In this document: piece by piece, positions 1 to 64,000 of the stretch | Numbering within the stretch: the stretch's first letter is position 1 | How the letters are laid out: every line of letters begins with the position of its first letter | Source: Paenibacillus sp. G2S3 | Lineage (GTDB): Bacteria > Bacillota > Bacilli > Paenibacillales > Paenibacillaceae | Assembly: GCF_030123105.1 (NCBI RefSeq) | Contig: NZ_CP126095.1 | Location: 5,828,001-5,892,000, forward strand | Reading direction: 5' to 3' | Length of the DNA: 64,000 bases | Made by a program: the position numbers and the translations under genes | The notes under the pieces: model-generated | Database searches by the model: none | Told to the model about the DNA's origin: nothing | What the model saw: the letters and a program-made list of their open reading frames with translations, nothing else

Positions 1-655
1 CAGGAATCAGTCCATCCTGCTCGCCAGCAACAAGTAGTACTGGCAGCGTGGTAGCTGTGATCACATCACGTCGATCTGGACGCTCGCGCATCGCCAGTGC
101 AGCTCCGGCTGCTCCTTGTGGAGGCGTTTTGTAGCCAATTTCTTTTGCTCGCTCCAGCAGCTGCGGTGATGCAGAAGCGGTTGCTTTAGCAAAAATTCCA
201 GGGACGAAGCTGTCCACAAAAGGAGTAATGCCTTCATTTTGAATCCTGCTGACACTTTTTAATCGATTCTCCCGAGCTTCTTCACTATCCGGATATGCAG
301 TGGAATGGATTAATCCGAAGCCCTTCAATCGAGAGGCATACCGCTGCGCGAACGAAAGTGTAATATATCCACCAAGTGAATGTCCCAGCATGGTGCATTC
401 AGAAATTTCAAGTGTATCTAACAAGCCCAGAACATCATCTGCCATTTGTTCAATAGTATAGGGTCCTAGTGGAGCCTCTGAAGCTCCATGACCACGTAAA
501 TCGGGAGCAATCACTCGGTAGTCGCTGCTTAAAATGGGAATGACTTGCTCCCAGTAATCAGCACTTCCACAAAAGCCATGCAGTAATACAATAACCTCGC
601 CTTCCCCCTGATCACTGTAGCAAATATTGCTTCCGTCACAACGTACTCTTTCCAT
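1..655 (-). CDS. Alpha/beta hydrolase, C-terminus cut by window edge
   Basis: This is an alpha/beta-fold hydrolase of unknown substrate. Reading from the ATG at 655 gives an HGF oxyanion-type motif near residues 26-28, PDLRGHG near 51-57 and the nucleophile elbow GHSLGG with the likely catalytic serine at residue 93. About 218 residues are visible, and the frame stays open to the window edge. The acid and histidine of the triad would lie partly or wholly outside. No signal peptide is seen, so it is probably cytosolic. Related families include esterases, epoxide hydrolases and haloperoxidase-like enzymes, and they cannot be separated from this part alone. Confidence 0.85.
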   Translation of the reverse strand, partial: MERVRCDGSNICYSDQGEGEVIVLLHGFCGSADYWEQVIPILSSDYRVIAPDLRGHGASEAPLGPYTIEQMADDVLGLLDTLEISECTMLGHSLGGYITLSFAQRYASRLKGFGLIHSTAYPDSEEARENRLKSVSRIQNEGITPFVDSFVPGIFAKATASASPQLLERAKEIGYKTPPQGAAGAALAMRERPDRRDVITATTLPVLLVAGEQDGLIP

Positions 656-745
656 GGCTGCTTCCCTCTTTCCAAAATACTAAGATATATTAACTAATAT
701 CTATTATTAAGCAAAACAGCTCACCTTGAAACGGGTATCCTATTC

Positions 746-1273
746 TTAACGCCCGATTCCAAACCCTTTTGCTGCGGCGGCTGCGATTTGCTCAGCCATA
801 ACCATAACTCTATGTAATGGGGTCGTCTGCAACGTCCGATAAGGCTTTGGACCATTGATATCTACAATTGCCGCCAAACTATAATGCCCCACTGCGGGAA
901 GGCATACCCCCACCGATTGTGCTGGCTGAAGCGGCTCATTCGAAACGAAGTAATATCCAAGAGCTACTGGAGATCCTAGGCAAGCATCCACAGCAATAAT
1001 GATATGCTCAGATGAAATCTCAGCGACTCTGGCCACCAAATTATCCGCATCGCAAGGAGATGGCAACGTACCGATTACGTGCGGAAAGCCATATTCCAGA
1101 AGTTTGCTGCCTGTTAATGGACCCAGAGCATCACCTGTAGAACGATCTGTTCCGATGCACAGAAACGTGACTTTCTCTGCTGAATGCAGCGCAGCAATTT
1201 CTTTAAAAAAGGACACCAGTCCTACATCGTCCATTTTACTTCGTTTACCGCTTCCCTGTTCTCTAATTGCCAA
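746..1273 (-). CDS. yyaC: YyaC-type sporulation protein (DUF1256, protease-like fold)
   Basis: The protein carries the signature CIGTDRSTGDALGP near residues 39-52 and a second conserved segment, AVDACLGSP. Both are typical of the YyaC family, which resembles the germination protease and hydrogenase-maturation protease fold. In Bacillus the family is linked to sporulation, but its substrate is not established. I place the start at the TTG at 1273 because GGAGG lies seven bases upstream. The ATG at 1309 extends the frame by 12 residues but has only a weak AAAGG next to it. With the TTG start the protein has 175 residues. Confidence 0.85.
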   Translation of the reverse strand: MAIREQGSGKRSKMDDVGLVSFFKEIAALHSAEKVTFLCIGTDRSTGDALGPLTGSKLLEYGFPHVIGTLPSPCDADNLVARVAEISSEHIIIAVDACLGSPVALGYYFVSNEPLQPAQSVGVCLPAVGHYSLAAIVDINGPKPYRTLQTTPLHRVMVMAEQIAAAAAKGFGIGR

Positions 1274-1416
1274 TACCTTTCCTCCCTTCGATGATATTTT
1301 TGATTTCATGCCTTTAATTTAACATGATTTCTGTGGGCCCGACAAAAAAATGGTGATCAAGCTCACAAACATGGTAAAATACATGGATCAGTATACAGAG
1401 AGGATGTTAATAACCT

Positions 1417-1641
1417 ATGGATTTAACACAACCTAGTCAGGAAAATGTTGAATATATGATCGAGGCCATCAAGAACAAGCTGAAGATGGCAAGTGCTGCT
1501 GCGATGCAAGCCTCTGCTTTTTCAGTAGATAAATATGAAGATATCTTCGATGTCTATGAGGTAGCCATGAGCAGCGACAGACTCAGTATTTCTCAGGTGG
1601 AAGCGCTCGTCTCCGAACTCGGTCGTCTACGTCAGAAATAA
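1417..1641 (+). CDS. yfkK: DUF1128 (UPF0435) small protein
   Basis: This is a 74-residue, charged, probably helical protein that I recognise as the DUF1128/UPF0435 family (Bacillus YfkK). Typical features are the EAIKNKLKMASAAAMQ segment, a YEDIFDVYEVAMSSD centre and a C-terminal SISQVEALVSELGRLR helix. No function is established for the family. An AGAGAGGATG ribosome site lies before the ATG. It is transcribed alone, divergently from yyaC and convergently with the asparaginase gene, and ends at a shared terminator. Confidence 0.85.
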   Translation: MDLTQPSQENVEYMIEAIKNKLKMASAAAMQASAFSVDKYEDIFDVYEVAMSSDRLSISQVEALVSELGRLRQK

Positions 1642-1657
1642 TGGTTCTCCCCTTTAC

Positions 1658-1714
1658 AAAAAGAGCCCCTCGCTACGTATCTGAGATGGATGCGCAGCGA
1701 GGGGCTCCTTTTTA
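1658..1714. terminator. Bidirectional intrinsic terminator
   Basis: The stem AGAGCCCCTCGCT pairs with AGCGAGGGGCTC across a loop of about 22 bases. It is flanked by an A-run on the left and a T-run on the right, so it can end both the DUF1128 gene (plus) and the asparaginase gene (minus). Confidence 0.9.
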
Positions 1715-1719
1715 AGTTC

Positions 1720-2724
1720 CTATTTCATGAAATGAAGCTGAAATTCTGTATCCGCATGACCTACCCGTGTACCACCGTCATTGTAGATCACACCTGAAAA
1801 TGCATTACGCAGCTTTTCCAAAGTATTTTTCTGACTGTATCCAATCTGATTTAAAATCGCCTGTACAATAAGTCCCCACTCTTCTTCAGATCCATCTAAA
1901 ATCTTGAAGGCAATACCCAGTCGCTCGCGACGCAAACCGAAGCAATATACCCCTTTAAATCCGCCCTTAGCAATAATATTATCATCTTCCAAAAGAATTG
2001 AATCGAGTCGTCCAGACCCAGAAACCATCTCTGGATGAGCATTCATGGCCGCAGTGATCGTAGTGACCGCTTTGCGAGTTGCCTCGTCAGCAATTAAATC
2101 AGGATTGGCTAATTTCAAATATGCAGTCGCCAAGGCTGTCAAAGGCATGGCAAATACCGGCAGACCACATCCGTCCGTACCTAGGCCAATACTGTCTGGG
2201 GCCACACCAGCCATATAAGCAATGGTATCTATTATCTCACGCTGAACCATTTGCTCCGGCTGAGAGTATTCTTCAAGTGGCAGTCCTTTGAGCTTACTAT
2301 ACGATAAAATTCCCATGTGCTTGCCCGCACAGTTATGATAGAACTTTCTTTTGCCCGCGCCGCGAATAGCATTCTCTCTACTCGTATAATCCAGTGGATA
2401 GCTAGTGGCACATATCATTTGTTGCTCATCAATGCCAATCTTGGAGGAAATACTCTCTAGCGCGGCAACATGATAGCTCTCTCCTCGGTGAGAAGCAGTC
2501 ATTAGGGCAACCTCAGCGGGTGTAAAACCATAATGCTCCACGATTCCTCCACGAATGCCTGGGATAGCCTGAAGTGGCTTGGCCGCAGAGCGGGTAAAGG
2601 ATACAAACTCAGGATCACCTGCATATCCCTTTACGTTCCCGTTTTCTCCTACGATAGCAATATGTCCACTATGGACACATTCCAGCAAATCCGACCGATA
2701 TTCTCGTACTAATACTGTTTCCAT
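1720..2724 (-). CDS. Asparaginase, type II-like (PF06089 family)
   Basis: This 334-residue protein belongs to the thermolabile or Rhizobial-type asparaginase family (PF06089), distinct from the classic AnsA/AnsB fold. It would hydrolyse asparagine to aspartate and ammonia. Family features visible are the N-terminal METVLVREYRSDLLE, FTRSAAKPLQAIP with its conserved serine and lysine, NCAGKHMGIL and GTDGCGLPVFAMPL. The ATG at 2724 is chosen because GAGGAG stands just before it. A frame extension to 2763 has no ribosome site. There is no signal peptide, so the enzyme is probably cytoplasmic. It appears monocistronic. Confidence 0.9.
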   Translation of the reverse strand: METVLVREYRSDLLECVHSGHIAIVGENGNVKGYAGDPEFVSFTRSAAKPLQAIPGIRGGIVEHYGFTPAEVALMTASHRGESYHVAALESISSKIGIDEQQMICATSYPLDYTSRENAIRGAGKRKFYHNCAGKHMGILSYSKLKGLPLEEYSQPEQMVQREIIDTIAYMAGVAPDSIGLGTDGCGLPVFAMPLTALATAYLKLANPDLIADEATRKAVTTITAAMNAHPEMVSGSGRLDSILLEDDNIIAKGGFKGVYCFGLRRERLGIAFKILDGSEEEWGLIVQAILNQIGYSQKNTLEKLRNAFSGVIYNDGGTRVGHADTEFQLHFMK

Positions 2725-2807
2725 GGTAATTCTCCTCTTTTCTCTTGATGCTATATACCTCAAAAGGATTTATTAGGATTCTACATTTAATAAATGCTAG
2801 AAAATAA

Positions 2808-2829
2808 CCCCGTGCTCCGGGGATTTTTT
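2808..2829 (+). other. Short GC hairpin with T-run, no plus-strand gene upstream
   Basis: CCCCG pairs with CGGGG around a five-base loop and is followed by ATTTTTT on the plus strand. It resembles a weak intrinsic terminator, yet no plus-strand gene precedes it. On the minus strand it lies about 85-105 bases before the asparaginase start, in the likely leader. The rest of 2725-2990 shows nothing else I can support. Confidence 0.3.
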
Positions 2830-2990
2830 GCACATCACAAACTCCCTTAAGTGTTAGTTCCATGAGGAATTCTACTCCTATTTTCATCATTCTTCAATCC
2901 TCTCCACACCAAGAAGATTTTAGAAGCCACACAAAAACAATTCCATCAGCAATAAATTCGGAATGACAGATACATAAATGACGCTATTAA

Positions 2991-3050
2991 AAATAAAAAA
3001 CCACTTCCTCCCTCAGATTGTTGCGCTTCTGAAAAGAAAGTGGTTTTTAT
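2991..3050 (-). terminator. Terminator of the mdx operon
   Basis: On the minus strand AAAACCACTTTC pairs with GAAGTGGTTTTTTA around a loop of about 25 bases, and a U-run follows. It lies 40 bases after the mdxG stop codon. Confidence 0.85.
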
Positions 3051-3089
3051 GGAATTCAGTACTGCTGCAGAGTGAGAGTACAAATCGGA

Positions 3090-3926
3090 CTATCCCTTGC
3101 TTGCACCCGCGGTCAGACCGTCCACCAGGAAACGCTGAAGGAAAATGAACAGCAGCGTGACCGGGAGAGCGACCAGCACCGCTCCGGCAGCGAACAATGT
3201 GAATTCGGTCGAATTACTTTGATTCACCATCCGGAAAAGCCCGACAGCGAGCGTTCTCGTCTCTTCCGTACGCAATACAAGGTCCGCGAATATGAAATCC
3301 ACAAAGCAGCCATTAAATATCATAAGACTGGCATAGGTAAGCATCGGTTTGGACAGCGGGATCATTATAGAGAGAAAAACTTTCATATGACTCGCCCCAT
3401 CCATCCGCGCAGCATCTTCCAGGCTTTTTGGAATAGTATCAAAAAAACCTTTAGCCACAAACACATTCGTAATAATGGCGCCACTACTGTATACGAGAAC
3501 AAGCGCCCAATGGGAATTCAGTAGCCCAAGTGTGTTCAGTAGCACGTAAACTGCGATCATAGCCATGAATCCCGGAAACATTTGCAGCACTAGGAGCGCG
3601 GTCAGTGTCGTTTTTCTACCCTTGAATCGATAACGAGAAATGGCATACGAAGTCAATAGCAACAGAAAGGTGCCAAGTAGCGTAGACAGCGCCGCAACCT
3701 TTAGTGTATTCATGAACCAAATCAAATATTTAGTTTGCTCAAACAGTTCCTTGTAATGAATGAACGTGAAATTTTTAGGAATCAACGAGTCGCTGAACAG
3801 ACTGTTTCCCGTCTTGAATGAAGACATAATAATCCAAAATGCTGGAAAAAGACTAATGAAACTGAGCACAATCAGCAGCAAATGGCTTCCAATCGTTTTA
3901 AACGCTTCTGTCAGTTTTGGCTTCAT
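3090..3926 (-). CDS. mdxG: Maltodextrin ABC transporter permease MdxG/MalG
   Basis: This 278-residue inner-membrane permease has six expected membrane segments. It carries the MalG-type EAA loop (SLEDAARMDGASHMKVFLSIMIPLSKP, near residues 170-196) that docks the ATPase, and it ends in GLTAGASKG, as MalG proteins do. It pairs with MdxF to form the channel for maltose and maltodextrins. Its start overlaps the mdxF stop by four bases, which indicates translational coupling. It is the last gene of the operon. No ATP-binding subunit follows. In Bacillus the shared ATPase MsmX serves such importers from a distant locus. Confidence 0.92.
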   Translation of the reverse strand: MKPKLTEAFKTIGSHLLLIVLSFISLFPAFWIIMSSFKTGNSLFSDSLIPKNFTFIHYKELFEQTKYLIWFMNTLKVAALSTLLGTFLLLLTSYAISRYRFKGRKTTLTALLVLQMFPGFMAMIAVYVLLNTLGLLNSHWALVLVYSSGAIITNVFVAKGFFDTIPKSLEDAARMDGASHMKVFLSIMIPLSKPMLTYASLMIFNGCFVDFIFADLVLRTEETRTLAVGLFRMVNQSNSTEFTLFAAGAVLVALPVTLLFIFLQRFLVDGLTAGASKG

Positions 3927-5230
3927 GCAATCATATCCTCCTCTTTGTAGGATCGCGTTCGGCGGTAGCTCCAGATGGAGAAGGTCGCGACCAGCAGGAA
4001 GATGACAATCCCGATTACGGAAGCAAAGCTGTACTGCGACTGGTTAAGCGCCAGTTTGTAGAGCCAAGTCACCAGAAGGTCGGTGTGACCCGCGTACTGG
4101 TAATTCGGATTGACCGGTTCTCCGTTGGTCATTAGGTAAATGACGTTAAAGCTGTTAATGTTACCGGCAAACTGCATAATCAGGATAGGAGCGGTCGCGA
4201 ACAGCACCATAGGCAGTGTAACCATGCGAAATTTGTAGAATGCCCCAGCTCCGTCCACTTCAGCAGCTTCGTACATATCCCTTGGAATCGTTGTCAGTAC
4301 CCCAAAGGCTAGAATCATGGTCACCGGAATTCCGATCCACATATTAGCCAGAATTACGGTCACCTTAGCCCAGAAAGGATTAGTCAGCCAGGCCACCCCC
4401 TCCAATCCCAAAGCTCTTACATAACTATTGATCGGTCCGAACTGATTATTGAACATATTGCGCATGACGAGCAGAGAAATCATATTAGGAATAGCGAAGG
4501 GAACGATCAGAAGTGTACGCCAAAGCTTTTTCCACCGAACACGGGGCTGGTGAATAAGTACGGCAATGAGCACACCTCCAATGTAAGTCGTCGCAGTAGC
4601 AATAATCGCCCAGATCAGTGTCCACGTCAGCACTCCGCCGAAGGTGGAACTCCATACATCCAGACTTAGCATTTTCTTAAAATTACCGAAACCCACCCAG
4701 TCTACTAGATGCGCAGGCGGTAAAATCGGGTCGGCATAGTTCGTAAATGCTAAAAGCACTGAAAAAACAAGTGGCAATATCGTCAGAAAAACTACAGCCA
4801 CAAAAGGAATCGCTAGTACAAGATAGGCGAAATTTCTACGCCCCATATGTCTGAGCGATTCACCGAATGAATGAATGGGCTCATTCCGGTCGCGCGCAGC
4901 TCCAACTAGGAAGGCGTCTCTGATGTTCAGTAAATGAAAAGCTGTATAAAAAAGCAGCGCCAGCAATGACATCAGACCATTGATCATCATAAATATGGAG
5001 TGATCGCCCTCCACCATTCGGGTTAATTTACCTACCTTGACCATACGGCTTGGGAATTCACCAAGTGTAATCAAGCCCCGCAAATAACCCATTAGATCAT
5101 GAGCAATAAAATAGATTCCAGCAGACCCCACCAGCAGGAATACTAATCCTTTCAGCCACTGTCGATTGAAGAACTGGCCCAGTCCCGGAATAATAGCCGA
5201 GAGTAGCGCTGCGCCTGTTTTTTTGTGCAT
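3923..5230 (-). CDS. mdxF: Maltodextrin ABC transporter permease MdxF/MalF
   Basis: This 435-residue permease has the extra N-terminal membrane region typical of Gram-positive MdxF: a short GLGQFFNRQW element, two hydrophobic helices and a linker, before the six-helix permease core begins near residue 135. The EAA loop is MYEAAEVDGAGAFYKFRMVTLPM. It sits 19 bases after mdxE and overlaps mdxG by four bases. The strong similarity to MdxF/MalF, together with a divergent maltodextrin-cleaving enzyme, supports maltodextrin uptake. Confidence 0.92.
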   Translation of the reverse strand: MHKKTGAALLSAIIPGLGQFFNRQWLKGLVFLLVGSAGIYFIAHDLMGYLRGLITLGEFPSRMVKVGKLTRMVEGDHSIFMMINGLMSLLALLFYTAFHLLNIRDAFLVGAARDRNEPIHSFGESLRHMGRRNFAYLVLAIPFVAVVFLTILPLVFSVLLAFTNYADPILPPAHLVDWVGFGNFKKMLSLDVWSSTFGGVLTWTLIWAIIATATTYIGGVLIAVLIHQPRVRWKKLWRTLLIVPFAIPNMISLLVMRNMFNNQFGPINSYVRALGLEGVAWLTNPFWAKVTVILANMWIGIPVTMILAFGVLTTIPRDMYEAAEVDGAGAFYKFRMVTLPMVLFATAPILIMQFAGNINSFNVIYLMTNGEPVNPNYQYAGHTDLLVTWLYKLALNQSQYSFASVIGIVIFLLVATFSIWSYRRTRSYKEEDMIA

Positions 5231-5249
5231 AGGTCAAATCACCTGTCCT

Positions 5250-6584
5250 TTACTTCGAATCCAGATCGGCCTGAATCGTTGATACGGTCTTATCGAGCGT
5301 CTGCTTAACATCAAGACCCGGGTCGTTCCACAGAGATACAAATGCTGCCTTTAGCGGTTCCCAGACGGATTTGATTTCCGATATGGATGGCATCGGCACA
5401 GAGTGTTGGAACTGCTTGAAGAATCCACTTATAATCGGATCATCTTTAATTACCGGCGCTTCTCCAGCTTCAATGCTCGCAGGAATCGCACCCGTCATTT
5501 CAAAGTTCTTGAGCTGGTTCTCCTTGTTGCTTGCAAAATGCGCGAACAAGCGGCTAGCGACCGGATATGCAGTATAGGAATTGACATAATACGATTTAAC
5601 ACCGGAAAAAGAAACGCTGTCTTCACCGTCAGGTCCCTTCGGAAGAGGCGCCACTCCAAGGTTGATATGATCCTTGAACATCGCTATGGACCAAGGCCCG
5701 TCGATGTTCATCGCCAGCTTGCCTTCCTGAAACAATTGGGTTTTAACGTCATAGGTGATATCTCCTGCATTCAATGGCAGAATTCCTTTTAAGCTCTGGA
5801 GAAAGGTAAATCCTTTGACGGTGCCTTCATTATTCAATCCGATATCCTTGATATTTGTATTGTTGTCACCGTAAATGTATCCGCCGAAGCTGCCGATGAA
5901 TGGATAGCTGTAATACCCGACGAATTCCCACATGATCGCAAATTTGTTCTCTTTCGGCTTATTGTACGTATTGGCAAAAGCGATCACATCCTCCCAAGTT
6001 TTTGGAGCTTCGGAAATCAGATCCTTGTTGTAGAACAGCGCATAGGTCTCCACCGATTTAGGATAACCGTACAGGATACCGTCATAAGTCGATGCCTGAA
6101 TGGCTGTCTCCACCATAGTTGATTTCGTTTCTTCCTCAAACACATCATTTGGCAGAAGCAACCCCGCTTTGACGGCCTGGCCGATCTGGTCATGCGGAAG
6201 AGTCAACACATCGGCGGCTAGTTTGGACGGGCCATCTGTTGCCAACCTTGTGCCCTGATCGCCGCCCGCCATTTCCTCAACCTTGACGGGAACGCCGTAT
6301 TCTTTTTCGAAATCAGCAGCTAACTGCTTCATGTATTCAACCTGCTCCTTGGCCTCCCAAACCGTTAATTCGGCCCCTGACTCCGGTTTCAGCTCCTCCT
6401 CGGCGGGATTCGTTTCATTTGTAGTTCCCCCCGGCTCGTTCACTGCGGAATCCGGGCTTGAATTCGGCTGTGCCGTAGAGTTCCCATTGCCTGAACCGCA
6501 AGCCGTAACCGTCAATGCCAACAGCAGACTTAGGACTAAACTAAATGATACCGCTTGCATTTTAGACCGTTTACTCTTCTTCAT
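5250..6584 (-). CDS. mdxE: Maltodextrin-binding lipoprotein MdxE
   Basis: This 444-residue extracellular solute-binding protein begins with a lipoprotein signal peptide ending LTVTACGSG, so the cysteine near residue 29 is likely lipidated. A Ser/Pro/Glu-rich linker follows, then a MalE-type body with SGAELTVWEAKEQVEYMK, LPHDQIG, a ligand-binding WEDVIAFAN region and the characteristic MNIDGPWSIAMFKD. It captures maltose or maltodextrins for MdxFG. The ribosome site is AGGGGAGATG. A 165-base leader precedes it, carrying a terminator-type hairpin element (6647-6720), so expression is probably controlled by attenuation. Confidence 0.92.
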   Translation of the reverse strand: MKKSKRSKMQAVSFSLVLSLLLALTVTACGSGNGNSTAQPNSSPDSAVNEPGGTTNETNPAEEELKPESGAELTVWEAKEQVEYMKQLAADFEKEYGVPVKVEEMAGGDQGTRLATDGPSKLAADVLTLPHDQIGQAVKAGLLLPNDVFEEETKSTMVETAIQASTYDGILYGYPKSVETYALFYNKDLISEAPKTWEDVIAFANTYNKPKENKFAIMWEFVGYYSYPFIGSFGGYIYGDNNTNIKDIGLNNEGTVKGFTFLQSLKGILPLNAGDITYDVKTQLFQEGKLAMNIDGPWSIAMFKDHINLGVAPLPKGPDGEDSVSFSGVKSYYVNSYTAYPVASRLFAHFASNKENQLKNFEMTGAIPASIEAGEAPVIKDDPIISGFFKQFQHSVPMPSISEIKSVWEPLKAAFVSLWNDPGLDVKQTLDKTVSTIQADLDSK

Positions 6585-6646
6585 TTGCTCATCTCCCCTT
6601 TATTCATAAGTGATCAGACCTAACACGCCTAGAAAAAAAAGAGCAT

Positions 6647-6720
6647 GCAAAAAAGGTACAACCTCATTTGCACAAAGTGCCGAGGTTGTACCTTTTAGGT
6701 AACAGTGCCTTTAATTTGTA
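6647..6720 (-). promoter_or_regulatory. mdxE leader: candidate attenuator element (copy A)
   Basis: Read on the minus strand, this has three parts. First comes ACAAATTAAAGGCACTG followed by TTACC. Then a long hairpin pairs AAAAGGTACAACCTC with GAGGTTGTACCTTTT (15 bp, 16-base loop). Then TTTTTTGC. It lies between the predicted mdxE promoter and the gene. The upstream segment TACCT can pair with AGGTA of the terminator's 5' arm, which would form a competing antiterminator. The same arrangement occurs in the divergent leader at 6939-7008. This is seen in sequence; the regulatory role is inferred. Confidence 0.7.
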
Positions 6721-6756
6721 TGCGTGTTACGAAAAATCAAGTTCGTTCGCCCTCAT

Positions 6757-6784
6757 TCTATATTACCCATAATTTGGATTGCAA
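6757..6784 (-). promoter_or_regulatory. Predicted mdxE promoter
   Basis: On the minus strand there is a -35 TTGCAA (6784-6779), a 16-base spacer and a -10 TATAGA (6762-6757). The transcript would start near 6750, giving a leader of about 165 bases that contains the hairpin element. Confidence 0.6.
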
Positions 6785-6904
6785 TCAGAATAAAGATCCA
6801 AATGGGGCGATTTAATAGCACTTTTCTTATTATTCCTTATATTTCCTCCCATTTTCAATCGCATACTAAATATTCCATATTGTGAATTCATGTGAAATAA
6901 TCCC

Positions 6905-6934
6905 TTGCTTTAATCTTGAGGGGTATGATAAGAT
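6905..6934 (+). promoter_or_regulatory. Predicted cyclomaltodextrinase promoter
   Basis: There is a -35 TTGCTT at 6905-6910, an 18-base spacer and a -10 TAAGAT at 6929-6934. Transcription would begin near 6941, right at the start of the conserved leader element, giving a leader of about 100 bases. An alternative -10 is TATGAT at 6924-6929. Confidence 0.45.
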
Positions 6935-6938
6935 TCAG

Positions 6939-7008
6939 ACAAAATTTAAAGGCAATGAAACCGCCAAGGGTTCAACCTCTGATAATCATGAGGTTGGCCC
7001 TTTTTTGC
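6939..7008 (+). promoter_or_regulatory. Cyclomaltodextrinase leader: candidate attenuator element (copy B)
   Basis: The order is ACAAAATTTAAAGGCAATG, then AAACCGCC, then a hairpin pairing AAGGGTTCAACCTC with GAGGTTGGCCCTT, then TTTTTTGC. The hairpin is a convincing intrinsic terminator (6966-7006) that lies before its own gene. GAAACC (6957-6962) can pair with GGTTC in the terminator's 5' arm. Copy A has different bases in this pair (TACCT/AGGTA) but keeps the pairing, so the antiterminator is supported by covariation between the two copies. Confidence 0.7.
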
Positions 7009-7040
7009 GTTTATATGCCGCGAAGGGATGGAAATTGATA

Positions 7041-8801
7041 ATGATTCAACCAGAAGCCATTTATCATCGTATGGGGCAAAATTGGTCATATGCCTACGAT
7101 GAATCTACATTACATATTCGCATAAGAACTAAACGGGATAACGTTTCACAGATTGATCTTTTCTGCGGAGATAAATACGGTTGGGACAAAACCCATGAGG
7201 TTATTCCCATGCAGCACATGGCTTCTGACAGCTTATTCGATTATTGGCAGGCTGTGGTCCGTCCTGTTTATCGCAGACTCACTTACTATTTTGCACTTTA
7301 TGAAGGAGATGAGGTCCTTTATTATTTGGAAAAAGGCTTCTTCTCAGAGCCTCCAGTAATTATATATGAGGGCCTATTCGACTTTCCTTTCTTGAACCGT
7401 GAAGATGTACACTCCCCTCCAGCATGGGTGAAGGATGCAGTATTTTATCAAATTTTTCCGGAACGTTTCGCAAATGGTGATCCTACAAATGATCCAGCAG
7501 ATGTGTTGGAATGGGGTGGTACACCGAGTCCCCGAAATTTCTTCGGAGGAGACTTGCAAGGTGTACTGGATCATTTGGATTATCTCTGTGAATTGGGCAT
7601 TACCGCCATCTATTTCAATCCTCTGTTCGAGGCAACCACCAATCATAAATATGATATAAAGGATTATTTCTTGGTGGACCCTCATTTGGGGACCAATGCA
7701 TTGCTAAAAGAACTTGTGGACGCCTGTCATTCCAAAGGTATCCGCGTCATTCTAGACGGTGTCTTTAATCATTGTGGCCATACCTTTCCGCCATTTGTTG
7801 ATCTACTCACCAATGGACGATCTTCCCGTTATGCCGATTGGTTTCATGTACGTGAGTGGCCACTACAGGTCATCGACGGAATTCCCACCTATGACACATT
7901 TGCATTCGAGCCTATCATGCCAAAATTCAACACTGAGAATCCTGAAGTCAAAGAATATCTGCTGAAAGTTGGCCGTTATTGGATGGAGGAAATCGGTGTA
8001 GACGGCTGGCGGCTTGATGTCGCGAATGAAGTCTCTCATACGTTCTGGCGACAATTCCGTAATACGATCAAAAGCATTAATCCAGAAGCCTATCTCGTAG
8101 GCGAAATCATGCATGATCCCTTGCCGTGGCTACTTGGCGATCAATTTGACGCCGTGATGAATTACCCACTAACCAATATTCAAATTAATTTCTTCGCTCT
8201 CGGGCAGATCAGTGCTGCTCAATTCTCTCTATCGATAGCTACTATGCTAGCAAATTATCCGCAGCAAGTTACAGAGGCCACTTTTAATCTATTAGACAGC
8301 CATGACACAACTCGTTTTCTGACCCTTTGCGGCGGTGACATCCGAAGATTAAAACTGGCTGTTTTGTTCCAAATGACCTTTCAGGGAGCACCATGTATTT
8401 ACTATGGCGATGAAATCGGTATGGAAGGTAACTATGACCCGGATAACCGTAAATGTATGGAGTGGGACACCCAGAAACAGAACAGGGAGCTGTTCGAATA
8501 CTATCGCTGGACAATCGGTCTTCGTAAGTCGCATCCTGCATTCCGTAGTAGTGGGTTTAAATCGCTGGAGATCCCGGACCACCCAAGGCTGCTTCTATAT
8601 GAACGGTGGGACGAGTTCAACCGTTTCTTAATCGTGCTCAACAATGAAGATGTGTTAGTGGACACCACCATTCCTGTACCTGGGACGAACTCTAAATGGA
8701 TAAACCTAGAGACACAGAAGCGAACAGAAACCTTCACATCATTACTCCATCTGAATCTGCCCGAATTCGGCTATGCGGTATTCCAAGCCGTTAATAATTA
8801 G
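7041..8801 (+). CDS. Cyclomaltodextrinase / neopullulanase (GH13)
   Basis: This 586-residue intracellular GH13 enzyme has an N-terminal beta-sandwich domain (about 1-125, starting QPEAIYHR), as in cyclomaltodextrinases, neopullulanases and maltogenic amylases. The catalytic barrel follows, with nucleophile Asp326 ([10 protein letters not shown]), acid/base Glu355 (LVGEIMHD) and Asp422 ([10 protein letters not shown]). There is no signal peptide, consistent with cleaving maltodextrins or cyclodextrins after import by MdxEFG. The ATG at 7041 fits the family length. A TTG at 7035, six bases after AAGGGA, is an alternative. The frame extends to 6882, but that stretch is the attenuator leader. Confidence 0.92.
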
Positions 8802-8907
8802 CCCATAATAAGTGCCTCCCGCAATCTACCCCTTACTCATCAATTGTTTCAGCCTATACGCCAAAGTTTATATACGAAGTAAGATAACTTATAAGGAGTG
8901 ATTGGTG

Positions 8908-9417
8908 ATGAGTAACGTAGAACATAAAGTAGAGCATGAAGTAGAAAACGGAAGCAACTTTTTTAAAGGCATCTTTATTGGTAGTCTAATCGGTGCAGCA
9001 GCTGCCCTGCTATTTGCGCCAAAGCCTGGTCGTGAAATGCGCAGTGATCTGTCCGACAAACTCACGCTTGCTACTGACAAAACCAAAGAAGTAGCGGGTG
9101 TCGTGACTGACAAAACTAAAGCCATTGCCACAACGGTAGGTGAAAAAGCAACCGATCTTGCCAGTACGGTTTCAGTTAAAGCCTCTGATATCTATACTAC
9201 TGTCAGTGACAGCAAGCAGCAAATTGCCGCTACCCTTCAAGACGCAGGCAGCAAAATTGGTGACACTGTAAGTGAAGCCTCAAATAATGTAGCCTCTGAT
9301 GTTAAAGACGCTTCCAAAGAAGTGGCTGACGAAGCTAAAGCATCCTCTAAAGAAGTCGCCGATAAGGCTAAAGATGCGAAAGAGGATGTAAAGTCCTCCT
9401 ATAAATCAAGTTACTAA
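8908..9417 (+). CDS. YtxH-domain small membrane-anchored protein
   Basis: The protein has 169 residues. An acidic N-terminus leads into the YtxH-type glycine-rich hydrophobic segment FFKGIFIGSLIGAAAALLFAPKPGREMR (about 17-44). The rest is a long low-complexity helix rich in Ala, Lys, Asp, Ser and Thr, with repeated KEVAD and DKAK motifs near the C-terminus, reminiscent of LEA-like or apolipoprotein-like helices. YtxH-family proteins are often stress-related in Bacillus. The ATG at 8908 is used. TTG (8902) and GTG (8905) starts lie closer to the AAGGAG. The nearby SigB locus makes stress control plausible, but no SigB promoter was recognised. Confidence 0.8.
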   Translation: MSNVEHKVEHEVENGSNFFKGIFIGSLIGAAAALLFAPKPGREMRSDLSDKLTLATDKTKEVAGVVTDKTKAIATTVGEKATDLASTVSVKASDIYTTVSDSKQQIAATLQDAGSKIGDTVSEASNNVASDVKDASKEVADEAKASSKEVADKAKDAKEDVKSSYKSSY

Positions 9418-9446
9418 TCTGCGGTATTACACAGCTATGAATTCAT

Positions 9447-9486
9447 CAAACAACAGCCAGCTGTCCGCAGCTGGCTGTTGTTTAGT
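9447..9486 (+). terminator. Terminator after the YtxH gene
   Basis: AAACAACAGCCAGCTG pairs with CAGCTGGCTGTTGTTT around a four-base loop, a perfect 16 bp stem. Confidence 0.85.
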
Positions 9487-9566
9487 TATACCTTTAATAA
9501 CGTTTCAGTGGACTCAACTGATACTTAAAGAATGCCCATTTGGGCTACAGAAAGCAGGGATGTTGC

Positions 9567-9899
9567 ATGGGTGAACCAAACAGCCAAACAAAAGCGTATG
9601 AAATTGATGAACATCCTTTCGAGCTACGACATGAAGTAAAACGCTTAAACAGTCGCCTCGATAAGATTGCTGAATCACTGGAAAAATCAGAATTCAAAGA
9701 CATTCTCGATAACTACTCAGATCCCAAAAAAAGAATTATCACAAACTTAATGGCTGGGATATCCCGCGGTCTTGGACTGTCTCTCGGAACGTTTGTAGTC
9801 CTTGGTATACTAGGCTACATTCTTAGTCTGTTCCTGAATGTTCCGGTTATCGGAGAGTACCTTGGCGAAATCAAAAAATATATCGATGCTAGTAGCTAA
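9567..9899 (+). CDS. Small membrane protein with N-terminal coiled coil (DUF5665-like)
   Basis: This 110-residue protein has a soluble N-terminus with a short coiled-coil stretch (FELRHEVKRLNSRLDKIAESLEKSEF). After that comes a glycine-rich hydrophobic region, LGLSLGTFVVLGILGYILSLFLNVPVIGEYL (about 72-100), probably one or two membrane passes. It resembles the DUF5665 family, whose function is unknown. The ATG at 9567 has AGGGA six bases upstream, while a TTG at 9540 lacks a ribosome site. It follows the YtxH gene in the same direction but behind a terminator. Confidence 0.7.
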   Translation: MGEPNSQTKAYEIDEHPFELRHEVKRLNSRLDKIAESLEKSEFKDILDNYSDPKKRIITNLMAGISRGLGLSLGTFVVLGILGYILSLFLNVPVIGEYLGEIKKYIDASS

Positions 9900-9939
9900 C
9901 AGCTGGACTATCTATCCCCTCATCTATCAACCACTTCCC

Positions 9940-9992
9940 CTTACCCCGCTGGTCCGTCTAATCCTCAAGGTTAGCCGGACCAGCGGGGTAAG
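9940..9992 (+). terminator. Strong hairpin after the DUF5665-like gene
   Basis: CTTACCCCGCTGGTCCG pairs perfectly with CGGACCAGCGGGGTAAG (17 bp, 19-base loop). The downstream T-run is poor (AGCTTTG), so it may act as a terminator or as a 3'-end stabiliser. Confidence 0.6.
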
Positions 9993-10016
9993 AGCTTTGT
10001 AGAAGAACACAAATAA

Positions 10017-10060
10017 AGGACATGCTATTCTCCAGGCACGGAGAGAGGCATGTCCTTATC
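10017..10060 (-). terminator. Terminator of the sigB operon
   Basis: On the minus strand AAGGACATGC pairs with GCATGTCCTT, with an inner CTCC/GGAG pairing, followed by TATTTG. It lies 52 bases after the sigB stop. Confidence 0.75.
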
Positions 10061-10111
10061 GTCGAAAAGTAGAATTTAAATCAAAGTAATGTATATTACA
10101 CATAAAGGAGC

Positions 10112-10882
10112 TCAATAGGAAGAGTTGGCCATAATCTGCTTTAACTTCTCGGTGGCCCGCTTCTGTATCCGTGAAACACTCATCTGTGAAACGCCCAGCT
10201 TCTGAGCGATCGCCCGCTGGGATTGACCATCTTGGAAGGCTAGCAGCAATACTTGCTGCTCCTGCTCCTTTAATTGGCCTAGTGCTTGCTGCAGATCCAT
10301 ACGTTTCTCAACGGTTTCGTAATCGTTCGCTTCAGAGCTGATTAGCTCTCCAAGGGTAGCACCCGTCTCCTCTTGTGAAAGTGGCGAGTCTAGAGATACG
10401 TAATGGTAACATTCTCTCCCAGCCAGTACTTCTACAGTTTCTTCCACAGACAGATCAAGATAATGAGCAATCTCATCAACAGCAGGAGAACGTTCCAGCT
10501 TAACTGTTAGTTCATCAATCGCGTGTTGAACAAGTGCTCCCTTTTCTTTAATCCGTCTAGGAACCTGTATGTACCAAGACTTATCACGCAAATAATTCTT
10601 CATATGTCCAATCATACTTTTCATCGCGTAGGGCTCAAAAGGGATTCCGAGACTGATATCATATTGCTGTAGTAACCGGATAAGCGCCATTTGCCCGACC
10701 TGATATAAATCCTCATACAAGTCGGGACGATTGCGAGAAATTTTTCCAGCAGCCATCTTTACCATAGGCTCATATTTCTGAATCAGCAGAGTGGCGCGGT
10801 CGTTATCCTTGGTCTGCTGATACTCCCAGATTTGGGTGACTGCTTCATTCATGGACTCGGGGGGAGTCACGTTTTCGTTCAT
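10112..10882 (-). CDS. sigB: RNA polymerase sigma factor SigB (SigB/SigF/SigG type)
   Basis: This 256-residue sigma-70 family factor has region 2 (YEDLYQVGQMALIRLLQQYD, about 55-75, and PYAMKSMIGHMKNYLRDK), region 3 (about 108-150) and region 4 with a helix-turn-helix (SQRAIAQKLGVSQMSVSRIQKRA, about 222-245). The order rsbV-rsbW-sigB and the four-base overlap with rsbW identify it as the general-stress sigma factor, not sporulation SigF or SigG. In the unstressed cell RsbW would hold it inactive. It is the last gene of the run. RsbX is absent. Confidence 0.92.
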   Translation of the reverse strand: MNENVTPPESMNEAVTQIWEYQQTKDNDRATLLIQKYEPMVKMAAGKISRNRPDLYEDLYQVGQMALIRLLQQYDISLGIPFEPYAMKSMIGHMKNYLRDKSWYIQVPRRIKEKGALVQHAIDELTVKLERSPAVDEIAHYLDLSVEETVEVLAGRECYHYVSLDSPLSQEETGATLGELISSEANDYETVEKRMDLQQALGQLKEQEQQVLLLAFQDGQSQRAIAQKLGVSQMSVSRIQKRATEKLKQIMANSSY

Positions 10883-11331
10883 ACTTTCTCCTCGCTAAAA
10901 TTAAGGTGCTTCTTCAAAGTTACAACCGTCCCTTTTCCGGCTTCACTTACGACGCTTACGTCATCCATCAACGCTTGCATCAAGTAGAACCCTAACCCGC
11001 CAACCTGAACGTCACTTAATTCCTTATCGTGTAGTGTCATACGCTCACTAGACTGGTCCAAACCGTCAAAGCTCTCCCCCTCGTCTTTGACTGTTATGGA
11101 TAGGGCACTTTCTCCTACCTCAAAAATGACATCTACCAATCCGTTTTTTTGACCGTAAGCATACAATACTGAATTGTTACAGGCTTCTGACACAGCCACT
11201 TTCATGTCTTCGATATCCTCATAGGTGAAACCCATTTTCGAGGCAATGCCGTATAAATTCAACCTAACAATATCCACATACTCTGCGCTAGCAGGCAGCT
11301 GAAGAATTACTTTTTGCACATCATCACTCAT
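10879..11331 (-). CDS. rsbW: Anti-sigma-B factor / serine kinase RsbW
   Basis: This 150-residue protein has a histidine-kinase-like (GHKL) ATPase fold. The N-box is VSEACNNSVLYAYG (about 47-60), the G1 box is VKDEGESFDGLD and the G2 box is GGLGFYLMQALMDDV. RsbW binds and blocks SigB. When RsbV is unphosphorylated RsbW releases SigB, and it phosphorylates RsbV in order to return to SigB. The overlap with sigB (ATGA) suggests coupled translation, as expected for matched stoichiometry. It starts 18 bases after rsbV ends. Confidence 0.93.
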   Translation of the reverse strand: MSDDVQKVILQLPASAEYVDIVRLNLYGIASKMGFTYEDIEDMKVAVSEACNNSVLYAYGQKNGLVDVIFEVGESALSITVKDEGESFDGLDQSSERMTLHDKELSDVQVGGLGFYLMQALMDDVSVVSEAGKGTVVTLKKHLNFSEEKV

Positions 11332-11349
11332 TCTTTGTTCTATCCTTTC

Positions 11350-11688
11350 CTAGTGGGAATTCTCTTGGGAGGCAAAAAACTTGGAAATACCAGTCATGTC
11401 AAACAGCTTTTGAATTTGTGGAGGAACATCCTCAACCATAAACTTAACGTCCATTCCTTGTCTTGACTTCAGAATCGAAAGTAGAATACCAATCCCTGTG
11501 CTATCAATGTATTTTAATTCTTTTAGATTAATAACTAAATCTAGTTTGGTATCTCCAACAAGTGGCTCCATCACTAGGCGGAAATCGGAAGCAACTGATA
11601 AATCAAGTTCACCGCTCAGGAAAACAGTGCATACATTCCCTTTGGTTTCTGTCTTAGCATGGAACTTGTTACTTTTATGCGTATTCAT
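11350..11688 (-). CDS. rsbV: Anti-anti-sigma factor RsbV (STAS domain)
   Basis: This 112-residue single STAS domain protein has the phosphorylation motif KYIDSTGIGIL; Ser63 is the likely target of RsbW. Dephosphorylated RsbV sequesters RsbW and frees SigB. The ATG at 11688 has AGGAGAG eight bases upstream and gives the usual family length, while an extension to 11709 lacks a ribosome site. The nearby REC-PP2C gene (rsbY) is the likely phosphatase for RsbV. Confidence 0.93.
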   Translation of the reverse strand: MNTHKSNKFHAKTETKGNVCTVFLSGELDLSVASDFRLVMEPLVGDTKLDLVINLKELKYIDSTGIGILLSILKSRQGMDVKFMVEDVPPQIQKLFDMTGISKFFASQENSH

Positions 11689-11787
11689 TAGACGATCTCT
11701 CCTGAACAAATATTTTCTATATTAATAACCTTAATAACATACCTTTGAATCAAATAACGTAAAAAAAACTGATTAGTAAATACTGGA

Positions 11788-13458
11788 TTAAGCCTGGAAA
11801 ATAGATATATCAGGTTCAACTATTATATTGTCGTTGCTAGAATACCGAGAAATAATTTGTTTTATACTACTCATCTTCAGCGGTTTGCTGATGTAATCAT
11901 CCATTCCTGAGGCTTTACAGCGATTCTGAATCCCTTCCATGACATTCGCCGTCATTGCAATGATAACGGTCTTCTTAGCAGCTGGACCACCCTCTCGACG
12001 AATTTGAGCAGTCGCCTCCAAGCCATCCATCACTGGCATTTGCAGGTCCATAAAAATAAAATCATAAGGATTGTTAATCGCCATTTGCACAGCCTGTTGA
12101 CCATCTTCAGCCATATCTGCCGCATAGCCCAGCTTATCTAGCATGCTGACCATTAGACGCTGATTAATCGGATGGTCATCTACAACAAGGATTCTATTTC
12201 TCCCCTCTTGATTAGGAACAGGTTGTGTGAATTCCTCTTCTTGATATCCGCCTATCAGGTCTTCTCCTGGCATGGACGCTTGAATCGTAAAGATAAAGGT
12301 GGCTCCTTTTTCCTCCATCGATTCTACCCGAATTTCTCCGCCCATCATTCCGACAAGAGATTTACATATAGCTAGTCCCAGACCTGTTCCCCCATATTTC
12401 CGTGTCATAGAAGAATCAAGCTGCGAGAAGGGCTCAAATAATCGGTCACATTTCTCTGGAGAAATACCAATCCCCGTATCCATAATGGTAAATTCAACTT
12501 CCATCTTATGATCAGCAACGCTCTTAATCGAGGCGACTAAATAAACCCCACCTTGATTTGTGAATTTAACGGCATTAGCGATCAAATTAATTAAAACTTG
12601 GCGTAAACGAGCCATATCCCCATATAAAAGCCGAGGCAATTTCTGATCAATAAAATAAGCGAGCTCCAGGTTCTTCTTTCCTGCTTCTATCGAAAAGAGG
12701 CTGAACACCTCTTGAATACAATTTCGAAGTTCAAATAAGTGCTCTTCGACTTCCATTTTTCCGGATTCCATTTTTGTGAAATCAAGAATGTCGTTAATAA
12801 CCGTAATCAACGTGTCCGCACTTTTCCGAATGATCTCCGAATATTCCTTTTGCTCTGAAGTAAGATCCGTCTCCATTAATAGATCAATCATGCCAACTAC
12901 GCCGTTCATAGGTGTACGAATCTCATGACTCATCATAGCTAGAAATTCCGACTTTGCTTTTGAGGCAATCTCAGCCTCTTCTTTTGCCTTGATCAGCTCG
13001 CTATTAATGATTTCCAGTTCTTTCGTCTTTTGCTGCAGCAGCATGGTTTGAGTCTGATGCTTCTTACTCGTGATGTACATTTCGACAAAGCCTTGTATCT
13101 TAGAGTTCAATATTTGTGGAATGAAAGGCTTGACCATATAATCAATAGCCCCTGCCGAATAACCCGCGAATAAATGCTCCGCTTCCTTGCTGTTCGCAGA
13201 GATAAAAATGATGGGGATATCCTTTGTTTTTTCTCTGGCTTTGATCAATTTTGCGGTTTCGATCCCATCCATACCTGGCATCTGTACGTCCAGTACGATG
13301 ACAGCAAAATCATACCTTAACAAACACCGCAGTGCCTCTTCACCGGAGGTGGCTTTGACTAGCTCGTAATGCTGGCTCTCAAGTACCGCCTCCAGCGCCA
13401 GCAGGTTTTCAGGACGGTCGTCGACTAGTAGTATATGAATTGGTTCTTGAAACCCCAT
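11788..13458 (-). CDS. Hybrid kinase: REC - HisKA - HATPase - REC
   Basis: This 556-residue soluble hybrid kinase has four parts. An N-terminal receiver (about 3-122) has LLVDD, phospho-acceptor [10 protein letters not shown] and the VKP lysine. A coiled linker (about 130-165) follows, then HisKA with [12 protein letters not shown] and an HATPase domain with MDTGIGIS and [14 protein letters not shown]. The C-terminal receiver (about 430-545) has [23 protein letters not shown] and SKP. There is no membrane segment. It lies between the CheR/RsbM gene and rsbV, a position without a counterpart in the B. cereus SigB cluster, so it may be a second input. GGAGGG stands before the ATG at 13458. Confidence 0.88.
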
Positions 13459-13479
13459 AGGACCACCCTCCTTCATGCG

Positions 13480-14346
13480 TTATTTTATGTTACGGTATAT
13501 TTTTTCTACTCTATCTAAAGATTCATAACAATCACTGTACTTCGTAAAGTGTATGGATTCTTTAGAACCGAGAACAAGTATCCCAAAACGACTTAAACTT
13601 TCATGAAACAAGCCGTGAACATGATCACGAAGCTCATCATTGAAATAGATCATTACATTTCGGCAGAAAATCACATTAAATTCATTAAAAGAAGTATCAG
13701 TAGCTAAGTTATGCTCAGCAAAAATGATATTTTTGCGTAAATAAGGCTGCAGAATAACCGAGTTATACTTCGCAGTATAGTATTCGGAGAATGCCCGAGT
13801 ACCTCCTGCCTCCAAATAATTCTTAGTATACTGCTTCATTCTGCTAATATCATAAACGCCTTCCTTAGCCTGTTGTAAAGAACGCTCATTCATATCTGTG
13901 GCGTAAATTCGAGCCTTATCATAAAGCCCTTCTTCGTGTAGCAGGATGGCCATAGAATATACTTCTTCCCCAGTGGAGCATCCGGCATGCCAGATACGAA
14001 TATAGGGATAAGTTCTTAACAAAGGAACTACCTTCTGGCGAAAAGTTAGAAATAATCCTGGATCCCTGAACATTTCAGTAACAGGAATAGAGAGACTGTA
14101 GACAAACCGTTCAAAACAGGCGCGATCATGCAGCACCTTTTCTTGCAGCGCGGATATGCTGTGTACATTCTCCGCATGCACATGATGCCAGATGCGTCGT
14201 TTCAAAGAAGGCAACGCGTAATTCCGGAAATCATAGCCATATAAACGGTGTACTCCATCAAGGAGCAGCTCAATCTCAATTTGCTCCAACTCGTCACTTC
14301 CTACCATAACGGGCTGCTCCTCGTATCCGTGTTCTATTGCTTTCAT
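13480..14346 (-). CDS. rsbM: CheR-type methyltransferase (RsbM-like)
   Basis: This 288-residue CheR-family protein has an N-terminal helical CheR domain (about 20-75) and an S-adenosylmethionine-binding domain with IRIWHAGCSTGEEVYSMAI (motif I), ATDMNERSLQQAKEGVY (motif II) and NVIFCRNVMIYFN. No chemotaxis receptor gene is nearby. It sits directly after a large hybrid kinase in a sigB operon. In B. cereus, RsbM methylates RsbK and tunes SigB activity, so I assign that role by context. The symbol rests on synteny, not on a test of the enzyme. Confidence 0.82.
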   Translation of the reverse strand: MKAIEHGYEEQPVMVGSDELEQIEIELLLDGVHRLYGYDFRNYALPSLKRRIWHHVHAENVHSISALQEKVLHDRACFERFVYSLSIPVTEMFRDPGLFLTFRQKVVPLLRTYPYIRIWHAGCSTGEEVYSMAILLHEEGLYDKARIYATDMNERSLQQAKEGVYDISRMKQYTKNYLEAGGTRAFSEYYTAKYNSVILQPYLRKNIIFAEHNLATDTSFNEFNVIFCRNVMIYFNDELRDHVHGLFHESLSRFGILVLGSKESIHFTKYSDCYESLDRVEKIYRNIK

Positions 14347-14425
14347 TGTTATCCCGACTCCCTTATCAACACACCCTAATTCTAGTCATGTTAGTTCTTA
14401 AAAAAGTATTACCCCAAATTTGAGT

Positions 14426-17400
14426 TTACGAATACAACCAGACACGCATTAAAGAAAGAAGTTGACCTGTTGCGATCGGTTTCTTCATATAATCAGAAGC
14501 TCCCGCTTCAATACATTTGGCACGGTCCTCTTTCATTGCCTTGGCGGTAAGCGCAATAATAGGCAGTTTCTGATATTGCGGCATTTCACGGATTCGACGC
14601 ATAGCCTCATATCCGTCCATCTCCGGCATCATCATATCCATAAGCACAAGATCAAAATCCTCTTGCTCTACCAGCATTTCCAGCGCTTCACGTCCATTCT
14701 CCGCAAACTTCACTTCCATGTGGTATTCTTCCAGTACACTGGAGAGTGCAAAAACATTGCGAATATCATCATCGACAAGCAATATCTTCTTTCCTTCAAA
14801 TAATTCTTCTTTATTATGCAGCTTCTGCAATATTTTACGTTTATCTTCCGGAAGGTTGGCTTCTACCCGGTGCAAGAATAACGTAGTCTCATCCAATAAT
14901 CGTTCCGGAGAACGAACATCCTTAATGATGATGGATTCAGCATATTTGCGGAGCTGTGTCTCTTCTTTGCTATCTAAATCCTTGCCTGTATAAATAATAA
15001 TAGGAAGATCATTTAGTTCTTCATCATCGCGAATCTGATCCAGTAGTTCAAAGCCGTTCATATCCTCAAGCATAAGGTCCAGAACCATACAATCATATCT
15101 TTGCTTTCTCAGCTCCATTAGGGCCTCGCTACCCGTTGAAACTGCGGTGATAGCAACATCATCGTGACCGATCAATTCCATGATGGAACGACGCTGGATC
15201 TCATCATCTTCTACAATCAGAAGGTACTTCACTGTGCTGGACGTATAATTCTCAATTTGTGAGAAAGCACGTTCGAGCGCTTCTCTTGAGGATGGTTTTC
15301 TTAGATAAGCCATAGCTCCCATCATCAGTCCCTGCTTCACCTCATCGTTCACAGAGATCACATGAACAGGAATATGACGGGTCTGAGAGGCGCTTTTCAG
15401 CTCACGAAGAATGGTCCAGCCATCCATTACAGGCAGTTGAATATCAAGAATGATCGCATCTGGCAAATAAGTCTTCGCCATCTGTAAACCAATATCACCT
15501 TGGAGCGCTACTAGACCTTTAAATCTGCGGCCACGAGCCATATCTAGCAATATTTTCGCGAAGCTCTCATCATCTTCAATAATAAGCAAGACTTTGTCAT
15601 TAGCCGTCAGATTGTCACGGTCGTCCTCTACTGTCAGTTGTGGAAGAGGTGCATTAACCGCAGCTGGCACTAAGGTTGGAAGCATATCTCCAATATATTC
15701 ATTAAACGTTGATTCTTCTTTGGTTACAGCAGCTTCTATTGCTGCAGGCTGTTTAATGTAATTCGCCTTCACCGGCAAATACAAAGTAAAGGTGCTGCCT
15801 TGTCCCTCACGGGATTCTAGTACAATAGCTCCACCCATTATACGAACCAATTCACGGCTGATCGACAATCCCAGACCTGTGCCCCCATATTTACGACTGG
15901 TTGTCCCGTCCACTTGTTGGAAGGCTTCAAATACAATATCTGTTTTGTCAGCCGGGATACCAATTCCACTGTCCTTCACAGCGATAGCAATATACTCTTT
16001 ATCACTTGGCAAGTTTAGTGGCAATAGATTGTTGTCTGCTGGGCTAACTGAAAATTCAATAAAACCTTCGGTTGTAAACTTAAAGGCATTCGAGAGCAGA
16101 TTTCTTAAGACCTGCTTCAAGCGATGACCATCGGCAATTAAGCTATCGGGCAACGGCTCGTTAAAGGTAATCCGTAAGGAGAGTCCTTTTTTGAGCGCCT
16201 GCGGAGCAAAGTTCTGCTTCACAAAGCTCTTCAGCTCAGTCAGTTTAATTTCTTCATGATTCAGCTCCATTTTTCCTGCATCAACCTTGGAAAGATCAAG
16301 AATTTCATCAATCATCTTAAGCAGGTCTGCCCCTGACATGTAAATCGTATGTGCAAATTCAACCTGCTTCTCTGTTAAATTACCATCCTTATTCTCTGTA
16401 AGCAGTTGAGACAAGATCAAAAGACTGTTGAGCGGAGTCCGTAATTCATGGGACATGTTCGCCATAAATTCGGATTTATATTTACTAGTCACAGATAATT
16501 GCATCGCTTGTTTCTCTAACCGAACCTTGGCATGCTCGATCTCATCCTTCTTCTCCTCGACCTCCTGCACTTGTTCCTCTAAAGCACGAGTCTTAGCAAT
16601 AAGTTCCGTATTATAATGCTCCAGCTCTTCCTGCTGACGCTGAAGCAGTTCTTCCGACCGTTTAAGCGCATCCGTCTGCTCCTCCAAATTCTCATTGGAA
16701 CGACGTAATTCCTCTTGCTGAGTCTGTAATTCCTCTGACTGACACTGTAATTCTTCCGTAAGAGCTTGTGAATCACGCAACAATTTCTCCACGATCATAC
16801 GACGGCTAATATTATTGAAAATAATGCTTAAATTATTAGCGAGTTGTTGCAGCAAATCATTTTTCAAACTGCTAAATGGTTGGAAAGAAGCGAATTCTAC
16901 CACGCCGAGCAGTTCATCTTCAAAAATGAGCGGATGAATAGAAATATATCCAGGTTGTGCATCCACGAATCCGGACTTAACGGATAAATAGTCTTCAGGA
17001 GCCTGCTCCAGTCGGATCGGGTGCATATCGAGCGCACTTTGTCCTACGAGTCCTTCTCCAATCACAAACCCATCCTTAGGTTTCTTATCATTATCTACTG
17101 CATAATAACCGCTACTTCGTAAAAAATCGGGACGATCAGCATCTTTTAAATATACAGCACCGAACTGGGCTCCCAGCACAGGGGTAAACTCGTTGATAAA
17201 GGTCTGTGAGACCTGATCCAAGGAGCTAACACCTCGCAATAGTTCCGTCACCCGGGCAATATTTGCATTCAACCAAGATTGGTCATTCTGCGCTTGCGCA
17301 TAGGCCTGTTCCATCTGCTGTTTCTGTTCAAGATCTAAAGCCATTTTCTTAAAGACGAGGGCAACCTCACCAATTTCATCTTTAGTAGTAACCTTTATAC

Positions 17401-18094
17401 GCCTTATGGCTCGCACTTTACCGTTGCCAAAGCTGCTAATCATCATCGAAACGACATTAAGCCCACGTGTGATGCTCGGGATGATCCATAGAACAACGCC
17501 AAGTCCAAGAAGCAGGCCTATAATCATCATTAGGACTACCATCTGAGTCGAACTCTTATAAGCTTCGTTGGCCTTCGTACTTTCTTCGTTCATAATAAAA
17601 GCATTATAATCAGAGAGATTGTTCAGAGCGGTTAACACGGCATTCTGAATCTCTTGTCCCTCAGTGTTGGAATATGTGCTAGCATTCTGAAAATAACCAG
17701 CCGATAGCAGCTTCAATACCTTTTCCTGATAATTCAAATAGGTCGTATACGCCTCATCTATTTGACCAACCATTTGCATTTCTTCAGCGCTGGTCATCGA
17801 TGCTTTTATCTTCTCATAATGCTCATTTGCTTTAGCAATCTTTTTATCAATCTCATTCTTTTGAGATTCTACCGATGATGCATCTGCACTTAACATGGTA
17901 GTGGTTAATATTCGCGCCATGTCATTAACTTCTCCACGCATCCCCGAAGAAGAACGCCCCTTCATATATCTATCCTGATACCCCTCCAGTTGGTTATTCA
18001 TATAATTTAAGCGGTCGTATCCTATCATCGTAAGTGCAAGCATAATCGCTAACAAAGCACTGAAGCCAATTAAGAGTTTAGCCTTTATCTTCAT
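14426..18094 (-). CDS. rsbK: Large membrane hybrid kinase with three receivers (RsbK-like)
   Basis: The protein has 1222 residues. The first membrane helix (about 7-24) is followed by a CHASE3-like helical sensor of about 160 residues, a second helix (about 186-207), HAMP (about 210-262) and GAF (about 285-430). A long coiled coil (about 440-530) follows, then HisKA (NMSHELRTPLNS) and HATPase ([22 protein letters not shown]). Three receivers close it (about 833-945, 953-1070, 1097-1215); all keep the acidic pocket and phospho-aspartate (LDIQLPVMDG, LDLMLEDMNG, MDMMMPEMDG). The second receiver lacks the usual KP. It overlaps rsbY by four bases. Domain order matches B. cereus RsbK but with more receivers. 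Confidence 0.88.
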   Translation of the reverse strand: MKIKAKLLIGFSALLAIMLALTMIGYDRLNYMNNQLEGYQDRYMKGRSSSGMRGEVNDMARILTTTMLSADASSVESQKNEIDKKIAKANEHYEKIKASMTSAEEMQMVGQIDEAYTTYLNYQEKVLKLLSAGYFQNASTYSNTEGQEIQNAVLTALNNLSDYNAFIMNEESTKANEAYKSSTQMVVLMMIIGLLLGLGVVLWIIPSITRGLNVVSMMISSFGNGKVRAIRRIKVTTKDEIGEVALVFKKMALDLEQKQQMEQAYAQAQNDQSWLNANIARVTELLRGVSSLDQVSQTFINEFTPVLGAQFGAVYLKDADRPDFLRSSGYYAVDNDKKPKDGFVIGEGLVGQSALDMHPIRLEQAPEDYLSVKSGFVDAQPGYISIHPLIFEDELLGVVEFASFQPFSSLKNDLLQQLANNLSIIFNNISRRMIVEKLLRDSQALTEELQCQSEELQTQQEELRRSNENLEEQTDALKRSEELLQRQQEELEHYNTELIAKTRALEEQVQEVEEKKDEIEHAKVRLEKQAMQLSVTSKYKSEFMANMSHELRTPLNSLLILSQLLTENKDGNLTEKQVEFAHTIYMSGADLLKMIDEILDLSKVDAGKMELNHEEIKLTELKSFVKQNFAPQALKKGLSLRITFNEPLPDSLIADGHRLKQVLRNLLSNAFKFTTEGFIEFSVSPADNNLLPLNLPSDKEYIAIAVKDSGIGIPADKTDIVFEAFQQVDGTTSRKYGGTGLGLSISRELVRIMGGAIVLESREGQGSTFTLYLPVKANYIKQPAAIEAAVTKEESTFNEYIGDMLPTLVPAAVNAPLPQLTVEDDRDNLTANDKVLLIIEDDESFAKILLDMARGRRFKGLVALQGDIGLQMAKTYLPDAIILDIQLPVMDGWTILRELKSASQTRHIPVHVISVNDEVKQGLMMGAMAYLRKPSSREALERAFSQIENYTSSTVKYLLIVEDDEIQRRSIMELIGHDDVAITAVSTGSEALMELRKQRYDCMVLDLMLEDMNGFELLDQIRDDEELNDLPIIIYTGKDLDSKEETQLRKYAESIIIKDVRSPERLLDETTLFLHRVEANLPEDKRKILQKLHNKEELFEGKKILLVDDDIRNVFALSSVLEEYHMEVKFAENGREALEMLVEQEDFDLVLMDMMMPEMDGYEAMRRIREMPQYQKLPIIALTAKAMKEDRAKCIEAGASDYMKKPIATGQLLSLMRVWLYS

Positions 18095-19263
18095 TCTCTA
18101 TCTGTTCCCTTCTTCAGTGAGATCCACACTATACATTTATCATCATCACGTTCTTTAGGAACCTCAACATTGAAAAAGGCGGCTCGAATCGCTTCTTCGT
18201 TCCACTCATGTTCAACATTTAAATGTTGAATCATAAATTTCAGCTGCTCCTCTTGTTCGCCCTCAACCAGTTCCAGTAAACCATCTGTATAAAGAACTAG
18301 ATGCCCTTCATCTTCGTAGGTTAAGCTCTGTGGCTGAATATCAATACGTTCAAACAGACCCACAGGGTGACAGTTACTTTCCAGCAAGACCGGAGTATTA
18401 GCTTTGCCCTCAAAAAACAGTGCAGGCGGATGTCCTGCGTTAACATAGTCAATACGCTTCATACGGGTATCTATCACAAGATAAATGGTCGTAAAGTAGT
18501 ATTGGATCAACTTCTTCTCAATATAGAGCTGGTTAAACCTTCGATTGAGCTCCTGAATTACCTTTTCCGGCTCTACATACGTAGTTACCGTGTCCTTTAA
18601 CACAGAAGCAAGAAACATACAAAAAAGAGATGACGATATCCCGTGTCCCATAATGTCCAGCAGGATCACGCCATATCGCCCATCACCAAGGGGGTACCAC
18701 GCGTATAAATCACCGGCGAGCTCAGAGGATGGCTGATAGATGGCATTGACCTCAAAATTCTCATCCTGAAGCGGCAGGCTCAACACAGCATTCTGAACAA
18801 GTGCTGCCAGTCTCAATTCCTCCTGAATTCGCTGATCTCGTTCCTTATGCCAATCTTTCTCGCGCTTCAACCGCAGCGCGAGCCGAATTCGGGCCATCAG
18901 CTCCACTTTGTTAATAGGTTTCGTAACATAATCTACTGCACCTGCATCCAGTGCTTCTGCCAGCTTCTTGGAATCACCAACAGCTGTAACCATTATTATT
19001 GGAATATCCTTAAGATGTTCGTATTGTTGTACAACACGACATGCCTCGATTCCATCCATTTCCGGCATCATCATATCCAGTAAAATCAGATCGATATCTG
19101 ACATCCAAGGACGTCCATCTTCATTCACAGAACCGATTCCCAGCCGCGCAAGCATCTCTTTTGCAGAGGACGCGGTTACGAAATTTCGGTAATCTTCTTT
19201 TTTCAGGATTTCACGGATAATGATAACATTAGTCGGATTGTCATCTACGATTAAGATTCTCAT
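18091..19263 (-). CDS. rsbY: Receiver-PP2C phosphatase (RsbY-like)
   Basis: This 390-residue response regulator has an N-terminal receiver (RILIVDDNPTN; phospho-acceptor in LLDMMMPEMDG; VTKP), a helical linker (about 130-165) and a C-terminal SpoIIE/RsbU-type PP2C phosphatase. Metal-binding aspartates are visible in ELAGDLYAW, LLDIMGHGISSS, YTDG and DDDKCIVW. A phosphorylated receiver would activate the phosphatase to dephosphorylate RsbV. It is first in the operon and is translationally coupled to rsbK. The start at 19263 (second of two ATGs, eight bases from GAGG) gives the canonical receiver N-terminus. ATG 19266 and GTG 19272 are alternatives. Confidence 0.9.
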   Translation of the reverse strand: MRILIVDDNPTNVIIIREILKKEDYRNFVTASSAKEMLARLGIGSVNEDGRPWMSDIDLILLDMMMPEMDGIEACRVVQQYEHLKDIPIIMVTAVGDSKKLAEALDAGAVDYVTKPINKVELMARIRLALRLKREKDWHKERDQRIQEELRLAALVQNAVLSLPLQDENFEVNAIYQPSSELAGDLYAWYPLGDGRYGVILLDIMGHGISSSLFCMFLASVLKDTVTTYVEPEKVIQELNRRFNQLYIEKKLIQYYFTTIYLVIDTRMKRIDYVNAGHPPALFFEGKANTPVLLESNCHPVGLFERIDIQPQSLTYEDEGHLVLYTDGLLELVEGEQEEQLKFMIQHLNVEHEWNEEAIRAAFFNVEVPKERDDDKCIVWISLKKGTDRE

Positions 19264-19398
19264 CATCTTCACCTCACGAATAGTATTTCGACCGTAAAAT
19301 TCTGCGACTCATTACCTATATCATACGCTATTTAAATCTATTTTTTCTATTTATATAATATGTAAATATAGTAATAGGTTCATTTACGTCTTCAGCAA

Positions 19399-19442
19399 AG
19401 TAACCTCCCGAACCACTACACCTAGTGGTTCGGGAGGTTACT
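19399..19442. terminator. Strong hairpin between rsbY and the 19.5 kb gene
   Basis: GTAACCTCCCGAACCACT pairs perfectly over 18 bp with AGTGGTTCGGGAGGTTAC around a six-base loop. It probably ends the minus-strand gene at 19496-20020 before the sigB operon. The T-run is short. Confidence 0.7.
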
Positions 19443-19495
19443 CTATGGTAAGACAGCCCCTACTTATTAACCTAAATAATCAAAAGTGAATCACA

Positions 19496-20020
19496 TTAAG
19501 ATGAAATGCTATCAAATAAATCAATTCCTTCAAATTCACCATCCAAATTCCGATATATTTTGAGCGCATTATTTCCTCTCATATATACGTCACCATCTTC
19601 AGCTATAAAGTACGGCTTACCCAAGGAAGATTGTACATTATCCTTCAAGGGATCAATTTCAACTCCATTCACTTGTAGACCGAACTGCTGTGCTTGAGAA
19701 GGTGAGACATTCACATATAGTACAAATCCCTCGCCAACACCCACTGTCACATCTGCGTATTGGTACTCCTCTGTCCCTAGCAATGGATCATTTGTTACCG
19801 TAAGCGGATTGCCCTTGGTCAGAAGCAGTTCTTCCTTTGTGGCATATAAAGCAACTCCTTGCAGCGAATCAAACCGATTGATAAAAGGGCTGGTTACTGA
19901 AGTATGCTCAAAGGCCAGAACAGACTTAGGCTGTTCAATAAAATTTGAGATAGGCGCCATCTGTGGAGACGCATCAAAGTATGTGGTAAGAAGACTAAAC
20001 AAAAGTATGATCATGTTCAT
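19496..20020 (-). CDS. Hypothetical exported or anchored protein
   Basis: I do not recognise this 174-residue protein. It has a short hydrophobic N-terminus (MNMIILLFSLLTTYF), which could be a weak signal or anchor sequence, then a soluble domain with alternating hydrophobic and polar beta-type stretches (ADVTVGVGEGFVLYVNV, GKPYFIAEDGDVYMRGNNALKIYRN). AAAGGTGGG lies nine bases before the ATG. It is 60 bases downstream of the DUF948 gene in the same direction, so the two may be co-transcribed. Confidence 0.6.
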   Translation of the reverse strand: MNMIILLFSLLTTYFDASPQMAPISNFIEQPKSVLAFEHTSVTSPFINRFDSLQGVALYATKEELLLTKGNPLTVTNDPLLGTEEYQYADVTVGVGEGFVLYVNVSPSQAQQFGLQVNGVEIDPLKDNVQSSLGKPYFIAEDGDVYMRGNNALKIYRNLDGEFEGIDLFDSISS

Positions 20021-20080
20021 GTTGTTGTCCCACCTTTCTTATCTGCAGCCGCCATTTACAGAAGCCTTGCTGCCTTAACT

Positions 20081-20587
20081 TTAATGACGGAATTTTTTCC
20101 AAAGAGTTGCAGCTACATCTACACTTTTTAACACAGTAGCTATTTTCCCCGGTGCTTTCTCGTTATTAACAGCATCATAGGAGTTAATCGTACGTTCCTC
20201 GGCTGGAGTCAGTGGAGCTTCTTTAATAGATACTCCCTTACGTTTCTCCCTAAGTTCATGCGATTTACGATATCTCTCAATCACAGTTACTGATACTTGC
20301 TTGACGGTTAAGGTTAACTCATTCATAACATCCCCCAAATTCTTCACAGAATCTATAACGGGATCAATCTTTTGGACCTTGTTCTGTACATCAGCGGTAA
20401 TTTCATTTGCATGTCTGACTGTAGTTTTCACTTCATAAGTAAGCTCATCCATCGTCTTCTGCACTTCCACCAAAGTCTGGCTTACTTTGTCGAGAGATTC
20501 CTTCGCTGACTGCAAAGTCTTAATTAGAAAGAAAACAAGTATTGCGAATGCGATAGCAACGAGAGCTACACTGAGTTCAATGATCAT
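20081..20587 (-). CDS. DUF948 membrane protein (YtxG-like)
   Basis: This 168-residue protein has one N-terminal membrane helix (IELSVALVAIAFAILVFFLIKTL, about 2-24). A long amphipathic coiled-coil region follows (SLDKVSQTLVEVQKTMDELTYEVKTT to about residue 110), and the tail is charged. This architecture is typical of DUF948 proteins such as Bacillus YtxG, whose function is not established. I choose the ATG at 20587 because GGAAGGGG lies eight bases upstream. An in-frame ATG at 20593 is too close to it. Confidence 0.8.
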   Translation of the reverse strand: MIIELSVALVAIAFAILVFFLIKTLQSAKESLDKVSQTLVEVQKTMDELTYEVKTTVRHANEITADVQNKVQKIDPVIDSVKNLGDVMNELTLTVKQVSVTVIERYRKSHELREKRKGVSIKEAPLTPAEERTINSYDAVNNEKAPGKIATVLKSVDVAATLWKKFRH

Positions 20588-20775
20588 ATTCATAACCCCT
20601 TCCAAATCTCATAAATAGTGGCTAATCAGCCTTGTATACTGCATAGTTACCCCTACTACCATAGACCGAAACAATCTGTCGAGCGTTGTCAAAACTCTCT
20701 GCTCCCCTTTGTTTCAGAATCAAAGTCCCCGTTTATACAATGACTACAAATCAAAAAAAGGATAGGTGATATGTA

Positions 20776-20943
20776 ATGTTAAAATGGTCCGCAATTCTAC
20801 TAGTTGTAGCTGTAATCGCTGGAATCTTTGGTTTCTTCAATCTTGTAGCAGCCGCTGCAGGTCTTGCAAAGATACTATTCTTCGTCTTCTTAGTTCTGTT
20901 TGTTGTTTCCCTCTTCACGGGACGCAGAGGTAGATCGATGTAG
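20776..20943 (+). CDS. DUF1328 small membrane protein (YtjA-like)
   Basis: This 55-residue, almost entirely hydrophobic protein starts [20 protein letters not shown] and ends [10 protein letters not shown], with two membrane helices. The pattern matches the DUF1328/YtjA family, whose function is unknown. AGGTGAT lies seven bases before the ATG. It reads divergently from the DUF948 gene. It is easily missed because it is so short. Confidence 0.75.
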
Positions 20944-21069
20944 CCTCCTCCCATATCTATCCATATATCTTATTCATCATGCAGAAAGTATAGGTCATTC
21001 CCACACAGATGTCACTTGAGAAAATAAGAAAATGTTATGAAGTTAGATCATACTAAGGAGGAACTAAAC

Positions 21070-21444
21070 ATGAAAAAACTTGCCAGCCTTACAGTAGCCT
21101 TGGGACTTATGGCTTCCCTTGCAGCTACAGCATCAGCCGCAGAGGTAACTGGGACAACTACAGATTCTACGACCGTATCTGGAAGCACTTACACTAATTC
21201 CTTCGAAACAATCATTACACCAACGGACATTGTTCCAGCCACACCACAAATTGTTCTTACTGAAAAAACAGCTTTCCATTTTTCAGTTGGCAGTATGATT
21301 CCTGCAGGCTGGCTTAGCGCTCAAACGCTTGACACCACAGGTGAAGTGATTACGGATACTTGGGGCAATGAATGGAGAGAAATATACACTTGGCTCGGAA
21401 AAGCGTGGGTAAAGGTTCCTGCCGCTGCCAATGTAATTATGTAA
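21070..21444 (+). CDS. Small secreted protein, unknown function
   Basis: This 124-residue protein has a clear signal peptide (MKKLASLTVALGLMASLAATASAAEV, cleavage likely after ASA). A Thr/Ser-rich mature N-terminus leads to a tryptophan-rich C-terminal module (GWLSAQTLD...WGNEWREIYTWLGKAWVKVP) that resembles an SH3-like or wall-associated fold. I do not recognise a named family. AAGGAGG stands upstream of the ATG at 21070. A frame extension to 21037 lacks a ribosome site. Copy R1 of a palindromic repeat and a terminator follow. Confidence 0.75.
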   Translation: MKKLASLTVALGLMASLAATASAAEVTGTTTDSTTVSGSTYTNSFETIITPTDIVPATPQIVLTEKTAFHFSVGSMIPAGWLSAQTLDTTGEVITDTWGNEWREIYTWLGKAWVKVPAAANVIM

Positions 21445-21468
21445 TTAGTACAGAAAAGATGACAACAA

Positions 21469-21555
21469 GCATAAACGCCTTCGGCATCCCTATAAGGACG
21501 GCAAGTGTTTAAGCGAGAAATATAAGGATAATTTATAGCACGGAACATATAAATT
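21469..21555. repeat. Palindromic intergenic repeat, copy R1
   Basis: This is a two-hairpin element. The first palindrome runs from AAACGCCTTCGGCATCC to GGACGGCAAGTGTTT. The second pairs AAATATAAGGATAATTTATA with TATAAATTCTTATATTT around a ten-base loop. Related copies lie at 42464, 45877, 47162, 47645 and 47756. Confidence 0.8.
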
Positions 21556-21568
21556 CTTATATTTACAA

Positions 21569-21615
21569 AAAGCTACCCCCTCAGTAGATCATTCCACTGA
21601 GAGGGTAGCTTTTGC
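21569..21615. terminator. Bidirectional terminator
   Basis: AAAAGCTACCC and CTCAGT pair with ACTGAG and GGGTAGCTTTT. It serves the secreted-protein gene (plus) and the NlpC/P60 gene (minus), which converge here. Confidence 0.85.
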
Positions 21616-21681
21616 GCTTACGCCCGCCTTTGTTCACCCGTCACAAACATGCGATGCTGCCGCTTCTGTATACCTATATAA

Positions 21682-22758
21682 TTATCGGATGACCGATCCC
21701 CCGAAAAGGAAACGATTCGTCCAAGAAGCGCTTAACTTATCTACTTTTACTCCGCCTGAAGCTACGGAATACGTATGTAGAATTTGTCCATCTCCCAAAT
21801 AAATAGCAACATGCGATATTCTTGCCTTGGATTTATCGATCCCTTCATAAGCAGAAGCCGAGTTTCCTTTATAATCCATAAAGAACAATAAATCGCCACG
21901 TTTCAGACCGGAAGTAGACGTAACCACCTTACTATTCGTTTTCACCCAATCTCCCTGTTGACGGGAATCAGCAGGTAGTTTGAGATTCGCAGCATCCATG
22001 AAAATTTGCCGGATAAAATCAGAACAATCAAAGGTGCTTGTATCATTTCTGCTGGATCCAAACTCATAAGGTGTCCCAAGATAGCTCATACCTGCTGAGA
22101 TTACACTCTCGATTTGGGTGGAAGCCCCAGGTGTTGAAGTAGGTGGAATTGGTGCTGGTGGTGTAGGTGTTGGCGTTACCGTCCCTGTTCCCCCGTTACC
22201 AGCGAATGAAGTATATTGATCACTTGAGCTTATATATCCAATGCTACCATCAGAGGTTTGAATTTGATACCAGGAGCTGTTCGGCTGTGCCAGAAGCTGT
22301 ACTTGTTCCCCCTTCTTCAGAAGTCTCAGTACTTTTCCGCTTGTAGAAGGAGTAGTTCGAAGATTGACTCCGTACTTAATGGTTCCCGTTTGTGCTGATG
22401 GTGCTGTTGGTGAACCTACTGAAGATGAAATTACGCTGATATACTTATCATCTGTACTTGTATAGCCTACGGATCCATCTGCTGCTTTCACCTGATACCA
22501 ATAGCTATTCGGTTGCGCCACAATCTGCACTTGATCTCCCTTTTGCAAATACTTCACTACTTCTCCACTTGTAGAAGGTGTGCTGCGAAGGCGAACACTT
22601 GCCTCGATGACCGCCGTTTGACCGGCTGCTACCGCCATAACTGAATTTGATGGACTTGAGGCTGCTGCTGCATTTCCAGGAGCAGATACTCCTAAACCTG
22701 CAACAATTGCAGCTGAAACCAATAAGGATGCTGTTAATTGCTTATGTGATTTAATCAT
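21682..22758 (-). CDS. Secreted SH3-SH3-NlpC/P60 cell-wall hydrolase
   Basis: This 358-residue exported protein has a signal peptide (about 1-32, ending NAAAA) and two bacterial SH3 repeats (about 49-108 and 122-182, each with RSTPSTSGEV or RTTPSTSGKV, YLQKGDQVQ or LLKKGEQVQ, and a YWYQVKAADGSVGY-like end). A Pro/Thr linker and a C-terminal NlpC/P60 domain follow. The catalytic cysteine is in STFDCSDFIRQ and the histidine in RISHVAIYLGDGQILH. The family cleaves D-gamma-Glu-diamino acid bonds in wall peptides. The ATG at 22758 follows GGGGGA. Confidence 0.9.
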   Translation of the reverse strand: MIKSHKQLTASLLVSAAIVAGLGVSAPGNAAAASSPSNSVMAVAAGQTAVIEASVRLRSTPSTSGEVVKYLQKGDQVQIVAQPNSYWYQVKAADGSVGYTSTDDKYISVISSSVGSPTAPSAQTGTIKYGVNLRTTPSTSGKVLRLLKKGEQVQLLAQPNSSWYQIQTSDGSIGYISSSDQYTSFAGNGGTGTVTPTPTPPAPIPPTSTPGASTQIESVISAGMSYLGTPYEFGSSRNDTSTFDCSDFIRQIFMDAANLKLPADSRQQGDWVKTNSKVVTSTSGLKRGDLLFFMDYKGNSASAYEGIDKSKARISHVAIYLGDGQILHTYSVASGGVKVDKLSASWTNRFLFGGSVIR

Positions 22759-22959
22759 ACGTTCCCCCAATACCATGATGAGATTTCAACAAAGGTGTGT
22801 ACTACATTCCTTTATGCCCTCATTATAGGCTTGCCCGGGATTTGGAACATGCTCCAAATTGCACATATAATCATGCCACTTTATGGTAAAATGCAGGACT
22901 AAAGTCTTGAATCCTCCTTGAATATGTTTGTTTTTTCCTTAAAATAGAATTTTTCAAAT

Positions 22960-23829
22960 TTAATCTTTAGGTTCCACGTGCACCTGCACATTCATAATAT
23001 TGTGAAGCTTGCTCATTCTCTCTTCAATAGAATCACTGATCCTATGACCTTCCACCACTGTAATATTCGCATCTACCTCCACTACGACATCCACGTGCAC
23101 ATGATTTCCATGAACCCGTGCCTTCACATCTTTTATCCCCTCTACTCCGGGCGTTCGAGCAATCGTACTACGTAGATCCATCAACCGATCCTCATCAAAG
23201 CCATCCGTAAGCCGGTAGGTCGAGTCACGAAAAATATCCCATGCTGTCTTAGAGATAATCAGTCCGACAACTACTGCCGCGGCGGAATCAATCCATGGCA
23301 GTCCGAACTGAGCACCCACAATCCCAACAGCAGCCCCTATACTAACCATAGCATCCGAAAAATTATCTTTCGCCGCTGCCATGAGTGCACTACTATTTAT
23401 CTGCTTAGCCAGCCTTTTGTTGTATATGTATACTCCCATCATTGCTACTGCACACACTAGAGCCACACCAGCAGACCATAGCTGCGGGGTTTCCTTTGCA
23501 CGATCGAAAAAGGACCGCACCGCCTCCACAATCACTTGAATACCTACTACCGCCATAATAAAAGAAGCCAACAATGCAGCTACTGTCTCTGCCCGAAAAT
23601 GTCCATAAGCATGGTCAGAGTCAGGTGGCTTCCGCGAAATCTTTAGACCAACCAACACGGCTGCAGATGCTACTATGTCAGTTAAATTATTGACTCCATC
23701 CGCGACCAATGCACTAGAGGCGAATAGATAACCGCTAACCAGCTTGAATGTCGATAAAATGAGGTAAGCCGCTATACTAACCCAAGCGCCACGCTCGCCT
23801 TTACGTATATCTTCGTAAATATCAACCAT
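22960..23829 (-). CDS. Cation diffusion facilitator, manganese-type motifs
   Basis: This 289-residue CDF exporter has six expected membrane helices and a C-terminal cytoplasmic domain (about 205-289, RTPGVEGIKDVKARVHGNHVHVDVVVEVD). The metal-site motifs are ADGVNNLTD in helix 2 and DNFSD in helix 5. The DxxxD in helix 5 replaces the HxxxD of zinc exporters and is typical of Mn-exporting members such as MneP/MneS or MntE, so manganese export is inferred. The ATG at 23829 has GAGGAGA upstream. The frame extends to 23910 without a ribosome site. Confidence 0.88.
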   Translation of the reverse strand: MVDIYEDIRKGERGAWVSIAAYLILSTFKLVSGYLFASSALVADGVNNLTDIVASAAVLVGLKISRKPPDSDHAYGHFRAETVAALLASFIMAVVGIQVIVEAVRSFFDRAKETPQLWSAGVALVCAVAMMGVYIYNKRLAKQINSSALMAAAKDNFSDAMVSIGAAVGIVGAQFGLPWIDSAAAVVVGLIISKTAWDIFRDSTYRLTDGFDEDRLMDLRSTIARTPGVEGIKDVKARVHGNHVHVDVVVEVDANITVVEGHRISDSIEERMSKLHNIMNVQVHVEPKD

Positions 23830-23952
23830 TTTGGCTATCTCCTCGTTTTCTGTTTTGTAGAAAAGAATTCTTTCAATTATTCTTGCCCTTGTAGCAGCAT
23901 TTAAAAACAATTAGAATAAAGTGAAGGACTTGCTTCAAAGGAGGTTATCATA

Positions 23953-24138
23953 ATGAGCGAAAACATTGAAAAAGGAAAAATCAATTTAGCTGAAGCTATC
24001 CGGCAAAAGCTGGAGCAAAAGAAACAACAATCTTCCTCCAAACCTGGATCAACTTTCCAGGCCGGCTCCGCTAAACCACTAAAAAGTCAGAATAACAAAA
24101 AGCCTAACAACCAACGCCGTCGTACCGGCGGATCCTAG
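23953..24138 (+). CDS. Small basic protein, unknown
   Basis: This 61-residue protein is very basic and hydrophilic. A short N-terminal helix (KINLAEAIRQKLEQKK) leads to a Ser/Asn/Lys/Arg-rich disordered tail (KKPNNQRRRTGGS). AAAGGAGG lies eight bases before the ATG, and a strong terminator follows, so it is probably expressed. I recognise no family. It reads divergently from the CDF gene. A nucleic-acid-binding role would fit the composition but is a guess. Confidence 0.65.
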   Translation: MSENIEKGKINLAEAIRQKLEQKKQQSSSKPGSTFQAGSAKPLKSQNNKKPNNQRRRTGGS

Positions 24139-24152
24139 TACTATCTTATAAA

Positions 24153-24196
24153 CATAAAAGGCTGCGTATCCCTAAGGGACAACGCAGCCTTTTATG
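24153..24196 (+). terminator. Terminator after the small basic protein
   Basis: CATAAAAGGCTGCGT pairs perfectly with ACGCAGCCTTTTATG. An inner CCCT/AGGG pairing extends it. Confidence 0.85.
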
Positions 24197-24345
24197 CGTT
24201 CGTCTGCCTTAAAAGATGGGCTAGAACTCATCAAATTCATAACTGATTCTCTTTATTACGAAGCAGCCTCGCCATGCCTCACTATAAAAATAGTTCCAAC
24301 CACATGATTCACCTGCCGTTGGCTTCTCAAAATCGAAATTATAAA

Positions 24346-24384
24346 GACAGCTACCCTAATCCTATTAGGATTAGAGTAGCTGTT
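24346..24384 (-). terminator. Terminator of the ABC-F gene
   Basis: On the minus strand ACAGCTACTCTAATCCT pairs with AGGATTAGGGTAGCTGT (one mismatch), followed by CTTTAT. The 24197-24345 stretch shows nothing else. Confidence 0.75.
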
Positions 24385-24418
24385 TAACAGGTTCCTTCCG
24401 CAAAGCGGAAAGTAAATA

Positions 24419-26044
24419 TTATACTTCTACAGGATACATGCGTTGGCGCATTTCCTTAATTTCAGGATTCTCTAAATACTCATCGTAAGTCATCGTGCGA
24501 TCAATTACACCTGTAGGTGTGATCTCGATGATACGGTTAGCAATCGTTTGGATGAACTGATGGTCATGGGAAGTGAAGAGAATAGTCCCGTCGAAATCGA
24601 TCAGTCCGTTATTCAGTGCCGTAATGGATTCTAGATCCAAGTGATTGGTAGGTTCATCGAATACAAGCACGTTCGCACCGTTGAGCATCATCTTCGCCAA
24701 CATACAGCGAACCTTCTCGCCCCCGGATAGTACACTTGCTTTCTTCAGTGCTTCTTCTCCGGCGAACAGCATACGACCCAAGAATCCACGGAGGAATGTC
24801 TCATCCTGATCTTTGGAGTACTGGCGTAACCATTCTACAAGATTCATATCCACACCATCGAAATAGCTGGAGTTGTCTTTCGGGAAATAAGCTTGAGTTG
24901 TAGTGACTCCCCATGCATATTCACCCGCGTCCGCTTCCTGCTCACCCATGATCACATCAAACAGAAGTGATTTAGGCTGGGAGTAAGGACCCACAAAAGC
25001 AATCTTATCGCCTTTATTAACTACAAAGCTAATTTCATCAAGAACCTTCTCACCTTCAACCGATTTGGTCAATCCGCTGATCGTCAGAAGCTGCTTACCT
25101 GCTTCACGTTCAGGTTTGAAGTTGAGGAACGGATATTTACGGTTAGATGGACGAATGTCATCCAACGTAATTTTCTCGAGTTGTTTCTTACGAGAAGTCG
25201 CCTGTTTAGATTTGGAAGCATTGGCCGAGAAACGCTGAATAAAGGCTTGCAGTTCCTTGATCTTGTCTTCCTTCTTCTTGTTCGAATCACGCTGCAAAGC
25301 TTGAGCAAGCTGACTGGACTCGTACCAGAAGTCGTAGTTACCAACGTACATCTGGATTTTGCCAAAATCAATATCCGCAATATGCGTACATACTTTGTTC
25401 AAGAAGTGACGGTCATGGGATACGACGATAACAGTACCTTCATAATCCATAAGGAAGTTCTCTAACCAGCCAATCGATTCTAGATCCAAGTGGTTGGTAG
25501 GCTCATCGAGCAGGAGGTTATTTGGACGGCCAAACAAGGCTTGTGCCAAGAGTACCCGTACCTTCTCATTGCCGCTCAGTTCGGCCATTTTCTTATCATG
25601 CAGTTCACGCATAATGCCAAGACCGATCAGCATAGCAGCCGCATCCGGCTCTGCATCCCAGCCATTAAGTTCGGCAAATTCGCCTTCTAGCTCACCGGCA
25701 CGTAGACCATCTGCTTCTGTAAAATCAGACTTCGCATAAAGCGCGTCCTTTTCTTTCATGATTTCATAAAGACGAGTATGACCCATGATTACTGTTTCAA
25801 GCACTGGGTATTCATCATACTCGAAATGGTTCTGCTTCAGAACTGCAAGGCGTTCACCTGGTGTTATATGAACATCACCCGTGTTCGCTTCAATCTCCCC
25901 GGACAGAATTTTCAGAAAGGTTGATTTACCAGCACCATTGGCACCAATCAAACCATAGCAGTTACCAGGGGTGAATTTTATGTTTACATCTTCGAAGAGA
26001 GCGCGTTTTCCGTAGCGGAGTGTTACGCCGCTTGTGCTAATCAT
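24419..26044 (-). CDS. ykpA: ABC-F ATPase, YkpA subfamily
   Basis: This 541-residue ABC-F protein has two ATP-binding cassettes and no membrane segment. Cassette 1 (about 1-255) has Walker A GANGAGKS and Walker B LLLDEPTNHLDL. A charged linker (about 240-300, RFSANASKSKQATSRKKQLEKI) precedes cassette 2 (about 320-530), with signature SGGEKVRC and Walker B VFDEPTNHLDL. The P-loop of cassette 2 is degenerate (GPYSQPKS), as in YkpA relatives. ABC-F proteins act on the ribosome, but YkpA's exact role is not established. The close match to Bacillus YkpA over its whole length supports the name. It appears monocistronic. Confidence 0.9.
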   Translation of the reverse strand: MISTSGVTLRYGKRALFEDVNIKFTPGNCYGLIGANGAGKSTFLKILSGEIEANTGDVHITPGERLAVLKQNHFEYDEYPVLETVIMGHTRLYEIMKEKDALYAKSDFTEADGLRAGELEGEFAELNGWDAEPDAAAMLIGLGIMRELHDKKMAELSGNEKVRVLLAQALFGRPNNLLLDEPTNHLDLESIGWLENFLMDYEGTVIVVSHDRHFLNKVCTHIADIDFGKIQMYVGNYDFWYESSQLAQALQRDSNKKKEDKIKELQAFIQRFSANASKSKQATSRKKQLEKITLDDIRPSNRKYPFLNFKPEREAGKQLLTISGLTKSVEGEKVLDEISFVVNKGDKIAFVGPYSQPKSLLFDVIMGEQEADAGEYAWGVTTTQAYFPKDNSSYFDGVDMNLVEWLRQYSKDQDETFLRGFLGRMLFAGEEALKKASVLSGGEKVRCMLAKMMLNGANVLVFDEPTNHLDLESITALNNGLIDFDGTILFTSHDHQFIQTIANRIIEITPTGVIDRTMTYDEYLENPEIKEMRQRMYPVEV

Positions 26045-26200
26045 TACGCATTACCATCCTTTTCACTTTAGGGTTTCGGCTCATTATAGCATAAAATCAG
26101 TGCAAAAATCCCGTGAAATAGGCATTTAAGCTGATCTCTCTCCTACGAAAGTTATTCCAACTGTTTTACGGTGACAACTTTTAAGGAGGAATTTTTTCAA

Positions 26201-27166
26201 TTATTCCCCAGATGTGCGATTCTCCTTTTGTATTACCAGTGTTTCTCCGTAACCGAGTGTACGAATTCTTTCCTCCGAAATCGCGTGTTTAACTCGGGCG
26301 CTCTCCATGCGATCCAGTGCTTCCCGGGCGGTATCATCAGCAAGTCTAAAGGTACCGTAATGCATCGGAATCATGGTCTCCGCTCCTACATCTAGGAAAG
26401 CTTGTATGGCTTCCTCAGGATTTACATGCTGAGAGGTCATGAACCATTCCGGTTCATAGGCCCCAATCGGCATAAGCGCGATATCGATCTTATAACGACT
26501 TCCTATCTCCTTAAAGCCTGGAAAATAACCGCTGTCCCCAGCAAAATAAAGATTCGGAGAAGACTTCTGATTTCCGGAGTCAGCGGGCTCCAAGACGTAC
26601 CCACCCCAATGAGAAGTATTCGTATCCCAAGGCGTTCTTCGCGTCCAGTGCTGGGTAGGCACAAAACTAAGCTTGATCTTACCTAGCTTAATCTCCTGCC
26701 ACCATTCCATTTCCACACAGTTGTGGAACCCTTTGCGAAGCATTTTTCGCTTCAGACCAACAGGAACTACAAGCGTTGTCCCTGCCCGATATAATTTGCG
26801 AATAGAGGCGATATGCAAATGGTCATAATGTGAGTGCGAAATCAGAATCAGGTCAATCGGTGGCACTTCGCTAAGTGGAATCCCAGGTTGTCCCAGTCTT
26901 TTCTCAAAGCCTAGCCTTCTCGCCCAGATGGGATCTGTAATGATATTCATCCCTTCATATTGAAGGAAAAATGTTGAATGCCCAATCCACGTAATAGTGG
27001 ACTCCAATCGATTCTCAGACAGATAAGATAATCTGGGCGGCGTATTCGGTACAACATAAGAATAGTCCTTCTTCTTCCGACGACGCTCCTCACGCCACTG
27101 GCGAAATTCCTTTAATGATTTATCGGTACTTACACTATCGACGTTATGGTAACGAGTTTTAGGCAT
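26201..27166 (-). CDS. Metallo-beta-lactamase-fold hydrolase (NAPE-PLD/UlaG-like)
   Basis: This 321-residue protein has a basic N-terminus (about 1-45) followed by a metallo-beta-lactamase domain. The metal-binding motif is SHSHYDHL (HxHxDH). Further ligands lie in PTQHWTRRTPW, FAGDSGYF and IPMHYGTFRL. The TWIGHSTFFLQYEGMNIITDP start resembles the group that includes N-acylphosphatidylethanolamine phospholipase D and UlaG. The substrate cannot be told from sequence. AGAGGTG lies before the ATG. It is a single gene on the minus strand. Confidence 0.85.
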   Translation of the reverse strand: MPKTRYHNVDSVSTDKSLKEFRQWREERRRKKKDYSYVVPNTPPRLSYLSENRLESTITWIGHSTFFLQYEGMNIITDPIWARRLGFEKRLGQPGIPLSEVPPIDLILISHSHYDHLHIASIRKLYRAGTTLVVPVGLKRKMLRKGFHNCVEMEWWQEIKLGKIKLSFVPTQHWTRRTPWDTNTSHWGGYVLEPADSGNQKSSPNLYFAGDSGYFPGFKEIGSRYKIDIALMPIGAYEPEWFMTSQHVNPEEAIQAFLDVGAETMIPMHYGTFRLADDTAREALDRMESARVKHAISEERIRTLGYGETLVIQKENRTSGE

Positions 27167-27409
27167 ACAACACCTCTTCTACAGAAGTTTACCGAGCAAT
27201 CCTAGCTTTAGCGAATATACTACAACTATATTGAAGAGCAACGTATTTTGCAAAATATACAAATAGCATGATAAAGGTTCGCCCTTTTATTCATCACAAT
27301 TGCAGACTTTAGCGAAATAATAGAAGAGTTCTTTTGGTTTCAGGCCAGAAATGAGATAATATGTGTATAAAGTATGGCGGTGCATATACCGTTCAAGGGG
27401 GAGCTACGT

Positions 27410-28546
27410 ATGAAGATTACTTTTATTGAACCGACTCCAAGTCCAAATACGATGAAGCTACATTTGGACGAAAGTTTAGAACCCGGAATTCGCAGAACCT
27501 ATACTCCAGAAAGTGAGCGTTCCGCACCTGCTTGGGCACGTGAAATGTTAACGATACCGGGCGTTATTAGCATTTATCATGCTGCTGACTTCGCAGCACT
27601 TGAGCGCAAAGGCAACGCCGATTGGGCAGCCATTCTAAGAGAAGTTCAAAGCCGCTTCGCTAACAGCGAAGGTGTAACTGGAGATTGGAGCCTAGCTGAC
27701 GAGAATGCCGGTGCTCATTTTGGGGAAGCGCAAGTCTTCGTCCAATTGTTCCGCGGAATTCCGATGCAAATCCGCGTCAAAACGGGCGCGAATGAAGAGC
27801 GCATATCCTTAGCTAACCGCTTTACTAAAGCGGTTATGGATGTGGCCAGCGCCGTAATGATCAAAGAGCGTAAGCTCACTGATTACGGCGTGCGTTATGG
27901 CGAGCCCGCGGACATTGCGCGCGAGGTCGAGCAAGAGATCGAGGCAGCGTATCCGCAGGAACGCCTCGACTCTCTCGTGCAGCAAGCCATTGCGCACGGA
28001 GCCGAGGGTGAGTTCGTCGAGCAAAGACGAACTCGCACACAGGATGAGCTGCTGCGAGACCTGAAGCATGAGGATTGGCGCGTGCGCTACGCCGCGCTAG
28101 AGGATCTTACGCCGACGGCGGAGCTCCTGCCGGAGCTTAAGGCGGCGCTACACGATCCCAAGCTGCATATTCGCAGGCTTGCGGTCGTGTATCTGGGCGA
28201 TCTTCGCACGCCTGAAGCGATGGAGCTGCTCTATGAGGCGATGGCAGACAGTGCGCCAGCCGTAAGACGTACGGCAGGCGATACCCTGTCCGACATCGGC
28301 GATCCTGCCGCCACGCCAGTGATGACGGCGGCACTAACGGATAAGAGCAAGCTTGTCCGCTGGCGCGCGGCTCGTTTCCTTTATGAAGTTGGCACATCCG
28401 AAGCTCAAGATGCGCTCACACTTGCAGCGGATGATCCAGAGTTCGAGGTTGGCCTTCAGGCCAAAATGGCTTTGGAGCGCATCGCCTCAGGTGAAGCTGC
28501 AGCGGGCACGGTGTGGCAGCAGATGTCAGAACGCCGTCGTAATTAA
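27410..28546 (+). CDS. CvfC/YpgR-type protein: Nfu-like N-domain plus HEAT repeats
   Basis: This 378-residue protein starts with an Nfu/NifU N-terminal-like domain (about 1-90, ITFIEPTPSPNTMKLHLDESL...IPGVISIYHAADFAAL). A middle region (about 95-225) follows, then HEAT-like repeats (about 225-370, DLKHEDWRVRYAALEDL, LKAALHDPKLHIRRLAVVYLGDL and two more). This order matches the conserved virulence factor C family (Staphylococcus CvfC, Bacillus YpgR), whose biochemical role is unclear. AAGGGGGAG lies before the ATG at 27410. GC content rises sharply across about 27.9-28.4 kb, over the HEAT region. Confidence 0.85.
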   Translation: MKITFIEPTPSPNTMKLHLDESLEPGIRRTYTPESERSAPAWAREMLTIPGVISIYHAADFAALERKGNADWAAILREVQSRFANSEGVTGDWSLADENAGAHFGEAQVFVQLFRGIPMQIRVKTGANEERISLANRFTKAVMDVASAVMIKERKLTDYGVRYGEPADIAREVEQEIEAAYPQERLDSLVQQAIAHGAEGEFVEQRRTRTQDELLRDLKHEDWRVRYAALEDLTPTAELLPELKAALHDPKLHIRRLAVVYLGDLRTPEAMELLYEAMADSAPAVRRTAGDTLSDIGDPAATPVMTAALTDKSKLVRWRAARFLYEVGTSEAQDALTLAADDPEFEVGLQAKMALERIASGEAAAGTVWQQMSERRRN

Positions 28547-28629
28547 CACGGAAGTACCTGATTTTGTCATTGCTTTGAGATGTAAACTTGCTTTATACTA
28601 ATTCCTGTTGTTTATAAATGAATGAAGTA

Positions 28630-28855
28630 AAGATAGCCTCGTCATACTAAGATGAGGTAGAGGTCGCGGATATAAAGAGTACGCGTGTGGAGACGTTAGA
28701 GCCGTCTATGAATCACGCCGAAAGGAATATCTGCCGAAGCTTGCGCTGTAGCTCTTACAGCGGTGCGGGCTGGGGCCGTTGCCGAAAGGCACGGAACTGT
28801 CACATTGTACAGCCTGCGTAAGTAGCAGACTGCAATGTGTTGCGCTATCTTAACA
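28630..28855 (+). promoter_or_regulatory. Lysine riboswitch (L-box)
   Basis: The L-box core is present: GATGAGGTAGAGGTCGCGG, then AAAGAGTA, GCCGAAAGG, TGCCGAAGC, GCTGGGGCCGTTGCCGAAAG and GGAACTGTCAC. The outer stem AAGATAGC (28630-28637) can pair with GCTATCTT (28843-28850). It lies upstream of a lysine-type permease, the expected target. When lysine binds, the downstream terminator should form and reduce transport. Confidence 0.92.
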
Positions 28856-28883
28856 GGGAGTATGATGCGGAGCTGTATAGATG

Positions 28884-28913
28884 GAAGCCGCAGATATAGT
28901 CTGCGGCTTCTTT
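28884..28913 (+). terminator. Riboswitch-controlled terminator
   Basis: GAAGCCGCAGA pairs with TCTGCGGCTTC around a five-base loop and is followed by TTTG. It sits about 30 bases after the lysine riboswitch and about 145 bases before the permease start, so it is the expression platform. Confidence 0.85.
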
Positions 28914-29056
28914 GCGTTTACAGAATTTGTATGTTTCGTACAGTCATCCATAACCTTCTGGAAATCACGAAGTATACCTCCCGCCTTGCGGGAGTCAGCA
29001 GCTCAGCGCTCCCCGTTCATGAACAGTAAGATTAGATCATAAGGAGTGTCATATTC

Positions 29057-30535
29057 ATGCAGGGCAAGCAGCAAAACCTAGCGCAAGGCAACATGAATCA
29101 GCCTGGGCTAAAAAAGTCATTCAAAGCAAGACATTTAACCATGATCGCGCTTGGCGGATCTATTGGTACGGGTCTATTTCTAGCCAGTGGCGGAGCGATC
29201 GCTTCAGCAGGACCTGGTGGGGCCCTTTTAGCTTATACGGCTGTGGGTGTAATGGTTTATTTTCTCATGACCAGTCTTGGGGAGCTCGCCACCTATTTAC
29301 CGGACTCCGGGTCCTTCAGTACCTACGGCACTCGTTTCGTCAGCCCGGCCTTTGGCTTCGCCATCGGTTGGAACTTCTGGTATAACTGGGCGGTTACGAT
29401 TGCAGCAGAGCTATCAGCAGCTACCGTCATCATTAAATACTGGTTCCCGGACAGCCCTTCTTTTCTCTGGAGTCTGGTGTTCCTACTGCTGATGTTCGGC
29501 CTTAACTTCCTATCTGCTCGTGGATACGGGGAATCAGAATATTGGTTTGCCATTATCAAAATCATTACCGTTATCGCCTTCCTCGTTGTCGGAGTCCTCA
29601 TGATATTCGGCATTATGGGTGGAGAAGCCGTCGGCTTCAGTAACTTCCAAATCGGGGGCAGCTCCTTCCACGGTGGCTTCTTCGCCTTCGTCGGGGTCTT
29701 TATGGCAGCCGGATTCTCCTTCCAAGGTACCGAACTAATCGGCGTTGCCGCTGGTGAGAGCGAGAACCCACGTCGCAACGTCCCAATTGCGATCCGCCAA
29801 GTATTCTGGCGTATATTAATCTTTTATATCCTTGCCATATTTGTAATCGGAATGCTGATTCCTTATACGAATCCAGATCTGCTGCGCGGTGGCATCGATG
29901 ATATCGGAGTCAGTCCGTTTACGATCGTGTTCAATAAGGCCGGGCTTGCAATTGCCGCATCCGTAATGAATGCCGTTATTCTCAGCTCTGTACTGTCTGC
30001 CGGGAACTCCGGAATGTATGCCTCTACTCGTGTCCTGTATGCAATGGCTAAAGATGGCATGGCTCCGCGCGCACTGGGCAAGCTCAATCGCCGTGGTGTC
30101 CCTGTTGGCGCTTTGCTAGTAACTACGGCTGTCGGAATGCTCGCCTTTCTAGCTTCATTCTTTGGTGACGGTGCCGTATATAACTGGCTGCTGAACGCCT
30201 CTGGGATGTGCGGATTTATTAACTGGCTGGGCATTGCGGTCTGCCACTACCGTTTCAGACGTGCTTTTATAGCACAGGGCCATTCACTAGATGAACTGCC
30301 TTACCGTGCTAGATGGTTCCCATTCGGACCTATCTTTGCCTTAGGGCTTTGTATTGTAGCTATTCTCGGTCAGAATATGGGCGCCTTCTCAGGTGGAAAT
30401 ATCGACTGGTATGGTATCGCCGTTTCCTATATCAGCTTGCCGTTGTTTGTCTTAATCTGGGTCGGCTATCGCTGGTTCCGGAAGAGTAATATTATTCCTT
30501 TGGATAAATGCGACCTAAGTACTCACCCAGAATAA
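29057..30535 (+). CDS. lysP: Lysine-specific amino acid permease (LysP-type APC)
   Basis: This 492-residue permease of the amino acid/polyamine/organocation family has about 12 membrane helices. It begins with LKARHLTMIALGGSIGTGLF-like sequence (written here KKSFKARHLTMIALGGSIG), the substrate-binding glycine loop of helix 1. Further features are the helix-6 region FSFQGTELIGVAAGESENPRRNVP and SAGNSGMYASTRVLYAMAKDG. LysP similarity and the upstream lysine riboswitch agree on lysine import. AAGGAG lies ten bases before the ATG. It is monocistronic. Confidence 0.92.
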   Translation: MQGKQQNLAQGNMNQPGLKKSFKARHLTMIALGGSIGTGLFLASGGAIASAGPGGALLAYTAVGVMVYFLMTSLGELATYLPDSGSFSTYGTRFVSPAFGFAIGWNFWYNWAVTIAAELSAATVIIKYWFPDSPSFLWSLVFLLLMFGLNFLSARGYGESEYWFAIIKIITVIAFLVVGVLMIFGIMGGEAVGFSNFQIGGSSFHGGFFAFVGVFMAAGFSFQGTELIGVAAGESENPRRNVPIAIRQVFWRILIFYILAIFVIGMLIPYTNPDLLRGGIDDIGVSPFTIVFNKAGLAIAASVMNAVILSSVLSAGNSGMYASTRVLYAMAKDGMAPRALGKLNRRGVPVGALLVTTAVGMLAFLASFFGDGAVYNWLLNASGMCGFINWLGIAVCHYRFRRAFIAQGHSLDELPYRARWFPFGPIFALGLCIVAILGQNMGAFSGGNIDWYGIAVSYISLPLFVLIWVGYRWFRKSNIIPLDKCDLSTHPE

Positions 30536-30559
30536 AATAGACCCAATAAAAAAACAAAA

Positions 30560-30607
30560 AAAGGGACGTCCCGTAGCCATTTAAGCTTATGGGATGTCCC
30601 TTTTTGT
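30560..30607. terminator. Bidirectional terminator
   Basis: AAAGGGACGTCCC pairs with GGGATGTCCCTTT, flanked by an A-run and a T-run. It separates lysP from the convergent transglutaminase gene. Confidence 0.85.
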
Positions 30608-30614
30608 TATCCTT

Positions 30615-31754
30615 CTATTCCCAGGTCACATACACTTTGAGGTCGCCCGTATTGTCAAAAGCAGAACTGGAGTAAGATACATCCTCTAGTCCAAGCTTAT
30701 ATAGCTCCTGCAGGTCATTCTTAAGCCGTGTTCCACTCCCTTGATAACGGAATAATAAGGACACCTCACCGGAGGTGACTGCCTTATTAACTAACCGGCT
30801 CAAATCTTCTGCCGAACGTACAATTAGCTCCTCGGCATATAGCTCATAATCGAGATCCTTCTGAAGCAGTTTATACACGGCCGCACTCTGTCCTCCACGC
30901 TCCACAAGCGCAGACAAGGTCTTATGATAGCCTACCGAAGCTGCCGGATAAGACTTCGTCCAGCTATGGTCCTGACGCATTTGTGCATCCGTCCTCAAAT
31001 AGTACGCAGTACTAACCACGCCAGCTATATCGGGTGTCGGGTCATCCCAAGTCGTGTCGAGGTGATACCACCGTCCGTCTAATAGCACAAGATTCCAGGC
31101 ATGCAACTGACTGCGTCCTCCCGGCTGTTTTGCCGTACCCTCAACGATTTTATTCGTGAATCCAGCTTCCTTTAACAGCTTATAGGTCAACAGCGAATAA
31201 CCTTGGCAAACGGCACTGCCACTCTTCAGCCCTTCATATGCCGTATATTTGCGATACGAAGTATCATACTTCAGATGAAGCACAACCCAGTCGTGGATAG
31301 CCTTCACCTTCTGATGATTGTTCATGCCCGGCGTAATGATCTTCTTCAGCGCAGCTTTCACTTCCTTGTTCACAAAAGCGGTCTGCTCCAGAGTCTCCAG
31401 ATATTTCACTTCTACCGTAACTTTTACAGCGCTTGCGCTCCCTCGATAAGTATATCCGTAGCTGTCTATGATGTAATACAAATAAGGGTCACTAGCCATC
31501 GCTTGATCCAAGGCCGCTTGTATTTTCGTTTTCAAATTTGAAGCTTTGCTCTCATAAGTAAAAGTAATGGTCTCCCTACGGTTGTTCATCGCACCCGTTA
31601 GTTTCTGCGCTACTTCATTTACAGAACGAAGGGTTGGTGAACTAGTAGCTGCATAAGCATGACCCCAGCCCCAATAAATCATCGGTGGAATAGCAGCGAA
31701 TATAATCACTCCTCCCAGAATGATCTTTACTAATGTGAAACGTTTTTTCCACAT
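30615..31754 (-). CDS. Exported transglutaminase-like (cysteine protease fold) protein
   Basis: This protein of about 379 residues has an N-terminal anchor or signal helix (LVKIILGGVIIFAAIPPMIYW, about 8-28). A beta-type region follows, then a transglutaminase-like core with Cys in SGSAVCQGYSLLTYKLL, His in HAWNLVLLDGRWYHLDTTWDDP and the Asp of DTTWDD. Such domains act on the cell surface, often as peptidases or cross-linkers; the substrate is unknown. The ATG at 31754 gives a sensible signal, with GGAGG 12 bases upstream, rather far. Upstream ATGs at 31790 and 31802 remain possible. Confidence 0.82.
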   Translation of the reverse strand: MWKKRFTLVKIILGGVIIFAAIPPMIYWGWGHAYAATSSPTLRSVNEVAQKLTGAMNNRRETITFTYESKASNLKTKIQAALDQAMASDPYLYYIIDSYGYTYRGSASAVKVTVEVKYLETLEQTAFVNKEVKAALKKIITPGMNNHQKVKAIHDWVVLHLKYDTSYRKYTAYEGLKSGSAVCQGYSLLTYKLLKEAGFTNKIVEGTAKQPGGRSQLHAWNLVLLDGRWYHLDTTWDDPTPDIAGVVSTAYYLRTDAQMRQDHSWTKSYPAASVGYHKTLSALVERGGQSAAVYKLLQKDLDYELYAEELIVRSAEDLSRLVNKAVTSGEVSLLFRYQGSGTRLKNDLQELYKLGLEDVSYSSSAFDNTGDLKVYVTWE

Positions 31755-31827
31755 ATATATTCCGTTCCTCCGGCTCCATAGACTTATCATAAACCCTACC
31801 ATTTAATAGATAATGAGCGCTTAGGTA

Positions 31828-31874
31828 AAAAAAGACTGCTCCCTGTAGAAATAATTCTACTCTGAGAACAGCCT
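31828..31874 (-). terminator. Terminator of the GH95 gene
   Basis: On the minus strand AGGCTGTTC and AGTAGAA pair imperfectly with TTCTAC and GCAGTCT around a short loop, followed by TTTTTTT. It follows the GH95 stop by about 20 bases. Confidence 0.7.
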
Positions 31875-31894
31875 ATATGCTAGACCGATGTGTT

Positions 31895-34267
31895 TTATTC
31901 GCTTAGTGGTGTAATGCTATAGGTCTCTCCGATTACGGTTTCAAATTCCATTTCTATCCCTATTCGTGAACCATCAGGTCTTTGAATGAGTAAAGGCTCG
32001 CGACTAACAATTCTACATAGTTGTCCATGAGTAGAGGTCAGTTCTGCCTTCTTTAAGCGCCCCTCGTTCCATTCTATATTCGTGATAAAGCCACCTCGTG
32101 CTACCAACCCTTTTACATTACCGACGGACCATCCTTCTGGAAGAGCAGGTAATAATTCAAGCCCCTCCTGATGACTCTGCAAGAGCATCTCAGCAACTCC
32201 AGCCGTAGTTCCGAAGTTACCATCAATCTGAAAAGGAGGATGATTACCAAATAAGTTCGGCAGACTGGAATCCTGCAAAATACGACGTAAACAGCCATAC
32301 GCATTCTCACCATCCTTCAAACGCGCATACAGATTAAGCAGCCAAGCTGCACTCCAGCCCGTGTGTCCACCCCCGCCTTCTAAGCGTTTTTTAAGTGATA
32401 ATGATGCAGCCTTCGCTAGCTCGGGTGTTGAGGAAGGACTAATTACATTCCCGGGATATAAATCATACAAATGGGAGACATGGCGGTGTCCAGGCTCTTG
32501 TTCAGCAAAATCCTCATTCCATTCACGAATACGTCCGTCCGGTGCAACCCCAGGATGAGCGAGTCGTTCCTGTTTCTGGCGCAGCTCCTGCCTCAGCTGG
32601 GCATCGGTATTCAGAATCTCAGCAGCCTGAATGCAGTGCTTGAACAGCTCAGCGATCAGCGATAAATCCATAGCTGAGCCAGCTGAAACACTGCATGGCG
32701 TACCATTAGCAGTCAAGAATACATTCTCTGGTGAGGTAGACAGACCTGTCGTCCATCTTCCATCAGGCAGCTCTACCAGCCAATCCAGACAAAATAATGC
32801 GGCTCCCTTTAATAGAGGATAAGCTGTGATTCGCAAATATTCCTCATCTGGACGGAAAGCGTAACGCTCCCAAAGATGGCGAGAGAGCCAAACCCCTCCC
32901 ATTGGCCAAAATGCCCACATCGCCTTGCCGTCTGACGGAGACGTCATACGCCACAAATCTGTATTATGATGCACCGTCCAGCCACGTGCGCCATAATGAA
33001 TATTTGCTGTACGACTGCCAGCCACACTAAGCTCCGTAATAAAATCTATTAAAGGTTCATGGCATTCACCCAATCCGCATAACTCGGCTGGCCAGTAGTT
33101 CATCTCAGTGTTTATATTGGTCGTATAATTGCTGTTCCATGGCGGCTGGATATAGGGATTCCAGATCCCTTGCAGATTCAGAGCCTGCGTCCCCGGCCGT
33201 GAGCCAGCAATCATCAGATAGCGGCCATACTGGAACAGCAGCGCTTCTAGCGCAGAATCTGTCTGACCTTCGCGGTACCGTGCCATTCGCTTATCCGTGG
33301 GAAGCTCTATCTGGGAGGAAGAAGGCTCAAGCGTCAACTCCACGCGGCGGTACAAGGACTGATGATCCTCTAGATGGCGCTGCTTTAGCTCTGCATACCC
33401 AACAAAGGTTAAAGCCAATTGCTCTAGGCACAACTCCGAAGGTAGCTTACCGCCGCTTCCTGGCATCCGGTCATACCCGGCATAATCGGTTGCTGCAGCT
33501 AGACGGATCGTAATGGAGCGCGCACCTGAAACCAACAACAAGCCGTTCTCTGCTGTACAATTTCCGCCATCCGTACGAATTTCCATTGCAGCTGCAAAAC
33601 TTATGCCAAGACCCTCTTCGTATAATACGGCACGCGGATGATCTCCTACATAATTATCAGCCACATGCGATGGAGCTCGGCCGGTCATCATCAGCATACC
33701 GTCAGGAGTAATCTCTGATCGAGAAGGATGCGGCGAAGTCAGAGCCATCGAGAAATCCGGTAGAATGCCCAGACCCTCTTCCCCCTCTGCACAGATATGA
33801 ATGACTATAAGTTCATCTGGTCTGCTGGCAAAAACTTCGCGCACAATCCTTACATCCCCAGCAGTATAGGATACCGTGGCAAGCGCTTGATCCAAATCAA
33901 GCTCCCTCCGGTAATCCTCTACAGGACCAGCAAGATTGAACTTCATTCGCAATTCTCCGAGCGGTTGATAGGATTCGGTCCGTCTGCCTAACATCTTGGC
34001 ATCTACCAGCGCTTCCGCTTCCTTGTATTTTCCCTCTGCCACTAACTGTTTGACCGGAGCCAAATGACGCAGTACCTCATAATTAGCTGTATCCCGTGGA
34101 AAGCCCGACCATAGGGTGTCTTCATTTAGGTGAATTAGTTCTTCTTCTGTTCCGCCAAAGATCATGCCGCCCAAACGGCCGTTACCCACGGGCAGTGCCT
34201 CCTCCCATACAGCCGCCGGCTGCTTGTACCAGAGCCCATGCCGTCCAGTGTGTTTGCTCTCTCCCAC
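31895..34267 (-). CDS. Glycoside hydrolase family 95 (alpha-L-fucosidase type)
   Basis: This 790-residue GH95 enzyme starts with the family's N-terminal beta domain (LWYKQPAAVWEEALPVGNGRLGGMIFGG, LNEDTLWSG). It continues into the (alpha/alpha)6 catalytic part with NLQGIWNPYIQPPWNSNYTTNINTEMNYWPAE, WTVHHNTDLWRM, HRHVSHLYDLYPG and NLFGNHPPFQIDGNFG. Family members mostly remove alpha-1,2-L-fucose, and some act on L-galactose. There is no signal peptide, so it is probably cytosolic. The start is GTG, with GGAGG upstream. It lies behind the ABC importer genes and a terminator, which suggests that it degrades the imported glycan. Confidence 0.88.
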   Translation of the reverse strand: MGESKHTGRHGLWYKQPAAVWEEALPVGNGRLGGMIFGGTEEELIHLNEDTLWSGFPRDTANYEVLRHLAPVKQLVAEGKYKEAEALVDAKMLGRRTESYQPLGELRMKFNLAGPVEDYRRELDLDQALATVSYTAGDVRIVREVFASRPDELIVIHICAEGEEGLGILPDFSMALTSPHPSRSEITPDGMLMMTGRAPSHVADNYVGDHPRAVLYEEGLGISFAAAMEIRTDGGNCTAENGLLLVSGARSITIRLAAATDYAGYDRMPGSGGKLPSELCLEQLALTFVGYAELKQRHLEDHQSLYRRVELTLEPSSSQIELPTDKRMARYREGQTDSALEALLFQYGRYLMIAGSRPGTQALNLQGIWNPYIQPPWNSNYTTNINTEMNYWPAELCGLGECHEPLIDFITELSVAGSRTANIHYGARGWTVHHNTDLWRMTSPSDGKAMWAFWPMGGVWLSRHLWERYAFRPDEEYLRITAYPLLKGAALFCLDWLVELPDGRWTTGLSTSPENVFLTANGTPCSVSAGSAMDLSLIAELFKHCIQAAEILNTDAQLRQELRQKQERLAHPGVAPDGRIREWNEDFAEQEPGHRHVSHLYDLYPGNVISPSSTPELAKAASLSLKKRLEGGGGHTGWSAAWLLNLYARLKDGENAYGCLRRILQDSSLPNLFGNHPPFQIDGNFGTTAGVAEMLLQSHQEGLELLPALPEGWSVGNVKGLVARGGFITNIEWNEGRLKKAELTSTHGQLCRIVSREPLLIQRPDGSRIGIEMEFETVIGETYSITPLSE

Positions 34268-34308
34268 GTTTATTCCTCCAATCCTATAATTACAGATGAA
34301 AAGAAATC

Positions 34309-34347
34309 GGCGGGAAGCCCGGACTTTCGTTCGGACTTCCCGCCATC
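34309..34347 (-). terminator. Terminator after the solute-binding protein
   Basis: GGCGGGAAG and CCG pair with CGG and TTCCCGCC, followed on the minus strand by ATTTCTTTTC. GH95 expression would need read-through or its own promoter. Confidence 0.75.
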
Positions 34348-34382
34348 TTCATGCTTTTATTTTATTAGTCGTGATTCAGCAA

Positions 34383-36140
34383 TTACTCATTCCAAAGTTT
34401 CACGCGTTGTTTAACCAGCTCTTCACGTAAATCTTCAGCTTTCGTCACACCAGCTTTATCCAGTTCAGCCATGTAAGCTTCCCAAACTTTGTCGAAATCA
34501 GCTGGTTTGGACAAGATCGCTTCAGGAATCCGTTTCCAACTGATATCCTTCAGCTTGTTGTCGAGAACGACAATTTCGCTATCCCCAGGGATCGTGATGT
34601 TCCATGCCGCACCCCAAGGTTTAACTTTGAATTCATCTTCATTTGGGAAGAGGTCTTTCCAAGTTGTTGCTTTATAGGCAGCAAGTGTTTCTTTTTCTAC
34701 CGCATTGTAGCTTACAGTTACTTGCTCAGGGAAGCGAGTGGTATAGTAGTTTCCAGTTGGATCCAATACACCGTCGCCATAGTGAGCGCTAAGCAGTGCG
34801 TAGTTTGATCCGACATTGCCAAGTCCGGTTTCTTTTTGGAAATTGGTAGTGTCATTATATTTGCGGTTGTTCACATCTTCAGGAATGACGCGTTTGCCGT
34901 CCACTACGTTGTAATGCTTGCCTTCGATACCCCAGTTAACCAATACTTGACCTTCATCGGAAGCTAAGTAGTCCAAGAATTTAATTGCACGTACTGGATC
35001 TTTAGCATCTACGCTGATCCCAATGCCGTTACCACCCATGAAGCCTGTAGGCCAGAAGGAAGTTTCTTTGTACTCTTCAGACAAGGTTACTGGATAGTGT
35101 CCGTATCCTTGATCCAGCTTACCTTCAGCTTTCAATGCTTTTTCTCCATCGCCATAACCCCAGTCTTGGTCAATCAAACCAATAACACGGCCAGTAGCGA
35201 TTTTCGCTTTGTACTGATCATACTTTTGAACAAAGCTTTCTGGATCAAGCAATCCGATATCGTTCATATGGTTGAGCCAGCGGAAATATTCTTTCTCAGC
35301 AGGACGACGGAAGTGATAAGTTACTTCTTGTGTGTCGATATCAATTGCATATTCACCATCGTCAGGAGAGCCTGTAGTAGTGAATGCTGGGTTAGTTACT
35401 GTAATGTACATGTACCAATCATCTGCATTTAGGGTCAGACCGATGTTTTTGTTACCATTTTCATCGGTTGGATGTTTTTCCAGGTAAGCCTTGATTACGT
35501 TCTCATAATCTTGGACAGTTTTAATTGCAGGATATCCAGCTTCTTTAACAGCACGGTGCTGTAGCTCAAATCCGCCGCCAGCATCAAAGTATTTGTTATC
35601 CACACCCGCATACGTAGGGATAGCATAGATCGCGTGGTCATCGTCACTGTAGCGTGAGCGTTTCATGCCTTCTTCGCCTAATACTTTTTTGATGTTCGGA
35701 GCATATTTTTCAATCAGATCTGTCAGATCAAGCATTGCGCCTGCATCCACCAGCTTGCTTACGTCGGTCTTGGCACTGATCAGATCCGGATAATCACCAC
35801 TCGCTGCGATCAACGCTACTTTCTGAGCAGGGTCACCAACCGCGTATTCAGCATTCAAGGTAACTCCTGTTTTTTCCGTAATCACTTTACCTACTTCGTC
35901 TTGCATGCCTGTCCAGTTCGGGTTAGGGTCAGCACTGAAGAAAGTCATCGTGAGCGGAGAAGTATCCTCAACCGCATTGGCCGAATTAGCCGCATTCCCC
36001 TTATTTGTTGCATTTCCAGCTGCATCTCCAGCTGCGTTATTGCCGTTGTTTCCACCACAACCTGCGAGCATGCCGAGCATCATAATAGAAGTAAGTGTAA
36101 GTGCAGTTGCTTTAGCTTTTATTTTTCTATTATTCCCCAT
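34383..36140 (-). CDS. Extracellular solute-binding lipoprotein (LplA/YtcQ-type)
   Basis: This 585-residue protein has a lipoprotein signal ending MLGMLAGCGGNN, so the cysteine near residue 28 is likely lipidated. An Asn/Ala/Gly-rich linker and a large binding domain follow. The family is the long LplA/YtcQ group, which works with LplB/LplC-type permeases to import oligosaccharides. AAGGAGGG precedes the ATG. It is the third gene of the importer set, 146 bases after the second permease. The adjacent GH95 gene hints at a fucose-containing substrate, which is inference. Confidence 0.88.
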   Translation of the reverse strand: MGNNRKIKAKATALTLTSIMMLGMLAGCGGNNGNNAAGDAAGNATNKGNAANSANAVEDTSPLTMTFFSADPNPNWTGMQDEVGKVITEKTGVTLNAEYAVGDPAQKVALIAASGDYPDLISAKTDVSKLVDAGAMLDLTDLIEKYAPNIKKVLGEEGMKRSRYSDDDHAIYAIPTYAGVDNKYFDAGGGFELQHRAVKEAGYPAIKTVQDYENVIKAYLEKHPTDENGNKNIGLTLNADDWYMYITVTNPAFTTTGSPDDGEYAIDIDTQEVTYHFRRPAEKEYFRWLNHMNDIGLLDPESFVQKYDQYKAKIATGRVIGLIDQDWGYGDGEKALKAEGKLDQGYGHYPVTLSEEYKETSFWPTGFMGGNGIGISVDAKDPVRAIKFLDYLASDEGQVLVNWGIEGKHYNVVDGKRVIPEDVNNRKYNDTTNFQKETGLGNVGSNYALLSAHYGDGVLDPTGNYYTTRFPEQVTVSYNAVEKETLAAYKATTWKDLFPNEDEFKVKPWGAAWNITIPGDSEIVVLDNKLKDISWKRIPEAILSKPADFDKVWEAYMAELDKAGVTKAEDLREELVKQRVKLWNE

Positions 36141-36286
36141 TACATAAACCCTCCTTAAAATTGTTTATCTATCGTATCACAGATAAATCCTGTTAATACT
36201 TATCCCAAAACTTCCCATAAGAAAAGAAAACGGATACAAAACACTCTTAAAGCTTAGGGGAGACTATGCTCCCCTGTTAGCTTTGA

Positions 36287-37192
36287 TTAGCTCTTCACAG
36301 CGCCAAGTGTCATACCTTGAACAAAATATTTCTGAATGAACGGATACACCAACAAAATTGGCACGGTTACGACAATCGTAATTGCCATCTTGATAGATTC
36401 TGGCGAGACCTGATTCGAAGCTAGAGATGCAATGTTGGAGCGATAATCGCCACCATTACCACTTGTTGTACTCTGCAGAACCTTCATTAGTTCATATTGC
36501 AATGTCGTCAGATGAGGGCTTGAACCATTATACAAATACGTATCAAACCATGCATTCCATTGACCTACCGCTAGGAACAGCGCGATTGTTGCTAGAGCCG
36601 GCTTCATCAGCGGAAGGATGACACGCCAGTAAATGGTAAAATCATTCGCTCCATCCAGCTTCGCCGATTCCTGCAGTGCATACGGCAAGCCGTCAATAAA
36701 GGAGCGGATAACGAAGACATTAAAGGCACTAACCAATCCAGGCAATACGTAGACTGCAAAGCTGTTCATCATGTGCAGATCCTTGATCAGCATGTATATT
36801 GGAATCATTCCTCCAGAGATATACATGGTCATCGCCAAGAATGTGGAGACGAACTTGCGGCCTGCAAAGTCAGGACGACTGATCGTAAACGCCAGCATCG
36901 AGGCACTGATCAGTCCGAACAAAGTACCGATGACTGTCCGCAAAGCGGATATTTTGAACCCGGTCATCAGCCCCGCGAAACTGAAGATTTTCAAATAATT
37001 ATCCCAGGTAAATTCCCGAGGATAAATGGTGATACCGCCGCGCACACTATCCACTGAATCATTCAGCGAGATAGCAAGCACATTCAGAAACGGATAGATC
37101 GTGATTACAACCACGAACAGTATTACAAAGTACACTATGAAGTCAAAGATCCGGTCTGACCACGACTTTCCGGTGATAGCTGTGTTTCCCAC
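36287..37192 (-). CDS. ABC sugar permease (LplC/YtcP-type)
   Basis: This 301-residue MalG-like permease has six membrane helices. The EAA loop is ALQESAKLDGANDFTIYWRVILPLMKP (about 172-198), and the C-terminus YFVQGMTLGAVKS is typical of LplC/YtcP. The start is GTG with AAAGGAGAG seven bases upstream. It lies 65 bases after the partner permease. There is no ATPase subunit in the cluster, so a shared ATPase such as MsmX is expected. Confidence 0.9.
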   Translation of the reverse strand: MGNTAITGKSWSDRIFDFIVYFVILFVVVITIYPFLNVLAISLNDSVDSVRGGITIYPREFTWDNYLKIFSFAGLMTGFKISALRTVIGTLFGLISASMLAFTISRPDFAGRKFVSTFLAMTMYISGGMIPIYMLIKDLHMMNSFAVYVLPGLVSAFNVFVIRSFIDGLPYALQESAKLDGANDFTIYWRVILPLMKPALATIALFLAVGQWNAWFDTYLYNGSSPHLTTLQYELMKVLQSTTSGNGGDYRSNIASLASNQVSPESIKMAITIVVTVPILLVYPFIQKYFVQGMTLGAVKS

Positions 37193-37257
37193 TGTAACGC
37201 TCTCCTTTCATGAAAAGGGCAATATTGCAGCCACGATTGGTAGAAGGGCCTTCTGTG

Positions 37258-38238
37258 TTACAGAAGGCTCTCTTTAGTTGTACGCTTGAAGATTCCATTA
37301 ATCGTAAACAGCAGGATTACACTGATCACTGAGTTGAATATATTGATCGCGGTACCGTAGGAATATCTCGCCATGCCTAGTCCGTATTTCAGAGAGTACA
37401 GATCCAGCACCTGAGAATAGTCGGTAACGAGGTTGTTTCCAAGCAAGAATTGCTTCTCAAAGCCGATATTCAGCAAATTACCAATCGACATAATGAGTAG
37501 CACTGTAATTGTCGGCCGGATACCTGGAAGGGTAATATGCCATACCTGGCGGAGCCTGCTGGCACCGTCTACTCGGGCCGCTTCGTACAGTTCAGGTCCA
37601 ATACCCGAGATGGCCGCAAGGTAGATAATCGCATTCCATCCGGTTTCTTTCCACACATCTGATAAAGTAACGATTCCCCAGAAGAGATGGCCCTGAGCCA
37701 TGAACTGGATAGGTGAGTCTATAAATCCAATTGTTAACAAGAGATCGTTTACAAGACCATTTTCACTAGATAGCATTTTAGTTACAATTCCCGCTGCAAC
37801 CACCCAAGATACAAAGTGGGGCAAATACGAGACCGTCTGAGCAAATCGTTTAAAAAATCCGAGGCGAACTTCGTTTAGCAATATTGCAAACGTTATCGGA
37901 AAGATAAAGCCTGCGACCAAGCCCATTCCACTCATCGCCAGCGTATTACGCAGCGCCAGAAGGAATTGCGAGTCACTGAACAGTGTCTTAAAGTGTTCAA
38001 AACCTACCCATTCTTGTTCAAAAAAGCCACGTGCGGGCTTGTACTTTTGAAAAGCCATCGTCCAGCCCCATAATGGGAGATAACTGAAGACGAATGCCCA
38101 GATCACAAAAGGTATCGACATCATCCACAAATACTTTTGATTCTTAAAGCTTCTCCAAAACCGTCCTCCTGAAGCAGGCTTTTTGTTGCGCATTCGGGTG
38201 TCCGGCGGGATTTGAGCAGTTACTGTGTCCGCTTTCAT
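37258..38238 (-). CDS. ABC sugar permease (LplB/YtcO-type)
   Basis: This 326-residue MalF-like permease has a charged N-terminus of about 30 residues, then six membrane helices. The EAA loop is GPELYEAARVDGASRLRQVWHITLPGIRP. PLWGWTMAFQKYKPARGFFEQEWVGF is the typical first external loop of LplB-like proteins. AGGAGGGG lies before the ATG. It is first in the importer operon, and a cre-like site stands 36 bases upstream of the start codon. Confidence 0.9.
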   Translation of the reverse strand: MKADTVTAQIPPDTRMRNKKPASGGRFWRSFKNQKYLWMMSIPFVIWAFVFSYLPLWGWTMAFQKYKPARGFFEQEWVGFEHFKTLFSDSQFLLALRNTLAMSGMGLVAGFIFPITFAILLNEVRLGFFKRFAQTVSYLPHFVSWVVAAGIVTKMLSSENGLVNDLLLTIGFIDSPIQFMAQGHLFWGIVTLSDVWKETGWNAIIYLAAISGIGPELYEAARVDGASRLRQVWHITLPGIRPTITVLLIMSIGNLLNIGFEKQFLLGNNLVTDYSQVLDLYSLKYGLGMARYSYGTAINIFNSVISVILLFTINGIFKRTTKESLL

Positions 38239-38273
38239 AAAGCCCCTCCTCTCTATGTCTCAATTCTAAAACT

Positions 38274-38288
38274 TTGTAAGCGATTGCA
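38274..38288. promoter_or_regulatory. cre-like site before the Lpl-type importer
   Basis: TTGTAAGCGATTGCA matches every fixed position of the CcpA site WTGNAANCGNWNNCW. It lies just before the importer operon, where carbon catabolite control is expected. About one chance match to this degenerate pattern is expected in a window of this size, so position is the main support. Confidence 0.6.
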
Positions 38289-38399
38289 GTACCCTATAAA
38301 TTCGACTTAAAATCAGGTGAAAATTAGAGATTTTTGTCCGTGGTGAATTCTCATTTCGGCTCATCGACACAGAGGGGCTAATGCTGCTGGCGTCTGCAT

Positions 38400-38767
38400 T
38401 ATTCTTTGGATTGGACTCCTAAAAACACTTTGCTTGCTGGATATTAGTCACTACGAGGAATATTTGGACTTCCGATCGCTTGCTTCTTCGAATTTTTCAA
38501 CTAGGCTTCTGGTAACCAGCCACTACGAGGAATCTTTGGACTTCCGATCGCTGTTATCCTCAGATTTCCTGATTTAAACCGCTTCTCGCGGTAGAAATCC
38601 GAGGATAAAGGCGAACGCTCCGCTTCTACAGTTCCAAATATTCCTCTTCGTTCTTCTACCAGTCGCCCTTTTAAAGTTAGAAGCTATCAACGCTTCTGCA
38701 GCTCCAAAAATTCCTCTTCACTCCGTTCCCAGCAGTTTTTTTGAACCGAAGCTCAAAAGAAACTGCA
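38400..38767. repeat. Large imperfect palindrome with four copies of a repeat
   Basis: Two direct copies of CACTACGAGGAATNTTTGG followed by ACTTCCGATCGCT (38445-38480, 38517-38552) face two inverted, more diverged copies (38611-38665, 38689-38736) with CCAAATATTCCTCTTC or CCAAAAATTCCTCTTC. The centre is a hairpin, TTATCCTC/GAGGATAA with inner ACCGC/GCGGT (38554-38608). A further AGCAGTTT/AAACTGC hairpin ends it. No open frame or transposase was found. This fills most of the 700-base gap between the importer and its regulator genes. Confidence 0.75.
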
Positions 38768-38857
38768 TTAGATCCCCACCTGCATAAGCTTAAGCAGGTG
38801 TCTATTTAACTACATTAATACTTCACCACGTACAATTGGTGGATTAGGAAAAACAAA

Positions 38858-38911
38858 AAAAAGACCCGCGGGCTGAGATTCAGAAAAACTCCTGAACCTC
38901 AGCCACGGGTA
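38858..38911 (-). terminator. Terminator of the two-component operon
   Basis: On the minus strand ACCCGTGGCTGAGGTTCAGG pairs with its near-complement ending CGGGTCTTTTTTTT. It follows the response regulator stop by about 30 bases. Confidence 0.85.
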
Positions 38912-38942
38912 TAACAGACAAGACAAGAACACCACACCATCC

Positions 38943-40487
38943 TTAGATGCTTTTTCGATAAGAAGTTGGAGAGATTCCTACATATTTTCGGAACTTAGCG
39001 TTGAAATAATCAGGGTTCATATACCCTACCTTCTCAGCCACCTCGTATACTTTCATCCCTTGCGTCAGAAATTCCTTAGCCTTCTCAATCCGCACTTTGT
39101 CCACGTACGTATTGAAGTATTCTCCTGTGGTGTTCTTGAACATTTTACCGAGATAAGCACTGTTATAGCAGAATAACTCGGATAAGGTCTCCAGCTTTAG
39201 GTTCTCATTGTAGCGACGGTTGATGATCTCCGTGATCTTCTTAATTTCATTTCCACGCCCACTGGTCATCTGACCCGCAATTTCTTCAAGAAATGAGACG
39301 GCCTGATCCTGCAAATCAGACAAATAATAACTTTGATAAAGCTCACCTATCGGAGGGGAATGCTCTGCTGCATAGGTGCGAATTTCCGGATACATAGGCT
39401 CCAGACGGGCCAGCACAGTACTAAGAAGTCTCACAAAGGTCTCTTTAATTCGTAATTCATCGCTGCCCTCAGCTACAAGCTCAGCACAGATGGTCTGCAC
39501 GATCGGTCGGATCGCGCTCAGACTTCCGGTTTCTACTGCAAGCAGCAGACGACTCTCCGTCTCCTGCTCCTCTTCAGTCTCCTCTTTCATCTCCATCAGA
39601 AATCCTGAAGGATCTGCACTGATGATGATTCCCTTCTTGAAGAAGAAGGCGCTTCTTAACAGCTCACGTGCTGCATTCAAAGATTCTGCCGCCATTTCGG
39701 GTCGGGCTACTACTCCCCCCGCTACTGCAATGAAGTCGTATCCCTTCTGGCCAATCGTTACAGATAATTCCTTGTATAATTCTTCTCGCTTGCTCGCGTT
39801 CTGGTCCCGATCCTTCAAGAGAATACCCATATACTGCGATAACGTAAAAAATGAAGCATTAGGATGACTACTAAAATACTGTTCCATTACTGTTTTGATA
39901 CCGTGGAGATCCTCATCATTTGCACCAGCTGTTTTTCTTAACTCAATGAGAATGACTTCATAATTCCCCTGTTCCAGCCCTAGCGCATCCACATGTCTAC
40001 TGAGGTTCTGCTCTTCCAGTTTGTCCTCTGAAGTTGGCTGTAGTAGTGCTCGAAGTAACGTTTCTCTATTACGAGCGGGCTCCTCCTCATTCCAGTCACT
40101 GAACCGCTGCTCCTGCTCGATCGTTTCATGCAGTTCTTCCAGACATACGATCATCTCATCTTCATCGACTGGCTTCAGCAAATAACCGTCGATCCGATAA
40201 CCAATCGCCCGCTTAGCATATTCAAAATCAGCATGTCCACTCAAAATGAGCACATGACTTTCTGAGCCTTCTTTACGAAGCTCACTGATCATTTCCAGAC
40301 CATCCATTCCAGGCATACGAATATCAGCAACGATAAGCTCCGGGTAGAAGGTATGATATTTTTCAAGCGCTTGCAAGCCATTAGCTGCTGTAGCTACCAC
40401 CGTATAACCGAGCTTCTCCCATGGGATCAAACTTCTTAGTCCTTCCCGCAGCTTCGGCTCATCATCGACAATCATCACTTTTATCAT
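38943..40487 (-). CDS. AraC-type response regulator (YesN-like)
   Basis: This 514-residue protein has an N-terminal receiver (about 1-120: VMIVDDEPKLREGL, phospho-acceptor in IVADIRMPGMDG, LLKPVDE), a long middle region (about 125-400) and a C-terminal AraC-type DNA-binding domain with two helix-turn-helices (about 410-514, ending NPDYFNAKFRKYVGISPTSYRKSI). It is the regulator partner of the overlapping kinase. Such pairs usually activate the adjacent sugar importer. The start at 40487 follows GGAGG and overlaps the kinase stop by four bases. Confidence 0.9.
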   Translation of the reverse strand: MIKVMIVDDEPKLREGLRSLIPWEKLGYTVVATAANGLQALEKYHTFYPELIVADIRMPGMDGLEMISELRKEGSESHVLILSGHADFEYAKRAIGYRIDGYLLKPVDEDEMIVCLEELHETIEQEQRFSDWNEEEPARNRETLLRALLQPTSEDKLEEQNLSRHVDALGLEQGNYEVILIELRKTAGANDEDLHGIKTVMEQYFSSHPNASFFTLSQYMGILLKDRDQNASKREELYKELSVTIGQKGYDFIAVAGGVVARPEMAAESLNAARELLRSAFFFKKGIIISADPSGFLMEMKEETEEEQETESRLLLAVETGSLSAIRPIVQTICAELVAEGSDELRIKETFVRLLSTVLARLEPMYPEIRTYAAEHSPPIGELYQSYYLSDLQDQAVSFLEEIAGQMTSGRGNEIKKITEIINRRYNENLKLETLSELFCYNSAYLGKMFKNTTGEYFNTYVDKVRIEKAKEFLTQGMKVYEVAEKVGYMNPDYFNAKFRKYVGISPTSYRKSI

Positions 40488-42271
40488 AGATTGTTGTCCT
40501 CCATTGGTATGCAAAAGAAAATAACCGTACCTACATTAGGTCTACTCTCAATCGTTAGCCCATATTCTGCACCGTAGGATAGTTTTAGCCGGTCATGTAC
40601 ATTACGAAGTCCTATTCGCTCACCTTCGCGCTCTTCCTTACGCTCAAGCGTGTTCAGTAATTCCTCTAGCTGAATTGGAGATATTCCTACTCCGTTATCT
40701 GTAATCGTAAATTTAGCATGATCCCCAACTTGTACAACTTCCACCGTCACAAATGCGCCTTCCATCTTATTGTCCAGTCCGTGGACTACTGCGTTCTCGA
40801 CAAGTGGCTGAATAAGAAGTGGGGGCATATAAAGGGATTCAACGGCAGGGTCTATAGTAAATTGATATTTCAACCTCTCCTCATAACGGAATTGCTGAAT
40901 ATCCAAGTAACAACGTACCACTTCTAATTCCTGACTAAGCAAAATTTTACTTCGGCCTACCTCCAGGTTACTGCGCATCATTTTACCTAGAAGACGTACC
41001 ACACGAGCAATTTCCACTTGCCCCTTCATGTGAGCCTCCATTCGAATCGCCTCTAGTGCATTGAACAAGAAATGCGGGTTAATCTGGCTTGCCAGCATTT
41101 TGAATCGTATATCATTTTGTTTCTGTTCCAGCAGACTGTTCTGAGCATTGGATTCCTGTACCTCATACATCAAATCGTTAATGCTGCGTACCATGGAATT
41201 GAATTGACGAGCTAACAGGGCGATTTCATCCTTGCCATCAATCTTTAATGTCGTATCAAAATCCCCAGTACTGACTCGGTTAATATGTCTGCTTAAATGC
41301 AGCAATCGTCGTGAGAATAACGAGGAGAAGCTATATATAATTAAAAAGGCCAATAGAACACTTATCGCAACTACAGTAATCGATAGCTTAATCACTTGAT
41401 TGGGTTCTTTAACTATACTTTCAATCGAAAAAACAGATATGATTCGTAGCGCATTTCGGCTGGATTGTGGTTTAAGCTCCTCGATCACAATTTTGGAGGC
41501 TTCACCATCTACTACTGCTTCATAGCTTCCACTTCCCTGCCCCAAGAGCTTCGTGTCAAAAGAAACATCCACCAGCTTTTTACCTGTCCGATCTTTCCGG
41601 TTCGCTGCAATGATATTATCTTGATCATCGACGATCATGGTATCAAAAGATTCCTGGCTTAGAATGGATGCAAGCTGCTGACTGTTCACATTAATAACGA
41701 GTACACCGATCTTACTGGAGCCCTCCAGCTCAATTTTGCGAACAAGACTTAAATAATTCCGCTTATCACGCTCATCTTCGATATATTCCCAACCGACAAG
41801 ACTATCGTACCGCTGTGCTCTCTGATACCACTGGCTCTCCTTAATCTCAGGTGAAGGATTGATCAGCTCCCAGTTGTTAAGCAGCGTAGCGTTGTCAGTG
41901 TATAAGCGAATGTTGGATATATCTTTATACAACCTAAGGTACTCACGCATATCCGAGTAATCGCGGTAAGCTTCCACCACATCATAAGTGCTAACATACT
42001 GACGAATGGCAAGTCTTTTTAACCGTGCATCATTGCTAAGGCGATATGCGATATCTTGAGATACACCGATGACTTCTTCCGTTCTTTTCTTCACCCGATC
42101 TACGTTGATTGAAGCTTGTTCCAGTGCGCTCTGAAACGCCATGGTCCTCATCTCAAACGTAAGATAACCGCCTACAAGTAATACCGGTAGTAAAGTGGTG
42201 AGTAAAAAAGCAAGCAACAGCTTATTGCGGATTTTGATGTCATTCAACAGCTTAACAATCCATTGGAACAT
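40484..42271 (-). CDS. Sensor histidine kinase (YesM-like)
   Basis: This 595-residue membrane kinase has two helices (about 17-37 and 293-315) flanking an extracellular Cache-type sensor of about 250 residues. HAMP follows (about 320-370, FDTTLKIDGKDEIALLARQFNSM), then the His_kinase domain with the phospho-histidine in ASQINPHFLFNALEAIR and an HATPase with ENAVVHGLDNK and TDNGVGIS. This is the YesM/YtcQ-associated class that senses extracellular sugar, often through a binding protein. It is co-translated with the response regulator. Confidence 0.9.
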   Translation of the reverse strand: MFQWIVKLLNDIKIRNKLLLAFLLTTLLPVLLVGGYLTFEMRTMAFQSALEQASINVDRVKKRTEEVIGVSQDIAYRLSNDARLKRLAIRQYVSTYDVVEAYRDYSDMREYLRLYKDISNIRLYTDNATLLNNWELINPSPEIKESQWYQRAQRYDSLVGWEYIEDERDKRNYLSLVRKIELEGSSKIGVLVINVNSQQLASILSQESFDTMIVDDQDNIIAANRKDRTGKKLVDVSFDTKLLGQGSGSYEAVVDGEASKIVIEELKPQSSRNALRIISVFSIESIVKEPNQVIKLSITVVAISVLLAFLIIYSFSSLFSRRLLHLSRHINRVSTGDFDTTLKIDGKDEIALLARQFNSMVRSINDLMYEVQESNAQNSLLEQKQNDIRFKMLASQINPHFLFNALEAIRMEAHMKGQVEIARVVRLLGKMMRSNLEVGRSKILLSQELEVVRCYLDIQQFRYEERLKYQFTIDPAVESLYMPPLLIQPLVENAVVHGLDNKMEGAFVTVEVVQVGDHAKFTITDNGVGISPIQLEELLNTLERKEEREGERIGLRNVHDRLKLSYGAEYGLTIESRPNVGTVIFFCIPMEDNNL

Positions 42272-42415
42272 GGCCTTCCGCCCCCCGAAACCTTCACTAT
42301 CTCATGCAGAGTTTAATGCCGCCCTGGAGATACCCCATACTTTACAGAAGAAAAATAGGAACGGCAACAACTTCGAATACAGTCCATCCTCAAATCAATA
42401 AACGAGATGGTCATA

Positions 42416-42452
42416 AAAAGGTCCTTCGCCATATGCGAAAGACCTTTTTCAT
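42416..42452. terminator. Terminator of xylB
   Basis: AAAAAGGTC and TTCGC pair with GCGAA and GACCTTTTT around a five-base loop. It lies about 40 bases after the xylB stop on the minus strand. A- and T-runs flank both sides. Confidence 0.85.
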
Positions 42453-42463
42453 CAGACATATCA

Positions 42464-42490
42464 AGCATAAACGCTTTCGGCTTCCTTATT
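42464..42490. repeat. Partial palindromic repeat, copy R6
   Basis: GCATAAACGCTTTCGGCTTC followed by CTTAT matches the left end of R1. It abuts the xylB stop codon, and the second hairpin is absent. Confidence 0.5.
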
Positions 42491-43986
42491 TATTGGCGGT
42501 ATGCAGCCAGCTTGTTATTCAGTTCACGTGTCTGACCGTAGACCTCCTGATAGAGGTTGAATAAGCCGTCGTAAATTGCCGCTTGCTTCGGATCTGGTTT
42601 ATACACATCCGCAGGACGGATGAAAGCTTCTGCACATGCACTAAGGGATGTGAACCAGCCGCTTCCGTAAGCTGCCAACATCGCTGCTCCCATAGCCGGA
42701 CCTTGCTCACTTTCAAGCTTCACGATGGATGCATTGAAAATATCTGCTTGCATCTGGAGCCAAGCCTCATTTTTAGCCCCGCCACCGATTGCAATGATTT
42801 CGGTTATTTCTTTGCCTGAATCACGTACAATCTCGATAGATTCACGTAGCGAAAAGGTAATGCCTTCTAATACGGAACGTGTAAAATGAGTCAATGTATG
42901 CCCTGAATCCATACCAATAAAGCTTCCGCGAATATTCGCATCTGGATGTGGTGTACGTTCCCCTACGATATAAGGTGTAAAGAGCAGTCCGCCGCTACCC
43001 GCTGGAATGGAGGACACCCCACTTAGCAATTCATCAAAGCTCATGTCTGCCGCAAAGGTTTCTTTGAACCATGTAAGGCTATGCCCAGCCGCTAGAGTAA
43101 CGCCCATGATATAGTAGGCATCTTTTTCACTATGGTTGAAGAAATGGACTTTGCCTTCGAGATTTAAATCTTTGTTGCTCTCATAGGAAAGAACTACACC
43201 AGATGTTCCAATACTGCACATCGTCCGGCCTTCACCAAGGATACCTGCTCCAAGTGCTCCACATGCATTATCCGCACCACCAGCAAATACCTTTGTTGAA
43301 GATAAAAGACCTGACGCTTCCGCAATATCCGGCAATAACGTTCCCGTCTGTTCAAAGGACTCTACCAGTCTAGGACAAAGGGAAAGTGGCAGTTCAAAAG
43401 CTTCAGCAATTTCAGCACTCCACGTTTTAGAACCTACATCTAATAGAAGTGTTCCTGCAGCATCAGAATAATCCATCGCGTAATCACCGGTCAACCGGAG
43501 ACGCACATAGTCTTTGGGCAACAGGAACTGATACGCTTGTGATAATACCTCAGGTTCATTCTCTTGTACCCATAGAATTTTAGGAAGCGTGAAGCCTTCC
43601 AGTGCACGATTTCTAGCAACCTCAATAAGCTTTGTTCCGAGCGTCTTCTCTATTCTTCTGCACTGTGCAGTAGTACGAGTATCATTCCAAAGAATGGCCG
43701 GACGAAGCACTTGACCTTCCTTATCCACTAACACCAATCCGTGCATTTGCCCAGAGAAGCTAAGACCGTCAACTTGTGACGGGTCTATGCCCGATACTTC
43801 AATCAGACGACGAAGACTGACCAGGGTCCCTTTTACCCAGTCCTCTGGATTTTGTTCGCTCCAGTTCGGCTGTGGTCTGCTTAGCGGGTAGGACTCGGAA
43901 TGCTCAAAAGCCACCTTGCCCTGTGGGTCCACTAGAACAGTCTTCACTGCACTAGTGCCCAAATCTACACCTATAACGTATTTCAT
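42490..43986 (-). CDS. xylB: Xylulokinase XylB
   Basis: This 498-residue FGGY-family kinase phosphorylates D-xylulose to xylulose 5-phosphate. The N-terminal domain starts YVIGVDLGTSAVKTVLVD and has the substrate motif SGQMHGLVLVD and ILWNDTRT. The C-terminal domain has GGADNACGALGAGI, SIGTSGVVLSY and AIGGGAKNEAWLQMQADIF (FGGY signature 2). GGAGG lies before the ATG. The gene follows xylA after 314 bases filled with tandem repeats and a terminator, so it may be expressed in part separately. Confidence 0.95.
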   Translation of the reverse strand: MKYVIGVDLGTSAVKTVLVDPQGKVAFEHSESYPLSRPQPNWSEQNPEDWVKGTLVSLRRLIEVSGIDPSQVDGLSFSGQMHGLVLVDKEGQVLRPAILWNDTRTTAQCRRIEKTLGTKLIEVARNRALEGFTLPKILWVQENEPEVLSQAYQFLLPKDYVRLRLTGDYAMDYSDAAGTLLLDVGSKTWSAEIAEAFELPLSLCPRLVESFEQTGTLLPDIAEASGLLSSTKVFAGGADNACGALGAGILGEGRTMCSIGTSGVVLSYESNKDLNLEGKVHFFNHSEKDAYYIMGVTLAAGHSLTWFKETFAADMSFDELLSGVSSIPAGSGGLLFTPYIVGERTPHPDANIRGSFIGMDSGHTLTHFTRSVLEGITFSLRESIEIVRDSGKEITEIIAIGGGAKNEAWLQMQADIFNASIVKLESEQGPAMGAAMLAAYGSGWFTSLSACAEAFIRPADVYKPDPKQAAIYDGLFNLYQEVYGQTRELNNKLAAYRQ

Positions 43987-44001
43987 TTTTGACCTCCTAA
44001 A

Positions 44002-44200
44002 AGTTTTGTGAGCATAGACTACATTGAATTACTTCGAACAAAACTCGCTTCGTAAGCATCCTGCTTAGTTTTGTGAGCATAGGCTTCACTGAATTACTTC
44101 GAGCAAAACTTACTTCGTAAGCAACCACTTAGTTTTATGAGCGCTACTTCGTTGAAATACTCCGAATAAAACTCGCTTCGTAAGCATCCGCTTAGTTTTG
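44002..44200. repeat. Three tandem 63-65 bp units between xylA and xylB
   Basis: The units are 44002-44066, 44067-44130 and 44131-44193, with AGTTTTG closing at 44200. Each starts AGTTTTGTGAGCAT or a variant, contains TTACTTCGAACAAAACT or a variant, and ends GCTTCGTAAGCATCCGCTT or a variant. AAAACT and AGTTTT with the inner GCTTCGTAAGC form a hairpin. On the minus strand the array ends a few bases before the xylB ribosome site. A fourth, single copy lies at 51234-51308. Confidence 0.85.
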
Positions 44201-44205
44201 ACTAC

Positions 44206-44247
44206 AAAAAGGGGGCTGCCGAAGAATGCTCTCTTCAGCAACCCCCG
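44206..44247 (-). terminator. Terminator of xylA
   Basis: On the minus strand GGGGGTTGCTGAAGA pairs with TCTTCGGCAGCCCCC, followed by TTTTTG. It lies between xylA and xylB and should reduce read-through. Confidence 0.85.
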
Positions 44248-44300
44248 TTGCATTTGTTCAAACTGGACTCAAAGCCTAAGCTTCAAGCTCCCTGTAAAGA

Positions 44301-45617
44301 CTATTCAGCCAAAATGTATTGGTTAAGTGTAGCTCTCAGGTATTCTTGACGTCCGGATTGGTTAGGACGTGGGTTCTCATTGTTCAAAGCATATTCAGCC
44401 AAAGAAGCCAATGTTGCTTTACCGGAAACGATGTCTCTACCAACGCCTTCAGTGAAGCTGCTGTAGCGTTTGTCAACGAAGTCTTCGAATACGCGATCTT
44501 CGATCAATTTAGCAGCTACTTTCAAGCCTTTTGCATAAGTATCCATACCAGCGATGTGTGCTAGGAACAGATCTTCTGGCTCGAAGGAAGGACGACGTAC
44601 TTTAGCGTCGAAGTTAATTCCGCCTTTGCCAAGACCGTCATTCTTCAATACTTCATAAAGTGTGAGTGTTGCATCGTAAATGTTCACTGGGAATTCATCT
44701 GTATCCCAACCAAGCAATGTATCTCCTTGGTTAGCGTCAAGTGATCCAAGCATACCATTGATACGAGCTACACGAAGTTCATGTTCAAAAGTATGACCTG
44801 CAAGCGTAGCATGGTTAGCTTCAAGGTTCAGCTTGAAGTGCTTGTCGAGGTTGTATTTTTGCAAGAACGAAATTGTTGTTGCTGCATCGAAATCATATTG
44901 ATGTTTTGTAGGCTCTTTTGGTTTAGGTTCGATCAGGAATTGACCGTCAAAACCAATTTCCTTAGCGTAATCAACAGCCATGCTGAACAGACGAGCAATA
45001 TTGTCTTGTTCCAGACCCATATCTGTATTCAGCAATTCTTCGTAGCCTTCACGACCGCCCCAGAATACATAGTTGCTAGCGCCCAGACGTTTACCAACTT
45101 CCAGACCTTTCTTCACTTGTGCTGCTGCATGTGCGTAAACATCAGCATTTGGAGTGGAACCTGCACCGTGCATATAACGTGGGTTAGTGAACATGTTAGC
45201 TGTATTCCACAATAATTTTTTGCCGGAAGTCTTCATGCCTTGTTCAAGGATATCAACGATAGTGTCGATGTTGCTGTAGAATTCACGCAAAGATGCGCCT
45301 TCTGGTGCGATATCTACATCATGGAAGCAGAAGTAAGGCAGATCCATCTTGTCCATAAATTCAAATGCTGCTTCAGCGCGAGCTTTAGCTTTATCAAGAC
45401 CATTCAATTTGTCCCAGCTGCGAATTGCAGTTTCAGCGCCAAACGGATCAGAACCGCCAGCAGTTAATGTATGCCAATAAGCCATTGCAAATTTCAGATG
45501 TTCTTCCATAGTTTTGCCGGCTACGACTTCTTTAGGATTGTAGAATTTAAATGCGAAAGGGTTGGTGGAACGGCTTCCCTCGTAAGAGATTTTGTTCACT
45601 TTCTCAAAATAAGCCAT
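44301..45617 (-). CDS. xylA: Xylose isomerase XylA
   Basis: This 438-residue class II xylose isomerase converts D-xylose to D-xylulose with two divalent metals. The catalytic His/Asp lie in [15 protein letters not shown], metal-binding Glu in [18 protein letters not shown], His/Glu in [13 protein letters not shown], and Asp residues in GSLDANQGD and [15 protein letters not shown] precedes the ATG. It is transcribed from a promoter overlapped by a xylose operator and read divergently from xylR. Confidence 0.96.
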
Positions 45618-45647
45618 TGTGTAATCCTCCTCAATTTATGCTTCGCC

Positions 45648-45661
45648 CGCAAGCGTTTACA
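45648..45661 (-). promoter_or_regulatory. cre-like site in the xylA leader
   Basis: On the minus strand TGTAAACGCTTGCG agrees with the core of the CcpA site; the flanking W positions do not match. It lies just downstream of the predicted xylA -10, 31 bases before the start, the position used for catabolite control of xyl operons in Bacillus. Confidence 0.55.
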
Positions 45662-45666
45662 GGATC

Positions 45667-45714
45667 ATCTTAACACATCTTTCGAACTTTGTATATTGGT
45701 TAAACAAAGTTTCG
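45667..45714 (-). promoter_or_regulatory. xylA promoter and XylR operator (xylO)
   Basis: On the minus strand the inverted repeat CGAAACTTTGTTTA/ATACAAAGTTCG (45683-45714) is the likely XylR operator. A -35 TATACA (45690-45695) lies inside it, followed after 17 bases by a -10 TAAGAT (45667-45672). Bound XylR would therefore block polymerase. Xylose would release it. Confidence 0.75.
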
Positions 45715-45876
45715 ATATTTTTTTATATCCATTTTTTTGGACTACTCAAGCTCACTTTCTCCCCTACCCAAATATAGAAGATCCCTGTTGGAAAATTTCC
45801 TCTAAACGCTATGTATTGCAATTTCCAGCACATCACTCTAGACTAAGTGGCATACAACAAATGGGAACTATGCCAA

Positions 45877-45975
45877 GCTAAAACGCCTTTAGCGTCCTTT
45901 TAAGGACGGTAAGCGTTTATGCGAGAATTATAAGGAGAAAGTATACCGTGAAGCTTATACTTTCTTATAATTTAA
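45877..45975. repeat. Palindromic intergenic repeat, copy R2
   Basis: First hairpin: AAACGCCTTTAGCGTCCTT / AAGGACGGTAAGCGTTT. Second: AATTATAAGGAGAAAGTATA / TATACTTTCTTATAATT. The second stem differs in sequence from R1 but keeps its pairing. It ends right at the AGAAGG ribosome site of xylR, so it forms most of the xylR leader. Confidence 0.8.
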
Positions 45976-45991
45976 GAAGGATGTGTGATTT

Positions 45992-47152
45992 GTGAAGGTT
46001 ACTGGTGACCAAGCGCTGGTCAAAAAAATAAATAAATCGATCGTACTACATACCATTCGAAGACACTCTCCACTCTCGCGCGCGAAGGTCTCAGAGATGA
46101 CCGGACTGAATAAAGCTACGGTGTCCAATCTGGTAGCCGAGCTGTGCACGCAAGAATTGGTAACTGAAGTCGGACCTGGGGAATCAAGCGGTGGCCGCAA
46201 ACCGTTAATGCTGCATTTTAACACGATGGCTGGTAGTGTAATCGGCATAGAATTACGGGTAAAGCAGCTAACAGCAGTCTTATGTGATCTGAGCGGGGGC
46301 ATTCTTTACGAAAGCGACTTCTCCTTAGACAATCATGATTTCCCTTACGTCCTGGAACAAATGAAAAAGCTTATCTCTGGCTTGATTGTCAGTGCTCCTG
46401 AATCCCCTTACGGCATCGTCGGCATCGGAGTAGGTGTCCCCGGCATGGTGGATGAAGATGGTGTTGTACTCTTTGCTCCCAACCTTGGCTGGGAAATGGT
46501 CGACCTGCGAGCGATACTGGAAGCTGAATTTTCTGTTCCTGTCACCATTGATAACGAAGCTAACGCGGGCGCTCAGGGTGAACTCAACTTTGGCGCGGCA
46601 CGAGAGGTAAGACATCTCCTTTACATCAGTGCGGGATCAGGGATCGGATCTGGAATTATTATTGGTGGAGAGCTCTACAAGGGTGCAAGAGGATATGCCG
46701 GCGAAACCGGACATATGACGATTGAAGCCCAAGGCAAGCCTTGCAGTTGCGGCAGTCGTGGCTGCTGGGAGTTATATGCCTCGGAGAAAACTTATGATAA
46801 TCCCGATCTCTCCCTCCCTGCCCATACTACGCCAGAGCTGGTTCGCTATGCTGCCAACGGGCAAGAAGACGCCCTGCATCACTTCTCAACGATGGGCGAA
46901 TATCTCGGTATCGGGGTGACCAATCTAATCAATAGCTTCAATCCTGAGCTTATTGTGATCGGTGGAGCCTTGTCTGAGGCTGAAGAATGGCTAGGTGAGC
47001 CGCTGCGCCGGGTTGTAGCTGAGCGTACTCTTCCTTACCATAAGCAGCAACTCGAAATTACATTTTCTAAGCTCGGAAGCCGTGGAACGATGATCGGTGC
47101 TGGTTTCTCAGCCGTTATGCATTTCTTAGGCGATATTCGGGTGACCCTATAA
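45992..47152 (+). CDS. xylR: Xylose repressor XylR (ROK family)
   Basis: This 386-residue regulator starts at GTG. An N-terminal winged helix (LHTIRRHSPLSRAKVSEMTGLNKATVSNLVAEL, about 15-50) binds DNA. The C-terminal ROK domain has GIGVGVPGMVDEDG, DNEANAGAQGE, the GxGIGSGII glycine loop and the ROK zinc motif GHMTIEAQGKPCSCGSRGCWELYAS. It represses xylA/xylB until xylose binds. Its leader contains repeat R2. Confidence 0.94.
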   Translation: MKVTGDQALVKKINKSIVLHTIRRHSPLSRAKVSEMTGLNKATVSNLVAELCTQELVTEVGPGESSGGRKPLMLHFNTMAGSVIGIELRVKQLTAVLCDLSGGILYESDFSLDNHDFPYVLEQMKKLISGLIVSAPESPYGIVGIGVGVPGMVDEDGVVLFAPNLGWEMVDLRAILEAEFSVPVTIDNEANAGAQGELNFGAAREVRHLLYISAGSGIGSGIIIGGELYKGARGYAGETGHMTIEAQGKPCSCGSRGCWELYASEKTYDNPDLSLPAHTTPELVRYAANGQEDALHHFSTMGEYLGIGVTNLINSFNPELIVIGGALSEAEEWLGEPLRRVVAERTLPYHKQQLEITFSKLGSRGTMIGAGFSAVMHFLGDIRVTL

Positions 47153-47161
47153 TCCATAATG

Positions 47162-47229
47162 GTACGCGTTTATGTGAGAAATATAAGAATAATTTATAGC
47201 GTGGAACATATAAATTCTTATATTTTAAA
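47162..47229. repeat. Palindromic intergenic repeat, copy R3
   Basis: The right half is nearly identical to R1 (AAATATAAGAATAATTTATA / TATAAATTCTTATATTT). The left hairpin is reduced to ACGCGTTTATGTGAG. It begins ten bases after the xylR stop. Confidence 0.8.
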
Positions 47230-47362
47230 TTAATTGACGTAAAATTGACGCATTTGAGTGAAGCAAAAGTGCAGTAAAAAGAACAGAAATCCTATATAAT
47301 AAAGGTCAAGCTAGTGTGACATTTATCACTACAACCCCTTTTTTGAAATGGAGAGCGAGTCC

Positions 47363-47563
47363 ATGACCTATGTTGATACGTCTGACATCTCGGCACAGAT
47401 GTTCATCACTGTGTTGCTTTTTCTGCTCATAATTGCCCCTTTGATCAGCCTCGGCGTGCTCCGTTTTTTTCAAGCTAAAAAGAAATCAGGCTTTATTCTT
47501 ATTGGCAGTGGCGCTGCTGTTTACGTGCTATTTCAGATCATTACATCTTTCACTCAAACCTAA
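47363..47563 (+). CDS. Small two-helix membrane protein, unknown
   Basis: This 66-residue protein has two hydrophobic segments (FITVLLFLLIIAPLISLGVLRFF and GFILIGSGAAVYVLFQIITSF) joined by a basic QAKKKS turn. I recognise no family. The ATG at 47363 is preferred because GGAGAG lies seven bases upstream. An in-frame ATG at 47348 overlaps that ribosome site. It has its own terminator and is surrounded by repeats R3, R4 and R5. Confidence 0.65.
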   Translation: MTYVDTSDISAQMFITVLLFLLIIAPLISLGVLRFFQAKKKSGFILIGSGAAVYVLFQIITSFTQT

Positions 47564-47588
47564 ACTCTACTTCTAGATCTACTTTCAT

Positions 47589-47626
47589 AAAAATAGTCTG
47601 CGCACTGAAGCGTCAGGCTATTTTTT
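47589..47626 (+). terminator. Terminator of the small membrane protein gene
   Basis: AAAATAG and CTG pair with CAG and CTATTTT around a 12-base loop, followed by a T-run. Confidence 0.8.
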
Positions 47627-47644
47627 GTATGCTTAAAGATCGCA

Positions 47645-47690
47645 AGCATAAACACCTTCGTATGTGAAACTTATGCTTTCTTATATGTCA
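47645..47690. repeat. Palindromic repeat fragment, copy R4
   Basis: GCATAAACACCTTCG matches the R1 left end. It then jumps to ACTTATGCTTTCTTATAT, so the middle seems deleted. GCATAA/TTATGC still pair. Confidence 0.5.
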
Positions 47691-47720
47691 AAAAAGACCG
47701 CCTCCTGATCGGAAGCGGTC
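47691..47720 (-). terminator. Terminator of the trxB-glutaredoxin genes
   Basis: On the minus strand GACCGCTTCC pairs with GGAGGCGGTC (one bulge), followed by TTTTTTG. It lies 130 bases after the glutaredoxin stop, with R5 in between. Confidence 0.75.
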
Positions 47721-47755
47721 CATTACAATTTCCTTACGGAAATCTTATTTAACAA

Positions 47756-47852
47756 GAAGAAACGACTTTGTCGTCCTATTAAGACGACAGCGGTTTCTCG
47801 TAGAAATATAAGGATATTATAGTTGTGCAGCATATAAATTCTTATATTTTTA
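47756..47852. repeat. Palindromic intergenic repeat, copy R5
   Basis: Hairpin 1: AGAAACGACTTTGTCGTC / GACGACAGCGGTTTCT. Hairpin 2: AAATATAAGGATATTATA / TATAAATTCTTATATTT. The first stem differs from R1 and R2 in sequence but is still paired. Its right end overlaps the glutaredoxin stop codon. Confidence 0.8.
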
Positions 47853-48083
47853 AACAGTTGTAAGTGCTTTGTCGAACTGAGTTTTGTTCATGCCAACAAT
47901 TTTATGCTCACCGATTACAGTTACAGGAATAGCCCTTACTCCCATGTCCCATACTTGCTGCGCAAAATCGTCATTCTGCTCGACATTGCGTTCTTCGTAG
48001 GGTACGCCTTTTTCGCTCAGAAAGCTCTTCACCTGACGGCAATGTGGGCAATTCGTTGAGGTATATACAATTACATTCTCCAT
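47850..48083 (-). CDS. Glutaredoxin-family thiol oxidoreductase
   Basis: This 77-residue glutaredoxin/NrdH-like protein has the active site CPHC (Cys12, Cys15) in YTSTNCPHCRQVKSFL and the cis-proline segment RAIPVTVIGEHKIVGMN. It begins 68 bases downstream of trxB on the same strand, with AGGAGG before the ATG. Thioredoxin reductase is therefore a likely electron donor, as for NrdH-type proteins. Its natural partner is not shown by the sequence. Confidence 0.88.
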   Translation of the reverse strand: MENVIVYTSTNCPHCRQVKSFLSEKGVPYEERNVEQNDDFAQQVWDMGVRAIPVTVIGEHKIVGMNKTQFDKALTTV

Positions 48084-48151
48084 GGTATGACCTCCTATAA
48101 AAGATATACAGTGATGATATCTATTGTAGCATTAGGGCTTTTCAAACCAAA

Positions 48152-49093
48152 TTATAGAATGACTGCACTGTGCTCCAAGCTTTCGATATATTTCTCAGCA
48201 TCCATAGCTGCCATACATCCACTACCTGCCGCAGTAATCGCTTGTCTGTAACGAGTATCCTGCACATCACCACATGCGAATACGCCTGGGATATTGGTTT
48301 CGGAAGTGCCTGGGTTCGTCATGATATAGCCATCCGCATTGGTTGTGATCTGTCCACCTAAGAAAGAGGTGTTAGGGTGGTGACCAATCGCAACAAACAC
48401 GCCGCTTGCTTCGATGATTTCTTCTTCTCCGGTCTCATTGTTAAGCACTTTTAGTCCATTCACGCCTCTGTCGCTCGAAGTCACTTCCAGTGGAGTGCGA
48501 TTCAGGTTCCAGTCTACTTTAACGTTAGCGCGAACGCGATCCTGCATGATCTTTGAAGCACGCAATTCTCCACGACGGTGCACCAAAGTTACTTTAGAAG
48601 CAAAACGAGTCAAGAAGCCAGCTTCCTCAAGTGCTGAATCTCCGCCACCAACAACCACGATCTCTTTATTACGGAAGAAAAATCCATCACAGGTAGCGCA
48701 GGTGCTCACACCACGACCCACGTTATCTTGCTCCCCTGGGATACCGAGGTATTTTGCCGTAGCGCCAGTGGAAATGATCAATGTATCTGTGGTAAGAACG
48801 CCCATTCCTTCAACATTCAGCTTAAAAGGACGCTCTCCAAGTTCTACACTGTTCACCCAGCCGGTACGGAATTCCGCACCAAAACGTTCAGCTTGTTTAC
48901 GCATATTATTCATCAAATCAGGGCCCATGATTCCTTCAGGAAATCCAGGGAAATTCTCCACTTCTGTTGTAGTGGTCAATTGTCCACCCGGTTGGGGTCC
49001 TTCGATTACTAATGGGTTCAAATTGGCACGAGCCAAATAGATAGCGGCGGTTAATCCTGCCGGTCCAGTACCAACAATTATTGATTTATACAT
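48152..49093 (-). CDS. trxB: Thioredoxin reductase TrxB
   Basis: This 313-residue flavoprotein has the FAD-binding GTGPAGLTAAIYLARA near the N-terminus and the redox-active CATCDG (about residues 133-138). The NADPH-binding motifs are VVGGGDSALEEAGFLTRFA and VHRRGELRASK, and the second FAD motif is GVFACGDVQDTRYRQ. It reduces thioredoxin with NADPH. AGGAGG lies upstream. The neighbouring glutaredoxin-type gene probably belongs to the same transcript. Confidence 0.95.
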   Translation of the reverse strand: MYKSIIVGTGPAGLTAAIYLARANLNPLVIEGPQPGGQLTTTTEVENFPGFPEGIMGPDLMNNMRKQAERFGAEFRTGWVNSVELGERPFKLNVEGMGVLTTDTLIISTGATAKYLGIPGEQDNVGRGVSTCATCDGFFFRNKEIVVVGGGDSALEEAGFLTRFASKVTLVHRRGELRASKIMQDRVRANVKVDWNLNRTPLEVTSSDRGVNGLKVLNNETGEEEIIEASGVFVAIGHHPNTSFLGGQITTNADGYIMTNPGTSETNIPGVFACGDVQDTRYRQAITAAGSGCMAAMDAEKYIESLEHSAVIL

Positions 49094-49249
49094 ATCTATG
49101 TCCTCCTTGAGCTAAACGGCAATGACGTCGCTTCTTATTTAAAATAATTATAATGTAGTGTTAATTATGATAACTGAAAGCAAATATGTCAATATGCCAG
49201 ACTCCCAAGTTCCGAAACTATTTTGTGAACAATTTAATTTTGAAAAATA

Positions 49250-51214
49250 CTATCTCAATAATCTCAGTCCATTTAGAATCACTAATATCGTACTGCCTTC
49301 ATGACCAATCACGCCAAAAGGAAGTGCGATCCCTTGCACAAAGTTGCTGATCATAAGCACCGCAATCACAGTCACAGCAAAAATCATATTTTGCTTCACA
49401 ATACGCTGCGAACGACGCGCCAATGATATCGTTGAAGCAATCTCTTCTATATTATCATTCATAAGCACTACATCGGCTATTTCGAGTGCTGCGCCGCTCC
49501 CTTTCATGCCCATTCCCATGCCTACAGTTGCAGTCGCCAAAGCAGGTGCATCATTCACACCATCACCCACCATAACAACGTGACCATACTTTTCACGTAG
49601 TGCCTTGATATGCTTCACTTTATCCTCCGGTAAAAGATCAGCAAATACCATATCTACTCCAGTTGTACTTGAAATAACCTGAGCTGTAGCTTCACGGTCA
49701 CCGGTAAGCATTGCCACTTTAATCCCAAGCTCCTGCAGCTTCCGCACTGCGGCTTCTGCTTGTGGACGAACCGTATCCTGTAAAGCAATCATTCCGGCAA
49801 TTTGCTCACCATCCAGAATGATGGAGACGGTCTTCCCTTCTTCAGCCAACTGCTGCCGCTTAAGTTTCCAATGCTCCAGTTCAGAATTCATAGCAGATGG
49901 AGTCAGCTCATCGAGCAAATTAGATTTCCCGATTCTCCAGAGATGTCCGGCTATTTGACCTTCAATTCCCCAGCCTGTGATTGTTTTACTGTCTTCCACT
50001 CCCCGTAGCTCCAGACCTTCCTCTTCCGCTTTACGCACAATCGCTTCCGCCAGTGGATGACGGGACATATGCTCTATGGATGCGCTAACCGTTAGCAACT
50101 CTTGACGACTGTAGCCTTCACCTGCAATAAAATCAGTTACTTGTGGAGTTCCCTCTGTAAGCGTCCCTGTCTTATCGAACGCCACGACTGTTGTGCGTGC
50201 CATATTTTCCAGATGGACCCCGCCTTTAAAAAGAACCCCTTTTCGCGCACTTTTGGAGATGGCCGACAGCATCGCTGGCATAATGGAGGAAACCAAAGCG
50301 CAAGGTGAAGCTACTACTAGAAAAACCATCGCTTTATAGAAGGTTGCGCTCCAGCTCCAGTCCAGCAAAAACGGTGGAAGGATAATCAATGCCACCGTCG
50401 AGGCTACGACAACCCGTGCATAGATGGCTTCAAGTCTTTTAATAAAACGCTGCGAGTTAGGAACTTCCGTTTCTGCCTCTTCTACCATTTTGATGATTTT
50501 GGCAAAAAGGGTGTTCTCAGCTGCTTTCGTTACCTCAATATAAAGGGGTCCTTCTCCATTCACAGTGCCTGCAAAAACTTCGCTACCGGCACATTTCTCT
50601 ACAGGAACCGATTCTCCCGTAATAGAAGCCTGATCTACGGCCGATTCCCCCCGATATACCTTGCCGTCTGCCGGAATCAAATCTCCCGGACGCACAAGCA
50701 GCAGATCTCCGATCACCAGCTGGTCAATATTTACCTCATTCATGCTTCCTTGTTCAATGCGCATAGCCGTAGCCGGTTTGAGCGCCATCAGCGAGGAAAT
50801 GTCCTTTTTACTACGTTCCATCGTATAACTCTCTAAGGCTCCACTGAGTGCAAAAATGAAAATAAGCATGGCGCCTTCATTCCAGTACCCAATGGAAGCT
50901 GCACCTAGTGCGGCTGCAATCATTAATAGGTTCACATCGAGATCTCGTTCTTTGATGAGCGTTTCTACACCTTCCTTTGCCTTGTTCCAGCCACCAATCG
51001 TATAAGAAATGACATAGAGCACTACGGAAAGAATTTCTGACCATCCACCAACAGACCAAGCAAAAAGCATAAGCAGCCCGCTGCCCAGAGCAGCCTGCAT
51101 TTCGGAATTGCTAAGCATGGCACGCGGATCGAATCGACGCTTTGGAGCGCCTGGCTTCTTCATGCTGCCAGAGATAGATGACTGCTTGGGTAAATGTTTT
51201 GATGTTGCTTGCAT
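49250..51214 (-). CDS. pfeT: P1B-4 metal-efflux ATPase (PfeT/CoaT-like)
   Basis: This 654-residue P-type ATPase lacks an N-terminal heavy-metal domain. Visible motifs are TGES (actuator), VASPCALV (SPC, helix 6), DKTGTLTEG (phosphorylation site), HPLAEAIV, GDGVNDAPA and HEGST in the last helix. SPC plus HEGxT marks the P1B-4 group, which exports Fe(II) or Co(II). In B. subtilis the homologue PfeT (formerly ZosA) exports iron and is PerR/Fur-controlled. A Fur/PerR-like box lies at 51417. The leader of about 220 bases holds a hairpin and a repeat unit. Confidence 0.88.
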   Translation of the reverse strand: MQATSKHLPKQSSISGSMKKPGAPKRRFDPRAMLSNSEMQAALGSGLLMLFAWSVGGWSEILSVVLYVISYTIGGWNKAKEGVETLIKERDLDVNLLMIAAALGAASIGYWNEGAMLIFIFALSGALESYTMERSKKDISSLMALKPATAMRIEQGSMNEVNIDQLVIGDLLLVRPGDLIPADGKVYRGESAVDQASITGESVPVEKCAGSEVFAGTVNGEGPLYIEVTKAAENTLFAKIIKMVEEAETEVPNSQRFIKRLEAIYARVVVASTVALIILPPFLLDWSWSATFYKAMVFLVVASPCALVSSIMPAMLSAISKSARKGVLFKGGVHLENMARTTVVAFDKTGTLTEGTPQVTDFIAGEGYSRQELLTVSASIEHMSRHPLAEAIVRKAEEEGLELRGVEDSKTITGWGIEGQIAGHLWRIGKSNLLDELTPSAMNSELEHWKLKRQQLAEEGKTVSIILDGEQIAGMIALQDTVRPQAEAAVRKLQELGIKVAMLTGDREATAQVISSTTGVDMVFADLLPEDKVKHIKALREKYGHVVMVGDGVNDAPALATATVGMGMGMKGSGAALEIADVVLMNDNIEEIASTISLARRSQRIVKQNMIFAVTVIAVLMISNFVQGIALPFGVIGHEGSTILVILNGLRLLR

Positions 51215-51233
51215 AATAATCGCCGTCCTTTAA

Positions 51234-51308
51234 AGTTTTTGTGGAGCTTTACTTCATTGACTCTACTTCGCAACAAAACTTGCTTCGGAAGCATACGCTT
51301 TGTTTTGT
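51234..51308. repeat. Single copy of the xylA/xylB tandem repeat unit
   Basis: AGTTTTTGTGGAGC, CTACTTCGCAACAAAACT, GCTTCGGAAGCATACGCTT and TGTTTTGTGG follow the order of the units at 44002-44200. As there, it lies directly upstream of a minus-strand ribosome site, here that of the P1B-4 ATPase. Confidence 0.75.
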
Positions 51309-51366
51309 GGATTTTTACTTCTGCCAAGTGAGAATGAGAGCCATTATTAAGACCCCTAAAATGACA

Positions 51367-51397
51367 CATGCTGCCCCGGCTTAGCCGGGACAGCATG
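51367..51397 (-). other. Perfect-stem hairpin in the ATPase leader
   Basis: CATGCTG and CCCGG pair with CCGGG and CAGCATG around a five-base loop. No T-run follows on the minus strand, so it is not a typical terminator. Confidence 0.55.
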
Positions 51398-51416
51398 ATT
51401 GATAACTATAGGTAGT

Positions 51417-51435
51417 GAGAATGATAATCGTTGTT
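51417..51435. promoter_or_regulatory. Fur/PerR-like box before the P1B-4 ATPase
   Basis: GAGAATGATAATCGTTGTT matches 15 of 19 positions of the Fur consensus GATAATGATAATCATTATC. On the minus strand a promoter with -35 TTGCAC (51461-51466), a 16-base spacer and -10 TACTAT (51439-51444) lies just upstream, so the box covers the expected start point. Confidence 0.6.
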
Positions 51436-51559
51436 GCAATAGTACAACTATATTTCCTTAGTGCAACTTATATTTTAATCATACCACTATGAATGAAAAA
51501 GTAAAGCCTATCTATTCGGTTAACCGCCATAAATTTCTGAATATGAGTTAGTTGCCTGC

Positions 51560-52699
51560 TTAGTGGCGAATTTTATCTAAAAGTTCTATTAGGACATGCT
51601 CCTCAACTGGAGTTGAATAAGAACCATCTTCAAAACGTTTCATCGAGCCGATTCCTTCTTGGAATACAAATCGTATCCGCCCTTTACGTACTTTTTTATC
51701 TGTGTACATCTTATCGATTAGCATTCTGTCTGTAATGGTTGCTGGGATTTCAGTTGGCAGACCCGCCTTCTGTAGCAATGCAATTACACGCTGGACTTGG
51801 TCCGAAGTTACATACCCCAAGCGCTCTGCTAACTGCACCTGAATCGAAAGTCCAATCGCTATGGCCTCGCCATGTAACAATTCATAACCACTTAAAGCCT
51901 CCAACGCTCGTCCTGCGGTATGCCCCAGATTTAGAACCTGACGCAGGTTACTCTCTAGCTCGTCCTTCTCTACTACATCATATTTGATCTCACAATTATG
52001 AAGTGCAATCTGTTCGCAAACCTCTCGATCTAATACCAATTCACCTTCCGCGGTGACTACTTTGTCCATATTTCGCTCTAAAAACTCGAAAAATCCCGCA
52101 TCGGCGATACAGGCATGTTTGATCGTTTCAGCCAAGCCACTACGGAACTCACGAACCGGAAGTGTTCTCCAAGTGACTAAGTCGATATATACCTTTTTAG
52201 GTTGATGAAATACACCGATTAGATTGGTAGCGACCGGTGTATTTACGCCTGTTTTTCCGCCAATGGATGCATCTGCTGCCGCTAATAGGGTAGTTGCATA
52301 GTTCAAACTCGGCACTCCCCGGCCAAATGTCCCTGCCAGAAAACCTGCCAAATCTGTTACCGCCCCGCCTCCAATCGCAATAATACAGCTATCTCGGCCA
52401 TAAGAACGACTTAATAGCTGATCCTCCAACTGCGCCTTCGTTTCACGGGTTTTGGAAATTTCTCCGGCTGGGAAAGAAAACAGCTCTGCACGAAAACCGT
52501 TCTGAATCAACTGTTCCAGCAAGGCTTGTCCATATAGCGCTTCAACTTTGGAATCCGTAATAATCGCGAATTTGCTAACATTCTCTACGATTCCTCGTTT
52601 TAAGTCCTCTATTAATGAGTTAAATAATCTTTCACCGATCTCAATGTCGTAAGAATGATCAACAACCTTCTTCAGGGCAACTCTAAAATTTGCGGACAT
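51560..52699 (-). CDS. aroB: 3-dehydroquinate synthase-like protein with altered His motif
   Basis: This 379-residue member of the sugar-phosphate cyclase family closes DAHP to 3-dehydroquinate in the shikimate pathway. NAD-binding GGGAVTDLAGFLAG, GGKTGVN, NLIGVFHQP, metal ligand Glu in GLAETIKHA, and HGEAIAIG are all present. The usual NxGHTxGH motif reads LNLGHTAGR here, so the second histidine is arginine. The gene stands alone, outside an aro cluster, so it may be a second copy or a variant cyclase. AroB remains the best family match. Confidence 0.82.
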   Translation of the reverse strand: MSANFRVALKKVVDHSYDIEIGERLFNSLIEDLKRGIVENVSKFAIITDSKVEALYGQALLEQLIQNGFRAELFSFPAGEISKTRETKAQLEDQLLSRSYGRDSCIIAIGGGAVTDLAGFLAGTFGRGVPSLNYATTLLAAADASIGGKTGVNTPVATNLIGVFHQPKKVYIDLVTWRTLPVREFRSGLAETIKHACIADAGFFEFLERNMDKVVTAEGELVLDREVCEQIALHNCEIKYDVVEKDELESNLRQVLNLGHTAGRALEALSGYELLHGEAIAIGLSIQVQLAERLGYVTSDQVQRVIALLQKAGLPTEIPATITDRMLIDKMYTDKKVRKGRIRFVFQEGIGSMKRFEDGSYSTPVEEHVLIELLDKIRH

Positions 52700-52920
52700 G
52701 TATAGCGCCTCTTTTCAGTAGGATGCTAATAGATTCGAGCTGCCAATTCGATTATCCTTTTTATGTAAAATGAATGAGGGTCTGAAAGCAAATCGACTGG
52801 GGCAAGACGATTTGACCCTGACGACAGTCGCCATCATGAATGAAAGTTCAGGTCACGGGACGACCTTACTCGATCTACATTTAGTTTCATTTGAATAGAT
52901 AAAATCTACGTGGACGTAGT

Positions 52921-53110
52921 AGCTATCGGATACAAGTATATTGTTGATGAAGCAGGAAGTTTGCTGACTAATTCACTATCGGGGATATGTACACTGTTGG
53001 AGTAGGATGCATCCAATCTGCGTCACTATCGGGGATATGTACACTGAGCTTGCGGACTGCGTCACTATCGGGTACAAGTACACTGTTGGAGTAGGAAGCA
53101 TGCGGACTGA
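52921..53110. repeat. Short direct repeats (CACTATCGGG family)
   Basis: Units start at 52921 (diverged), 52974, 53024 and 53063, spaced 39-53 bases apart. The shared core is CACTATCGGGGATATGTACA or a variant ending in CACTGTTG. Spacers are also related (GGAGTAGGA, GCGGACTG), unlike a CRISPR array. The stretch 52700-52920 shows nothing I can name. Confidence 0.65.
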
Positions 53111-53325
53111 GCGGACCTTAAACGTAGCTTTTTCTCAAATTTGGATTGCTAACGGACCCCATTGCAGCTATTGGTCTGAAAAACACCAAATATGAGCCTC
53201 TTTCTATCGAATAATGTCTCTGGAGTCCGAAACTGTGCTCAAAAAGCATAAAATATGCAAATAGGGTCATCTGAGTCCGTGAGCCTCAGCTGAAGCGAAT
53301 GATGTCACACTGTTGATGAAGACAG
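53110..53325. repeat. Diverged intergenic repeat, copy A
   Basis: It shares an ordered set of blocks with 58848-59068: CGGAC plus CCAT, GCTATTGG, AAAACACCAAAT, CTGGAGTCCGAAAC, then TGAGTCCGT and ACTGTTGA plus GACAG. No open frame is conserved. Confidence 0.7.
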
Positions 53326-53345
53326 GTAATCAAAACGATCATAAC

Positions 53346-53441
53346 GAGGAGCATTGATTCTCTAATAACTAGTACAGTGATCATTCAATAACGAAGAGTA
53401 TTGACCTTCTAATAATAAGAGCAGTGATTCTCCGTAATAAG
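53346..53441. repeat. Four imperfect 23-24 bp tandem units
   Basis: The TGA of the core occurs at 53355, 53378, 53402 and 53425, spaced 23, 24 and 23 bases. The consensus is close to GAGNANTGATTCTCTAATAA. The last unit forms the left arm of a terminator. Confidence 0.7.
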
Positions 53442-53461
53442 AGAATCACTGCTCTTTTTTT
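53418..53461 (+). terminator. Orphan plus-strand terminator
   Basis: AAGAGCAGTGATTCTC pairs perfectly with GAGAATCACTGCTCTT around an eight-base loop and is followed by TTTTT on the plus strand only. No plus-strand gene lies upstream for several kilobases. Confidence 0.8.
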
Positions 53462-53494
53462 ATCGATTCTAAATGAAACGAATCGGCTTATTTA

Positions 53495-53528
53495 GAAGAG
53501 AAAGCGGCTTTATATGACAGCCGCTTCG
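53495..53528 (-). terminator. Terminator of the frameshifted gene
   Basis: On the minus strand GAAGCGGCT pairs with AGCCGCTTTC around a short AT loop, followed by TCTTCT. Confidence 0.7.
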
Positions 53529-53536
53529 CTGTTGTC

Positions 53537-54612
53537 CTACTGCCTTCCACCGGCGGCAGTATCCAATGTTTCCTGCTGCCTGGCGATCCAGATCAGGCAG
53601 GCTGCTCTAAGCAGCGCTTCGGTCCGCTGACCGGCGCTGCAAAAGATCCCGCTGAGGCCGATCTGATACAGATCGGCCAAAGCCGACGCCGCCGGAGTCC
53701 CCGCGGCGAGAACTACCGCCGCCGGCTTCACGCTCCGCACGGCGGCAAGGATCTCCCCGCCGCCAGGGCGAAGCCCTCTGCGGCGGCCTCTTCCGGCGCG
53801 AGCTCGCTCGCCGCGCCGTCGAGCACTAGGAAATCGGCGATGCGCGCGATTTCCGCGGCGGCGGAGGGCTCCACATCGGGCGCGATCAGCGCCCCGATGC
53901 GGCACGCCGCCGCATAAGCGTGGCCGAGTGTCTGATCGGCCACGACCTCGATGAATTCGCGCTTCGCCGCGAATTCGGCTCCGCTTGCGGTGTAGGCGGC
54001 CAGCAGGTCAAGGCGGCAATCGCCGCCTTGACGCTGGCTCTCCGCCAACGCAGTAAAAAGCGCTTCGAGCTGCGCGTCCTGAAGCGCGGCGAGCTTTGCG
54101 GGCTGCGCCGCAAGCTCCTCTGGATGCAGCAAGGTGACTGCTGCCCATTCACCATCCGGTGATTCCAGCAGCGCTGTGGTAGCTGCCTGCAATCGATAAT
54201 AGATCCGCTGCAGCATTCGATTAGTCTGCAGCTCATCTTCACTGGATAACCAGTTCTCATAAAGACAGAACAACTCAGGTTCGAGCAGCCATTCCTCACT
54301 TCGTATCAGACAAGGACCAGCTTGGACGGATCTTGTTCCTTCCCTTGTAGTAGGGCGCTCATCACGTTCTTCTCGTCCTTCACGCAGCACTAAGAAGGCC
54401 GACTGTTCCCCAGGCCGCTTAAAATAAGAACGGTTCAAAGGTTCTACAACATCCTTCTGCTCTACTCCGGTGATAAATTCTGCGGCAGCGGAAGCAACGG
54501 ATCCGGCTTGGCTCATTTCCATCCCTAGAGCCCGATCACCGGCCTTATACATGAACTTGAACGGGCGCTCTTCACTACTCCGAAAACCATCCTGCTGACG
54601 TTCACCCTTCAT
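53537..54612 (-). pseudogene. GC-rich unknown gene with a -1 frameshift
   Basis: I do not recognise this family. The upstream frame (54612 to a stop at 53728) gives about 295 residues, rich in Ala, Glu and Leu. The frame continuing to 53537 reads GGEILAAVRSVKPAAVVLAAG and onward. The two join by a single -1 step at the run of four G (53755-53758), which would give about 357 residues. The 3' half is far richer in GC than its neighbours. It could be a pseudogene, a sequencing error in a GC-rich run, or recoding. GGGTGGG precedes the ATG. Confidence 0.55.
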
Positions 54613-54771
54613 CTTCGCACCCACCCTTTATCTTTGGATTGCTGCCGGTACGCCAAGTTAATATACATGATGTCACCGACATCTTATTACCACACTTATA
54701 AATACGGGAACCTCCCATGAAATATGCAAGCGTTGCCAAATCATGTGAATAATTTATCCTTATTCAATCAC

Positions 54772-54807
54772 AAAAAAAAGGCATCGCCGCATAGCAGCAG
54801 ATGCCTT
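54772..54807 (-). terminator. Terminator of metY
   Basis: On the minus strand AAGGCATC pairs with GATGCCTT, followed by TTTTTT. It lies 18 bases after the metY stop. Confidence 0.85.
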
Positions 54808-54824
54808 CCTTGAACTTCATTGTT

Positions 54825-56132
<1,308 letters not shown>

Positions 56133-56362
56133 TTATAAATAAGAATAGAAATCTTTAACAAATAATTATTTTACCCATTCTCTCATAAATGACATCATTT
56201 GAAAAGAAAAAAAATCTTATTATTCCGGTGCGAATTATTATATTTTGATTTATTAGTAGGAAATCATATCCGACAAAAATCAGATAACGCTTTCAATAAC
56301 AGAATAGCGGCGGATAAAGCTTGTCCACCTCATCTCACCGCTAACGATTTACTTATCTTCTA

Positions 56363-57040
56363 TTAGTAATTGCTTTGGCTTGTTTCTCCCTTAGCAATCG
56401 CAACACCGCCGCTAGTACCAATACGACTTGCACCTGCTTGTACCATTACATGTGCGTCTTCCGCACTACGTACACCACCGGAAGCTTTCACACCCACATT
56501 CGGTCCAACCGTTGCACGCATGAGCGCGATATCTTCCTTCGTTGCTCCACCTGTAGAGAAGCCTGTGGATGTTTTTACGAAGTCTGCTCCAGCTTCAACA
56601 GAAAGCTTGCAGGCACGGACTTTTTCTTCTTCCGTTAATAAACAGGTTTCGATAATGACCTTAGTCAGTGCTTTACCGCGAGCTGCGTCTACAACTGCTG
56701 CAATATCACGTTTAACCAGTTCATCGTTACCATCTTTCAGCGCTCCGATGTTGATGACCATATCCACCTCACCCGCGCCATTAGCAATAGCATTGGTAGT
56801 CTCAAATGCTTTGGTCTCTGTTGTCGAGGATCCAAGCGGGAAACCGATAACTGTGCAGACTTTAACCTCAGGCGTATCCTTCAACACTTCATGGGCAGTA
56901 GCTACCCAAGCAGGGTTTACGCAGACCGAAGCAAACTTATAGGCTTTTGCTTCTTCTGCCAATTTAACGATATCTTCTTTCCGTGCATCTGCTTTAAGCA
57001 GTGTATGATCAATAATCCGCGATAGTGTAATTTCGCTCAT
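56363..57040 (-). CDS. deoC: Deoxyribose-phosphate aldolase DeoC
   Basis: This 225-residue class I aldolase splits 2-deoxyribose 5-phosphate into glyceraldehyde 3-phosphate and acetaldehyde. It begins [19 protein letters not shown]. The catalytic Asp is in [14 protein letters not shown], the Schiff-base lysine in [16 protein letters not shown] and the proton-relay lysine in [11 protein letters not shown]. The ATG at 57040 has GGAGG ten bases upstream and fits the family length. A long in-frame extension to 57142 is not typical. No deo neighbours are present. Confidence 0.93.
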
Positions 57041-57364
57041 TTTTGTCATTCCTCCATGATTTGGATAGTGAGTTTTTTTCATCTCTGTAATCATACCAAT
57101 AGAACTCTGCTTTGCAAAGTCGACTGGGCGATCAGACCCCACCCTAACCTAGGTTAACTAATATAAATACACTTAGAGCAGGTCTTTATTTACTAAATTA
57201 TCTTTTCAAGTTAATTTTATACCTACTTGTATTTTTTAAAATATAAAGGATGATCCCCCTAAACTTTCCCATTAAAAAATACGATAATATCTATATAAAT
57301 GGGTTTTTTAGCCTATTTATTTAATTTTTTTCTTTTATCAAATTTAGGAGGAGATCGATTTAAA
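57041..57364. other. AT-rich gap between deoC and the STAS-like gene
   Basis: This divergent promoter region is very AT-rich. I see no riboswitch, clear repeat or reliable -35/-10 pair. A weak CCCATT/AATGGG inverted repeat lies near 57270-57304. Confidence 0.4.
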
Positions 57365-57706
57365 ATGGGAAACTTTAATTTCACCTCAAACGCTGCAGCC
57401 AAAAAACTGAATGTACAAGTGGAAGGTTCTATGTCACGTGAGGACGCCGGGCGCTTCATTCAGGAGTACAACCAGATCGTAAGTACATTTGACCCAGCAC
57501 AATATGAGATCATTTTAGATTGCAAGACATTAAACGTATCCTCGCCGGACACTCTTCCTATGCTTGAGCAATGCTACATACTGTATAAAGAATCAGGATT
57601 TAAAAAAGTAACCTTCATTATTGCCAAAAGCCCTGTCCTAAAAATGCAGCTAAGCCGAGTAGCCCGGGCAACGAAATTAGAAAATTACGAAATTATTGAA
57701 GCATAG
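57365..57706 (+). CDS. STAS-like small protein
   Basis: This 113-residue protein has a STAS-like pattern: a beta strand with KLNVQVEGSMSREDAGRFIQEY, a central LDCKTLNVSSPDTLPMLEQCYILYKESGFKKVTFIIA, and a C-terminal helix. The usual phosphorylation motif DSTG or DSSG is replaced by VSSPDT, so it is not a standard anti-anti-sigma factor. AGGAGG precedes the ATG. Its stop overlaps the ribosome-site region of the KASIII-like gene, 10 bases before that start, so the two form an operon. The STAS assignment is by pattern only. Confidence 0.65.
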   Translation: MGNFNFTSNAAAKKLNVQVEGSMSREDAGRFIQEYNQIVSTFDPAQYEIILDCKTLNVSSPDTLPMLEQCYILYKESGFKKVTFIIAKSPVLKMQLSRVARATKLENYEIIEA

Positions 57707-57716
57707 GAGGTTTCAT

Positions 57717-58709
57717 TTGGGACATATAACCATCCGCCAAGCAGCTTATTACCATCCGGAGCATGTCGTATCTAATGATTATTATCTGGAGCATTTCCAG
57801 AGTATGGGCAAGGACATCAAGCGATTCCTAGAAGTCATGGGTCGTGACCGGAGGTACATCGTAAAAGAACAGGGTGAAAATGCCCTAACGATGGGACTTA
57901 AGGCCGCCCAAAAAGCGCTACAAGAAGCCAATTTACAAGGTGAAGATATGGATATGATCATGTTCGCTTCACAGACACCGGAATATACCTATCCTACCAA
58001 CGCACTCCTGCTGCACCGTATGCTTCAAGGTAAACATCGGACCATTACGCAAGATTCCAATGCCAATTGTGCAGGAATGGTGTCTGCCGTGGAGCAGACA
58101 AGTCGTTATATGCAGGCTAATCCTAGCATCCGGTACGCGCTCGTCGTGGGAAGCGACTATAGCTCGGTGAACTGCAATACAGATGATGAAATTACTTACC
58201 CTAACTTTGGGGACGCCGCAGCAGCAGTGATTCTGGAGCGCAGCAACGAGCATGCAGGATTTATAGATTCCCTTTATTACACCGACTCTGAGGGCTCAGA
58301 GAACATTATGTTCCCTGCTTGCGGTCTATCAAATATTTATCACGAAGACATTACACCGGAGCAAATTCGGATACGCTGGACACCCTTTGACGGTACAGTT
58401 TGTGTAAATGCGGCGGTTGCAGACATGAAAGAGCTTCTCTCAAGAAACGGCCTGACTACAGATGATATATCTGCCTTCTGCCTTTCACAATTTTCTCTCA
58501 AAAATATCCAACTCATCCAAGAGGGTCTTGGACTTACCGATGAAAAATTCATCTATGTAGGTGACGAGTTCGGGTATACAGCTACAAGCAGTCCTTTTAT
58601 TGCCTTCCAACGTGGCGTCGAAGACGGACGAATCAAACGTGGCGATTATGTCTTCTTCTGGTCGGTTGGCGCGGGTTGGCAAATTCCTACAATGCTTTAT
58701 CAATATTAA
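57717..58709 (+). CDS. KASIII-like (FabH-fold) thiolase-family protein
   Basis: This 330-residue protein has the FabH fold: NCAGMVSAVEQT with the active-site Cys118, VVGSDYSSVN, and the C-terminal GDYVFFWSVGAGWQI. The two other catalytic residues of KASIII are missing. The PHQAN histidine segment reads LSQFS (256-260), and the GNTSA asparagine segment reads GYTAT (286-290). It may be a specialised acyltransferase or a non-condensing homologue. TTG at 57717 is the start because AGGAGG lies six bases upstream. Confidence 0.8.
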   Translation: MGHITIRQAAYYHPEHVVSNDYYLEHFQSMGKDIKRFLEVMGRDRRYIVKEQGENALTMGLKAAQKALQEANLQGEDMDMIMFASQTPEYTYPTNALLLHRMLQGKHRTITQDSNANCAGMVSAVEQTSRYMQANPSIRYALVVGSDYSSVNCNTDDEITYPNFGDAAAAVILERSNEHAGFIDSLYYTDSEGSENIMFPACGLSNIYHEDITPEQIRIRWTPFDGTVCVNAAVADMKELLSRNGLTTDDISAFCLSQFSLKNIQLIQEGLGLTDEKFIYVGDEFGYTATSSPFIAFQRGVEDGRIKRGDYVFFWSVGAGWQIPTMLYQY

Positions 58710-58718
58710 TAGCATAAC

Positions 58719-58749
58719 AAGCCCTACTTCTATAGAAGTAGGGCTTTCC
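58719..58749 (+). terminator. Terminator of the STAS-KASIII pair
   Basis: AAGCCCTACTTC pairs perfectly with GAAGTAGGGCTT around a four-base loop. Confidence 0.85.
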
Positions 58750-58847
58750 CATCAGAGGAACAGATCCTAATAAACTACGGACTGTCCGTATTGCCAAACC
58801 CGGAATTACATAAGGTTAAATAGGGAGCATTTTTGCGTACGATCCAC

Positions 58848-59068
58848 AATCGGACACAGCTGATCTTATTAGGCGGCATAATCCCACATTTGGGAAACTA
58901 TCGGACTCCATAGTCGCTATTGGCATAAAAAACACCAAATCCGAACCTCTACCTAAGGTATAGCGCCACTGGAGTCCGAAACCCTGCTCCAAATCCTAAA
59001 AACTTACAAATAATGTATCCTGAGTCCGTAAGCGTCAAGGGATGACAAACACTCTGTTGAAGCAGACA
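58848..59068. repeat. Diverged intergenic repeat, copy B
   Basis: It is homologous in block order to 53110-53325 (CGGACTCCAT, GCTATTGG, AAAAACACCAAAT, CTGGAGTCCGAAAC, TGAGTCCGT, CTGTTGAAGCAGACAG). It fills most of the gap between the KASIII-like gene and the SPFH gene. Confidence 0.7.
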
Positions 59069-59127
59069 GCTGCGAACTCAAACACAGAACAGCAATTTGT
59101 AAAATAAATCAGAAATCCAACAATGAA

Positions 59128-59961
59128 TTATTTAGTCAGGGATTGAATATCCACAAATGGAGTGGCTCCTCCTGTTACTGACGGAAGCACGCCATTCCAT
59201 TTTTCTAACGCCTTCTCTTGGACCTCTATTTGCTTCAGCTGCACCAGCTCAGGTGTAACCTCCTGCTTCTTAAGTCTTAAAGATTCGGCTTCGGCTTGAG
59301 CTTGTGCGATCTTTTGCTTCGCTTCGATTTCAATCCGACGAAGATCGTTCTCCGCCTTTAGCGCCTGCTGCTGAGCGACCTGCTTCGCTTCAATCGACTG
59401 ATTGAACGCCTCCGAGAATTTAAAGTTAACGATGTTAATATCGTTGACGATAAGGTCATATTTTGCCAGCCTAGCAGTTAAATGCTCACTAATCTCACTC
59501 GATACTACATCACGACGTGTAATCAAATCTTCTGCTGGATATTTGGCTGTCACTTCTTTAACGATTTCTTGAATAGCCGGGTTGATAATTACATTATCGA
59601 AATTACCTCCGATATTGTTCATCAGATTAAAGGCGGAAGCCTTATTTACGGAATAGTTCACCGCCACATGTGTGGATACGGGCTGAAGATCCTTTGAAGA
59701 GGCTGAAGTATCGGTCTCCGCTTTCGTTACCTGCGTATTGACTTGAATCACCGTCTGAATAAACGGAACTTTAAAATGAATGCCGGGTGACAACGTATTG
59801 TCATTTAATTTGCCAAAGGTTTTGTACAAACCTACATGCCCATATTCTACAGATACAAAAGAGTTCGCGCCGATCAACAATACAATGAGCACTGCTGCAA
59901 CACCGCTAACTATTTTTCCCGGACGCAGCTGTTTCAATTTCGGATTCATTTGCATATTCAT
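59128..59961 (-). CDS. SPFH/prohibitin-family membrane protein
   Basis: This 277-residue protein has one N-terminal membrane helix (about 16-36, IVSGVAAVLIVLLIGANSF), an SPFH/Band 7 domain (about 37-205, VEYGHVGLYKTFGKLNDNTLSPGIHFKVPFIQTV) and a C-terminal coiled coil (KQVAQQQALKAENDLRRIEIEAKQKIAQAQAEAE). Such proteins form ring scaffolds in the membrane; the bacterial roles vary. GGAGGGG lies six bases before the ATG. It is transcribed 105 bases after the lipoprotein gene on the same strand. Confidence 0.88.
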   Translation of the reverse strand: MNMQMNPKLKQLRPGKIVSGVAAVLIVLLIGANSFVSVEYGHVGLYKTFGKLNDNTLSPGIHFKVPFIQTVIQVNTQVTKAETDTSASSKDLQPVSTHVAVNYSVNKASAFNLMNNIGGNFDNVIINPAIQEIVKEVTAKYPAEDLITRRDVVSSEISEHLTARLAKYDLIVNDINIVNFKFSEAFNQSIEAKQVAQQQALKAENDLRRIEIEAKQKIAQAQAEAESLRLKKQEVTPELVQLKQIEVQEKALEKWNGVLPSVTGGATPFVDIQSLTK

Positions 59962-60066
59962 CCAATACCCCTCCTAGATTATGGATAATCATTTAAGCTT
60001 AACCCTCTATACGGAGGTTGGGGGTAACTGGTCGCAGGAAATATTTCAGCAGCAGTGGTCATGGCG

Positions 60067-60840
60067 TTACCGCTCTGGGATCAGTCCTTCTTGGGTTAAC
60101 CGAAATCTTTTGCTCTGCTTGTCCCCGATATTAGAAGCTTCATATATCCCTTCATCTGTTAGCACCACGGAGTCCGCCTTTAAAGCATCATTAACGTAAG
60201 TTATCTCAGCGTGATCAACATTCCAGCGGTAAATGTAGGCACTCATCGGATTTCCATGTGCGGATACACCCTCAATAGATCCATCCTGATTAACATCCAG
60301 CTCTCTGGAATGTCCGGTATCGATCTGCAGCAATCCCGCGGAATTCCCCCTCTCGTTGATTAAGTAATAATTGCTTAGCGAGTTGTTTGCTCCTAGTCCT
60401 CCGGTGATTTTCAGCACCTTTTCTCTAAACAGTCCCACTACTTCTACCTTGATATCCTCCGGTTGACGATAATTATAAGTTCCTATCGCCCCTAGACTGT
60501 ATTGTCCTTGGGAAGTAGAAATTCTGGCATACACATAGTCTTCGTCACTAGCCCTCGTATACACACTCACCTTGACTCCTCCGAAATCATCTAGTCTTTT
60601 CTCAGTTATCAAAGTAGCGCCCAAGGGGCTAATATTCAATTTAGTTACTTTGGGGATTGTATCCACCAGCTTCCACTCCAGTTTAATGGGGCCAGCAACG
60701 GTGTCTGTTGGACTCGGTGTTGTTGTGTGGCCGTTGGCCACCGGTTGAACCGGGGATGGATCGAATTGTTGTTGGCAACCCACCAGCAGATTAATTAGAA
60801 GCACAGCTGTCAGCGTAACGGATTTATGTAAAGGAAACAT
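60067..60840 (-). CDS. Hypothetical lipoprotein
   Basis: This 257-residue protein has a lipoprotein signal (VTLTAVLLINLLVGCQQ, lipidated Cys near residue 22) and a Pro/Thr linker. A beta-rich domain with YSLGAIGTYNYRQPEDIKVEVVGLFREKVLKITGG and LDVNQDGSIEGVSAHG follows. The last is a calcium-loop-like DxNxDG sequence and may bind a metal. I recognise no named family. The ATG at 60840 gives the proper lipobox distance. Earlier in-frame starts lengthen the N-terminus with charged residues. Confidence 0.7.
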   Translation of the reverse strand: MFPLHKSVTLTAVLLINLLVGCQQQFDPSPVQPVANGHTTTPSPTDTVAGPIKLEWKLVDTIPKVTKLNISPLGATLITEKRLDDFGGVKVSVYTRASDEDYVYARISTSQGQYSLGAIGTYNYRQPEDIKVEVVGLFREKVLKITGGLGANNSLSNYYLINERGNSAGLLQIDTGHSRELDVNQDGSIEGVSAHGNPMSAYIYRWNVDHAEITYVNDALKADSVVLTDEGIYEASNIGDKQSKRFRLTQEGLIPER

Positions 60841-60994
60841 CTCTTGATCACTTCCTATCCTCTTTTTAAAATTTAATCTTTCATTAATCATAGAGGAAGT
60901 TAGCATTATAATTGTTACTTTTCGGAGGCGGGAGGGTTAATTTATTGTCTTTTGAGGGCATGTGTCGATTAAAAAGCTAAATGGGCATACAAAA

Positions 60995-61015
60995 AACCCG
61001 CATTAAATGCGGGTT
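60995..61015 (-). terminator. Terminator of the LLM oxidoreductase operon
   Basis: AACCCGCAT pairs with ATGCGGGTT, followed on the minus strand by TTTTTGTATG. Confidence 0.85.
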
Positions 61016-61033
61016 AAGGTTAGCTATCCAGAA

Positions 61034-62032
61034 TCAAGAACCTAGCAGTTCACGCGCCAGTAGTCGGTAAACCTCTAGCCGTTTCTCCTGCGAATGCGGA
61101 ATGCTGCAAATCATCGCTTCCTGGAAACCATATTGTGCTTGTTCTTCTTGCAGGCGTACGGCGATGTCTTTAACCGCACCAACCAAATGAATCTTACGCC
61201 CTTCCTTGATTGACATCCGGTCAATTTCCGATAACGATATGTTCTGAGCTTCTTCTGGTGTCAGCACCTGTGTAATTCTACCCTTACTCATCATCAAACG
61301 GAAAATATCCTGCGGCAAAGCCTCATACTCGGCCTCTTCCTTCGTTTCTGCTGTGGTCACCATATAGGATACACTGATCTCTGGTTTGTCCATAAAGATT
61401 GAAGGCTGGTAGTTATTCCGATAATGGTCCAAGATCTCATTACTCATCGCACCATTAAAAAATTGCGCGAAGGAGTATCCGACTCCCATCTGTGCAGCTT
61501 TTCGCGCACTGTTGCCGCTGGAGCCTAACAACCATACTTCAGGGAGCGCCACCTTCGTTGGAGCAGCGAGATTTTTGGCATATAGCTCATCTTCTGGAAT
61601 CTGATCACTAAGCAATTGCATGGTAAGGCCAAGCTTGTCATACATATTATGCAGCATTAACTCACGGCCTTCAGACAGAGCGTACATGGCGCTTGTATCG
61701 CCACCAGGAGCTCGTCCCACACCGAAATCAATTCTCCCCGGGGAGAAAGCACTTAACGTTTTAAATACTTCCGCCAGCTTAAGCGGAGAATAATGCATCA
61801 TCATTACACCGCCGGTGCCGATTCGAATACGGTTGGTCTTAGCGGCTAAACGGGCAGCCGTTACTTCCGGTGCTGAGCTCGCAAACGTATTTCCGCCATG
61901 GTGCTCAGCCATCCACATTCTGCTATATCCCAACTCATCTGCTAAAATAGCCAGTTCTTCTGCTTTTTTCAGAGCACCTTCCGCTGTGTTACCACTTGTC
62001 ACGGGTGCCTGATCCAATACGCTTAATCTCAT
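61034..62032 (-). CDS. Luciferase-like flavin-dependent oxidoreductase (YceB-type)
   Basis: This 332-residue luciferase-like monooxygenase fold protein starts MRLSVLDQAPV. It has SRMWMAEHHGGNTFASSAPEV, GTGGVMMMHYSPLKLAEVFKTLSAFSPGRIDFGVGRAPGG and the flavin-site segment LLGSSGNSARKAAQMGVGYSFAQFF. It would use FMNH2 and oxygen or act as a flavin reductase; the substrate is unknown. It follows an Rrf2-family regulator gene by 21 bases, so that regulator probably controls it. Confidence 0.9.
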   Translation of the reverse strand: MRLSVLDQAPVTSGNTAEGALKKAEELAILADELGYSRMWMAEHHGGNTFASSAPEVTAARLAAKTNRIRIGTGGVMMMHYSPLKLAEVFKTLSAFSPGRIDFGVGRAPGGDTSAMYALSEGRELMLHNMYDKLGLTMQLLSDQIPEDELYAKNLAAPTKVALPEVWLLGSSGNSARKAAQMGVGYSFAQFFNGAMSNEILDHYRNNYQPSIFMDKPEISVSYMVTTAETKEEAEYEALPQDIFRLMMSKGRITQVLTPEEAQNISLSEIDRMSIKEGRKIHLVGAVKDIAVRLQEEQAQYGFQEAMICSIPHSQEKRLEVYRLLARELLGS

Positions 62033-62053
62033 GCGAATACATCCCTTCTTTGG

Positions 62054-62536
62054 TTAAATGACCATTTTATTGCTGACCCATTCCTCTAAGGCTGCAATCT
62101 TATCTTTAAAGCGTTCACCGCGCATTTCCTCCGACAACGAAGCAATCGTCTCCCGCTTTAATACAGCTTTCCAAGAGGATTCAGCTTCTTCCATCAGATT
62201 GGTTAACAGGCAGCAGCTATCTTCTTTTTCCAAATCCAACATGTCTACCAGAATACCATTGGATGAATACAGCGACTGCTGGCCTTCCACCGCAAGGTAA
62301 ACGTCATATACACGAATATCTTCAGGACTCTTCTTTAATTTAAAGCCACCTTTAATGCCGGGAACAGACGTGATGATGTCTGCGGTTACCAGCTTTCTTA
62401 ATAGTTTCTGAAAATAGGTCGCCGATGCTCCGAGCTGCTGGCTAATCGCTTCTCCAGACAGCACCGCCTTGTCCGGCAGCATGTTAAGCAGAACCAGTGC
62501 ATACACTGACTGTTCTACCCCTGTTTTCATATGCAT
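62054..62536 (-). CDS. Rrf2-family transcriptional regulator
   Basis: This 160-residue Rrf2 regulator has a winged helix (SVYALVLLNMLPDKAVLSGEAISQQLGASATYFQKLLRKLVTADIITSVPGIKGGF, about 8-64) and a helical C-terminal part. Only an adjacent cysteine pair (DSCCLL, near residue 107) is present, not the three spaced cysteines that bind iron-sulfur clusters in IscR or NsrR. It may sense thiol oxidation or a small ligand. The ATG at 62536 has GAGG eight bases upstream. It forms an operon with the downstream LLM oxidoreductase. Confidence 0.88.
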   Translation of the reverse strand: MHMKTGVEQSVYALVLLNMLPDKAVLSGEAISQQLGASATYFQKLLRKLVTADIITSVPGIKGGFKLKKSPEDIRVYDVYLAVEGQQSLYSSNGILVDMLDLEKEDSCCLLTNLMEEAESSWKAVLKRETIASLSEEMRGERFKDKIAALEEWVSNKMVI

Positions 62537-62691
62537 GTACAGCACCTCGATTTACGTAAATAGCTTGATTCAAACTGGAGATTACATCATCCACGCATAA
62601 AGCGGATAAACAATATCCACTTTATACTTTATATCAGTTTGCACCGAAAGTAAAATCTTGCTCATCTTCTATTGCAGCTAATATCTGCAAA

Positions 62692-62724
62692 AAAAAAGAT
62701 CACGCATATAGCGCAATCTTTTTT
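62692..62724 (-). terminator. Terminator of the SulP gene
   Basis: On the minus strand AAAAAAGATTGCGC pairs with GCGTGATCTTTTTT (mismatches inside) around ATAT, with a U-run. It lies 28 bases after the stop. Confidence 0.8.
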
Positions 62725-62751
62725 CAGGTATCCGTTATTTTCTTGTATGTC

Positions 62752-64000
62752 CTACTGTAATGATAATCCCACCCGCTGAACCAGCTGTGAGCTCTGTTCA
62801 TTCAGTCCGGTAATCGTAACTTTTTTACCATGCTCAGCGTATTTGCTCATCGTCTTCGCTATGGCATGAACTGCAGATTGGTCCCACACATGGGAGTGTG
62901 AAAAATCGATAATAATATGATCCGGATCGCTATCGTAGGCGAATTCATGAATGAAGTGACTTGTCGTGCCGAAGAACAGCTGGCCGGAAACCGCATATGT
63001 TTTGGAAGAGGCAGCTTCCTGAACTGTTAGGCGGATCGAAGCTATTTTCCAAGCAAACGTTAAAGCACTTAGCAGAACCCCAAACAATACTCCAATAGAA
63101 AGGTTGTCCGTAGCCACCACGGTGACCACCGTCACAATCATAACCAGCGCATCGCTTAGCGGAACACGGGTTAATGTTTTGAGCGAGCCCCATTCAAAGG
63201 TGCTGATACAGACCATTATCATTACGCCGACGAGCGCGCCCATCGGAATCTGCTTCACCACATCACCAAGTACAATAATTAAGAACAATAAAAAAATCCC
63301 TGACACAAAGGTGGACAGACGCGTGCGTCCTCCTGACTTCATGTTAACCATTGACTGGCCAATCATCGCACAGCCTGCCATCCCTCCGAAAAAACCAGTG
63401 ACTACATTCGCCAGCCCCTGTCCCTTCGCCTCTCTGTTCTTATCACTACCTGTGCCTGTAATATCGTCTATTAAGGTGGCTGTCATCAGTGATTCCAATA
63501 ACCCAACTACGGCCAGCGAGAGTGAATATGGCAAAATAATAAGCAGAGTATCCAGCGTGAACGGGATCTGCGGTAAATGGAATAGTGGCAAAGTTGCTGT
63601 AATATTCCCCATATCCCCTACGGTTCTTACGTCCAGATGAAGAGCGATGCTAAGAATAGAAACGATAACAATCCCTACAAGTGCTGAGGGTACGGCTTTG
63701 GTAAACCGAGGAACCGTATAGATAATAAGCAATGTCAGAGCTACCAGTCCATACATCACCCAGCCCTGTCCCTTAAAATGAGTAAGCTGCGCCATGAAAA
63801 TCAGTATCGCCAGCGCGTTGACAAACCCCGTCATGACCGGCTGTGGCAAAAAAGTGATAAATCGGCCCAGCTTTAGCATCCCCATCAATATCTGAAACAC
63901 CCCAGCCAGTACAGTTGCCGCGAACAGATACTCTACTCCATGTTCTAGTACGAGACTTCCGACTAACAGAGCCATAGCCCCTGTAGCCGCCGAAATCATT
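62752..64000 (-). CDS. SulP-family anion transporter, N-terminus outside window
   Basis: The C-terminal 415 or so residues of a SulP/SLC26 transporter are visible. Many membrane helices come first, with LPQPVMTGFVNALAILIFMAQL and the SulP signature-like GLANVVTGFFGGMAGCAMIGQSMVNMKSGGRTRLS. A cytoplasmic STAS domain at the end (last 90 or so residues, IIIDFSHSHVWDQSAVHAIAKTMSKY) follows. These proteins carry sulfate, bicarbonate or related anions; the substrate cannot be told here. The start lies beyond the window edge. Confidence 0.9.
   Translation of the reverse strand, partial: MISAATGAMALLVGSLVLEHGVEYLFAATVLAGVFQILMGMLKLGRFITFLPQPVMTGFVNALAILIFMAQLTHFKGQGWVMYGLVALTLLIIYTVPRFTKAVPSALVGIVIVSILSIALHLDVRTVGDMGNITATLPLFHLPQIPFTLDTLLIILPYSLSLAVVGLLESLMTATLIDDITGTGSDKNREAKGQGLANVVTGFFGGMAGCAMIGQSMVNMKSGGRTRLSTFVSGIFLLFLIIVLGDVVKQIPMGALVGVMIMVCISTFEWGSLKTLTRVPLSDALVMIVTVVTVVATDNLSIGVLFGVLLSALTFAWKIASIRLTVQEAASSKTYAVSGQLFFGTTSHFIHEFAYDSDPDHIIIDFSHSHVWDQSAVHAIAKTMSKYAEHGKKVTITGLNEQSSQLVQRVGLSLQ

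Follow-up and report, generated by a model that had tools for sequence, protein, structure and literature searches.

Hairpin leaders sharing an arm with an intrinsic terminator beside divergent putative maltodextrin/cyclodextrin genes of Paenibacillus: a probable antitermination switch

Riboswitch and T-box leaders form mutually exclusive antiterminator and terminator structures, and protein-dependent antitermination in Bacilli leaders includes GlpP (glycerol-3-phosphate). ANTAR/AmiR-NasR antitermination uses two hairpins with matching hexanucleotide loops. LoaP (dfn, mln), according to excerpts of its description, acts via one small leader hairpin, with a UNCG tetraloop as hallmark and separate from the terminator, and promotes readthrough of intrinsic terminators (PMC12691694). 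The closest layout is that of the RAT sites (BglG/LicT/SacY), for which an extract of one report gives the consensus GGATTGTTACTG-N6/7-CAGGCGAGACC (PMC12628678). In S. mutans bglP, as given in part of the published account, transcription starts at 258, the RAT (262-290) begins 4 nt past that start, and it overlaps the terminator, whose repeat covers 281-361 (PMC1489936).

The window studied here, a stretch of 64,000 nucleotides from Paenibacillus sp. G2S3, holds two leaders that resemble RAT sites: each has an imperfect hairpin of ~27 to 29 nt with internal loops, near the transcription start of sugar genes, and the 3′ half of the hairpin lies in a terminator. The initial annotation had described twin leader elements beside the divergent promoters of an mdxE-type gene and a cyclomaltodextrinase gene, and both copies are present in the sequence where it placed them (Table 1). 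It had also proposed that TACC pairs with GGTA in copy A and AACC with GGTT in copy B. These pairings hold, as the upper helix of a larger hairpin; the AGG/CCU and UG/CA pairings escaped it, so its view of the extent of the element was right for the NACC segment and too short overall. Because AGG/CCU and UG/CA can also pair, the conserved 5′ block becomes the 5′ half of one hairpin of ~27 nt, AGG-CAN-UG-N-NACC..loop..GGUN-CA-A-CCU, in both leaders. RNAalifold, unaided, also returned AGG/CCU, UG/CA, and NACC/GGUN with the CAN/A internal loop from a 23-sequence seed alignment, which came from a pattern search of 60 genomes and includes both window copies. The conserved sequence of the element is AGGCANUG-N-NACC..GGUNCAACCU, and GGUNCAACCU is at once its 3′ half and the terminator 5′ arm, so that the two folds are mutually exclusive. 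Two covariance models were built, R1 from 23 sequences (36 positions) and R2 from 32 diverse sequences.

Table 1. Leader features and genes at the divergent locus of the window, and two further G2S3 copies of the element.
Feature	Position	Strand	Parts and evidence
ABC permease, mdxG-type	3090..3926	-	Pfam BPD_transp_1 E 1.3e-14
ABC permease, mdxF-type	3923..5230	-	Pfam BPD_transp_1 E 1.7e-17
Solute-binding protein gene, 'mdxE'	5250..6584	-	Pfam SBP_bac_8 E 5.9e-42
Intrinsic terminator A	6649..6694	-	AAGGUACAACCUC (6694-6682) pairing GAGGUUGUACCUU, then T6 (6654-6649); from sequence
Element copy A hairpin, mdxE-type leader	6680..6715	-	R2 52.7 bits, E 1.1e-13; seed member
Copy A pairs	AGG 6710-6708/CCU 6685-6683; UG 6704-6703/CA 6688-6687; UACC 6701-6698/GGUA 6692-6689		
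Copy A conserved internal loop	CAC 6707-6705 opposite A 6686	-	
Candidate mdxE-type promoter	6757..6784	-	TTGCAA-16-TATAGA; putative, read by eye
Candidate cyclomaltodextrinase-like promoter	6905..6934	+	TTGCTT-18-TAAGAT; putative, read by eye
Element copy B hairpin, cyclomaltodextrinase-like leader	6945..6981	+	R2 48.3 bits, E 2.5e-12; seed member
Copy B pairs	AGG 6950-6952/CCU 6976-6978; UG 6956-6957/CA 6973-6974; AACC 6959-6962/GGUU 6969-6972		
Copy B internal loop	CAA 6953-6955 opposite A 6975	+	
Intrinsic terminator B	6968..7006	+	GGGUUCAACCUC (6968-6979) pairing GAGGUUGGCCC (6990-7000), then T6 (7001-7006); from sequence
Cyclomaltodextrinase/neopullulanase-like GH13 gene	7041..8801	+	Pfam Alpha-amylase 1.2e-80, Alpha-amylase_N 4.9e-37
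G2S3 third copy (L037)	C1:652711		Before MATE transporter; Pfam MatE
G2S3 fourth copy (L099)	C1:1983425		Before second GH13 gene; 43 bits

Copies A and B sit in the seeds of both models, so their scores are not independent evidence; the third-best R2 site within the 64 kb scored 12.9 bits (E 0.23). Copy A leads into an operon of the solute-binding protein and the ABC permeases, copy B into the GH13 gene. In copy A, as in the family, the 3′ half of the hairpin is the 5′ arm of the terminator. Read by eye, the predicted mdxE-type start lies near 6750, ~35 to 40 nt ahead of the copy A hairpin, and the predicted cyclomaltodextrinase-like start ~7 nt ahead of AAAGG. The name mdxE is reasonable, if unproven: among NCBIfam models the binding protein scores best with GanS (268.8 bits; cut-off, 700), with MalE at 183 bits (cut-off, 291); both lie below cut-off, which makes any substrate assignment tentative. 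The GH13 protein likewise falls below cut-off with maltodextrin glucosidase (354.7 bits) and cyclomaltodextrinase (330.7 bits). A program-made ORF (6882-8801) runs through the element; the likely start of the GH13 gene is the ATG at 7041.

Comparison gives good support to the view that each leader is a transcription antitermination switch, which we consider probable. It builds on the hairpin, the shared arm, the covariation of the upper helix, the conservation across genera, and the target genes, all of them apparent from the sequences and their comparison. A nascent leader RNA would fold the hairpin, with its strongly conserved asymmetric internal loop (CAN opposite A). Unaided, the much stronger terminator would then take the 3′ half of the hairpin as its own 5′ arm, and the transcript would end before the gene; a factor that binds and holds the hairpin would block the terminator and allow the gene to be read. 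We thus infer a default OFF state, an ON state when the hairpin is bound, and a factor acting in trans. The signal is probably tied to maltodextrin or cyclodextrin supply. As a first guess we lean, slightly, toward an RNA-binding protein as the factor, since the element resembles a RAT in being a single small hairpin whose internal loop is conserved and whose apical loop is free.

RNAfold predictions for growing transcripts of both copies give the hairpin first and the terminator after its 3′ arm has been made. In copy A, transcribed from 6720, the outer, middle, and upper helices are in the minimum free energy (MFE) fold at 39 to 45 and 51 to 57 nt, the 48-nt prefix having a different MFE fold; the terminator reaches -28.3 kcal/mol after its 3′ arm is made. 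In copy B, prefixes of 42 to 54 nt from 6939 show the outer and middle pairs and an apical stem that differs slightly from the one above, and the terminator reaches -23.1 kcal/mol when complete. Across the 208 leaders with a T run, the median fold energy is -6.2 kcal/mol for the hairpin and -20.8 kcal/mol for the terminator.

The antitermination switch that the initial annotation had proposed for both leaders is upheld by relatives: the element is conserved before both gene types, and its 3′ half is the terminator 5′ arm in 206 of 220 unique elements, overlap being scored where that half pairs over at least 5 bp with the stretch preceding a T run. Twelve of the 14 exceptions have no T run by the rule used, many through an interrupted T tract. 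In the fourth G2S3 copy, also an exception, the complementary arm is visible by eye. L042 is a real exception, in which the best terminator begins 3′ of the element and the shared arm is unused.

That the pairing is kept while the bases change, as had been claimed from the two copies, is borne out by the upper helix, which covaries both among 187 distinct elements and in a diverse alignment of 32 rows. Pair 6 is UA in 111 of the 187 elements and AU in 72 (AA in 3, a gap in 1); the other upper pairs are mostly kept, through GU, GC, UG, and UA exchanges, with few mismatches or gaps. The lower helices AGG/CCU and UG/CA are nearly invariant, with one compensatory change, in the L127/L317 variant described below. 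The three internal-loop positions are C in 185, A in 171, and A in 183 of the 187 elements; these sets were gathered using conserved letters, so that column conservation is inflated. In the 32-row alignment three pairs have changed on both sides, and 99.0% of cells pair, compared with no more than 47.6% after the partner has been shifted. None of 500 shuffles, which ignore the relatedness of the sequences, matched the covariation score, the paired-cell share, or the count of double-change cells, and 32 of 500 equaled the observed number of pairs with a double change and the number of further pair types.

The terminator 3′ arm tracks these exchanges. Among leaders collected with a rough pattern, the arm opposite GGUA is UGCC (52) or UACC (18), and that opposite GGUU is GGCC (33), GACC (28), AACC (11), GCCC (6), or AGCC (5). 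The U of GGU is retained in 210 of 216 cases, most often facing G (123) or A (83) in the terminator; as the partner is mostly G, it seems to be the upstream A, not the terminator, that holds this U. Two sets of elements are the best single cases of covariation. L102 and L157 show a joint change in all three segments (AGCC, GGCU, and terminator AGCC). In L127 (2272-2313) and L317 (4608-4649), an entirely different apical stem (UUCGGC/GCCGAA) takes the place of the usual one and GGG/CCC that of AGG/CCU, while UG/CA and the internal-loop CAA are retained and the terminator is altered to match. An element of this latter type, in the same-species record L249, sits between GH13 and mdxE-type genes. 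The elements measure 33 to 76 nt, the variation coming from the apical loop. Long apical-loop insertions are seen in L169 (1501-1576, 76 nt) and L128 (3537-3587, 51 nt); the core helices are kept in the RNAfold MFE of L128 and lost in that of L169.

The pattern search matched 22 of 60 genomes, G2S3 included, and the reversed pattern, used as a control, gave 0 matches in all 60. This search and the covariance-model searches are independent evidence for the element. A covariance-model search of Paenibacillus had been suggested in the initial annotation, with a lack of relatives or of covariation as the results that would speak against it; R1 matched 93 of 100 Paenibacillus genomes, and neither of those results was obtained. 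Over the order, R1 matched 210 of 392 genomes in 20 of 49 genera, and over the class 30 of 299, 7 of them outside the order (G2S3 is counted in all three sets). The outside-order matches precede a nucleotidyltransferase in G522, G590, and G666 and a GH13 gene in G450 and G479, and in G676 an IS110-type transposase ORF (Pfam) stands between the element and the nucleotidyltransferase. The match in G571 (L196) lies inside a gene and was counted as chance. At L194 (5121-7816), the element is followed by an IS110-type transposase ORF (Pfam) and then a nucleotidyltransferase, as if an insertion had split leader from gene. R2 matched 7 of 398 genomes over the phylum, none convincingly outside the class; the sole match there (G732, 26.8 bits) is within a protein ORF and was treated as chance.

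An exact-pattern scan of named genomes found at least 119 stretches. The 80 stretches listed come from Paenibacillus, Cohnella, Peribacillus, Neobacillus, Evansella, Paenisporosarcina, records named Bacillus, and three unrelated organisms (Haloarcula, Mameliella, and Ruminococcus), whose matches we take as chance. The copies in distant Bacilli (records named Peribacillus, Neobacillus, Evansella, and Paenisporosarcina) go with single target genes, and viral contigs gave 0 exact-pattern matches that would point to a phage-borne element. G2S3 has four copies with R1 or R2 at E up to 0.001. Around its fourth copy (L161, C1:1976000-1990000), the second GH13 gene is divergent from a second mdxEFG-type operon, beside a 1625-aa pullulanase-like ORF; no model match precedes this second mdxE, and only the GH13 side carries the element. 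Fifteen genomes picked among the R1-negative ones all keep a related GH13 gene, and divergent elements were seen by eye in five loci of R1-negative genomes (L341, L342, L343, L345, and L347). A second GH13 class, with an N terminus near YHVPRDKWAYAYD, showed no element by eye (21 of 24 loci inspected), and the L346 and L348 leaders showed a terminator-like stretch and no element by eye.

The annotation had pictured a switch shared by importer and enzyme. Both do carry the element, and the targets extend further, to a nucleotidyltransferase resembling the lincosamide enzymes (Lnu) and a MATE transporter. R1 was applied to 85 of the first 158 loci plus further named loci, and 279 model matches in the fetched loci were merged, when identical over the element plus 40 nt, to 223 unique ones; targets were called by comparing the 1500 nt that follow each element with four reference proteins in BLASTP. 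The sample is biased, as its loci were chosen for retrieval by these model matches; it comprises 126 cyclomaltodextrinase-like GH13, 55 Lnu-like nucleotidyltransferase, 19 mdxE-type, 3 MATE, and 20 other or unassigned. Some proteins of the GH13 class carry an additional glycogen-binding domain (L293), and the MATE targets are in G2S3 (L037), G001 (L032), and another genus (G210, L185). Among the 20 others are a beta-amylase (L124; GH14 plus CBM25), a pullulanase-X25/CBM48-type protein (L175), the IS110-type transposase case of G676, seven matches near a locus end, and three chance matches. L196 (in a gene) and L266 and L276 (unrelated organisms) were dropped before the covariation, terminator, promoter, and leader-peptide counts; 17 "other" rows were kept in the 220, of which 7 end within 190 nt of the locus end and a few, such as L141, may be chance.

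The nucleotidyltransferase target has ~258 aa and matches NCBIfam LnuF/LnuG at E 2e-6 to 2e-9, far below cut-off, and PDB 3jyy at E 1.7e-5; since these matches are weak, we call the gene Lnu-like and not a resistance gene. It occurs with the element in distant Bacilli in L186, L187, L190, L191, and L195. The L191 protein shares 93% identity with its closest database relative and about 80% with the Paenibacillus ones, which hints that gene and leader were transferred together. In L195, the element and the nucleotidyltransferase are immediately preceded by a MATE gene.

Upstream of the element, the mean best promoter score in the 126 cyclomaltodextrinase (CDase) leaders was 8.83, versus 7.47 for shuffles, and the -10 end falls most often 11 to 13 nt before AAAGG. 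In 18 mdxE leaders no promoter scored above shuffles within about 60 nt (7.61 versus 7.67), and a candidate lies ~40 nt further upstream.

Searches of Rfam, which the annotation had advised with malK leader motifs in mind, returned, among the models searched, no family at threshold at the window locus or in ten related loci. In window positions 5500 to 8500 (E up to 10), no family reached its gathering score and five matches were subthreshold (best E, 0.42), three of them on leader A (two animal miRNA families and PhrS); the ten loci (E up to 1) gave one subthreshold match (BSnc120, E 0.42, L185). We take all of these as chance. No published description of the element was found in the open literature, among the titles and abstract openings of the matches listed. 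This is an apparently undescribed family of RNA switches, mostly in Paenibacillus and its relatives, which seems to decide readthrough of an early stop for starch-breakdown genes and a few others. If this is right, a widespread regulatory RNA family lacks an Rfam match and has a partner outside the three antiterminator protein families tested. It would offer a direct handle on maltodextrin/cyclodextrin control in Paenibacillus and Cohnella, sources of industrial cyclodextrin enzymes, and would tie that pathway to two unexpected proteins, a lincosamide-nucleotidyltransferase-like enzyme and a MATE exporter.

What might bind the hairpin, if anything does? One candidate is a divergent BglG/LicT-type CAT-domain antiterminator that takes the element for a variant RAT, an idea that draws on the RAT-like layout (a hairpin near the start, its 3′ half common to the terminator) and on three CAT-domain matches in G2S3, and that we nevertheless regard as very unlikely. 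The initial annotation had set the LicT/SacY pattern aside on the ground that the second half of RAT is missing. That half is present, as the terminator 5′ arm, with the same overlap as at RAT sites, so the reason was mistaken; the conclusion itself stands, both by sequence and because CAT_RBD (PF03123) was absent from 18 of 32 element-bearing genomes (present in 14), hand-picked with a preference for small or distant ones, although a CAT domain too diverged for PF03123 is conceivable. The element does not follow the RAT consensus GGATTGTTACTG-N-CAGGC..ACC, its own conserved sequence being different. The canonical RAT of G2S3 is a separate site (L162, 7252-7224, minus strand) just upstream of a LicT-type gene; it differs in sequence and is not matched by R2, whose best match in that stretch (15.2 bits) falls elsewhere. 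One of the CAT matches is followed by a PTS IIC/IIB/IIA gene (Pfam) and the other two adjoin, on our reading, IIA-like or PTS-like ORFs. No PTS gene was seen at the window locus, as the annotation had observed. In layout and size the element matches a RAT and would work like one; by sequence it is not a member. A different thought is that it acts on RNA polymerase, or via a NusG-like factor, to give processive antitermination, its terminator overlap being incidental. L042, which retains the element though its terminator ignores the shared arm, would fit, and LoaP, in the excerpted description, provides a precedent with one small leader hairpin (PMC12691694). Yet 206 of 220 elements overlap the terminator, the apical loop is free and variable in sequence and length and is not kept as UNCG, and LoaP exceeds its cut-off in just 77 of the 392 genomes from the order, without G2S3, where the best LoaP-model match (4.6e-22), below cut-off, is probably core NusG; we hold this to be quite improbable. 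GlpP (PF04309) was present in 26 of 33 genomes searched and absent from G2S3 and 6 others, and the element alignments show one hairpin with a free loop, compared with the two of ANTAR systems.

Since CAT, LoaP, and GlpP do not fit, the factor would be a protein outside these three families, or a ligand. A small-molecule riboswitch, in which a metabolite (a glucan, a pseudo-oligosaccharide, or some other compound that the target genes handle) would bind to the internal loop itself and no protein is needed, is our second guess, possible though doubtful. The strong conservation of the internal loop, the pairing of the element with single target genes in distant Bacilli, the lack of a regulator gene that recurs in most loci, and the misfit of the three known families all speak for it; a single ~27-nt hairpin whose apical loop is free would make a small natural aptamer, and a glucan hydrolase, an importer, a nucleotidyltransferase, and a MATE transporter share no single obvious ligand. 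More speculative is its particular form as a one-hairpin riboswitch, with an aptamer of ~27 nt directly sensing a glucan-type sugar or a sugar-like antibiotic and giving one response over importer, hydrolase, Lnu-like nucleotidyltransferase, and MATE exporter in Paenibacillus and other Bacilli. The conserved letters could instead mark an operator in the DNA close to where transcription starts, with an ordinary terminator after it and only incidental RNA pairing. The block AAAGGCANTG is indeed close to the predicted starts in the CDase and nucleotidyltransferase (NTase) leaders, but a length of 33 to 76 nt through apical-loop variation is incompatible with an operator of fixed half-sites, and the compensatory changes in the RNA helix, some matched in the terminator, make this reading hard to credit. 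Leader-peptide attenuation by a translating ribosome is scarcely believable. A variable base does yield ATG in 164, CTG in 19, and TTG in 1 of the distinct elements (3 matches are outside the pattern), with a median of 22 codons from NTG to stop; against this, the stop comes right after NTG in 27 of the 39 distinct NTase elements and in 9 of the 111 from CDase leaders, a quarter of the distances from NTG to stop are no longer than 3 codons, AAAGG is only 2 nt from NTG, and no conserved short ORF was found across the terminator in the NTG frame. The antitermination hairpin, held by a factor in trans, remains the reading we prefer.

A LicT-type gene beside a beta-glucoside-type PTS lies at L051 (827-1767, near C1:5757000), with a canonical RAT just upstream; as it reads in two overlapping frames, the gene may be broken or carry a sequence error.

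When the genes of 124 clustered loci were grouped into 597 families, the 32 most frequent contained no regulator common to the element neighborhoods; the targets and their operon partners led the list. The most frequent regulator-like families in the 124 loci were sensor-kinase-like (8), response regulator (7), and LacI type (6). In L268, an element directly follows a gene (4061-6348) whose domains, Alpha-amylase, Alpha-amylase_C, TIG, and CBM_20, form the set of cyclodextrin glucanotransferases; this gene family is present in 7 of the 124 loci.
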